Source: Ianthella basta (taxonomy: Eukaryota > Porifera > Demospongiae > Verongiida > Ianthellidae). Taken from it: a DNA stretch of 64,000 bases. Positions within the stretch are counted from its first letter, which is position 1. Every line of letters starts with the position of its first letter. A program made the translations under genes and the position numbers. The notes below the pieces were generated by a model that was not told the DNA's origin, did not search any database, and worked only from the letters and a program-made list of their open reading frames with translations. Location: assembly GCA_964019415.1 (NCBI GenBank), contig OZ025887.1, positions 3,530,958-3,594,957 on the forward strand. The letters are read 5' to 3'. This document shows, in pieces, positions 1 to 64,000 of the stretch.

Positions 1-457
1 CCGAGATAGGGTTCTGTGCTCGGCAAAGCACTGCACCTCTTGCAGTGTCCGGTGCGCTCCCGACAGCCCTTGAAAATCCGAGGGAGTGGATGATTCTCAC
101 GTCCGGCCGTACTCATAACCGCATCAGGTCTCCAAGGTGAACAGCCTCTAGTCGATGGAACAATGTAGGTAAGGGAAGTCGGCAAATTGGATCCGTAACT
201 TCGGGAAAAGGATTGGCTCTAAGGGCTGGGTCTGTCGGGCTTTGGCTGGAAGCAGATGCTGCTTGGCGCATCTGGGTGTACGGCCCTTGGGCTGTGAGCC
301 CGGGAGCGCCTTGTCGCGACTGCAGAAGGTCACAGCTTGGTCCACACGGGCCGATCGGCAGACAACGAACAGCCAACTTAGAACTGGAACGGACAAGGGG
401 AATCCGACTGTTTAATTAAAACAAAGCATTGCGATGGCCGGAAACAGAGTGTTGACG

Positions 458-488
<31 letters not shown>

Positions 489-513
489 AAAAGTGAAGAA
501 ATTCAACCAAGCA

Positions 514-570
<57 letters not shown>

Positions 571-571
571 C

Positions 572-608
<37 letters not shown>

Positions 609-632
609 ACTGTCCCTATCTACTATCTAGCG
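1..632 (+). rRNA. 28S rRNA, partial (middle to start of peptidyl-transferase region), truncated
   Basis: Matches the universally conserved large-subunit rRNA core from memory. CTCCCGACAGCCCTTGAAAA, GGTCTCCAAGGTGAACAGCC and the helix ACTCTCTTAAGGTAGCCAAA (near 540-558) are followed by ATTAACGAGATTCCCACTGT. Similarity runs to ATCTAGCG at 632, where the next conserved bases (AAACCACAGCC) are missing and unrelated sequence begins. The 5' part lies outside the window. The TTAAGG|TAGCC junction used by R2 elements is at 550/551 and is unoccupied. It is either a dispersed rRNA fragment or the edge of an rDNA unit cut by a rearrangement or insertion. Confidence 0.93.
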
Positions 633-2979
633 GTCTCCAAGGGGAGATTCCACCGTGGATGGTGTCTCATCCAGGAGGTCGTTGGATTCATAGATGCGCA
701 TCCAATTCATGGTAAGTGTTCATGGTTGTGGAGACATGTGTGTTGTGGAGGTGTCAGGGTTCCTTCATTTGCTTTATGTATGTGTTTCAATGCCGTTGCA
801 AGTTGTTTGCAGGACAGGCTCATAGTGAAAAAAGGGAAAGGCTTCTGCCACGTGCTAACGTGTTTGTACATACATCTGCTAGCATGTTCCCTAGTCTAGT
901 CTTCTAACGTGTTCATTCCTAAATCACACACGCATGCAGCCCAATCCAAGATCTCAGCCTAGGTTGGATGTGATATTTCGGGTATGTCACATGCAGGCCA
1001 TCCATGCATAAATGATTTGACCCCATGTATCACACACGCACACACGCACGCACGCACGCACGCGCCGCACACACACTACCCAGGCATTTGGTCTTCTCAA
1101 GTTTTGATGCACATGATACATACCTCCAGTGTGTCAAAACAGCACATCCATGTATGTTGAAACTTGACCACGGATCGCATGCACCGTCCAGCCAGATATC
1201 CCACCCTAGGTTCTATCTGTTACCTATGGTATGTCACAACAGCATAACGATCTGTTTATGTATGTCTGTATCGTAGCAAGTGATCATTGAGCTGTTCAGC
1301 AGTATATGGATGCCGACGCTCTTTCTCGTCCACATGGGGAGACCGACGAATGGCTCCCCTACTTTTAATCGCGCTCTGTCTTGTCCTCGTGTGGAAATCG
1401 ACAAATGGCTCAGAACTGACACAATGGTACAGCAGCATGGCACACGGAAGCCTCTCTTTCATGGCACATGTAACTCCATTTCATGACTGACTCTATAGAC
1501 TGACTCATACCACTCATATCACCATGTGTGTACCAACAACCCTGAAAGCTTTCTCATGTAGCCTACATTGATTCAATGTGAATTGTGCTAAACAGCATGC
1601 TTTAATTGCAGACATTTTTAGTGTCCTGCAATTAACATGTCAACATTAAAATAACAGAGAGCTAGCTGTATGAAGATGCTGTAGTTATGGCAATGGCACT
1701 CCGAAGTAGATATTGGCAATGTTAGCAGATGTGTGGCTACCATGTATATTGATAGGCTAGGAAAGAAGGTGGAAGACATGAAAAGAAAAAAATGCCCAGA
1801 GGTAACATTTACCTAGCTATCTATCTATTAATTTTATGCACGGTTTTAATTTTATATAGCTACTTGTACTCCTACCTGGCTTTGGGTGTGCTGCCACCTT
1901 CGATATCTTTAAATGCATAAATTTGCTTGCAATTGGGCATAAACCAAGGCCTTCTGTTATCTTCACCATCATCAGAGTCGGACAGCATGATATATAGCTA
2001 GCTAGTACTGCCGCAGTTTCAGTGGTTGTTGCACATTGTACTGTTTCAGATTGCTCGTTCTCCTGGATAGTGACTCTATCCTGCCCTCCTTGTTTCTGAA
2101 CTCTCCCCACCAGTCTTTACTAATAGCAGCCAGGTCAACCACTGTCTATGTGGAGACAGTTGTAATGTATTCGGGGAGTGGCACTATTCCTCCACAGGCT
2201 TTAATAAAGTTGACATTAATATGGTAAGGTGATTCTAGGATGCACCACGCAGAGGTCGGTATGATTTGCATCCCAAAGGATGGCGTTTGCTTGCGTGGGC
2301 CGAACCTTACTAACAGGGGAAATCGCGCTTAGTGCAGAATGCGTTGTCGGGGTTTTGCGCTATTTTGCTGTCTTCTACTCCACACACTGCACCCTGCTCG
2401 TAACAGCTACAGCTACTTTCTGTTGTTTGCAGATTCCCAGAGGCTAGTGCAGGCAGTTTGCATCACAATTTTGGTGACTTTGGCACGAGTATACATTCCT
2501 TTGCCCATTGTATGTATGTGACTACCTTCCTAGTTAGAGAGTGTATATGGTATATGTAGCGTAGCAATTACTAGAAGATCATCAGACAGTTCTTTAGCTA
2601 GGTTTGTGCCAGTTAGCAATCTCATAATACCATACTGCAGCCATATGGCTACATATTGCAGCTATATACATACTGCAGCCATATGGCTATTCATGCAAGC
2701 CTGAAGCTTGTAAATTTTGCAGCATGCAGCCTTGATGCAGCTGGCATTCTCAAAAGATCTATAGGGACCTAGCTAGCCAGTGGTGACAGAACATGATTGG
2801 ATTTGGGGACTGCTTGATGGCTATTATTCCGTGCAGTACTGAACACTAATGGTACCCCTTCTGGTTTCGAAGCTTTAGCCAGTTTAAAGGGTGCATGACA
2901 TTGTGTTTGCTTAGAGCCTCAATCAAAACCTTACTACATTGTGCTCATTAAGATGGTCTATGTACCATGGTGACACAAA
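633..2979. other. No gene recognised; AT-rich spacer
   Basis: Only short ORFs without recognisable products are seen. Contents include an (AC/GC)n tract at about 1027-1077 and scattered TAGCTAGC motifs. A reverse-strand stretch at about 1880-2110 has acidic peptide-like coding (SDSDDGEDNRRPW) that I cannot assign; it may be a transposon ORF remnant. Confidence 0.5.
1027..1077. repeat. (CA/CG)n microsatellite
   Basis: Alternating CACA and GCAC units, imperfect, about 50 bp. Confidence 0.85.
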
Positions 2980-3263
2980 TGAAAGATAACGATCGAACTA
3001 CACATGGTAAGGAAAGAAGGGGGGAAGGGGAAAATGGCAGTGAACCGGCAACCTCCAGGTCTTTACCCGACCCTTTAGCAGCCGGTCACTGGTCACTGTA
3101 TATAAGAAGGGAATGGATCAGTGGCTGTTGGCGGTGACCAGTGACATGGCTGCTAAAAGGTCAGCTCAAGATCTGGAGGTTGCCGGTGCTGGTCTGGTTC
3201 ACTGCCATTTTTCCCTTCCCCCTTTCTTTCCTTACCATGTGTAGTTCCGAACGTTATCTTTCA
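2980..3263. repeat. Foldback (inverted-repeat) element, about 284 bp
   Basis: The left arm 2980-3097 starts TGAAAGATAACG and contains CTACACATGGTAAGGAAAG and GGCAACCTCCAG. It is the near reverse complement of the right arm 3133-3263, with a spacer of about 35 bp. Arms differ by a few substitutions and one indel of about 9 bp. It has no coding capacity and looks like a hairpin MITE. An 11-bp direct repeat TACATTGTGCT sits at 2935-2945 and 3264-3274, but the left copy is 34 bp away from the arm, so I do not call it a target duplication. Confidence 0.8.
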
Positions 3264-3675
3264 TACATTGTGCTTGTAGCTAATCCTGGAAAAATGACAT
3301 TGTTTCACTGCCTCTGTTTCAGAGCCTTCCTGCTAGCATATATGCAGGGTGGCTGCATTACAATACGTAGTTTAGCTGGCTGGCACTGAACATCACTGTT
3401 AACATGACGTTGTCTAAATGCATTTTAATTGAGATGAATATATTAGCTATATTTCATTAACTTGTATAGTGTACTACAGATTCCTACATCCCATTAGTGT
3501 AGCAGCAACTTACGTGCCCCAACAAGAATGGCATAGCCCTTTCCCAGTGGTAGGAACCACAAACACTCTACAGTTACAACACACTTGCTATGAAGACACA
3601 GCACGCTGTGTGTCAGCGTGCAGCACCCGCCTGGCGCCCGTTTTGACATTGGCTTGGAATTTGGGTTTTGGATTT

Positions 3676-3889
3676 TGGCCAAGAAGATGGCCGTCTCATC
3701 TCCAGGCCAGTGTGAGCTCGTCGGTTTGCTCGCTGAAGCCCACCCTGCGAACAACTAGGGATGCTATCAAGCTTCGAGGGAGTCATGGTGAGTGTGCGAT
3801 CTGTGTGTGTGCGTGTTGGGGGATGCTAAGCTTCATCTGTGGTCAGTTTGCTGTTAGGACTCCACCCCCTTGGAGACATTTAGCTCTAT
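3676..3889 (+). repeat. Copy 1 of a 210-bp dispersed repeat (inverted partner at 17311-17517)
   Basis: It begins GGCCAAGAAGATGGCCGTCT and runs through TCGTCGGTTTGCTCGCTGAAG, GGGATGCTATCAAGCTTCG and GGTCAGTTTGCTGTTAGGAC to GGAGACATTTAGCTC. The same sequence occurs in reverse orientation next to the Harbinger remains at 17.3 kb. The pair faces outward like terminal inverted repeats of a single large, heavily interrupted element, but could also be two independent repeats. Confidence 0.75.
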
Positions 3890-4622
3890 TTTTCGTTAGT
3901 GTTACATGCTGGTCGTCGCGCTATACGGTCAACGCGTTTCTAGTAGCCTGAAAGGCATGCTGGACCAAATTGGACTGGAATGAAGCTTCGCGTGTGGACC
4001 ATGTTTGCGGGATCGTCACACGCTGAGCCTATGGATTTGAGTCGTTCCTTGGTGGTGATGACATCTCAGATGTTGTTAGATGTTATATTCGTCGTCGTTT
4101 TTGAGCTAGAATCGATTCGCCCTGTGCTACAGTCGCTCAAACTTCGCCTTCTTTCAGCCAGCTCAGCATTTTCCAAGTATTAATTTATATGGGTTAGGTG
4201 GGCAGAAGCAGCATTAAGCTGCGTATTGTCTTGAATTTCATCAAGTGCCGAGAGATCATTGCTAGCAATCTCTCTGAGCGGTGACGACGTTTCACCATTT
4301 ACCGTCGATGTGCAGGATGTCGACAAAGTTGCTGATTTTGCCCCTCCCACCAATGCTTAAGGATGGAGGGTCAAAGTTGACATGGGTGCTGCACCCATGC
4401 TATCCTTTATACATTGCGTGACGTCATGATCACGAGCGTGAGCATGTGACTTAATAGAGAGGTTTAGCACAACGCAGAACGTAACGTAGTAAGCTTGTTA
4501 CGTTTGGCGCGAAAAAATTGAACGCAGGAAGTACCGTTTTTGACGTAACAAGGCCGTTTATTTTATACGTACGTTGTTCAGCTACGGAAAACTCGTCTTA
4601 GATCATTCGCGCTGCTCTCGCC
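3890..4622. other. No gene recognised
   Basis: Contains a short perfect hairpin CATGGGTGCTGCACCCATG at about 4382-4400. The same hairpin with similar flanks occurs at about 18910-18928. Nothing coding is recognised. Confidence 0.5.
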
Positions 4623-4940
4623 ATGGATGCCTCAGCTGCTTCCACCCCTTCTCGGTCTCCGACCCCAGCAAGTTTGAATCTCTCCCCCGTATTGCCTTCA
4701 GAAAACCAGCTGAAGCCGTCATGGGTTCACTTTCAAGCAGCATACGCTGTAATACTGTTGCGCGAAGATGTGGCAGTCGAGCACCCCTTCGCACGAGGGT
4801 CGGCCTGTAGGGAAGACATAGCTGGGACACTGCAGAAGGAATTTCTTGGGAAATTCAAAATCCAAGCGTTTCCCATGTCTCCCGTGTCTTTCCGCATGCG
4901 CAGCAAGCTCCGTCTTCGAAATTGGAATCGTCTGAATTGA
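4623..4940 (+). CDS. Unassigned 105-residue ORF, possibly a transposon accessory protein
   Basis: The ORF opens MDASAASTPSRSPTPASLN, a Ser/Pro/Thr-rich start. It contains AVILLREDVAVEHPFARGS followed by an IAGTLQKEF stretch, then ends in a basic tail (RMRSKLRLRNWNRLN). The LLRE...PF..GS...IA..L pattern resembles, from memory, a small DNA-binding domain found beside some transposases, but I cannot assign it firmly. It lies 500 bp upstream of a Harbinger transposase fragment on the same strand, which supports a mobile-element origin. No intron or functional residue can be shown. Confidence 0.3.
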   Translation: MDASAASTPSRSPTPASLNLSPVLPSENQLKPSWVHFQAAYAVILLREDVAVEHPFARGSACREDIAGTLQKEFLGKFKIQAFPMSPVSFRMRSKLRLRNWNRLN

Positions 4941-5420
4941 GTACAGCCACCCACAGTCCGTTCTCCGTGCTGTTACTCGCCATTTTCGCCCACTCCCATT
5001 GCGCTCTAAGGAAGAGCTTACGATTAGCTCAGGGCCACGTTACGCTACGTTCGAACGTTGTTGCGCTAAATCGAAGAACGTACGAATTTGCTCCGTGGCA
5101 CGTGCGCTTATTACGCTACCTTTGAACGTTGTGCTAAACTTGACAACTTGGAGCAGACACAGGCTGCAGCCGGTGCCAGCAAGCCAAAGCCAAAGTTCAA
5201 GCACACTGTACGAATGCACAGTAGTTCATAATGGCCACTCAACATGTATTTATCAATTCATGTGATTCTGAGCCTGAACAACAATACTCCACAAGTTCAA
5301 AGGGAATCATGAGTATTGTACATCGTCTGCAGTTCGCTGTGTTCCTGAGTGTTGCTGTTACGTACACTACTTGCACGGTTTCACGGAGTATCTGGGCGAA
5401 AGATGAGCTTCACATGATGG

Positions 5421-5572
5421 GACAGAATTGTGCGTGGTTCCTTCAAAGAAGAAGACTGGCTCGAAAAATTCCTAATGTCCAAAGAAACGTTTTTGTATCT
5501 TTGCCAGGAGCTAGGACTGTCGTGCAAAAACGTGTCATGGCTAAAACCGTTCCCCCGGACTACTTTTGGCAG
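5421..5572 (+). pseudogene. PIF/Harbinger transposase, N-terminal fragment
   Basis: In one frame this reads WDRIVRGSFKEEDWLEKFLM then SKETFLYLCQELGLSCKNVS, typical of the helical N-terminal part of HARBI1-like transposases (W..NFRMSR.TFLYLC.EL). The match stops at the perfect hairpin at 5557-5585. The catalytic DDE domain is absent here; a separate piece that starts just where this one stops (QDTHMRKALSSEMRVAISLW) lies on the same strand 10 kb downstream. No initiator or complete ORF remains, so it is a remnant. Confidence 0.65.
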
Positions 5573-5585
5573 CCAAAAGTAGTCC
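5557..5585. repeat. Perfect 14-bp inverted repeat, 1-nt spacer
   Basis: GGACTACTTTTGGC, then A, then its exact reverse complement. A related half-site (CAGACTACTTTTGGCC) occurs at 28646 inside the IS3EU element, and CAGACCACTTTTGGCC at 15785. Confidence 0.9.
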
Positions 5586-5656
5586 TAGGTCTAGTTTTAG
5601 GCAAGCAAAAGTGGTGGACCACTATTGCATGGCTTCATGCAACTACAGTTAGGTAT

Positions 5657-5711
5657 GCAACTTGCACTTGGGCAGAACACGGTTCACATATAGTGCCCAA
5701 GTGCAAGTTGC
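5657..5711. repeat. Perfect 18-bp inverted repeat, 19-nt loop
   Basis: GCAACTTGCACTTGGGCA at 5657-5674 pairs with its exact reverse complement at 5694-5711. The arm shares CAACTTGCACT with the tandem repeats that follow at 5.86-6.27 kb. Confidence 0.9.
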
Positions 5712-5859
5712 AAAGCTGTTGCTGCATCCTGCTCCAACTTGTGCTGTTCGACTAGCACCAACACTGTACTTGCATTCATAGTGGTCCCCCACTGCATGCC
5801 AATCGATGCTGGTGCCCGGACCCCCCTGACCTTCAACAACTTGCACTGGTGGTGTTTTC

Positions 5860-6270
5860 CTTCCATCAACTAGCGCAAACACTATACTTGCACTCGGGAT
5901 GGTTACTCTCAGCAACTTGGGATGGTTACTCTCAGCAACTTGCATTGGTGGCCTTGTTCATAGAAGCACTGGCGCATATACTGCATGCGCAGATTGCAAT
6001 TTGCACTGTGTGGTAGTGATGGTGCTGGTGGGTGGTGCTGGTGGTGTATATATAGCACAAACACTCTACCTGCACTCGGGGTAGTTACCCTTGTCAACTT
6101 GCACTGGTGGTCTTGGTCCTTATGTATGTATGTATGTATAAACACTCTACCTGCACCTGGGGTGGTTACCCTTGGCAACTTGCACTGGTGGTCTTGTTCC
6201 TAGTAGCTCTTGCACATATACTGCATGCGCAGATTGGAACTTGCACTGTGATGGTGGTGCATGGTGGTGG
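5860..6270. repeat. Degenerate tandem repeats built on CAACTTGCACTGGTGG
   Basis: Blocks of roughly 100-210 bp recur. Each contains AAACACTCTACCTGCAC, GGGGTGGTTACCCTTGGCAA, CTTGCACTGGTGGTCTTG and, in two blocks, ACATATACTGCATGCGCAGA followed by TGGTGGTGG. Unit length varies through internal deletions and a (TATG)n insertion. No long ORF is preserved across units. Confidence 0.75.
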
Positions 6271-6315
6271 TAGTGGAAGTGGTGCCATGGGTAGCATGTG
6301 GTGGTTGTATATTAA

Positions 6316-6540
6316 TGTGTAAAAATGTTTACTCCAGAAACAAGGGCAAATGTAGGGATGGTGCAGTGTGCCTCTGAAGGGCATGGCAAACCAACTGGCG
6401 GAAAAACCGTAGGAACAAGGAGGAGGGCCAGTCCATGCAAAGAGGGGGGCCAGCCTGTCCACACAAAACCCATGCAGGTCATTAACATTCACTGACTTTG
6501 AATACATTTGCACCATCCCTACATCTGGCAACATTTTGCC
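6316..6540 (+). repeat. Left arm of a 1.2-kb inverted-repeat structure
   Basis: The 225-bp arm is the near-exact reverse complement of 7316-7540. Within it, 6351-6523 (173 bp) is bounded by its own terminal inverted repeats TGTAGGGATGGTGCA / TGCACCATCCCTACA, like a small MITE. The match extends 17-35 bp beyond that inner element on both sides, so the duplicated unit is larger than the MITE. The segment between the arms (6541-7315) holds no recognised gene. Confidence 0.85.
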
Positions 6541-7315
6541 GTGCCTCCTAGCTACTACCGCACAACCATTCCAGCTATTCAGCTTCCCTTTTGCACCTAC
6601 AGGTACAGTCTTACAATTTACCCATCTCTCTGCTTTGCTGTGCTCAATCTTTCCTTTCCACAAGGTTTATCCCTGCAAATTGCCTACTACCCAATCTACT
6701 TTGCTGTGCTCTAGAATCTAGAACCTCCTACTCTTCCAGTTCGTTATGTGTTTCCATGTAAGTATCAGTTGCAGGCTCCATATTCTTTGGGTTAATTCAT
6801 CTCTTATGTAGCTATCTCGCTCTGCCATGAAACCCTGCGGCAAAGCTCTAAGCTCAAATGCAGTGGCAATACTTACCATAGGTGTTCACTACATCGCTGC
6901 CTGCAAACCACCACACCCACTTTCATGCCCACAATGTTTAGCTTCAGGCCAGCACAAACATTGTACACTTCACTACCAATGTTTGCAAAGTTCAACCTCC
7001 ATACACTTACATATATCCAGGTAGCTAGTGTCTTACAGTATATCAGAACACACTAATACCTATGCATGCACCACAGTGAACACCAGATTCTGCAATTGCT
7101 ATATATATAGCTGTATTCCTCAAAGGTGCTTTAGTCATGTACATGGGTGTATGCATACAGTTTGGTGATGTGTACATGGGAAGATGCACAGCTGGAATAG
7201 GCATGCAATCTTAGTCGCCTGCATGTAGCAGCTCTTTAGCTTGTTACTGCGCACTCACAATTGCATAACAATATGCAGGTGGAGAAATAGGGGATGGTAG
7301 CAAGACTGCAAGCGC

Positions 7316-7540
7316 AGCAAAATGTTGCCAGATGTAGGGATGGTGCAAATGTATTCAAAGTCAGCGAATGTTAATGACCTGCATGGGTTTTGTGTGGACA
7401 GGCTGGCCCCCCTCTTTGCATGGACTGGCCCTCCTCCTTGTTCCTACGGTTTTTCCGCCAGTTGGTTTGCCATGCCCTTCAGAGGCACACTGCACCATCC
7501 CTACATTTGCCCTTGTTTTTGGAGGAAACATTTTTACACA
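7316..7540 (-). repeat. Right arm of the same inverted repeat
   Basis: Reverse complement of 6316-6540 with a few differences. The inner 173-bp MITE-like unit lies at 7333-7505. A solitary CACCATCCCTACATA at about 13463-13477 suggests a further partial copy beyond the Gypsy insertion. Confidence 0.85.
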
Positions 7541-7893
7541 CCCTTGTTTCTTGAGTTTTATGGAATGCAAATTGCACATGGGCAACAGCTGATCTACTAG
7601 AAAGGCTTCCAAACAACAGTGGCAACAAAGGAATGTGCTCCAAATGCATGGCAGGGTGTGTAGCACATTGTGGGATGTAGCTGGGTGGGCAACCTAGGGT
7701 AGTCTGTGGTGGGTCGAATGTTGGGCGAAGCATATTCAGTATGTACCCTGGCACAGTCGTTTGACCATGATGTGGAGCTATTGGATGGTGATTGTATGAG
7801 GAATAGGCGGAAGACGGTGTCAGAAACGTGTAGCGCATCAGGGTAAAATGGTGTCTTTCTCCCAGGTATGGCTCCCTAAGACCTGGAAACATC

Positions 7894-8169
7894 TGTAGAA
7901 CGCTGTACAACTCGTTGGGGCTGGAAAACGGACGGGCATGCAACGAACACTTCACGGGCACAAGTCAACAATCAATGAAGCAACAAGGTGAACCAAACCT
8001 GTGAGCACTACAGGGTCTCTGATCGTGACTGACTAAGGTGCAACAACAACCGGATGATCACAGAGTTCTAATCAGGTGTGGATACATAACTTTTTAAATT
8101 ACAGATACACATGTACACAACACAATCATCCACACACAGTTAACACAAGGGTCCACACAGTGTCACACA
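7894..8169 (-). repeat. Gypsy LTR (3' LTR of the minus-strand element)
   Basis: Starts TGTAGAACGCTG and ends GTGTCACACA on the plus strand. By eye it is identical to the partner at 12855-13130. Confidence 0.95.
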
Positions 8170-8200
8170 GCTCCCGTCGTGGGAAGAATTCGTCCCGGAT

Positions 8201-9493
8201 TCAGTACAATACAAAACCACCATACCGATCTGGTGGACGGTGTGTTCTGGTAGGGTAACGGCTTGGACATCGAGTGGCCATGTCTGGAACATCACGTTGA
8301 CCAATTGGAGGACGTGCCCTGGCAGGGCAAAGACTTGGAGATTGGTGGGAGGCTGTGTCGTCAGCCTCAACAGTTTGAAGCTGCTTGCCAAACACTGGAG
8401 GTTCTGTGGTTATCCCAGTAGGGGAAGTAGTGAGGGCAGGAGGTGACGGTTTCTCCTCATCAGTGAATCGGGTCCCCTCTACGCATGGTTTCAATCGGTC
8501 AAAGTGAACAACCAAACGCTGTTTCCTTCCACGGGTATGTTGAATCCGGTAAGTGACATCAGACAACTGCTTCACAATGCGATAGGGCCCGGTCCAGGGA
8601 TGATGCAGCTTACGAGATTGCCCTTTTGGGACAACCACTGAGTGCAGCCAAACTAAACTGTCCCGCTCATAGGGCTCTCCATGGATCTTGCGGTCATAAA
8701 AATCTTTCTGTCTGGATAACTTCAACTTGAAGTTCTTCCGCACCCTCTCATAAGCAGAACCAAGCATCCTCTGCAGTGCAGCAGCATATTCACTTGCCAG
8801 CTGGGGAGTGATGTCCGACGTACCATATGTGAGTTCAATTGGGAGGCGTGCCTGTCTTCCAAACATGAGGAAAAAAGGCAAGTATCCAGTTGTTGGCTGC
8901 AGGCTGGTGTTGTAGGCCATGCATACTGCTTGTACATGTTCTTCCCATGTATCATGATGGGTGCCAACCATGGTAGACAGCATGCTCAGGAGGGTACGGT
9001 TGAACCGCTCTACGAGTCCATCACTTTGAGGGTGATAGGGGGTTGTTCTTGTCTTCTTGATGTTCAGCAACCGACATACTTCACCCAGAACTTGTGCTTC
9101 AAACTGGCGACCCTGGTCGGAATGAAGCTGCTCTGGTGGGGAGAATCGCAGGAACAACTCATTGGTCAAAGTCTTGGCCACGGTGGAAGCTTCTTGGTTC
9201 GGGATGGGATAGGCTTCCATCCAACGTGTAAAGTAGTCACCCGCTACCAACAGGTATGAGTTCCCCTTAGGCGACTCGGGAAGTGGACCAAGGATGTCCA
9301 CTGCCACCAATTGCATCGGGTACCCCACAGTGACGGGTTGCAATGGAGCCTTCCTCTTAGGGTGGGCAGACTTCCGGGTAGTGCACTGCGAGCAAGTCCG
9401 ACACCACTTCTGCACATCGTTGAAGTGCCCAGGCCAATAGTACCTCTCTTTGAGTTTAGCCAGCGTCTTGTCTTCACCAAGATGACCCGACAT
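8201..9493 (-). CDS. Gypsy integrase region (fossil element part)
   Basis: Encodes the zinc-binding H2C2 module (H...H...C..C), the integrase core with the D, D and E positions typical of retroelement integrases, and a C-terminal basic region (LHHPWTGPYRIVKQLSDVTY) of the Gypsy type. It overlaps the reverse transcriptase/RNase H part just upstream. Confidence 0.9.
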   Translation of the reverse strand: MSGHLGEDKTLAKLKERYYWPGHFNDVQKWCRTCSQCTTRKSAHPKRKAPLQPVTVGYPMQLVAVDILGPLPESPKGNSYLLVAGDYFTRWMEAYPIPNQEASTVAKTLTNELFLRFSPPEQLHSDQGRQFEAQVLGEVCRLLNIKKTRTTPYHPQSDGLVERFNRTLLSMLSTMVGTHHDTWEEHVQAVCMAYNTSLQPTTGYLPFFLMFGRQARLPIELTYGTSDITPQLASEYAAALQRMLGSAYERVRKNFKLKLSRQKDFYDRKIHGEPYERDSLVWLHSVVVPKGQSRKLHHPWTGPYRIVKQLSDVTYRIQHTRGRKQRLVVHFDRLKPCVEGTRFTDEEKPSPPALTTSPTGITTEPPVFGKQLQTVEADDTASHQSPSLCPARARPPIGQRDVPDMATRCPSRYPTRTHRPPDRYGGFVLY

Positions 9494-12132
9494 GGTACCT
9501 CCATGGACATCATGTAGGCAGTGGGGGTTACCAACTGTAAATGAGAAGTGTTCCCATCATTGGACTCAAACACTCTCCACAGTATGCCGTCCTGGACAAT
9601 GAGTTGTCTCCATATCTGATGTAGCCGCCGATAACTGGGGCCATTGGCCAAGGATTCCGAAAGTGGTGGTTTCTGACCACTGTCTTTCCCTCTGAGAATG
9701 GGTCCCACATCTGGATCAGCAAGCTGTAAGTCCCTTAGTGAAACCTCAGATTGACCTCTGCATGAGACAGTAAGCACCAAGGAAGCAGCCTCTTCTGCGA
9801 ACGGCGGCTGTAAGTGGGTCTCTCGGCCACATTGATGACAAGGCAACCTGGATAGAGCATCAGCATTAGAATGTCTCTTACCAGGTCTGTGGAGAACAGT
9901 AAAATCATACTCCTGCAACCTCTCCAGCCATCGGGCAAGTTGTCCTTCGGGTTCCTTGAACTTCCAGAGCCAGGTGAGGGAGCTGTGGTCCGTTCTCAAT
10001 GTGAAGTGCGAACCCAACAGGTACGGGCGGAAGTGCTGCACAAACGTGACTACAGCCAACAATTCTCGTCTGGTGACACAATAGCGTCTCTCCTGTTTGG
10101 ACAAGACCTGGCTAGCATAGGCAATGACCTGCTCCTGACCATCCTGGACTTGTGAGAGCACAGCTCCCATTCCCACATCACTGGCATCTGTGTCCAAGAT
10201 GAATGGTTGGTTGAAGTCAGGGAAGGCCAAGATCGACGCAGATACTAACCTCTGGCAGAGCTCCTGGAAGGCTGATGCACATTCAGCACTCCAACGAAAT
10301 GAGCATGACTTCTCGGTTAGCCGGTGTAGCGGTTTGGCAATCTGTGCATAATCCTGCACAAACCGCCGGTAGTAACTAGCCAATCCAAGAAACTGCTGCA
10401 CTTCCCGGACTGACTGAGGTTCTGGCCAATTACTCACCTTCTCGGTTAGGGCTGGATTGGTTGCCACGCCTTGATCTGACACAATGTGTCCTAAGAATGC
10501 GACCTCCTTGCAAGCAAATGCGCATTTTGTCGGTTTCAGCTTAAGGTTGGCACTACGCAGACAGTCAAAAACCTCAGCTAGATTTCTCAAATGGTCCTCA
10601 AAAGTCTTATCCATCACAATGATGTCATCCAGGTACACGAGGCAACTGCTCCACTGCAGTCCTGCCAAGACCGAGTCCATCAACCTTTGGAAGGTCGCTG
10701 GGGCATTGCATAAGCCAAAGGGCATGACATTAAACTCAAAGAGACCCTCTGGCGTACAAAAGGCAGTTTTGGGCTTGTCTGCCTCGTCCATCTCAACTTG
10801 CCAATAACCACTTAGCAGGTCTAGGGTGCTAAACCACTTAGCGCCAGCAAGAGTGTCAAGCATATCATCTATCCTTGGAAGAGGGTATGCGTCTTTTCTG
10901 GTCACTGAGTTAAGCTCACGGTAGTCTACGCAAAACCTGATACTCCCATCCTTTTTCTGCACTAGCACAATCGGGGAAGCCCAGGGACTCGTTGATGGCT
11001 GAATGATCCCCTTGCAGCGCATGTCCTGTAGCAATTGACTGACTTCTTGTCTACGAGCTGGGGGAATTCTCCTGATCCGTTGTCGGATAGGGCAGGCATC
11101 ACCTGTGTTGATCTGGTGTTGCACCTGGGCGTTTCTGCCAAAATCATCAGGACTGCTAGCGAAAATGTCAGCATAACTCTCTAGAAATGCATACAGTACC
11201 TCACGCTGCTCTGTTGTCAGTTGTTCCCCCACACGTTCCACTGTGTGCCACAAGTCCCCCTCCAGTTCTCGTGAAATACTGAGCACTCCGCGACATTCCT
11301 GGTCTGAACACTCCACAACCTGGGAGGCCTCCACAGAGCTGGCTACAGCCACTCGACTGCCACTGTACAGAGTTACCTCTCCTTTTCCAGGGTTAAGGAT
11401 GCGGACAGGGATCCCCTGCTGTGCTTGAGCAGTTACCACGGCTTGAGCTACTAGTACTGGAGATGAGACTGTCTCTCTTCCCTCCACTAACCAGATCCCA
11501 CCCAGAACTGGACCCTCAGGGGTGGCAAGTACTTCCATCTCACTCATGGCTGGGACCTTGGTCGTCACTGCAACACGCAATACTTTAGTAGGGCCGGGCA
11601 TACACCCGCCTCCTGCCTTGTTTAACGGCACCTTACCCCCTGAAAAGCGGAGTTCACCAGCCCCAACAGCTAGTGTGCAATCATGGGCTTCCAAGAAATC
11701 TAGCCCGAGCAACGCTTCAGTGGTGATGTTGCTCAAAACAAAAATGCGGTGATCAAAATGTGTACCCCCAATGTTTATGCGCAACTCACAGGAACCATGT
11801 GAATCCAGGTTGTCTCCGTTCACACCAACAAAGGTCTGGGTACTGGCTTCAAGGGGAGGTCCATTTGGGCAAATCCGCTCCCACGTGTCTTTCCTTAGGA
11901 TAGTAAAAGCTGATCCGGTGTCAATCAGGAAGGAGACTCTTCCATTGTTGATTGTGGTGGCGAGAAAATATGATGAATCAGAGACTGTAGAATATACAGT
12001 TGTCGGCGGAGGGCACTGCTTGGGCATTTCCACTTCTCCCTCGAACGTAGGCCCCACTACGCCGAGGGTCGGCCGTTTCCCGGCAACTTCTTTGCTGCAC
12101 ATCCTCGAGCATAGTGCCCTTCTTTGCCACAC
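9244..12132 (-). CDS. Gypsy protease - reverse transcriptase - RNase H region (fossil element part)
   Basis: An aspartic protease site (LIDTGSAF) comes first. It is followed by a reverse transcriptase with DYRELN, DLLSGYWQ, MPFGLCNAPATFQ and the YLDDII catalytic box, then an RNase H domain (LDTDASDVGMGAVLSQ ... TDHSSLTWL). The order PR-RT-RH, with the integrase following on the strand, identifies Ty3/Gypsy rather than Copia. Confidence 0.95.
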   Translation of the reverse strand: MWQRRALCSRMCSKEVAGKRPTLGVVGPTFEGEVEMPKQCPPPTTVYSTVSDSSYFLATTINNGRVSFLIDTGSAFTILRKDTWERICPNGPPLEASTQTFVGVNGDNLDSHGSCELRINIGGTHFDHRIFVLSNITTEALLGLDFLEAHDCTLAVGAGELRFSGGKVPLNKAGGGCMPGPTKVLRVAVTTKVPAMSEMEVLATPEGPVLGGIWLVEGRETVSSPVLVAQAVVTAQAQQGIPVRILNPGKGEVTLYSGSRVAVASSVEASQVVECSDQECRGVLSISRELEGDLWHTVERVGEQLTTEQREVLYAFLESYADIFASSPDDFGRNAQVQHQINTGDACPIRQRIRRIPPARRQEVSQLLQDMRCKGIIQPSTSPWASPIVLVQKKDGSIRFCVDYRELNSVTRKDAYPLPRIDDMLDTLAGAKWFSTLDLLSGYWQVEMDEADKPKTAFCTPEGLFEFNVMPFGLCNAPATFQRLMDSVLAGLQWSSCLVYLDDIIVMDKTFEDHLRNLAEVFDCLRSANLKLKPTKCAFACKEVAFLGHIVSDQGVATNPALTEKVSNWPEPQSVREVQQFLGLASYYRRFVQDYAQIAKPLHRLTEKSCSFRWSAECASAFQELCQRLVSASILAFPDFNQPFILDTDASDVGMGAVLSQVQDGQEQVIAYASQVLSKQERRYCVTRRELLAVVTFVQHFRPYLLGSHFTLRTDHSSLTWLWKFKEPEGQLARWLERLQEYDFTVLHRPGKRHSNADALSRLPCHQCGRETHLQPPFAEEAASLVLTVSCRGQSEVSLRDLQLADPDVGPILRGKDSGQKPPLSESLANGPSYRRLHQIWRQLIVQDGILWRVFESNDGNTSHLQLVTPTAYMMSMEVPCRVILVKTRRWLNSKRGTIGLGTSTMCRSGVGLARSALPGSLPTLRGRLHCNPSLWGTRCNWWQWTSLVHFPSRLRGTHTCW

Positions 12133-12824
12133 TTGTGGCAGACGACAGGGGCTGATGGATCTCTGGATTGGGGTTGACGGTCTCTTCGGGTTGCAGATGA
12201 CTGAGTTTCCAGACGCTCCAGGCGTTCAAGGATGGTTGACATGGTCTCCAGCAAGGCATCTGGTCTTCCCCAAACTCGATCTACAGACGCTTCTTCCACC
12301 CGTGCTACATGCTGCTTTGGAAGCAGGTACGACTCTAGCTCAAGGGTAGCACTCACCGCGGCCTCTACTGTGGTAGGGTGTCGCTGTTTCACGGCAAAAG
12401 CAATCTGGGGATTGTCAATCTGACCCAGATACTGCTGTAGGGCCAGTAGCTGTCGAGCGTCTGTGCTCAAGGTGGGGAATGCCCGATCAGCTAACACTCT
12501 GAGTTCCTCGCCAAAATCGGCCCATCCCTCAGACTTGCTCTTCGCGCACGTGTGAAACTCCGCCACGTACAAGGCACGCTTGCTCTCTGGTTCAAAGCGT
12601 TCGCGCAGAGCCTTGACAGCCTCCTCGTAGTCTCCCTGCGCTGCCTCGGACAGCTGCTTAAATGCCCGTTGGGCCCGTCCTGTCAGGCGGACCTTCAGCC
12701 ACAGTAGCTTCTGTTCAGGGGTCCACTTGTTCACCGCCGCGACGTTACCGAAGTGGTCGAGCCACTCATCCCAGTTCCCATCGCCTGCATACGCGTCAGA
12801 AAGGACAACTGGTTTCCCCGCCAT
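12057..12824 (-). CDS. Gypsy gag region (fossil element part)
   Basis: Opens MAGKPVVLSDAYAGDGNWDE just inside the LTR and primer site. It carries a capsid-like helical region (EQKLLWLKVRLTGRAQRAF) and ends with a single CCHC zinc knuckle, CHKCGKEGHYARGC. A decayed relative of this gag lies at 51.87-52.26 kb. Confidence 0.9.
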   Translation of the reverse strand: MAGKPVVLSDAYAGDGNWDEWLDHFGNVAAVNKWTPEQKLLWLKVRLTGRAQRAFKQLSEAAQGDYEEAVKALRERFEPESKRALYVAEFHTCAKSKSEGWADFGEELRVLADRAFPTLSTDARQLLALQQYLGQIDNPQIAFAVKQRHPTTVEAAVSATLELESYLLPKQHVARVEEASVDRVWGRPDALLETMSTILERLERLETQSSATRRDRQPQSRDPSAPVVCHKCGKEGHYARGCAAKKLPGNGRPSA

Positions 12825-12833
12825 TCCTCCAAA

Positions 12834-12852
12834 AATCCTGCCGACTACGCCA
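12834..12852 (-). other. Primer-binding site matching tRNA-Ser 3' end
   Basis: The plus strand reads AATCCTGCCGACTACGCCA, equal to the 3' end of eukaryotic tRNA-Ser of the AGA type (…CCTGCCGACTACG plus CCA). On the coding strand it is therefore complementary to that tRNA. It lies 2 nt inside the 5' LTR, as expected for minus-strand priming. Confidence 0.85.
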
Positions 12853-12854
12853 AT

Positions 12855-13130
12855 TGTAGAACGCTGTACAACTCGTTGGGGCTGGAAAACGGACGGGCAT
12901 GCAACGAACACTTCACGGGCACAAGTCAACAATCAATGAAGCAACAAGGTGAACCAAACCTGTGAGCACTACAGGGTCTCTGATCGTGACTGACTAAGGT
13001 GCAACAACAACCGGATGATCACAGAGTTCTAATCAGGTGTGGATACATAACTTTTTAAATTACAGATACACATGTACACAACACAATCATCCACACACAG
13101 TTAACACAAGGGTCCACACAGTGTCACACA
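12855..13130 (-). repeat. Gypsy LTR (5' LTR of the minus-strand element)
   Basis: 276 bp, TG...CA, matching 7894-8169 base for base by eye. It is adjacent to the primer-binding site. Confidence 0.95.
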
Positions 13131-14845
13131 TCCATTTGTGAACTTGCACGCGGAGTCGTCAAGCCTACAAAAGGCACTTACAGGTCAAAAGCGGCATAGA
13201 ACTGCGGGCAATTTATTCTTCTACTCCATATGGTTCGGGAGTTACAGCTGACGAAGAAGAAGAAGAAGAAGAAGAAGAAGACAAAACACGAAAAAAGGCG
13301 TTGACGCTTTCTACACGATGGCGCGCTTGCGCGTGGAAGTAAGGTTAGCTCTGTATACTCTACAGCCACACCTCCTCGTAGGCAGTTTCTTGTGCCGGTC
13401 CTTACTACTGTTCGGGAGTAGGGCTACTTTCCGTTTGTATTACAGCATACAAACAACCACCACCATCCCTACATAGACAGCACTACCGTGCTGTCTGATA
13501 ATATAATATTTGGGCACGTGACATTATAAGTGTATGGTGATGTTGGCTGTACATGTATTTGTATGTGGTAGTCAGTGCTGGCGGTTGTGCACTTGCACAC
13601 TAGCTTGCCTTTGGCAGGATTCTGTACAAACACCCTATCACCATTTGTCTCATCATATGTGAATGTGGAAGTCAGTGGTGGTGATGGAGCACTTGTAAGA
13701 AAGCTTGCCTTCAGTGGTGGGTGTGCCAGTGAGTAAGTGAAGAAATGTGTAAGGTGCACACACACTGGAAGTGTGTGGTGTCAATGCATATGGCTATATT
13801 TATGCATGTGAAATGCCACCATAGCTAAAGTCTATGGTGCAATACACACTACAGAAAGCTGTAGTGTACAGGCACATACACAATTAGTTGCATGGGAGTT
13901 TGTTTCTTTCACTGAATCAGGCAAGCACAGCACATCCTTAACCCAGAAGAGTGCATTGACTCGCAGCAGGCCAACTTGTGCGCGAGCGCTCTCCTGCTTA
14001 CCGTATATGCGTCCAGGTGGAAACATCCCACGTTTGACTAATGGTTAAAGAGCACGCCGATGGCACTACGGCAGCATTTCTTCAAACACTTCCTCAAGGC
14101 TGTACCTCCACAAAGGCCATGTGTCTTCCCAGTACCCAATGATTTGCTGTCTTCGCGCAGTAGGCATTCAGAATCGTCTGGAAACTGTCTCATGCTCTAT
14201 GCTCTCTCATGCTCTCTCTCCCAAATTCCGAGGCACCCTTGGCGCTTGCACACAGTTCCTGGCAATGGGTGCCAAAGAAAAGCATGCACGGCTGCCTATT
14301 CTTCCTGACAGCCACTTCAAGGAGGTCTTTGAGGTGTGAAAGGAGACGTCACAAAATGAACACTATATTTTGGATCGACTAGGGTGTGATGTTTGTGTGA
14401 CGTCACAATAAAACATCATCGTTTCATGATGTCACACTAAATTGTCAGCCTTCTAATTGAACAGCAGAGTCTTTAATTACTAATCCCTGCTGAGTGCACA
14501 GCCTCATTGACTACTTGCACTTGCCTATGAAGTTCCGTGAACATTTGCCGGATTTTCATATTAAATTATTATAACACTCACTATCAGTATAAATGTGCTA
14601 TAGCAATGATATGGGGCTATGGCATTTTATATTTGCAATTTGGCGCCACCTTGCACGTAAACAAAGGCCTAATTAGAAATTCTGTCATATTTAAAATTGT
14701 TACATTTCCCTTAAGTTTGACATCTTACCAATGGTCTGTGCCACAGGGTGCCCAAAGTCCCCAAACATTATATTATATTACATTATTTTTTGGCTTCAAT
14801 ACCCTTGTATTTTGCAATTTGCACTGTATATATGCATGCATACCT
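13131..14845. other. No gene recognised
   Basis: Contains a (GAA)n tract at about 13252-13280, tandem-like TGCACTTG / GTGTGGTAGTCAGTG motifs at 13.56-13.75 kb, and a single MITE terminus motif CACCATCCCTACAT at 13463. Short ORFs at 14060-14339 have no recognised product. Confidence 0.5.
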
Positions 14846-15137
14846 TGAATAGAGCATGTGCAACTCCACTGGCATGTTTAGTCTGCGTAGGAACAGCCTC
14901 AACCCACTTTGAACAGTAATCACTCAATGTCAGAATGTAGCGATTGCCACTATCTGACGTTGTGACAGGTCCTATAAAGTCAATGCCCACATGGTACCAT
15001 GGCAGTTTGACTGGCACTGGATGAAGCTCTGGGGTGGCTGTAGTTATCCGACAATTTGTCCACTGACATGCATCACATGCTGTGTTCAGTGTATGTAGAA
15101 TGTGACAAGATCCATGTAGAAGATATGGATAATTCAC
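14846..15137 (-). mobile_element. Gypsy integrase fragment (fossil)
   Basis: Encodes the end of an integrase zinc module (CDACQWTNC) and the start of its core (HVGIDFIGPVTTSDSGNRYI, LSDYCSKWVEAVPTQTKHAS). It is a different and older lineage from the element at 7.9-13.1 kb. Only a small part of the element survives; it is broken and lacks LTRs. Confidence 0.85.
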
Positions 15138-15845
15138 TCAACTATTCAATATATTCTGACAGTTAGTGAAATTTAACATACCATCGCCTTCAAATCTTTC
15201 ACTATACCAGACCATGTAAAACGCTCGGTAATCTTACTGGTGGTCTTTTTGATATCCATGTGGTCAGCAGTGGGATGTGGCAGGCTTACAGGATCTTAAC
15301 CTGCTCCTCCCTTGCTTAAATATAGCGCAGCTCATTCACCTATGGAAGGAAAGAAGGATCGTTTGGGGTATAGGGAATTGTCCGCTTTTCAATTTCTAGT
15401 AGCTACACACTGTATATATAGCTAACAATTTGCTGGCAAACTACTTGAGAAATAAATTTGCGAGTACCTTCTTGCCATTCCTAGCTTTTTTGTTCTTCTT
15501 TTGAAAGAACAGTTCTCCATCACAAATCACAAACTTAGCAGACTTCCTTCAGATTGCTCTCTTGCGAAGGTCCGTGCAATGAGGCAGATACTGACGGCCT
15601 GAAATGTATTTGTACACATCCTGTACTAGAGCGCCCTCTTCTTCGGCCTCTGAGATAGCTTTGAATGACTCCTCCATCTCTTTCAACTGCTTCTCGCACG
15701 TTTTTCTGGCAACTGAAAGTGTGTGTATCACCTCGGACCATTTATGGCACGGGAGGACCAATTATCGCCTGCCATAAATGGACTGCCCAGACCACTTTTG
15801 GCCCTTGACCAGAATTTTCATGACAGGACACACCATTTCAAGGCA
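15138..15845. other. No gene recognised; minus-strand coiled-coil ORF remnant
   Basis: A minus-strand ORF (15549-15761) reads KTCEKQLKEMEESFKAISEA, predicted helical and acidic. It lies next to the Harbinger transposase and could be a remnant of an accessory protein, but no family is recognised. Confidence 0.35.
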
Positions 15846-16739
15846 AGACACACACATGAGAAAGGCATTGTCGTCTGAGATGCGTGTGGCTATCAGTTTG
15901 TGGCGTCTGTAAACTAACGACAGCTACAGGACAGTTGGACATCTCTTCAGTGTGTCACGTTCATTTGTGTGTCTTATCGTGAAGGAGGTGTGTCAAGCTA
16001 TTGTCAACAAGCTCCTACCAATTTACATTAGGATTCCTGAAGGTGACGCATTAAAAGAAGTGGTGAGGCAGTTTCAAAGCAACTATAATTTTCCACAAGC
16101 ATAGGCGCATTGATAGGAGTCACATTCCAATTGTAGCTCCATCTGAGTTCCTGCAGATTACTACAATTGGAAAGGTTGGCACTCTGTAATTTTGCAGGCA
16201 CTAATTGACCATGAGTACCGATTCATGAACCTCAGTGTGGGCTATCCTGGAAGGGCACATGATGCTCGTGCTTTGACAAATTCGTTGGTATTTCAGAAGG
16301 CCCAGGCAGGAACTCTTCTTCCTGACTGGAAGAAGAGGATGTGTGGGACGGACATGCCGCTGCTGATCCTGGGTGATCCTGCCTACCCCTTATTGCCTTG
16401 GCTGATGAAACCATTTGTTGATCATGGGGGCTTACAGGCCAACAGAAGACCTTTAGTTATTTTCCGAGTCATGCTAGGATTGTGATGGAGAATGCATTTG
16501 GAAGATTGAAAGGCCGTAGGAGATGTTTGCTCAAAAGGGACGACACCTTCATTGAAGACATGCCAACTGTTATTTCTGCTTGCTGTGTTCTTCATAACAT
16601 ATGTCAAGTGCATAGGGATCACTTCAATAGGGAGTGGCTACAAGACATATCTGCAGAGCCATCACAACCTACTGCACTATCGATGCCCATTGCAACAGCC
16701 AATGTCAGCGGTGCCACAGCTATAAGAGAGGCATTGTGA
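15846..16739 (+). pseudogene. PIF/Harbinger (HARBI1-like) transposase, disrupted
   Basis: Translation in the plus frames gives QDTHMRKALSSEMRVAISLW, then SYRTVGHLFSVSRSFVCLIV, then ALKEVVRQFQSNYNFPQ, all typical of the HARBI1 helix-turn-helix region. The DDE_4 domain follows: first Asp at IDRSHIPIVAP (about 16112), then PADYYNWKGWHSVILQ, second Asp in LILGDPAYPLLPW, and Glu in MMENAFGRLKGRR. There is a stop after ISLWRL, another after NYNFPQA, and frame changes around 16.10-16.18 kb and near 16.48 kb, so it is inactive. The N-terminal WxENF region is missing here but present at 5.4 kb on the same strand. Confidence 0.85.
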
Positions 16740-16859
16740 CTATGTAAATCAGTAGCTATAGTCTGCATACACATGCATACATCAACAGTACCGAACTACA
16801 GTACAGTAAGTATTCCTAATGCTATTCGTTACTATCTTGATTTGGGTCTGGTGGGGGGC

Positions 16860-17280
16860 CCGGCATGAAGTATGGCACATGTGGCGGTGGTGGTGGTGCG
16901 GCAGGTGGGTACATCATGGAGCTGGACGTTAACATGAGCATCTGCCCCAGCATCTGAAACATGAGCATTTCATGGTCACTCTGCTCCTTCTCTCGTCTCC
17001 ACTGATTTCTGCTTCAAACTTCATTTCCTTCTCTTCAAACTGCATCCACTTGTCGGCAGCCTCCTTGCTGCTCTGGGCAAAAGCTTTTGTCATGCTACCT
17101 ATTGCAGCTTCCACTTTGTCCTCTTGCTTTTCCTCTGCTGGGGCTCAGACTGTCCCTGCTGTTCTGGACCTGCAATAGCTTCATCTTGCTCTGTAGGTGT
17201 GGTGCTGCTCCTTGGGGTTGACCTCTGCTGCTGACCATTGGTGTCAGTACTGCTGTCCAGACTGCCAGTGGCTCGTAAGT
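16860..17280 (-). pseudogene. Harbinger-type Myb/SANT-like partner protein, C-terminal remains
   Basis: Minus-strand frames give a Ser/Thr/Gln-rich linker (STDTNGQQQRSTPRSS), then SSKEAADKWMQFEEKEMKFE, then HEMLMFQMLGQMLM and a proline tail PPAAPPPPPHVPYFMPG. This layout matches the C-terminal half of the Myb-like proteins that accompany Harbinger transposases. It sits tail-to-tail with the transposase, the usual arrangement. At least two frame changes split it, and the Myb domain itself is not visible. Confidence 0.55.
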
Positions 17281-17310
17281 CAGCTTAACAGTGTAGTGTA
17301 AACACGGTTA

Positions 17311-17517
17311 TAGAGCTAAAGGTCTCCATGTGGGTGGAGTCCTAACAGCAAACAGACCACAGATGAAGCTTAGCATCCCCCAACACGCACACACACGGAT
17401 CGCACACTCACCATCACTCCCTCGAAGCTTTATAGCATCCCTAGTTGTTCGCAGCTTCAGCGAGCAAACCGACAAGCTCACCCTGGCCTGGAGATGAGAC
17501 GGCCATCTTCTTGGCCA
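17311..17517 (-). repeat. Copy 2 of the 210-bp dispersed repeat (inverted relative to 3676-3889)
   Basis: Reverse complement of the 3.7-kb copy with small indels (one of about 6 bp near CTGCGAACAACTAGG). It directly follows the Harbinger partner-gene remains. Confidence 0.8.
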
Positions 17518-17540
17518 GAATGCAAATTTCAAATACCTGC

Positions 17541-17965
17541 CTATAGGATACCTATAGGGCCATCAGTGATACCTATAGGGCCATCAGTGATACCTATAGG
17601 GCCATCAGTGATACCTATAGGGCCATCAGTGATACCTATAGGGCCATCAGTGATACCTATAGGGCCATCAGTGATACCTATAGGGCCTCCTGTGCATACT
17701 CATAGGGCCTCCAGTGCTACCTATTAGGCCTCCAGTGTGTACCCATAGGGCCTCCAGTGCTACCTATTAGGCCTCCAGTGCGTACCCATATGGCCTCCAG
17801 TGCAACCTATAGGACCTCCAGTGATACCTATTAGGCCTCCAGTGCAACCTATAGGGCCTCCAGTGATACTTATTAAGCCTCCAGTGATACCTATTAGGCC
17901 TCCAGTGCGTACCCATATGGCCACCAGTGCAACCTATAGGGCCTCCAGTGCATACCCCCATAAGG
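17541..17965. repeat. 21-bp minisatellite (GATACCTATAGGGCCATCAGT)n, about 20 units
   Basis: The first seven units are near perfect, GATACCTATAGGGCCATCAG plus T. Later units drift to CCTATTAGGCCTCCAGTGC and CCCATATGGCCTCCAGTG. As 21 is a multiple of 3 the array is open in a plus frame (IGPSVIP repeats), but nothing suggests translation. Confidence 0.95.
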
Positions 17966-18057
17966 CTCTCCAGTGCTTCTATATAGTATGCATTTGTATT
18001 GTCCCATGTTCTGCCATTTGCAATTGCATTTGCCATGCACAGTTGGTGTGTGGGTAC

Positions 18058-18124
18058 ACTGCCCTGATGAGACCCAAAATAGGTCGAAACTGCGGTAGAG
18101 ATTCACTCTACCGAAGTCGGCAGT
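18058..18124 (+). ncRNA. Hammerhead ribozyme (type I), canonical
   Basis: All invariant parts are present in order. Stem I 5' strand ACTGCC (18058-18063). Core CTGATGA (18064-18070). Stem II GACC/GGTC closing loop CAAAATA (18071-18085). GAAA (18086-18089). Stem III from ACT.C.GGTAGAG to CTCTACC.G.AGT with loop ATTCA and one G-A mismatch. Cleavage triplet GTC (18116-18118), then stem I 3' strand GGCAGT (18119-18124), which pairs perfectly with ACTGCC. The stem II loop resembles known metazoan hammerheads (CCCAAATAGG). Cleavage is predicted after C118. It lies between the 21-bp minisatellite and a (GT)n tract, not in a recognised gene. Self-cleavage is inferred, not shown. Confidence 0.9.
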
Positions 18125-18144
18125 TCCCTGCTATTGCTATTGCA

Positions 18145-19223
<1,079 letters not shown>

Positions 19224-19423
19224 NNNNNNNNNNNNNNNNNNNNNNNNNNNNNNNNNNNNNNNNNNNNNNNNNNNNNNNNNNNNNNNNNNNNNNNNNNNNN
19301 NNNNNNNNNNNNNNNNNNNNNNNNNNNNNNNNNNNNNNNNNNNNNNNNNNNNNNNNNNNNNNNNNNNNNNNNNNNNNNNNNNNNNNNNNNNNNNNNNNNN
19401 NNNNNNNNNNNNNNNNNNNNNNN
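19224..19423. other. Assembly gap of exactly 200 N
   Basis: 200 consecutive N; a scaffolding join of unknown true length. It interrupts the left end of the repeat complex that follows. Confidence 1.
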
Positions 19424-21773
19424 CCACACACCACGAGTGCTAGTAGAGTGTCTGAGCTACGTACTGTAGGTGACTGTCTATTATACATTGGTTTTCGCAC
19501 AGATGCTTCAGTGGCTAGAGAATGTGCTATTAATATATATAATGCTGAGCTGGACCACTCCCTAGCCTGCCTGATTCTTTACCCTTTCCACAGCTAGCAC
19601 TTCCAGAGGTGGCATGAACCTGTGTGCCATTGAATAGTCATGAATTATCCTTGGATAAGTAGCTACTCTTGGGAATATAGTTTTGCTTATTCCTGCTTGC
19701 CAGGACACCCACCTAGCCTGTCTGTCTCCTAGCTCTAATGCATACCACAGCACAAACACCAGCTGCAGCCTATTATTTAGGAGGAGCTAGGCCCCCCAGC
19801 AACAGGATGCTGACTCATCTACTGACTGGACCACTCTCCTGTAGCTCTCCTCTTACCACAACTAAGTGTATTCATTGGGTAATAATATCCATTACAGGCA
19901 TTCTTGGAACTGTCCCCAATTCCCACAGCACAACAAACATGCAAGGTCAGGAGAGCAAGGCGACCTGTTTGTTTAAGTGCACATCCATCAATAAAAGCAC
20001 TGGTACTGCAAAGACTATACAAATGCTACCATGCATATTGCTCCAGCAGTTAGGTAGTGAGAGGACACTATAATATGTGTACACAGAATGTCATAGTGTA
20101 CCTATTATTATCATTCTTGGTTCATAACAAAATTCATCCTTACTGTAGTGGCCATGTGAGCTTGTGTCAGCATTCCACTATTGGGTGTGATATGCATGAG
20201 CTAGGAGACAGACAGGTGAGAGGGTTGTCCAAGCAACAATGTAGCTACAAGCAAACTCTTTTAGTAGCTACCTGTGCAAGAACAGTTCATGACTATTCAA
20301 TGGCACACAGCTTCATGCCACCTCTGGAAGTGCTGTCTGTGGAAAGGGCAAAGAATCAGGCAGGCTAGGGAGTAGTCCAGCTCAGCATTATATATATGAA
20401 TAGCACATTCTCTAGCCACTGAAGCATCTATATGAAAACCCAATGTATAATAGACAATCACCTACAGTACGTAGCTCAGACACTCTATACTAGCACTCGT
20501 GGTGGTTAGTGATGAACCAAAAAATGAGCATAATATACTATGACATTCTGTGTACACATATTATAGTGTCCTCTCACTACCTAACTGCATGGTGGAGCAA
20601 TATGCATGGTAGCATTTGTATAGTCTTTGCAGTGCACTTAAACAAACAGTCCGCCTGCTCTCCTGACCTTGCATGTTTGTTGTGCTGTGGGAATTGGGGA
20701 CAGTTCCAAGAATGCCTGTAATGGATATTATTACCCAATGAATACACTTAGTTGTGGTAAGAGGAGAGCTGCAGGGGAGTGGTCCAGTCAGTAGATGAGT
20801 CAGCATCCTGTTGCTGGGGGGCCTAGCTCCTCCTAAATAATAGGCTGCAGCTGGTGTTTGTGCTGTGGTATGCATTAGAGCTAGTATAGTCTTTGCAGTA
20901 CCAGTGCTTTATTGATGGATGTGCACTTAAACAAACAGGTCGCCTTGCTCTCCTGACCTTGCATGTTTGTTGTGCTGTGGGAATTGGGGACAGTTCCAAG
21001 AATGCCTGTAATGAATATTATTACCCAATGAATACACTTAGTTGTGGTAAGAGGAGAGCTACAGGGGAGTGGTCCAGTCAGTAAATGAGTCAGCATCCTG
21101 TTGCTGGGGGGCCTAGCTCCTCCTAAATAATAGGCTGCAGCTGGTGTTTGTGCTGTGGTATGCATTAGAGCTAGTATAGTCTTTGCAGTACCAGTGCTTT
21201 ATTGATGAATGTGCACTTAAACAAACAGGTCACCTTGCTCTCCTGACCTTGCATGTTTGTTGTGCTGTGGGAATTGGGGACAGTTCCAAGAATGCCTGTA
21301 ATGAATATTATTACCCAATGAATACACTTAGTTGTGGTAAGAGGAGAGCTACAGGGGAGTGGTCCAGTCAGTAGATGAGTCAGCATCCTGTTGCTGGGGG
21401 GCCTAGCTCCTCCTAAATAATAGGCTGCAGCTGGTGTTTGTGCTGTGGTATGCATTAGAGCTAGGAGACAGACAGGCTAGGTGGGTGTCCTGGCAAGCAG
21501 GAATAAGCAAAACTATATTCCCAAGAGTAGCTACTTATCCAAGGATAATTCATGACTATTCAATGGCACACAGGTTCATGCCCACCTCTGGAAGTGCTGT
21601 CTGTGGAAAGGGTAAAGAATCAGGCAGGCTAGGGAGTGGTCCAGCTCAGCATTATATATATTAATAGCACATTCTCTAGCCACTGAAGCATCTGTGCGAA
21701 AACCAATGTATAATAGACAGTCACCTACAGTACGTAGCTCAGACACTCTATACTAGCGCTTGTGGTGGTTAGT
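19424..21773. repeat. Inverted and tandem repeat complex beside the gap
   Basis: The left arm (19424 to about 20095) is the reverse complement of the right arm (about 20536-21773). The shared outer end carries GAGTGTCTGAGCTACGTACTGTAGGTGA, with the outermost bases ...GGTGGTTAGTG on the right. The right arm contains three tandem copies of a 290-bp segment (TGCATTAGAG recurs at 20871, 21161 and 21451). A third, directly oriented copy of the outer 300 bp lies at 20196-20514 in the centre. Translated shadows such as HTTAQTPAAAYYLGGARPPS repeat with the units and are not genes. Probably several nested copies of one non-autonomous element. Confidence 0.85.
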
Positions 21774-24500
21774 GCCCTCAGCAACTTGTACTATGCATGT
21801 TGTCCTTGTAGATCTAGTGTATTTACTAATGTGCAAGTTATACTTCGTGCATTGTGCATAGCTAGTGGTTGAGTTAGCTATACAGCTAGTTTGGGGATCA
21901 TACCACACCAATGAAGGGCTGTATCAGGGTTCCTCTGACCACGTTTGCTCATACATTGTCCTTCCAGCCACCCCAACTGTATATACCTAAGGAGACTCAA
22001 TCTCTTTTGCACAATTAACTGGTGAATTGGTCATCAGACAATTAGTGTGCATGTCATTTTCGTTAAGGTTTCAGAAGTGAAACTATCCATGGAGACCAGC
22101 AACAACTGTTTTGAACTCCTCCCAGGCCACTCTTTGGAACCATGCTTTAAAGGTGCCAGAGGTACGTCTGTGTGTGTTTAGAGAAGACTATTATCTGTCA
22201 TAACTTGTACCAGCAACCAGCAGTGGAATGCTGACACAAGTGCACATGACCACTCTCCCATTGATATCTCCATCCCCTACAGGTACTGTACATAAGCATA
22301 TTCATTGGAGGACTTCCCAGACCTTGTCATGAATCTCATTATGAAAGGACGACAGTGATTATAATACACTATGACGTTCTGCTAGTATCTTCTCACTACC
22401 TCTGCTGAAGCAATATGGTGCATAGCATGCCTTGGTCATGAATAGTTGCAATAGCAATATGAGGTGTAAGTGACATATGATCTGCATGAATGAAAAAAAG
22501 ATGGTAGATTCTGTAGTTTCACTCTCTTCTAAATCCAGGCCCTATCACTTCCTCCCCAGTGTATTGGTTAACATGGTGACCAGTGCTGGAATTATAAGCA
22601 TTTCAGCAGCAACTGTAAAGCTGTGTCAACTCCACACTACAGAATTTCCTGCCCATTACCATCACTGTGGAAATGGATGCCTGACTATAACAATTATATT
22701 ATGTTAGTAAGCTAGGAGTAATGGCTCATTCCTAATCTTTCTCTGCATTATGAGTGAAGTGACTTGTCTGTGTGTATGCATGCCTGAGGACATTCGGCCA
22801 TGTAAGCCTTTGTCAGCTGCATAAAATTAAAAAAAATGCAGTATGAGTTCAGTTTATATAGCTGAAAGTGACAGTGGGCAACCAATCAAGTTCTATAACT
22901 ATATGTACATAGGTGATGCTATCACAATGTACCACGCAACTGGAATATCCTTAGCCTTGGACCTCACAATCAGTGAGGGCCAGGTTCCATTATCATGAGC
23001 AACGAAACTCACTTTGACATTGTGCTTGATTTTATCCTTGATTTAGCTAATCACATACACTCTTTAACAGTATATTTGACTTGACTATTGTTGTACTCTA
23101 AGCATGTAAGGCAGTGCGCATGTGTGCCTTTGTATTTATTATTATTAATTTAGTTTACTAGAATATCCCCATTATTATAGACACTAACCAGTGGGCCAGA
23201 GTCGATGACCTTTGCAAGGACCCACACACACTTACTTCAATAACCTATTTGCTTGGTTACACCCCCTACACATTATCATGAAATTTGATTAGCCAAACCC
23301 ACCTACACATAATAACAGAATTTGATTGGTCGTACACACAGTGCTGCCCCCAACTATATAAACTGGTCTAACGCTGCACTTTTTCAGTTTTGCACATGAC
23401 GAAACGTCCTGCAAACAGTTACTGATTGATTCTGTTACATCATTGCTCATGATCTTTTTGCTCTAGGAATGTAAGTGTAGGTGTGGAAGAATGTTGCTGC
23501 TTGGAGTCAGATACATATGAAGCTCATGGCATTCTGGATGGTGCGCTTATCTTCACATACTGCTTGTTGGTAGTGCAGGATTGGATGAAACCCGCAATAG
23601 ACCTTTTTAGTTAAGGCTATAGTATGTGTGGTATGCAAGTGAAGGTGTTGACTATACGTTATGTCTCATCCAGCGGACAAACCAGGCTGCCAAAGCTGCA
23701 CTTAACTGTACTGTTGCCATGAACTACTGTACTTAAGCATAGGAGTTTGGCTGCCTGGTTTGTTCACTGGGTGTCACGTAACCTGCAATTAGCACTAATT
23801 GCATTCTTTGCGTCCTTAACTGAAGTTCCATTTCTGGTCAGACCATTAGGAATTCCTTTCGCATATCTGTAATTTATACCTAGTCTTTCACTGAACCATG
23901 CTGGACAGTGTCCAGGACAGCCCCTCTCTAACAAGGACAGGCACTGCTGTAGCTACAGTATGGCAACAATTTAATTGATTGACATTAAATTCAATGTGCA
24001 CTTGCCACCCCTATTTATTCTGCTGTGCCATTTGTCTTGCATGATCTGTTTTTGTACCCCCTCTGCAACTGAAAAGGCCCTTCTGAGGCTGAAAAGTTTT
24101 GCTTATTGAGAAGTCCACCATGTGATTAACACTCAAGAATCTTCCCCCACCAAAACTTACACTTTCGAGTGACATTGGTGAGTGGTTGTCTACTACAGGG
24201 GACTGCTTGTGTGTGAGAGAGAGAGTGAGTGGGTGGGTGAGTTTAGGTGTATAGGCATCAGGTGTGCAAGTACAAGCAGCTCATGTGGTACAATCATGTG
24301 TTGGGGGGGGGGGGAATATCACTGTGTGCATGTGATGAGATATGTGCATGTGTGTGTGATGTGTGGGGTGAGACTGTTAATGTGATGTGTCCTCTGTTTT
24401 GTTTACACAGAATCTACAGCACTGTTTAGCTTACTAGTTGCACAGTTCCTGGCCACCAACCAATACTGATGAACCTCACCAGTTGTACATGTAGGTGAGA
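21774..24500. other. No gene recognised; possible Penelope-like 3' remnant at 23.16-23.44 kb
   Basis: Mostly AT-rich sequence. At 23390-23425 CAGTTTTGCACATGACGAAACGTCCTGCA resembles the end of the Penelope-like repeat at 45.58 kb (CAGTTTTGTATGCCTGACGA ... GAAACGTTGCA) but lacks hammerhead stem II. A G-run of 10 is at 24303-24312. Confidence 0.4.
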
Positions 24501-24502
24501 CA

Positions 24503-24871
24503 GTGTACATATCTGTCTTCATTCTTTGGCCTGTACAATTCAACAATAACAATTCAGCTTTACATATTCAGATTGGTGTATTCGCTTACTGCACTTCTCA
24601 TCTATGTTTAGTCACACTCAATGGAAACACCATTAATGCAAGCAAGGTGACTTATAAATCAAATCGAATCTTTGCATTTCCATACACATACCACCGTCAA
24701 ACAAACATTAATCTCATTCTGTGCAATAGTTTTAACATGTCCTCATATATACCATTATTAATACATACAGTACTGTCATGTCTACGGCACTGTCTACACG
24801 ATGCAAAGGCTAAGAGAAATGTCACTCTTGGCTGTGTCAATATAAAGTGCAGCCTTTTCTTTGGTTGTTGA
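24503..24871 (+). CDS. Unassigned 122-residue ORF, doubtful
   Basis: An open stretch with several potential N-glycosylation sites (NAS, NMSS, NVT) and cysteines, SHLCLVTLNGNTINASKVTY. It lies just beyond the 3' end of transporter A on the opposite strand. No start context, splice partners or family are recognised; it may be one exon of a secreted or surface protein, or chance. Confidence 0.2.
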   Translation: MYISVFILWPVQFNNNNSALHIQIGVFAYCTSHLCLVTLNGNTINASKVTYKSNRIFAFPYTYHRQTNINLILCNSFNMSSYIPLLIHTVLSCLRHCLHDAKAKRNVTLGCVNIKCSLFFGC

Positions 24872-24933
24872 AACAGGATCTACACATTCTATAATCCTGT
24901 TGTCTTGACAGGACGTGTACCTTATCATGCGCA

Positions 24934-25796
24934 TTACACAAAGATTGGAAGGGAAAAGAATGTGTTTTTATGCCAATTACATGCAGCTGGAGTCACTCGG
25001 CAGCACACACGCTCTTTCAGCTGCATATTTCCAGTCTCCTGGGAGCAAAGTGTGAAGCAAACAAGGCAGCAAATGATCTCCAACATGCAATGCAGCGCAG
25101 ATTCACTTACATTGGTGAGCCAGACACATACATACATAGGTCTGCCAACAAAACTATGCATATACATGTACACTCACTCTCAGTGACTTTCCCTTAGTTT
25201 CAATTGGTAGCAAGACAATAGCAACAGTGCAAGCAACAACCATGGCCAGGAACAGACTTATTCCAGCTACATCATTTGCCTCCAGCAACACCTACTCACG
25301 GGAGAGGATACGAAGAGAAACCAAGATTCTATATATGCCACCAGAGTCTGGCTAGCTAGACCGTCCCACTCAGCACCCTTCTAAGTGTCCCAGGCATACC
25401 GTTAATTGGGATGGTGTAGCTAGCCAGACTAATGCCACCATCATGTAATACTATCACAGGTAAACTGTGATGGAAATAGAACAGGGCTGTACTACTCCCT
25501 CACCTGAGCAATGTATGGTGTGATAATGCCTCCTGCACTTCCAACTGCTGAGGCTATTCCAAGACCAAGACTTCTCACTTCAGTTGGGTACACTTCTGCA
25601 GTGTACACATACAAAATCTGACTTGCCCCAGAAATGAAGGCACGAGCACAGAACAGGAAGGCTGTAGTGACCTCTCTGAAAGTGGACAGCACAATGTAAC
25701 TGGTATGACAAAATGGCTACACGGTGACTCCATATGCTCATTAAAGTACACAGCAAGCTCATTATACAAGAGGCTACTTGGAAGGTACCAACAGCA

Positions 25797-25854
<58 letters not shown>

Positions 25855-28800
25855 CTACATACGTACCTATGCTGACACAGGTAAAGGAGGCCAGTGAAGA
25901 TGGCACACAGGGTGACCCCTCCTGCCATGAGCACCCGCCTCCCAAGAAATGGTGAAAGTAGGGCAAAGACAATGACTCCTGGGAGCTCTGCAGAAGTCGT
26001 CCACATGATGTCAATGTAGTCCTCTGGTTGCAGACTCTGACAAACGTCCAACTTGGGGATCCCACCAGTATCTGAATGTTGGTGCAAGCAGTATAAGTGT
26101 TTGTGTTTGAGTTTGTGTAGGAGTGAGTGAATGAGAGAGGTAAGGGGGGAACGAGATGAGTACGCAGGTTGTGGTGCAAACCTCCAAATTCCTCAAAAGT
26201 ACATGATCATGTGTAACTCACTGCAGTGCTCACGGAAGCGAAACAATGAAGTTGCAAGAAGAAAAGTACCAAAGTAGTATGCTGTAGATGTCAGCCATAT
26301 TAGCCACAGCAATACAGTAGTCCTCCACATTCCTTTCTTGAATAAATGGGCAAACAAGAAATTGGTATGCTGAGTGGAAGTGGAAGACAAGACATTAGAG
26401 AACACTACGTATCAATATTATTACAGTACAGAACACATTAGCATGTTAGTCACTGCTCAATACAGTATTGCATGTAGCAAACATTATCATCATCTCTGAC
26501 CCACACTTAGCCTCAAATCAAAAATACAATTATAAAAATTTACATAAGTAGTAGCCATAGACCAATTACATATGAATTCACCCGCAGTCAAAAGAGGGCA
26601 ATGTGGGAGCTCAAATAACACTTGTAAATACACTTGCTACTGCACTACTCTCTTCCAGTTTCCTCTTGAAACCGGCTGTTTGTGTTGCTATTTGCCATTG
26701 AGCTACTTCTGGACTGTTCCCACTGTTGTCACACAAACTCAACAGGCACTTCACTCACCTTTTCAACTGTCATGCACACTTTCGAATTCTGCAAGGACCA
26801 TGTATGCATGCTGCACCCAGCTGCTTTTCACACCACCCATAAGAGAGTGACCCACTTCACTTGCCCAATCAACCAAGTAACCCAGATTGTCTCACGAGGC
26901 AGTGCCACCTGTACAAACACAGATGGCACTGCCTCACATTTCAGACGACTGTTTTTGACTATCCCAGATGCAGTGACTCTGACAGTTGCCCCACATCACA
27001 CTTGGTAGCCACAAGCCAGCCATTCTCTTCTCTAGTCTTTGTTCAATTTGGTGGGAATGCCATGAAAAACACATTAGGCCACTTATTATGACAGTTACTG
27101 TAGTTCAGCACACAGCAGTGATCATGCTCTGACATTCTGCTTTTGACCTGTGCAATAAGCACGAATGGCAGCCAATTGACTTCATGCCTATGTCCACTCT
27201 AGCTGAGGCCACCCCGTTTGGGAACTTCATTACCCAAAGGGGTTACCAAAGTTCAGAGGTGAGTTGTCAATCAAATGACATGCTTGTGACTTACCGCTTC
27301 AGTTTGTGAGTCTCGTGTGTGATGGGTGATTTCACACTGTAATGTGTACTAGACAACACCTCTCCTGTCGTATCAATGTGCCCCATCATTTGCACAACAC
27401 TGCCTCATAATGGGATTGTTAATCATTACTAAAATGTGCCAACTCAGCACTTTAGTGCAATAATAATATTATCATGTACAAGGGGTAAAGTGATTGGTTC
27501 GGGTGTCGTTGTCGTTGTCATGGACACAAAAAACGGCAGTTCTCAACACCTTGGTGTACACATCCACATTTATACACTTAACCTCTTGCACTCTGCGTGG
27601 GGTTTGTGCTCTAATGAGCACTCTAGTTTTATCATGCAATTGGTCTATTCTCTCTCCTCCGTCCCCCCACTCCCCTTGCCCTCTCTTTTGCACACAATAA
27701 TACATATAGCATTTTACCTTTATCTCTTGATGGGCTGTCACAATCACAGGTAACATGGCTCTAGAGCTCTCTTTGTCCATCTCCCCATTCAGTTCTTCAC
27801 TATCATCTTGCTCTCCATCACTCACTATCATACTTAGTTGAAAATGATCATCTTTCTTTCCTGCACTCTCTAGCTTAGCAGACAGACTGGGTTTGCAGTT
27901 AAACTTTGCTATCTTGACAAGTATGCTTTGGGCTTTGTGAGTCTGCCCCTTCAGTGTCAAATACCTTGGAGTCTCTGGTATAGTCTGTATGTAAACGACA
28001 ATTGTATATAGCATCCTGCACTCAACATCATACTCAGCACATAGCACATCAGAATATTCATGGGCCCCTCTATTCATATTGCTTGTGTTCCATCTCATAT
28101 CACACATGTGCACGGGCAGCTGGGTTAACATTGATGTGCATATAGAGTCCATATATACACATGTAAATACACTTATTTGCTGTTGCTAGGTGGTTGCTAT
28201 GTTTATTGAGTGACTATAAAAGTGCTACTTGCAGTGAGAGGTGACAATTTGTTATCAGACAGCGATTATATCTTATTGGAGAGCGATTATATCTTATAGG
28301 AGAGCAAGAATATCTGATTGGGTTCACGAAAATATCTAATCGGCTTCAGTGTGATTCAATCAATAGCAACAACACTTCACATGCAAGTGCTTGCATTCAG
28401 ACAAGAGTAGATAAGATACAGTAACTACACTACCCAACCATTAATATTATGGAGCGCCAAATGCAGCAAAATCCGACCATCGATCATCGATTATCCGATA
28501 TTCGATGTCGACCATCGATCATCGATGTCGACCATCGGTCATCGATTATCCGATAATCGATGTCGACCATCGATCATCGATGTCGACCATCGATCATCGG
28601 TGTCGATCATCAATAGTTAATGGTCTAACCTGCCGCCTTGTTCCCAGACTACTTTTGGCCACCGTTTTAGCAAATGGCGGGCGGAAATGGTCTGCATGGG
28701 AACGGGACTAGACCGCTTCCCCTCCATTTTACTGGTGACGTCATCCGTAGGAAAAGCGGTCTGGCTAGCGAGACTAAAATAGCAGCTGTAGTCTTTGTGT

Positions 28801-31800
28801 AATTAAGCGCTGACAGGATGACATCACCGATAGCTCCAGCTGGTGTCCGCCTTTAGTTTTTGGCGGGGAAAATGGCTGAAGAAGAATCGAAAGAGGCGAC
28901 ATTAAAGAAGGCCGTCGATCTATTGCAAGGAATTATAGGACATTCATCTGAACAACGCCAGAGTAAGGAGAATAATTATGCGTAAAGGAAGCTTTTTTAT
29001 GTAAGAATGTTTTTCATTTCTTTCTTTTCACCACACCAGCGCTTAACCATAGCTAGGTAGCCAGTAGTTCTTGCGCTCTACTATCTATGGCTAGACTCAG
29101 CGTGTTTTCCTTAGCTACTCCATGTCATATTTTAATTTAGCGCTGTTTAATATAGCTGTATAGCAGCTGTTGTTATAGTTCTATTAAATTATTTATTCAG
29201 GTGTCCAAGAAGATGTCCAGTCTTCCTGTAATCAGGCCATCAGCGTATTTAGAAGCCAACTCGGACAAAGCACTTCTGGGCTTGGAACTTCAAGATCATC
29301 CGGCATATACTCGGAGCAGAAGGCTAATTTTGCTGCTTACTCACGCAATAAGGTCACAACAAAAGGAAAATGTAAACCTCAGTCATGGACTGTGAAGATG
29401 GTATGCCTCAACTCAAAAGATGCCACCAGAGTTCCGTTGACTGTTGCAGAGAAAGAGCTGCTAGTAGAAGCAGGCCTGGGTGAAAAGAAGGTGACCATTG
29501 ATGACATGTCATGCTCACCACAAGATTTTAAAGCAGCAATTGTTAGCACCTTCCCTAAACTTGAGGACTGTGGGGGATTCGAGCTTCTCAGATGTCTACC
29601 ACACGGTCTCAAAAAGTTGGAGCCTATTTCAGCAGCTGTTGCACAATACCCCAAGCTACTCAAGAGTGTTGTTGGCAATGGACGAGTCTTCATCCGGCCA
29701 ATCCAGAAAGACTTGAGTCTGAGGCAGGATGAAAACCTCACCAATGCAATACAGGTATTTACAATTATTCTTACATATTTCTAAAGCAGCCCATGACATC
29801 GATATTATATTTTGTACCATTAGAAGGAAGCATGCATGTATTGTGGGGAAGAAATCCCAATGGACTTACTGAGGAAGCATGTGCGTAACTGCCTGAGCAT
29901 CAAGTATGTCAATGGGTAACAGCATTATGTACTGACACCACATGCATGCAAACCATGCATTGTGTGCCTCATTCATATTTAATTTCATATGATGTACACA
30001 GTATGACATCAGCATTATATATCCATGCATATAGCCTTTATTAAGTAATGGCATGTTTCTGATGTGCAGGGACTTCAGTGATGTGGACTCAGAGTTTGAG
30101 AGTGACCTGGAAGAGAAGAAACCTGGAACACATGTGCACTCTCCAATCAACTTGGCATCTGATGATAGCAAGGATGACGATGATGGAGTACCATTAGTGA
30201 AGAAGCAGAAATATGCTGATACTGGTGATGATGAGCAGGAAATGCTATATGATGAATCCAGCACATCTGCGTCCCCTGGTGTCCTGAACACAGTTTCTGT
30301 GGAGACGTGTGCACATGACCTGCCCAGTGTAATTCATGTGCTAGCTATGAATTTGTCCAAGGAAGAGTTCCGCATATATGTTCGAAGAAACCATGTAGTG
30401 GAAGATGCCCTGAAGGCCGTGTCCAGGAAGTGCTTCTCATGCCGTTTCTCATTGAAGGTATTATGCAAGATGAATTAGCACAAGTTTGAAGCAAATTGTC
30501 TGATGCATGTACTTTATTTATGCAACTCTCTTGTTCTATACAGATTGAATTTGTGGGAGAATGTGCAGATGATGGAGGTGGTCCACGCAGAGAGTTTTGG
30601 ATGCTTCTGGCACGAGAGGTTGCATGTACAATGTTTACTGGCATGGATTATCGCCTAGTGCCAATTCATGATGCTGTTGGATTGCAGGTACATGTATAAT
30701 AATGTCTGCATTTAGCTGCTACAGATTATATAATGTCAGTGCACTATAATTCTAGTATCATGGTACAGAACATTTTATAGCCACAGCTTAGCAGTTTTAG
30801 CACCAGATGCCGCTATGCATTAATTTGTGTTTCCTGTATATTGCAGAGGAACAAGTTCTATCACCTTGGCATGCTCATGGCAATGAGCATTGTGCAAGAT
30901 GGAAGTGGCTTTTCCTTTTTAGCTCCACCTGTTTACCAATACATCTGTGGTATGGAGATCCCACGAATTGCTATTGCAGATGAGGATGTCCCAGACTACG
31001 AAGTCAGGAAACTTATTGAAGAGGTATGCGCGCATATATATGCAGCAGTTTGCATGAGAGGATGTTCTGGTCCATTTCCATGCACATGCATGCATGGTGT
31101 ACGGCCACCCTTGACAATTAAGGACTATGTAGCTTTTACCATTGTCCACGTAGATCAACAAAGCTGAGGATGCACAGGCATTACGACAAGTCTGTCTGCA
31201 AGCTGTGGACACCACCATAGATGCTGGCTATACATTGCCTGTGATGTCTCTTCAGCTGGATGACAGGGAGCATCTGATTCAGACTTTGAGATTGCACTAC
31301 GTCTTGCTGCGGTCAAAGGCAGTCTTGGACCAGCTCATTACAGGTCTTTCATGCCTGGGTGTTCTGGACTCCATCAGGGAGAACCCAGGAATGTTTGAGC
31401 CCTATTTCATTGCTGCTAAGCAAGCCAAGCTGACATCATGTAAGTGTATAGAATTCATTGACATCATGAACTAAGCCAATATGACCATTTCTCTTTTCTG
31501 TTCTGACTCACACACATAGCTTTCATTCAGGACCTCTTCAAGACTGTTTATTTCTCGGAGAAAGGCACAAATGCCAGAATTAGGGAAGAGAGCACATTCA
31601 TTCTGTTTATTGATCTTCTCAACAGCTGTGAAGGTACAGCATGCTTGTTTTGATTCTTTCAAATTATGCACTTACTATGATTGTGGTTATGTTGATAATG
31701 TATTGCTGCAGATGACGATGATGCTGAGGTCAGCCTCTCTACTGTGTTAAGTTTCTTCACGGGAGCAGAGGTACCACCTCCCCTCGGTTTCAACCCTGCC

Positions 31801-34800
31801 ACCTTGAGGTTCTCTGAGACTGATATTGAGTTTCCCACAGCATCCACTTGTGCTCTGGAACTCACTCTTCCAACCAAACACCATGACAACCCTATCATGT
31901 TCAGGGAGAAGTTTGTGTATGCTTTGAAGCACCATGGTGGCTTTGGTTTGTACTGAGAGACCTCGATGCACTTTCTGCTCTAGTTATATTTGGAGTTGAC
32001 TTCATACAAGCCATGCATTGAGTTTCTATATCAGTATGATTTGTATAATATTGTACATGATGGAGATGGAGCTATTATAGCTATGCAACTAAGTAGTGAA
32101 TGACTGGACAGCAATGCAAGTTCTGGCAAACAGAGAAATGCCTAAGTCATCACAGGGAGCAAGTGGGTCCACCAATTCCCTCAACTCAACCAATTGCTGT
32201 GCACTGAGTGGGTTTGGAGTATCTGGTACTTCCACCCTTTCGGCATCTAAGTCGACACCCACTGGTCCATCCCAATCAATGCCATATGAGCTCTGGAAAA
32301 ATAGAATTGTAATTGATTATAAGATGAAGCCCATTTTACGAATCACATAATAAGATGTGGCATGCATACCTAGGTTCAGGTATGCCATATACACCTGATT
32401 GATCAATTACTTGCATTTGATAATACATTCATCCAAATACATATACCCTAAATCTGCAACATCCATACACTTACGAGCAAATCTCTGGAAGCTCCTTGTA
32501 AGGCCTCATCATCTTCTGATACTTCCATAGCAAGACCCCTAACCCAAAGCTGTAAGGGACTTTGGTTACCTGCCGTCCTAAGGCGGTGGTGGCTGTATGA
32601 CTCTTGAAAGAGTTTCAACTGGTGGTTGATGCGAGGCAAGAAAACGTAATGCAGGGAGAACATGTGCAGACCATTTGAGGTATCCAACATTTCTGCTTCT
32701 TCAAGTGTGCGAAATAAGTCATAAAACAAACACACGCATCCAACAAAAAGGTCTCTCCATAGCCTCTCAATTCTCTGATTATGGACACTCCTTCCTGTAA
32801 TGCAGCTTCTTCTGCCAGGACCACGCTCAGGATGATACAGCATGAATTCTGATACTCTGACATTCTCCCCTCCTCTGTCACATCGAACTCTTGATGGAAG
32901 ACCATATGTAGCTACTGCTGAAAGAAAGCAGTTCAACACTGTGTCGGCTCGATTGTTAGTTGAAGCTTGCAGATAAACTGGTAGTCTGGAATATCCATCT
33001 ATTCCTCCGTGGATGACAATTCGCCATCTAATGAGTTTATGATACCCATCAATATGCCATAGGCTATTGGGCATGCCGACACGGTATCTCCGTCGATGAA
33101 GTGCTTGCCTAAACCTTCTGCACACTGCCTGAGGATCCACCCTAAATAAACTCTCCCTGACATGACACCTCCGGACTCTTAGGCCTCGCGACCTCAAGTA
33201 ACCTGCATATAATCTGGATCCACTATTGGGGTGTGTTTCAACGTACTCCCTTGTAATGGTATCAAGGTCTCCATCTGTCATGTCAGAGTATCCTGTAAGA
33301 CCTTGCAGCCCGAATTGATGAATTCTTCTTCTCACGGTGTCTGGTGACACTTGCAACATGGCAGCCATATCTCGAATAGAGAAATGAAGTTCCAACAACA
33401 TGGCCAATTGCTCTTCACTAATGTGTATCTGCGGTCTGCCTCTAGGCCTAGCTGTATGTTGTAGGATGTCATGGTGATTCTGCACAGCTTGTACCACATC
33501 GACCACAGCTTGTGCAAGGTTGTCGGAAACAGATTCTTCAATATGAAAGAGTTCAATGAATGTTACAACTTCTCTGAGGAGCACATCTGCTTGCAACAAA
33601 GCTTCCTCTGCATTCTCCAGAGTATTTGCTAAACAAAAGACTTTAATACCTTCAATTTCTTCCTCAAAATGTCTTAGGAAGGTTGATGGATCTTCTGCCA
33701 TTTGCAACAAGCATGGAAATGGAACTGCTGATAGCATGGGAATGGAACTGCAGATAGCATGGGAATGGAACTGGCGCTGGGAGTTGTCGCTACCATCGAT
33801 CGTCGATGGTCGACATCGATCATTAGATAATCGATGATGGTCGACATCGATGATCGACAGTCGGCACCGATGATCGATGGTCGACATCGATGATCGACGG
33901 TCGGCCGATGATCGATGGTCGACATCGATGATCGATCGGATAATCGATAATCGATGGTCGGATTTTGCTGCATTTGGCGCTCCATATAATATGGTTGGGT
34001 TTTGAAATCTATGGTGCCACTGTACGTTTCAGTCATGGAAATAGGCGCAAAAAGCTTAAGTTTCATCTTATTGGAAGCACTGAGCAAACTGATTACTGGC
34101 GTTCTACCGTACTACAGCTGTCGATTCGAAGAAATTTGTGCGTCGATGGGTGGCCGATTCTTCCGCATGAGAGGACCCGGTCAGAAAGACATCTCAAGTA
34201 CGTAGCTAGCTAGCTAGCTACCGAGTGAACACAGAGTCTCGGATCACGGTCAGTTCCGACGCAGCTGATCACCGATCCATCGTGCTGTCCCACTGTCAGA
34301 TTCCTCTGAGCCAGCTTGGCTCCCTCCGCCTCCAATGCCGTCGGGCGCACCTTCCGCCGACCACGATTCACCAGCCAAGTCTGTTGGCGCCTTCGATCGC
34401 GTTGCAGGAGCGGGGCAAACGTCTCCTCCGTAGAGGAAGAGGTTTCAGGAGGTGTAGCGTACCAATGTTTCTGCCTGACTCGCTTGGCTCCTCGCTAGCT
34501 AGCTCTCGTAATGAATAAAAATGCATTGGATTCGCCCGCGCTCCCCTAATGCTTTCCTTATTTGGCAAGAAACCAATTAACATTCGCCCACGCTTCCCTT
34601 TGTTCGGCAAATAAATCACTTATAACACCTCCCTGAGGGATGTCGCTGATTTATAAGCACGAGGCCTGAGGGCGCGAAGCGCCCGAGGGGGGAGTGTTTA
34701 TAAATCAGCAACATCCCTCAAGGAGGTGTTATAACTAATACATAAAGTCATGTGTCGAGTTGTTTGAGTGCTTTACATGTAACTCAGTGAATACCATATA

Positions 34801-37733
34801 AGGGCACTATTAGTAGTAATAACTTGACGAATCTAAAAATTCACTAAAATTAGTATCCATTAAAATTCATTTCAAATTCAGTCAGTTTATTAACATGCCA
34901 AATTTACTAAATCAATACCCACCAAATGTGAATCATCAAAATTTGTGACAATAGTGTCCACCAATAATGGTACCCTTAAAATATGTGTGTGTACAAATTA
35001 TGTATGTGCATACAAGCTCACAAAAGAAACAATCATCAGTGGCACTGTAAGGATAGCTGAAGTGGCAAGGTACCATCTCCAGCCAACACTTGGAACCATT
35101 GCCATGCCCACACCAATGATAAGGATACCTCCCAAGACATAGAAGATCTGACAATGGGCAATGACAGATGTATGGGGACACAGAGGATTAGCACATGAAG
35201 CAGAGAACCACCTCTGCAGTGAGTTGTGTGCACATACCTCTAGTGACTGCACTGCTATTCCTCTGGCTTTACGTGGGATGATTTCAGTGAGGTATGTGAC
35301 TCTATATAGCAAAAGAGCGACCATTGCATACACCACGAGACCTATTGGAGCACTAAAACTTCAGCAGATTAACATGGCAGCAAATATTTGAATGGTACAC
35401 ACTGGCTTGCAAACCTATGACACCCACATCAGCTGCACGTTACAGTGTACTTGACCAAGGTACAGACAACTACTGAATTCACAATGGTTGTAGAACTCTC
35501 AATATTAATCTTGCAAAATGTGTCCCATTTACATTAGTGAAGCATCATCAACAACACATGAAGTATGGCATGGTCTGCATGGCAACTCTGGTTGTATTGT
35601 CTCATATAACCACTCACTGGACGATTGCCACACCCGATGCAAAAGCTGTTAATGCCCTCAGAACAAGTATCCAACCATAGTAAGGGGCAAGAGCTGTCAA
35701 ACTGCCAAACACTGCCAATAAGGTATTTCCGAGGTATAATGCCTGAAGAGTATATCAAAGGTATGTAGCTACTAGTACCAATATTGCACTGAAATATATA
35801 ATACGTACGTGAATTACACAATATGTACCGCATGTGTCTAGGGTTTGTGTTGCAGATCTCACCCTCCTTCGTCCATATCTGTCTGCCACATAACCCCAGA
35901 ACTGAGTAGCAAATAACAAACCAATGAAGTATACCTGCATGATGTGAAGGTAGTGCTCATGGTTACAGGCACCCTCCAAGCTATATTATAATAGCTCACT
36001 AATGCACAAGAAATGGTTCAATTATTTTGCAAAGTTTCAGAGAAGAGTTGCCCCAATTCAGAAATGTCATCAGCTCTCTGCTTCACAGCAATGAATGCCA
36101 CACTGTGACAGAGATTTCACAGAGTCAGTATTACAGAAATGAATTACCTTGCATACACTACCTCCTTTTTGTCTGTGCTAGCAAAGGAGCAGGGCCGTTG
36201 GAGGCGGTATGGCCAGTACGGCCATGGCCGTACCCCTTTTTGAACGGCTAGCAGTTTTTTTTTTAATTTTCAAAAGCAGTGCTTTTAGCTACTAAACCAG
36301 ATAACCCCTACCCTACCTTAACTAACCGTTGAGGAAACAAAGAAGCAATGATCTTAGGTTGTTAGCAGATGCAATGAAACAGGAGATATCAAGTAGGGTC
36401 CAATACTTCACGATTTGCAAGCACGCTCCTTTCTTCCGCCATGTTTTGTTACGTAATCAATTCAAAACGTAATAAAGATGGAGGCCAGCAGCGCGTACGT
36501 AGGCAATCGTTTTCTCACACCAATAGACCCACATCACCTGGCGCTACGAAGCATGGCTTGTAGCACCACACGTCAGCGAATCGTTTTACCCTTAACGGTG
36601 ATGTAACAATTCAAATGGCCTCATCGTCGAAGCACGTGGACCTAAGAACGCCGACAATAGGTGACAAGCCTCATCAGCCTCGCGCAGGTTTTCAGTACCC
36701 TAAGTGTCAATTCAGTGTGAAGAAGATCGTTTCTCGAACTTTCCAAGAGAGCTGGTATACCAGGTGAGGAGTTTGCATAATAGCTAGCAACTTTGAAATG
36801 CTAGCTAGCTAAATCAAAGACTAGCTATTGTATCTAATATTTAGCTATATATACGTATGTGTAGCCTATGCATGGGCACGTGTCTAGCTTCATACAATGC
36901 TGAACGTTTAGTAAACATGATTTAGCTGCTTTTTGCTGTATATCACTGATATCATTGTGAAATCTATGTAACCCTCTTAAACGACTTACTGACTGATTGA
37001 GAGTGCGTGCTGGGCTAGAGAAGGAATCACCATTCTTAAGGCACAGATCTGTAGCAAACGTTATCTGTATGATAATGAAAAGTAGCTTAAAAAAATTTTT
37101 TGCTCACTTCGCTCGCGACATTTTGTATCCTTCACCCAATGGCCTTACCACTTCTAAATTGTCTCAGACGGGCCTGAACGGGGTTAAACTACAGTAGCTT
37201 TCCTCTTAGCATAAAGAGTTGCTACAACCTTTCATACATCTCAGGACGGGTAGTTTTGTGGTGTTTCTATCTCATGTGCAAGCCCCAAACTAGCAAGAAG
37301 TAGACACTGAGCATCTTACCATTCTGTCAACCTATGGGCATAGTTATGTCTTTAGTTAGACCTCTAGTGCACAGCACCTGTTGTATGTTAACATTATAGA
37401 GCATCAAAGCCACACATGTGGCATACACACAAGCAGGTGCTCCTTTGATATGCACTAACAGTTAGCCACTTCCCACTACATGTACCAGGCTCCACTTGTA
37501 CCAAACTCTACTCTGCACTATTTACTAGTTTACTATGTCAAAGCACTTACCCATCCAAGTCCACAGAACAGAACCATAAGAAAATGGAATGCGCCAAACC
37601 CTATGCTCTCCACAGCATTGTCTATCGAGAATTCTTCCTTCTTCGAATCGTCTACAATAGTCAAGTTACTATCCGGCCTAGAGTCGAACAGGGCTTCATT
37701 ATCTTCTTCCAGCCCTCCTTCGGTAGCAGCCAT
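24934..37733 (-). CDS. SVOP-like major-facilitator transporter, paralogue A, lacking exon 2
   Basis: Exons (minus strand, 5' to 3'): 37551-37733, 35863-35934, 35618-35742, 35238-35301, 35022-35147, 27718-27984, 26222-26336, 25867-26071, 25504-25675, 25178-25291, 24934-25038. All have GT/AG borders and agreeing phases, giving about 515 residues. It matches SV2-related proteins (12-helix carriers): MFS motif [21 protein letters not shown] after helix 6, a long acidic loop, [37 protein letters not shown] and the [12 protein letters not shown] end. The C-tail [10 protein letters not shown] is shared with paralogue B. The 33-codon exon 2 of B has no counterpart; the flanking intron sequence is joined directly (near 37510), so half of helix 1 is missing, though the frame survives because the exon is phase 0-0. 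Intron 6 (27985-35021) contains the IS3EU transposon. Function may be altered or lost. Confidence 0.8.
25352..25432. repeat. Small foldback element in intron 10 of transporter A
   Basis: AGTCTGGCTAGCTAGACCGT at the left pairs imperfectly with the right end ...TGGGATGGTGTAGCTAGCCAGACT. The 14-bp ends are perfect. Relatives of the terminus occur at 37900 and 28768 (GGTCTGGCTAGC). Confidence 0.75.
25799..25853. repeat. (AC)n microsatellite in intron 9 of transporter A
   Basis: About 27 uninterrupted AC units. Absent from the matching intron of paralogue B, which otherwise aligns. Confidence 0.95.
26337..27717. other. Intron 7 of transporter A; no gene firmly recognised
   Basis: Plus-strand open stretches at 26572-27090 are cysteine-rich ([35 protein letters not shown]) and follow a good acceptor-like CTCTCTTCCAG. 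They could be an old exon of a surface protein gene like the one at 39.4 kb, but similarity is too weak to call. Confidence 0.3.
28442..28447. repeat. Target-site duplication, left copy (TAATAT)
   Basis: The hexamer TAATAT directly abuts the transposon end TATGGAGCGCC. An identical copy follows the right end at 33987-33992. Confidence 0.9.
28485..28618. repeat. Left subterminal ATCGATGTCGACC repeats of the transposon
   Basis: Tandem variants of GACCATCGATCATCGATGTC with GATTATCCGATAAT interruptions. The right-end counterpart is at 33793-33960. Such arrays are likely transposase binding sites; this is inference. Confidence 0.85.
28872..31956 (+). CDS. HECT-domain E3 ubiquitin ligase (transposon cargo), 9 exons, 692 residues
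   Basis: Exons: 28872-28962, 29201-29754, 29824-29903, 30070-30457, 30544-30687, 30847-31023, 31154-31439, 31520-31633, 31712-31956; all GT/AG with agreeing phases and no stop. Start [20 protein letters not shown]. Residues about 30-90 form a Ser/Gln-rich linker. About 90-215 form a globular domain ([17 protein letters not shown] ... [12 protein letters not shown]) seen in invertebrate and fish HECT proteins. A zinc finger C219-C222-H234-C238 follows, then an acidic stretch. The HECT domain runs from about 350 to 692: [60 protein letters not shown], and catalytic Cys658 in [14 protein letters not shown]. It should transfer ubiquitin through Cys658; substrates are unknown. G2E3-like ligases are the nearest family I can name. 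Confidence 0.9.
32089..33701 (-). CDS. IS3EU-type DDE transposase (integrase-core), two exons, 476 residues, intact
   Basis: Exons 32475-33701 and 32089-32292 join at GATTTGCTC|GTAAGT and TTTTTCCAG|AGC, phase 0. Start [21 protein letters not shown] helix-turn-helix region lies at about residues 93-132 ([35 protein letters not shown]). The integrase core has Asp218 ([16 protein letters not shown]), Asp275 ([13 protein letters not shown]) and Glu312 ([15 protein letters not shown]). The second exon gives a conserved C-tail, [20 protein letters not shown] ... [16 protein letters not shown]. All catalytic residues are present and there is no disruption, so the element may still move. The upstream in-frame extension to 33887 reads through subterminal repeats and is unlikely to be coding. 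Confidence 0.9.
33711..33775. repeat. Three 22-24-bp repeats just upstream of the transposase start
   Basis: GATAGCATGGGAATGGAACT recurs three times (first unit GCATGGAAATGGAACTGCT) immediately 5' of the transposase ATG on the minus strand. It may be part of its promoter. Confidence 0.75.
33793..33960. repeat. Right subterminal ATCGATGTCGACC repeats of the transposon
   Basis: Tandem GATGATCGATGGTCGACATC units, inverted relative to the left array. Confidence 0.85.
33987..33992. repeat. Target-site duplication, right copy (TAATAT)
   Basis: Identical to 28442-28447. Closing the gap gives ACCCAACCAT-TAAT-ATGGTTGGGT, a 24-bp near-palindromic target. Confidence 0.9.
34620..34734. repeat. 115-bp foldback element with GC-rich centre
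   Basis: TTATAACACCTCCCTGAGGG...GCTGATTTATAA (34620-34656) pairs with its near reverse complement at 34698-34734. The centre contains a second perfect hairpin GGGCGCGAAGCGCCC. It lies in intron 6 of transporter A, between the transposon and exon 6. Confidence 0.85.
35935..37550. other. Transporter A intron spanning the lost exon 2
   Basis: The 5' part (37440-37510) aligns with the sequence 3' of exon 2 in paralogue B (TTAGCCACTTCCCACTACAT, GGCTCCACTTGTACCAAACT), then jumps to sequence 5' of B's intron 1 near exon 1. The rest is unassigned; ATG-like GC-rich sequence at 36.4-36.7 kb yields no gene. Confidence 0.6.
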
Positions 37734-37889
37734 GTTTTTCGTCGACTTGTACTGGAGGCAATCACGATGGCGATTGCATCTTCGTTTCCTTCAATGCGGT
37801 GAGTATGCACGAACGTGTCTCCATAGTCGAGCAGCCATTTTATATGGCCCCGCCCTAGGGTAGTAGACAATCCATAGCCTGCCTGGTTC

Positions 37890-37936
37890 AAATTGGACCT
37901 AGTCTGGCGCGCTAGCGCGCCAGACTAAATTGGACC
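37890..37936. repeat. 28-bp perfect palindrome flanked by a 10-bp direct repeat
   Basis: TAGTCTGGCGCGCTAGCGCG plus CCAGACTA (37900-37927) is its own reverse complement. AAATTGGACC lies on both sides, as if a tiny palindromic element had inserted with a target duplication. The terminus AGTCTGGC is shared with the foldback at 25352. Confidence 0.85.
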
Positions 37937-39388
37937 ACGCATGGGCACCCATGCGGATGGCCAACGCAATGTGTGCGAAGGCACAGTCCAGCACAAGATT
38001 AGAGTAGCTAGCTAGCGTACGTTTGCTTGCTGCAATCCGCACTGGTAGCTACGTAGCTAGCTGTTAGCTATTCACTCAAACTATCAAGGCGACAAACTTG
38101 AATACTCAGGTCAGATTCTTACAGGTTAGCTGGATGGTAGAATTAACTCTACCATCCATGGTTACATGGCAACATATAAATTCCTATGAATGATGTGCAC
38201 CTTACAATATTGCATCAGTATTCAGTTTGTATGCTTTGAAGGAATGATGTGTAGCTGGTCAGCTAGCTAGCTAACACTCACATTATAGATAGGGGGGGTA
38301 TCTTCTTTAATCTGGGTCTTTAGCTAGCCAGGAGGCTACTTTTAAACACACCCAACAATGAATGGTAGCTAATCAATTAGCTAGGAATTGCTGCATTTAA
38401 TCTTTCTTACTGCCTGATTTGATGATAGCTAGCTAGCTATAATAGCTGCATGGCACAGATAATTTTGAAGGGGGATGAATTACATGTCTAGGCATTAGAC
38501 CTTCCCTTCATCACAATTATAATACTAGAGAAGGAGTGTTGGCAGTAGCTCAAGGGGAAGGAATTACATGTCTAGGTAGATTCTGGTACTTTGCACTTGC
38601 TACCTAATTTTTGTACTCACTGTGCTACGGCATGCAATCTTCACCTTGGCAAGTTCAAAATGGGTGGTTAAGCTGAACTAAAGAGATAGGCATTAGAGAA
38701 TTAACTGCACCAAGGATCCAATTCCTTTCCTCGGTCCATCCCATTCATGTCAAGAGAGTCCACAACTTGCCCCCCTGACTGTACAGCATGTCAGTACAAT
38801 TCACATGATGGGATGTGTGCATGGAAAGCACAAATATGGCTTCTATGCACCTTCCTAAACTGCATGGGTTAATTCAGCCAGATAGGGCTGCCTGGTACAT
38901 TACTTAGGCTTTTCATACACAGTGGTAGTATTTTAGTATCTAGGGATCCTGTATGCAGAGTGCTATAGTGCTGCAGGAATCAGTACTGGTGTATAGCAGG
39001 CCAGTTTCATGTAATATCCAGTGGATGATCGACTATCTATCAAAGCTGGCATAATGCAGTAAATGGGCTGGAAATTGTGTGGTGAACTGCATTGTAGTGA
39101 TCAAAGAGTGTCACCTCAAAGAAACTGGGACTCTGCGGTGGATGACAGCACTTTCAATTTCTACCAAAGATGACAAGGAAGCCAACCAACCTGGTGGGGT
39201 CAAAATTACCTTATATAGCTACAACTTCACTTGCCAAGTCAGTATTGAAGAATCCAGCTGGTTGTAAAGACGTCAAGGCTGTGTTCAGAGCAAGACCTTC
39301 TATGCTAGTGACAAAGACAATGAGAGTCTTGTTTCAGGCCCTATCTTCTTCTCATGATCATTTCTTCTCTCACACATGGATAAAGGTC
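37937..39388. other. No gene recognised
   Basis: Spacer between the start of transporter A and the plus-strand gene at 39389. (TAGC)n motifs; no coding stretch with support. The open frame continuing upstream of 39389 to 39170 is possible 5' leader. Confidence 0.5.
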
Positions 39389-41951
<2,563 letters not shown>

Positions 41952-42941
41952 AATGATCTTCATTCCTCTGTACAGATGTGTAGCCCAGTGCATATATGGA
42001 GTGGATGAAGTATGTATGACAGCTAGGTGTGCAAACATCAATATGTGCAAGCATCATGAATGCTAATGTACAGGATAACTTGTGACTACCAATAATCTAG
42101 CATAACTAGTTGAATTCATCAATTTAACTAAGGGACATGTGTCTCAAGTGATTCTATTAGGGTACAAATGCATGAAATGTTCACACCATTCATTGTTGCA
42201 CTAACCTAGCCATATCATGCACACTTCAAAGTCCACAACCTTGGGAGTAACTGCCGTAGTGAGCCCAAGACCATGGGCTATAATTATGTATTTCATATGC
42301 TGTTGCCATGGCAATAAGTGTGTTTTCACACCAGTGTTGTCTGTCTGCCATGCACCTATGTATCTACCATGGCAAGAATCAGGCACTGCACATTTCTCTG
42401 TAATCAGCAGTTGCTCTGTCGTTCTACAGTAGCTGTATGAGGCACAGTTGCTGGTGAAGGAATGCTCTAGCGCATCACAGGAAGTATGTATGTTGTCATA
42501 CCAGAAGGCAAACACGGCATGTACATTATATTTCGTTCCAAGTATATACCTCACATAGTGACATCAACTCACAAGAATGACAGCAGTAGAAGTCACTATT
42601 GTGAGTTCACGTACTCCATAGAAAGTGCATAATGTAAAGATAATACAATTTCAAACAAAAATCTCAATATGCAGAGTTTGATATGGCACAAATTAGGCAC
42701 AGTAACAAGGAAGGAAGTGTACGTACATTAGCTTTAGACCTTATACTGTATGCTATGGAATACAGTAAAGAAATATTGTGAATGACGTAGGTGGGTATGG
42801 TGCTACATATATACATGAGCACTGATACCCTTGCATGTAGGGTCTAGGGCTAGTGCTCCACTGCAAGTTAACAGCATTTCTTGTTTCTGTACATTTCGTG
42901 CAATACCTTTATTAAAATAAATAAACATTTTCTGGAAAATG
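41952..42941. other. No gene recognised
   Basis: Short spacer between two convergent genes (the plus-strand membrane protein and transporter B). Both 3' ends point into it. AATAAATAAA-like signals occur near 42916-42926 but are on the plus strand. Confidence 0.5.
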
Positions 42942-53539
<10,598 letters not shown>

Positions 53540-55712
53540 GGCCTTTGTCTGTACTGGGGGCAATCACGCTGGAGCTTGCATCTTCGATTCCTTCAGCAGT
53601 GTGCATACGACCTTAGTTAGCTTGTCTCTAGCGTAGTCGAGCAGCCATTTTATTATGACGTGACAACACCATTCACCTAGTGCATGTGGCATACAAAGGA
53701 GGGTTACCTACACACAATGTCACTTCCAAACCAGTGTTATGTACTCATCTGTGGACACTACCATCCCATTTGGCCAGCACCAGAGCAGCACACCCAACAT
53801 ACTGTCAGTCAACATGGAGAAGATACATTGAGAAGAAACTTCTTCACCTTCCAATTGTCATGGCATCACTCACACTGTCCACACATGTACAGACTGAGAC
53901 GTGAGAGGGGTGAGTGCAATCAACATGAAGAGCAAGCATACATACCTACTACATACACATACACAAGCACTATACACAGTACATAACCATGTGACATGTT
54001 ATACGTATATGTCTATGGCTAACCCATAGTTAATGCAAGTAAGCATCATATCACAATCTAGTGAAATAGCATTCTCAAAGTAACTACAGTACATGGCTGA
54101 ACAAGAATATGAACATACCCAGACAATTAAGACTGCAGCCTTCATTGCAGGTGAGCTATACATGCAGGGTGGCACGAGTTGTATGGTGCACAAAGACTAG
54201 GAAGGTGAAGAGTGTGGTCATGGTTGGGACAAGTTGCATACAGGTGAAGTACGAGTGAAGGTGCTATAATAGTGTAGTGATATTGGTGTGTATGGTAGGG
54301 AAAGAGCCGGGGAAGACATTTAGTGTTATGCTTACGTCACTCTCTCTGTGATGGGATACCCAATCAGTTACGTAGATTAAGAAAGAATGTAAAGAATGTG
54401 CCAGCTAAGTGCGACCATTTACACAGTTTGCAAGCGTGTCCAACGTCAGTCAACCTGCACGTATTGCAGATCATTAGTTCACTGAAGAGGGCCCTGGTTA
54501 GGGCTGAAATGTCTGCCCCTGATGTATTGGTCCATCTCATTCCCAGCTGGTACAGTTACAAGAAGAACCTATGACATCTATTGTAGTTTGAGCTTGTTGA
54601 TTGTATGTAACAATAGAGTCAGTGAATACGGTGCTACATATTGCGAACCTGTGCTATCTTGTTGCCTGCAGTTGCTGTGCCAACCTTCCCGGCCATCACC
54701 ATAGTAACAAAACACTGTGTCTGCATCTCCACAGTGGACCACAGTGGAACAACCAGGTACCTGTAAGCTTATTAGACTACATGGCATGAACAAACATAGT
54801 GACATACTTATTTAGCAACTTATCATTCATACATGCACAGCACAGTATGGCTTACATCAGACATGGAAGTACTGAACTGATTTTACGTTCTTTAATACCC
54901 AAACAACTGTATTTTGACCAAGAAAGGTGTGATGCAAGAATTTGTGAAGTGTCATCAATCTTTTTAACAAGCTAAGAGCCATATAATGTGATGCTATTAG
55001 GGAATTCTGGTAGGGAACCCCCTTGTGTGTCTCCCCAATTAGAGCTCCTGGCTCTCCCATTAGCTAGCCTTATGATAACTTTGTGTCCAGAGATGGTGCA
55101 CTACTCTCAGGAACAGGGAAGGATTCAGGGGGATGCCCTTACTTCTCATGCAGTATAAGTACCATGTGTGTAAACACATGCCTTAGTTTAGATATACTTC
55201 AACTAGACGCCTGAGCAAGTGGAGACTGAGTTGGAATTCAACACTGAGCGCCTCTGCCCCACACTGGGAGGACCACACTGGATGGCTACCCTGTACATGT
55301 TAGCAGGATTCATCTGTAGTTTTGTGAGTGGAGTGGCCCAAATTGCCAGTCAGCAGTGCTTATATCTGCAGTAGAGTCCATCCTAGGAGGACATTGTGAC
55401 CTTAGTTATGTTACTTGCCATTTGTGCGGCATCACACAAAGCTGTATGTCAGTCAGTGAAACCTGGCTAATGGGATCAATGTCAGCCTTACAGTGAGACC
55501 CAATTATAACGGACACCCTAAATCAAGGCACCTTTGTAATGACGGCAACAGTGCCTTCTGTCCCAGCCATAATTACAGAGGTGCATACTAGATTGCCTGT
55601 GATGAATGAGGGCACTTCTCTAATTTGTATTGATACAAACTGTCCCAAAGGAGTTGTGTCACTGTAATGAGCTAGGTGGCTGTCCTGCTAGCCGCAGTGT
55701 ATACTATGAGGG
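53540..55712. other. No gene recognised
   Basis: Upstream region of transporter B and beyond. Short open stretches (for example 54323-54574) have no recognised product. The first 110 bp resemble the region upstream of paralogue A (TAGTCGAGCAGCCATTTTAT), so the promoter region was duplicated too. Confidence 0.5.
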
Positions 55713-57459
55713 AGGGGGCTACAGTAGAGGGGGGGGGGGGCTGCAGTAGAGAGGGGGGGGGGGGCTGCAGTAGAGAGGGGGGGGCTGCAGTAGAGAGGGG
55801 GGGGGTGCAGTAGAGAGGGGGGGGGCTGCAGTAGAGAGGGGGGGGCTGCAGTAGAGAGGGGGGGCTGCAGTAGAGAGGGGGGGCTGCAGTAGAGAGGGGG
55901 GGCTGCAGTAGAGAGGGGGGGCTGCAGTAGAGAGGGGGGGCTGCAGTAGAGAGGGGGGGGCTGCAGTAGAGAGGGGGGGGCTGCAGTAGAGAGGGGGGGC
56001 TGCAGTAGAGAGGGGGGGCTGCAGTAGAGAGGGGGGGCTGCAGTAGAGAGGGGGGGCTGCAGTAGAGAGGGGGGGCTGCAGTAGAGAGGGGGGCTGCAGT
56101 AGAGAGGGGGGGGCTGCAGTAGAGAGGGGGGGCTGCAGTAGAGAGGGGGGGCTGCAGTAGTGAGGGGGGGCTGCAGTAGAGAGGGGGGGGCTGCAGTAGA
56201 GAGGGGGGGCTGCAGTAGAGAGGGGGGGGCTGCAGTAGAGAGGGGGGGCTGCAGTAGAGAGGGGGGGCTGCAGTAGAGAGGGGGGGCTGCAGTAGAGAGG
56301 GGGAGGGCTGCAGTAGAGAGGGGGGGCTGCAGTAGAGAGGGGAGGGCTGCAGTAGTGAGGGGGGGCTGCAGTAGAGAGGGAGGGCTGCAGTAGTGAGGGG
56401 GGGCTGCAGTAGAGAGGGGGCTGCAGTAGAGAGGGGGGGCTGCAGTAGAGAGGGGGGGCTGCAGTAGAGAGGGGGGGCTGCAGTAGTGAGGGGGGGCTGC
56501 AGTAGAGAGGGGGGGGCTGCAGTAGTGAGGGGGGGCTGCAGTAGAGAGGGGGGGCTGCAGTAGAGAGGGGGGGGCTGCAGTAGAGAGGGGGGGCTGCAGT
56601 AGAGAGGGGGGGCTGCAGTAGTGAGGGGGGGCTGCAGTAGAGAGGGGGGGGGCTGCAGTAGAGAGGGGGGGCTGCAGTAGAGAGGGGGGGGCTGCAGTAG
56701 AGAGGGGGGGCTGCAGTAGAGAGGGGGGGCTGCAGTAGAGAGGGGGGGGCTGCAGTAGAGAGGGGGGGCTGCAGTAGAGAGGGGGGGCTGCAGTAGAGAG
56801 GGGGGCTGCAGTAGAGAGGGGGGGGCTGCAGTAGAGAGGGGGGGCTGCAGTAGAGAGGGGGGGCTGCAGTAGAGAGGGGGGGCTGCAGTAGAGAGGGGGG
56901 GCTGCAGTAGTGAGGGGGGGCTGCAGTAGAGAGGGGGGGCTGCAGTAGAGAGGGGAGGGCTGCAGTAGAGAGGGGGGGGGCTGCAGTAGAGAGGGGGGGC
57001 TGCAGTAGAGAGGGGGGGGCTGCAGTAGTGAGGGGGGGCTGCAGTAGAGAGGGGGGGCTGCAGTAGAGAGGGGGGGCTGCAGTAGAGAGGGGGGGCTGCA
57101 GTAGAGAGGGGGGGCTGCAGTAGAGAGGGGGGGGCTGCAGTAGAGAGGGGGGGCTGCAGTAGAGAGGGGGGGGCTGCAGTAGAGAGGGGGGCTGCAGTAG
57201 AGAGGGGGGGCTGCAGTAGGGAGGGGGGGCTGCAGTAGAGAGGGGGGGGCTGCAGTAGAGAGGGGGGCTGCAGTAGAGAGGGGGGGGCTGCAGTAGGGAG
57301 GGGGGGCTGCAGTAGAGAGGGGGGGCTGCAGTAGAGAGGGGGGGCTGCAGTAGTGAGGGGGGGGGGGCTGCAGTAGAGAGGGGGGACTGCAGTAGAGAGG
57401 GGGGGCTGCAGTAGAGAGGGGGGGGCTGCAGTAGAGAGAGGGGGCTGCAGTAGAGAGGT
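55713..57459. repeat. G-run minisatellite (CTGCAGTAGAGAGGGGGGG)n, about 90 units
   Basis: About 1.75 kb of 18-22-bp units, each CTGCAGTAGAGAG followed by 5-12 G. Length variation is almost all in the G-run; a few units read GTAGTGAGG or GTAGGGAGG. The long reverse-strand frames (STAAPPLYCSPPS) are artefacts. The plus strand offers about 90 successive G-runs. Confidence 0.98.
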
Positions 57460-57766
57460 GGCAATGTCCCCCTCCACACCTGCATGTGTGGTACGATGAA
57501 TCCTAGCAGCAATGGCTTCACTTCTTGTTCCAGAATCAATCTGGTAATCACCGGAGCTATGTATTATGGTTTGTACAGTGTAGCCCATGCAGCAACCATG
57601 CATTGTGGGCCACTGCACATTAACAGTATGCCAGTTTAAAACATACGCCAATGCTGTGATGTGTGAGTGTGTCTGTGTGTCTGTTTCTATATGTGCACAT
57701 ACAGTATAAGAGATAATAATGCTACTGTAATGTGTACATACCTTTACAAGTCCATACATACTGTAC

Positions 57767-58815
57767 ATGCAGGCACTGCTGTTCTCTGCTTGTGAAGCAT
57801 GGCCTGCCAACGTCAGAGATGAGGGGAAGGATCTTAGTTGTCCCACATGTGAGGCACTACTCAAACACACCTACACACACCAGCACCCCCCACACATGCA
57901 CACACACTACACTGAACACCTACACATTCAGCCATACACTTACACATACACTCCTGCCCATACATATAACAGGGAGCTGCATTCGACTGAACCAAGACAG
58001 CAAGATGCTTGAGCTACACTACAACTTCTTCCTGGAACCAAACATGTATGTCTGGACAAAGGAAGGTGCACACATTCTAGTGGAGAATGTGTGTCAGCAA
58101 TGGCCCTGTGTGGACCGTAAACCAGGGATCAAACTGGTGGCCCTTCACAACCTCACAATGGAAATGAAGAATGAGAGCACCATACACTTCAAGTTCGCTT
58201 GGCCAATCACACCCATACACAGGACACAGTACTACTCATCATGCAATGTTGATGATCTTGGTGGAATCTACAACACACGACAGAGTTAGTGGTACTCTCA
58301 CTACACACATACGTAAATGCATACATATGAGAATGTATATATGTCACTTTGCTCACATGTGCATACATGGGCTGGTCATCAGCTAATCACACTTGTGCTC
58401 TTGTAACTTTCACGGCATTGTAGATACATTCCTTGTTCCAGGGAGGCAGGATATAGTGCAGACAGTGACTCGACATGTGACCAGTAACATTACAACAGAA
58501 GACTCCTCGTGCACTGTGATGGGTAAGATCACGTGTGCATGCATTAGATGTGTAACTATGTGATTGCATGTGTACTGTAGGTATAAATGTGTGCACATAA
58601 GCATGCATGTGTATGTATGTGTGTGTTTGTGTGTGTGTGCAAGTGATTGATTGATTGTGTGCCTATAATTTGCATGCACAGTTGTCTACATTTCCCATGG
58701 TTTAGCTAACAACTCAAACATTCTCCATTTTGCAGCTTCTCAAGGCCACATGCCACTCAAGACTGCAGTGCTGACTGCAGCATCTCTCATAGTGTGCTAT
58801 ACACTAATGCAGTGA
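57767..58815 (+). CDS. Unrecognised surface protein, 3' part, possible GPI-anchor end
   Basis: Exons with agreeing phase-1 junctions: 57767(or 57773)-57848 (tentative), 57973-58284, 58424-58522, 58736-58815. The peptide includes SCIRLNQDSKMLELHYNFFL, NVCQQWPCVDRKPGIKLVAL, HNLTMEMKNESTIHFKFAWP and VTRHVTSNITTEDSSCTVMG, with several N-glycosylation sites and about six Cys. It ends KTAVLTAASLIVCYTLMQ, a short hydrophobic end with no cytoplasmic residues, as in GPI-anchored proteins. No family is recognised. The 5' end is uncertain: the first exon could start at the ATG (MQALLFSACEAW) or be internal, with more exons beyond the G-run minisatellite. Confidence 0.5.
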
Positions 58816-59428
58816 ACCACTGACTACATGGCCCACCACAAACAGCCCACAGCTTTTATCATAATTCATTGCTACATACAAAACCATTCTACATCAGTTG
58901 TTGTGTACAGACATCAACAACAACGTTACCACACACAACTTTTAACTTCTTTATACATGTACACTGCATGGTGTATTTGTAATATTACATTGTTACTCTT
59001 ACTATATATTTTCTGCCACATCATTTCTACCATCCTTTTGACAGCATCTGACACACCCGCCAATTATTAATTAGTTGTGCTCTGCCAAGTTTTGTAACAG
59101 CTGAAGAAGATCCACAGATTGAAAGTCCTGTCCTTCATTGAAGTGACTGCTATGTTCATGCTCAAAACTGTACACAGCGATGAGGCCATACCAGATCAAG
59201 TTGCTATTGATGTAGTGTGTCAATGAGTTGACCATTACACACACAACACAGTGCCCACTGCTCAGCAGATACAGAGCAGTACCAGTGCACTATCTGCACA
59301 TATACAGTCATACAACACACAAAAGGCACAGACATTACTACAAGATATGCATATTCATACAGTGACTCTGTTGAGACATGCAGTCAATCATGAACTGCTG
59401 TGTGGCAAGTGGTTACAGTAATCTACTC
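58816..59428. other. No gene recognised
   Basis: Space between two convergent genes; probably their 3' untranslated regions. Confidence 0.5.
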
Positions 59429-61065
59429 TTATGTATGTTGGCTGTTAACCTCAATGCAAAGTGAACAGGTTGAGCAGCACACAACATTAACCCCACTGGC
59501 TATGTCAGTGTCAGAGATGTCATACGATCCTCCACAGCGGCAAGTGAGTGAGTACATTAGGCTGCCTGTGGATAGAGAGGCAGAGGACACACACAGTCAT
59601 GTATTACTCACGTGCACGTACACATGGACACATGACAGCTTGCATGTACAAACTGAGTAGTACTGAGAGAAGACAAAGAACAAACACACAGCAATATGCA
59701 TCACAACTCATAGTATAGCAGTGGCTAAGCAATCACTGGAAGCTTTATGCCAGACCAAACTACAGTACTGGAATCAGTGTTAAGGAGGTTGGAGGCAGTC
59801 GCTTGCTCTATTAAACGGAAACCAGTGATCACCTCCTCAGTCATCTAAACAAAATGGAAAGGACCACAAACAGCCATTTCACCCTCATTGGGGTCATTAA
59901 GGCATACTGCCAACTGATTGCTTTGTATTCACTACACATAAGTGATACCGCTTGTAGTGGGTACATAAGCAGATAGGGGGGCTATGATTTGCATGACTAT
60001 GCAAAGCTGAGTGGGACTTGATGGTATCTCACTGTGGGGAAGATACTCTATGTACTTGGCTAAGTAAGCTTTAGTAGTGTTAGTCGTTGTCAATCAATAG
60101 GTCAAAGCTGTTGCAATCCAGTCTCAGTAGTCTAATGTAGTAGTTCAGTGTAGTACACTGGTTTGACATAACGCTGCCGTTGATTGCTTAGCCATGCAAG
60201 TATCTACCACATAGTGCGATACCATCCAACTCTTCTTCAACTCAGAATAGTACATCAGAGGGTTCTGCATGGTCTTTGGAAGAGTTGAAAGTCAAATTAC
60301 ATGCCCCACATTACTTGTGGCAGCCTAGACTTACACTTTCTTTGTCTACCACCACTGCTGAGGCATAGAAGGACCAACATACACACATAACCCCAGTATT
60401 AAAGGTTCTACAGGCAAAGTTGAGCTTACAGTATTAGCAAGTGGCCATGAATAGGTGCATGAATATATGAAATCAAATGGCAACCCTGACCTCTGTGTTC
60501 ACTGCAGTCCATCTCTGACAGCTGGATTATTTCACTCACAGGCCACTCATGATGGACCTCTTTGCCTTCATACAATATGATGTGCAGTAAAATGAGACAT
60601 CAAATATTTCGTACACAACTGAATATCATTACTGGTTTACCACTCACTAGCAATCTGTGCATTCACACCTTCCCTGACAGCACTGTCAGCTAGCAATCGG
60701 TAAGCCCCGTCCACCTTTTGAAAGAGTTCAGCTCTTCTCTTCTTTTCATCATCGCTGCACTGCACATTTTTATCTGGATGTAGCTGTGTGCACATTGTAA
60801 GTGAATACTGTATTAAATCACAATTACCAGTACCACAGCTTGCATGCCACACACACCCTAACACTGGCTACCGCACATGTACAAAGCAGGGCATTACGTC
60901 AGACTACTGCTTTAGTTCAAATTAAACATAATTGTTCTTGTTCACTATACAAATATCACAGCCCTGTACCTCCTTGGCTAGAGCTTGGTATCTCTTCTTG
61001 AGGGTCTCCTGGTCGCAACTCCTCTCGACTCCGAGAACGCTGTAAGGGTCATGATCTCCGCTCAT
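59429..61065 (-). CDS. DNAJC24: DNAJC24/DPH4, J-protein of diphthamide synthesis, 4 exons, 147 residues
   Basis: Exons: 60970-61065, 60648-60783, 60491-60565, 59429-59565; all GT/AG, phases 0, 1, 1. Start MSGDHDPYSVLGVERSCDQE. The J domain occupies residues 1-75 with the HPD triad at 34-36 (LHPDKNVQCSDDEKKRRAEL). A linker, WPVSEIIQLSEMDCSEH, leads to the CSL zinc domain at 103-142: YSLTCRCGGSYDIS ... VVCCSTCSLCIEV, with metal ligands C111, C113, C133, C136. Human DNAJC24 is 149 residues with the same order. The protein acts with DPH1-DPH3 in the first step of diphthamide formation on eEF2. The YD usually following the J domain is VN here. It converges with the surface-protein gene at 58.8 kb. 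Confidence 0.9.
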
Positions 61066-61561
61066 ACCTCTTGATATTGCCTCTGACTCGGGCTCTGTTT
61101 AAATCGACTTAGTTCATCCAGTGAATGGCAGCAAGATCCGTACAATTACACGTCAATCATAATCAGCGGGAATGAATCTCTCCGCGTCCTTCTCAGATCG
61201 CCAACAGTGTTGGACGGCAGACGATTCCGAGACCAATATTATAAAACAGTAGCTTACATGTACATGTGCAGTGCTGCCAGCCTGCCAAATATTGCGCAAC
61301 ATGCGCAGAAACTGCGCAATGAATCTGCATTAAATATAATCCTTGCTGGCCTTTGCCTTGGCATCTGCCTGGTACATACTTTACATGACATACTTCACTG
61401 ACGTCTACATGCACACTACAACCTTGTCTACTAGTGAAGTTGACTGATCCTTGCTCTACTAACTCCAAACCAGTAACATGGATGCACAAAATAAAATGAC
61501 CAATTAGAATACACTGTTACTCTGTGTTCCATCTGCTATGTGTAGTCTATGTCTCTTCTAC
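61066..61561. other. No gene recognised
   Basis: Upstream of DNAJC24 and downstream of the HNH gene, so promoter and 3' UTR. Nothing specific is seen. Confidence 0.5.
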
Positions 61562-62688
61562 CTACAGGGAGCGCTTCACCTTGAGCCTAACCTTCTGGCA
61601 CTCTCCGTCTGTCTCTGTACAGTAGTGCCTGGAACCAGAAGTGAAGTTGAAGCACCTCAAGCTTATGCTCTTGTAACCATGGCAGTGTATGTCTTCGTAT
61701 ATGCCATTCCGTCCACCGTACTTCTTGACAAACTCGTGGTGGGTCATGTTGGACTTCCTGCGGTTGCAGTCCCTGCAGGCTACAACTCCGTTCACCACTG
61801 TGGTGCGACCTTCCTTTGACCACGGAATGAGGTGGTCTGCCTCCCATGGCTCCTCTAGCTTGAACTTCTCACCGCAGTAGAAACACTGCCGCTTGCAGTG
61901 ATGGTAGATTAGTTGCTTCTCATTCTTGTTGAAGAGCCTCCTGCCCACTCCATCTACCTCATCTACCTCAGCACAGTCCACTTCAGTGTTGTCTCGCACA
62001 TATCGATACAACTGGTGATGTTCTTCACTGCAGAACACACCCACCCCAGCAACAACATTCTCACAACGGACTAGATCAGGAGTGAAGCCATGACAGCGCA
62101 GGCCTGAGGGGACTCCACCATTCCCTCCAAACTGCTCCACAAACTGGTGATGTGTGAGTTCTGCCTTCTTCCCTGTGCACTCCCTGCAAGCTGCTACTCC
62201 ATTGGTCACCACAGTGTAGTCCTCACTGCGTGCTGGATCCAGGTGCACAGCAAACCAGCCCTCGCTAAAGTCCAGTGGACGGTAGCAGAAGAAGCACTTC
62301 TCCTGGCAGTGAGCGAAGATCAGGAGACGCTCATTTCTGTTGAACAGACGACGCCCTGCTCCATCATACTCCTCCTGGGGACGAACATCATTCTCATATG
62401 CACAGTCTTCAAGTTCATCTTCCTTGTTGCCTTCATCTCCTGTGCACAAGTGGGTGGGAATCAACACACCAGTGATCAAATTACGAACATGACCGCAATC
62501 TTATGTACTACGCGCACTGGTAGTCCAGGCATATGTCATTAGTTTGAGATGCAACCACACTACACGTAAACGGTAAGGTATGTGCATCGAACCATTGCCA
62601 ATCCTTCAGCAGGGCCCAACTCGCGGGAGTACAGTGTACCGTGGCTGGTAAGCCCACTGAAGTCGCGCTTACTGGCTAGCACAACCAT
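61562..62688 (-). CDS. Tandem HNH-nuclease-domain protein, about 297 residues
   Basis: A main exon 61562-62439 and a tentative 16-bp first exon 62673-62688 (MVVLA) join in phase 1. Two copies of one module follow each other. Module 1 (31-146): DGAGRRLFNRNERLLIFAHC, CFFC at 54-57, VH at 70-71, CREC at 90-93, then RCENVVAGVGVFCSEEH. Module 2 (168-285): DGVGRRLFNKNEKQLIYHHC, CFYC at 191-194, ADH at 206-208, N222, CRDCN at 227-231, then LRCFNFTSGSRHYC. Module 2 keeps the HNH residues (D207 H208 ... N222); module 1 has lost the Asp, so it is probably structural. Predicted metal-dependent nucleic-acid cleavage; substrate unknown. HNH domains of this type are rare in animal nuclear genomes. Confidence 0.75.
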
Positions 62689-63312
62689 AAATGAAACGTG
62701 TCGCTGCAGCTCGACCAGCACAATATGTACATGGCAGACCCTCAAAACGTCGGCCAGATAGCTAACACGATTGTAAACCTACAGAAGACCACCAGTGGCA
62801 ACTACCGCATACACACGTACCGCTTACCTACTTCCCCGACATGGTCCTCTTTCTCGCGGCCCCTCCTCGTCACCCCCAAGGCGTACTGGAGGAGATCACT
62901 CACGTATAGCAGAATTGTCAGAATCATTGCTACAGGTCCAAACTTTATACAAGCAAAATACGTGTGATTATTACACCTAACAATTACTTTAGAATTATTA
63001 TATGAAGACTATATTGTAAATACTAGGCTAACTTCAAGTACTAAATAATACACCGTCATGCATTCTACCTATGACGTAATCTACTTCCGTTTACTAGGCT
63101 CCTTCGAAAATGAGTCGACTGTGTTAACACCCACTGATTAGCTCAACATCTACACAAAATCTCAGACACAGGTGTCTATGACAAACTCAGAGTTTCTAGC
63201 TATGAAAAAATGCAGTGTTCTTTGCTAGTTTGAACTAGAGTTCTTAACAAGCATGGCATTCCTTTGAATCAGGTGATTGCCACCAGATGGGATGTCATAC
63301 ATATTCTCATAG
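62689..63312. other. No gene recognised
   Basis: Upstream region of the tandem HNH gene; nothing specific is seen. Confidence 0.5.
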
Positions 63313-63826
63313 TCAACGAGGAGAGATCCCTTCCTCTCTACAAAACTCCTTGTAAGGCATATCAGCTTTCCTCAGGTTGCAGGGAGGGCACGCTGCAACT
63401 CCATTTGCTAGAGTAGTCTGACCACCCAAAGCCACTGGATGCTTGTGATCAGCATGCCAGTTATTTGGGTTAAGTCGAGTTTCACAATAGTGGCAATTGC
63501 CACCAGATGCATACCACAAAGCTTCACGTTTTGAACCTCGATATCGATCAGAAGAGCCTCGGTCAGTTTCTTCAGTGACATCATCTGTCAATTTCTGATC
63601 AACTAGTTTCACATTTTCACCATGCTCAGCACAGCAAAAGAGCTCATCCCCTGTGCATGCCTTCTCACAGCGTGACTGTTCATTAATAAAGCCCAAGCAC
63701 CGACCAGCTGCAGTGGGTGACACATGGCAGGCATTGCAGACAAGCACATGTTTAGCTGCGACGTTGATAACTTGAACTCTGCTGAGGTAGTCAAGGGCAG
63801 GGAAGTGAGAGCACTGGTCTTTTTCG
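63313..63826 (-). CDS. HNH-nuclease-domain protein, 3' exon (gene continues off the right edge)
   Basis: Bounded upstream by an acceptor-like GAAAAAG|ACCAG; the 5' exons lie beyond 63826. The peptide begins with LVCNACHVSPTAAG and the same Cys-rich element as its neighbour (RCLGFINEQSRCEKACTGDE, LFCCAEH). An intact HNH domain follows: CHYC, then NNWHADHKHPVALGG, then LANGVAACPPCNLRKADM. It ends EGISPR and stop. It is a paralogue of the tandem HNH gene, with HNH and Cys-rich elements in the same alternating order, and lies 0.6 kb upstream on the same strand. Confidence 0.75.
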
Positions 63827-64000
63827 TGACGAAAAAAAAAACAAACCATTATTAATAAAGCAAAGTAGGCACACATGCGCACTGCCTACAGATTACATAT
63901 ATACAGTATAATGCAAGGTATAAAGATCATGACATGGTCATTGTGTTTTGCAAGCAATAATATTAGTCTGCAATTAGTCCATCATGTAGTTAGATCTGCC
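63827..64000. other. Window edge; likely intron of the HNH gene
   Basis: An A/T tract (AAAAAAAAAA at about 63832) and no coding sequence. Confidence 0.4.

Follow-up and report, generated by a model that had tools for sequence, protein, structure and literature searches.

The window, a stretch of 64,000 bp from the sponge Ianthella basta, contains a whole DNA transposon with two open genes, one of the HECT E3 ubiquitin-ligase type and one for a DDE transposase (Table 1). The element sits on contig C20 of a genome of 209 Mb in 96 contigs. A preliminary description of the window had given the span of the element, which proved exact to the base, together with matching long terminal inverted repeats, identical 6-bp target duplications, subterminal arrays and a tail-to-tail order of the two genes. 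All of these were recovered, the repeats as 52-nt arms and the arrays as tandem arrays inside both ends. The facing gene ends are 132 bp apart.

Table 1. Features of the element, in positions of the window
Feature	Position	Strand	Remarks
Whole element	28448..33986	.	5,539 bp, TATGGAGCGCC..GGCGCTCCATA; four further copies share the ends
Left target-site duplication	28442..28447	.	TAATAT
Right target-site duplication	33987..33992	.	TAATAT
Left terminal inverted repeat, outer 52 nt	28448..28499	+	98% complementary to right arm
Right terminal inverted repeat	33935..33986	-	98% complementary to left arm over 52 nt
Left subterminal tandem array	28474..28611	+	
Right subterminal tandem array	33805..33960	-	
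HECT E3 ligase gene, 9 exons	28872..31956	+	692 aa, C658; splice sites, Pfam HECT, profile match to solved HECT domains
HECT exons 1-5	28872-28962, 29201-29754, 29824-29903, 30070-30457, 30544-30687	+	
HECT exons 6-9	30847-31023, 31154-31439, 31520-31633, 31712-31956	+	
DDE transposase gene, 2 exons	32089..33701	-	exons 33701-32475 and 32292-32089; 476 aa; D218, D275, E312

The coding length of the HECT gene is 2,079 nt including the stop, and all eight introns are bounded by GT..AG. The spliced protein scored 47.4 bits against Pfam HECT (cut-off 23.9). Used as a single sequence in a PDB search, it matched mainly the N-lobe; a profile of the protein matched TOM1, WWP1 and HUWE1 through both lobes (E 2.4e-23 to 9e-21). 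C658 aligns with the conserved TC position in the C-lobe of known HECT domains, which we take to be the catalytic cysteine, and the cysteine is kept in all nine HECT copies compared, from seven families. The open nine-exon gene with Cys658 had been described exactly. Its best-scoring named relatives are from the sponges Ephydatia (33% identity) and Halichondria (41%). Relatives exist also in fish; a whole-structure prediction for one of these, from seven aligned sequences, reached a mean pLDDT of 49 and was set aside. The N-terminal part may include a ubiquitin-like (beta-grasp) domain, and a zinc-finger-like motif is present in the HECT-type protein of the element. Judged by its domain and cysteine, the protein is probably a real ligase.

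The transposase was likewise as first read, with two open exons and the residues D218, D275 and E312 exactly placed. Its long frame scored 276.4 bits against Pfam rva_4 (cut-off 26) and 40.8 bits against rve (cut-off 32.6), and the three residues are invariant across 18 aligned sequences of transposase relatives. With both models above their cut-offs and the triad invariant, an IS3/IS481-like DDE core is present.

Copies with the same ends

A search of the 209 Mb for a 20-base end pattern, at most two mismatches being tolerated, hit 11 places, against none for the reversed control, so that the copies are more than chance. Ten of these places account for both ends of five copies, referred to as family A; the eleventh carries two mismatches. 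All five copies have TATGG..CCATA ends, and the four beyond the window lie on contigs other than C20. Target duplications of 6 bp are perfect in four copies, and that of the C7 copy matches at five of six positions. The preliminary description had proposed a search for further copies of this kind with HECT inside. HECT was found in four of the five (C20, C7, C4 and C23), each with both genes open and all splice sites kept, and the fifth, on C10, is an internal deletion (1,979 bp, perfect duplication) that retains the 5' parts of both genes. The four full copies measure 5,479-5,555 bp and are alike at 99.1-99.9% of aligned bases; the C4 copy has a 21-base in-frame gap in HECT. Copies C20 and C7 differ at three of 5,539 bases, none of them among 2,029 non-coding columns. 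The family A element is a DNA transposon that has moved recently and appears self-sufficient.

Substitutions between the full copies were compared with a neutral expectation of 74% nonsynonymous. In HECT, synonymous and nonsynonymous changes numbered 7 and 6 between C20 and C23 (P 0.03), 7 and 5 between C7 and C23 (P 0.02), 6 and 6 between C7 and C4 (P 0.07), 6 and 7 between C20 and C4 (P 0.10), 2 and 5 between C4 and C23 (P 0.59, the synonymous bias being absent) and 0 and 1 between C20 and C7. The corresponding numbers for the transposase were 8 and 4 between C20 and C4 (P 0.003), 7 and 5 between C7 and C4 (P 0.02), 8 and 8 between C20 and C23 (P 0.03), 7 and 9 between C7 and C23 (P 0.09), 0 and 4 between C4 and C23 (P 1.0) and 1 and 1 between C20 and C7. 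The bias towards synonymous change named in the preliminary description thus exists, but it is weak, and the pair C4 and C23 has none. Because the copy pairs overlap and the P values are uncorrected, the pattern supports constraint on both genes weakly.

Pairing of HECT and transposase across the genome

Transposase loci were collected from 94 matches to the transposase query and 102 matches to Pfam rva_4, merged by hand into 65 loci. HECT loci comprised 31 of the TE type and 29 others, the latter being the remaining Pfam HECT loci, including a match on C9, and candidate host genes. The counts of transposase and HECT loci are lower bounds. A TE-type HECT match lies within 9 kb of 22 of the 65 transposase loci, and of 19 of the 26 that score at least 200 bits. 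The count excludes eleven weak rva_4 rows (E 1.4e-4 or worse); including them, it would be 22 of 76. About 0.17 pairs would be expected by chance against the 22 observed, a figure that treats the loci as random points, while the 22 include same-family copies that are not independent events. No transposase locus was found near the 29 other HECT loci. The remaining 43 of the 65 transposase loci, mostly fragments, have no HECT match inside 9 kb. Fifteen pairs stand tail to tail, and in six, all of family C, HECT lies downstream of the transposase on a shared strand; the C10 remnant is the 22nd, and was labelled 5prime in the pair count because of overlapping remnants. A 43-bp stretch matching the end array marks a further locus, L014, in which neither protein found a match.

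For 12 elements, mapping succeeded at both ends around the pair. They belong to four families, A contributing four, C two (on C21 and C7), D four (C1, C16, C13 and C18) and E two (C2 and C1). Nine have perfect 6-bp duplications, two match at five of six positions (A on C7 and, by its outer end, D on C13) and one has none (D on C18). The elements on C13 and C21 each offered two candidate ends, of which the one yielding a duplication was chosen. Families C, D and E start with TATGGGG or TACGGGG. Between families A, C, D and E, represented by the copies on C20, C21, C13 and C2, the transposases are 44-59% identical to one another and the HECT domains 31-43%. Ten of the 12 transposase rows have the full triad, the exceptions being families F and G with changed residues, and stops lie within the HECT matches of B on C2, E on C1 and F on C14. 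Because the pair recurs in related families of this genome, the HECT ligase seems to be a durable second gene of such elements.

Elements without HECT were also found with perfect duplications, on C12 (3,206 bp), C19 (2,413 bp) and C1 (1,810 bp). Those on C12 and C19 are about 96% identical to the corresponding parts of family D, and the C19 element has an open 458-codon frame with the triad. It was found twice with identical flanks, and so represents one insertion that was duplicated. An element of 3,394 bp on C17, without matching flanks, has only an apparent N-terminal part of HECT left (a weak match, E 0.002). As the derivatives with intact duplications moved without HECT, the gene is not needed in cis. 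The earlier term 'fixed cargo' holds to the extent that HECT is in four of five same-end copies and the pair recurs in other IS3EU-like families, but not for the HECT-less derivatives, which also transposed.

Relatives were also sought elsewhere. The matches suggest that relatives of the HECT N-terminal part and of the transposase occur on the same contigs (P0129 with P0019, P0133 with P0104; distance not shown), among 31 HECT rows and 120 listed transposase rows. Viral contigs, scanned with each protein as sequence and as alignment, gave no relative of HECT or transposase.

Possible role of the ligase

The element is almost certainly a recently mobile and seemingly self-sufficient transposon of the IS3EU/GingerRoot group with a HECT-type E3 as its second standard gene, and a selected function of HECT within it is likely. 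By its family, the transposase would act on the inverted ends. The HECT protein would be an active ligase working in trans, because copies lacking the gene still moved; its more divergent N-terminal part may select the substrates, whose ubiquitination would favour the spread of the element. The TET/JBP proteins of fungal IS3EU suggest, by analogy, host factors of transposon silencing or resistance as the first candidates for such substrates. On the same analogy host silencing or defence factors are favoured as the target, with control or clearance of the transposase complex as the main rival. The preliminary description had put forward host defence, transposase stability and repair during movement as possible roles. 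Taken as a whole, a trans-acting ubiquitin-ligase helper, perhaps directed against host silencing, is the explanation to which we incline by a modest preference; an anti-silencing target, taken by itself, is a possibility rated somewhat below even.

HECT might instead act on the element's own machinery, setting the amount of transposase or, once strands have been transferred, removing the transposase-DNA complex to let repair finish. In phage Mu an unfoldase clears such a complex, and the lasting association with the transposase, in 15 pairs tail to tail, would suit a role of this kind, as would the acceptance of the transposase tree by the HECT data (p-AU 0.24, with low support inside the HECT tree). 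The HECT topology, however, is rejected by the transposase data (p-AU 4e-7), which leaves close co-descent unproven, and HECT-less copies moved, though HECT was possibly supplied to them in trans. Overall we regard action on the own machinery as unlikely, if the most serious of the alternatives. Common descent is the simplest reading of the HECT-transposase pair, not a proof, and HECT may have been exchanged between families.

It is improbable that HECT is a passively captured host gene and a hitch-hiker, comparable to the host genes in some plant transposons. HECT domains are common in host genes, the 29 other loci being candidates in this genome, and derivatives with HECT deleted persist; yet the pair recurs in several families whose transposases have diverged to the extent given above, the catalytic cysteine is kept throughout the copies compared and the gene is open in all four full family A copies. 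In the tree, moreover, Chanodichthys and two canonical HECTs are separated (98% support) from the TE HECTs and their relatives in Ephydatia and Misgurnus. That HECT mainly serves the host, as a useful gene carried along or under domestication, is highly improbable: the low copy number (five) and the nine of 31 TE-type HECT matches without a transposase match inside 9 kb would agree with it, but the one such locus inspected (L066) is an isolated N-terminal relic with no ends mapped around it, and in each family the copies bearing HECT occupy separate sites, with duplications of their own.

The reading as a trans-acting helper can be extended, tentatively and with rather more doubt than belief, to animals at large. 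HECT would then have been a standard second gene of animal IS3EU from ancient times, before the split of sponges and fish: an E3 with a fast-changing N-terminal part directed against host silencing factors or against the transposase complex. Such elements would carry trans-acting helpers that add ubiquitin marks. A long-term partnership with the transposase has seldom been demonstrated for the cargo of DNA transposons. Here a single genome provides four end-mapped families with the pair, and within the same family also natural derivatives that have lost HECT. Whether a ubiquitin ligase encoded by a transposon promotes transposition, overcomes silencing or regulates the transposase is a directly testable question. 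Among the HECT proteins predicted in animal genomes, some that lack an explanation may be transposon genes.

Comparison with known systems

The HECT protein of the element resembles TOM1, WWP1, HUWE1 and E6AP in that N- and C-lobe are matched by profile and the catalytic cysteine is aligned; it differs in its N-terminal part, in being borne by an element and in its distance from them. Some DNA transposons bear Ulp1 or OTU genes, which also belong to the ubiquitin and SUMO systems; those enzymes remove tags, whereas a HECT ligase adds them. No HECT-bearing transposon was found in the open-access papers searched; Repbase, Repbase Reports and subscription papers were outside the search and may contain one.

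By every tested feature, namely the ends, the target duplications and the DDE core, there is very little doubt that the element is of the IS3EU/GingerRoot kind. The hallmarks of that group in the main text of Kojima and Bao 2023 (PMC10045372) are TA..TA ends and usually 6-bp duplications, and the element shares these as well as the IS3/IS481-like DDE core. The term HECT has no occurrence in that main text, whereas the element has a HECT gene. Closest in layout are fungal IS3EU with TAYGG..CCRTA ends, which, according to PMC12730594, bear genes for TET/JBP and for an alpha-kinase, the latter running opposite to the transposase; an anti-silencing role is proposed there for TET/JBP. Like the present element they combine such ends and 6-bp duplications with cargo that runs opposite to the transposase and encodes an enzyme possibly countering silencing. 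They differ in that the fungal cargo is a dioxygenase and an alpha-kinase (HECT does not occur in the main text of PMC12730594), whereas the element described here carries a HECT ligase in an animal host.

Sequence surroundings of the transposon

Features identified elsewhere in the window are listed in the table below. The Gypsy-like frames have integrase-like and gag-like neighbours, as judged by eye. Both HNH frames were assigned by Pfam, with E-values of 5e-16 and 1e-8, respectively. The two resembling frame sets look like a duplicated membrane-transporter gene when judged by eye; a Pfam search with two frames from these sets gave no family match. The transposon (28448-33986) lies close beside the first set. 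Within the transposon, three 23-bp direct repeats (33710-33778) are located immediately 5' of the transposase start codon.

Features of the window outside the transposon
Feature	Position	Strand	Evidence
Gypsy-like retrotransposon frames	8201-12932	-	protease, reverse transcriptase, RNase H (Pfam)
Tandem array, 290-bp unit, 2.9 copies	20632-21464		
Transporter-like frame set, first	25356-28185	-	by eye
Transporter-like frame set, second	43417-44142	-	by eye
LINE-like open frame, 1,157 codons	46692-50165	+	endonuclease and reverse transcriptase domains
Tandem array, 19-bp unit, ~89 copies	55734-57458		
HNH endonuclease domain frame	61562-62500	-	Pfam HNH
HNH endonuclease domain frame, adjacent	63313-63885	-	Pfam HNH

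HECT-less elements on contig C19

Two elements without the HECT gene, L035 and L036, are separated by approximately 93 kb on contig C19 of the same genome. Their flanks are identical, and the pair therefore represents one insertion copied by segmental duplication rather than two insertions.
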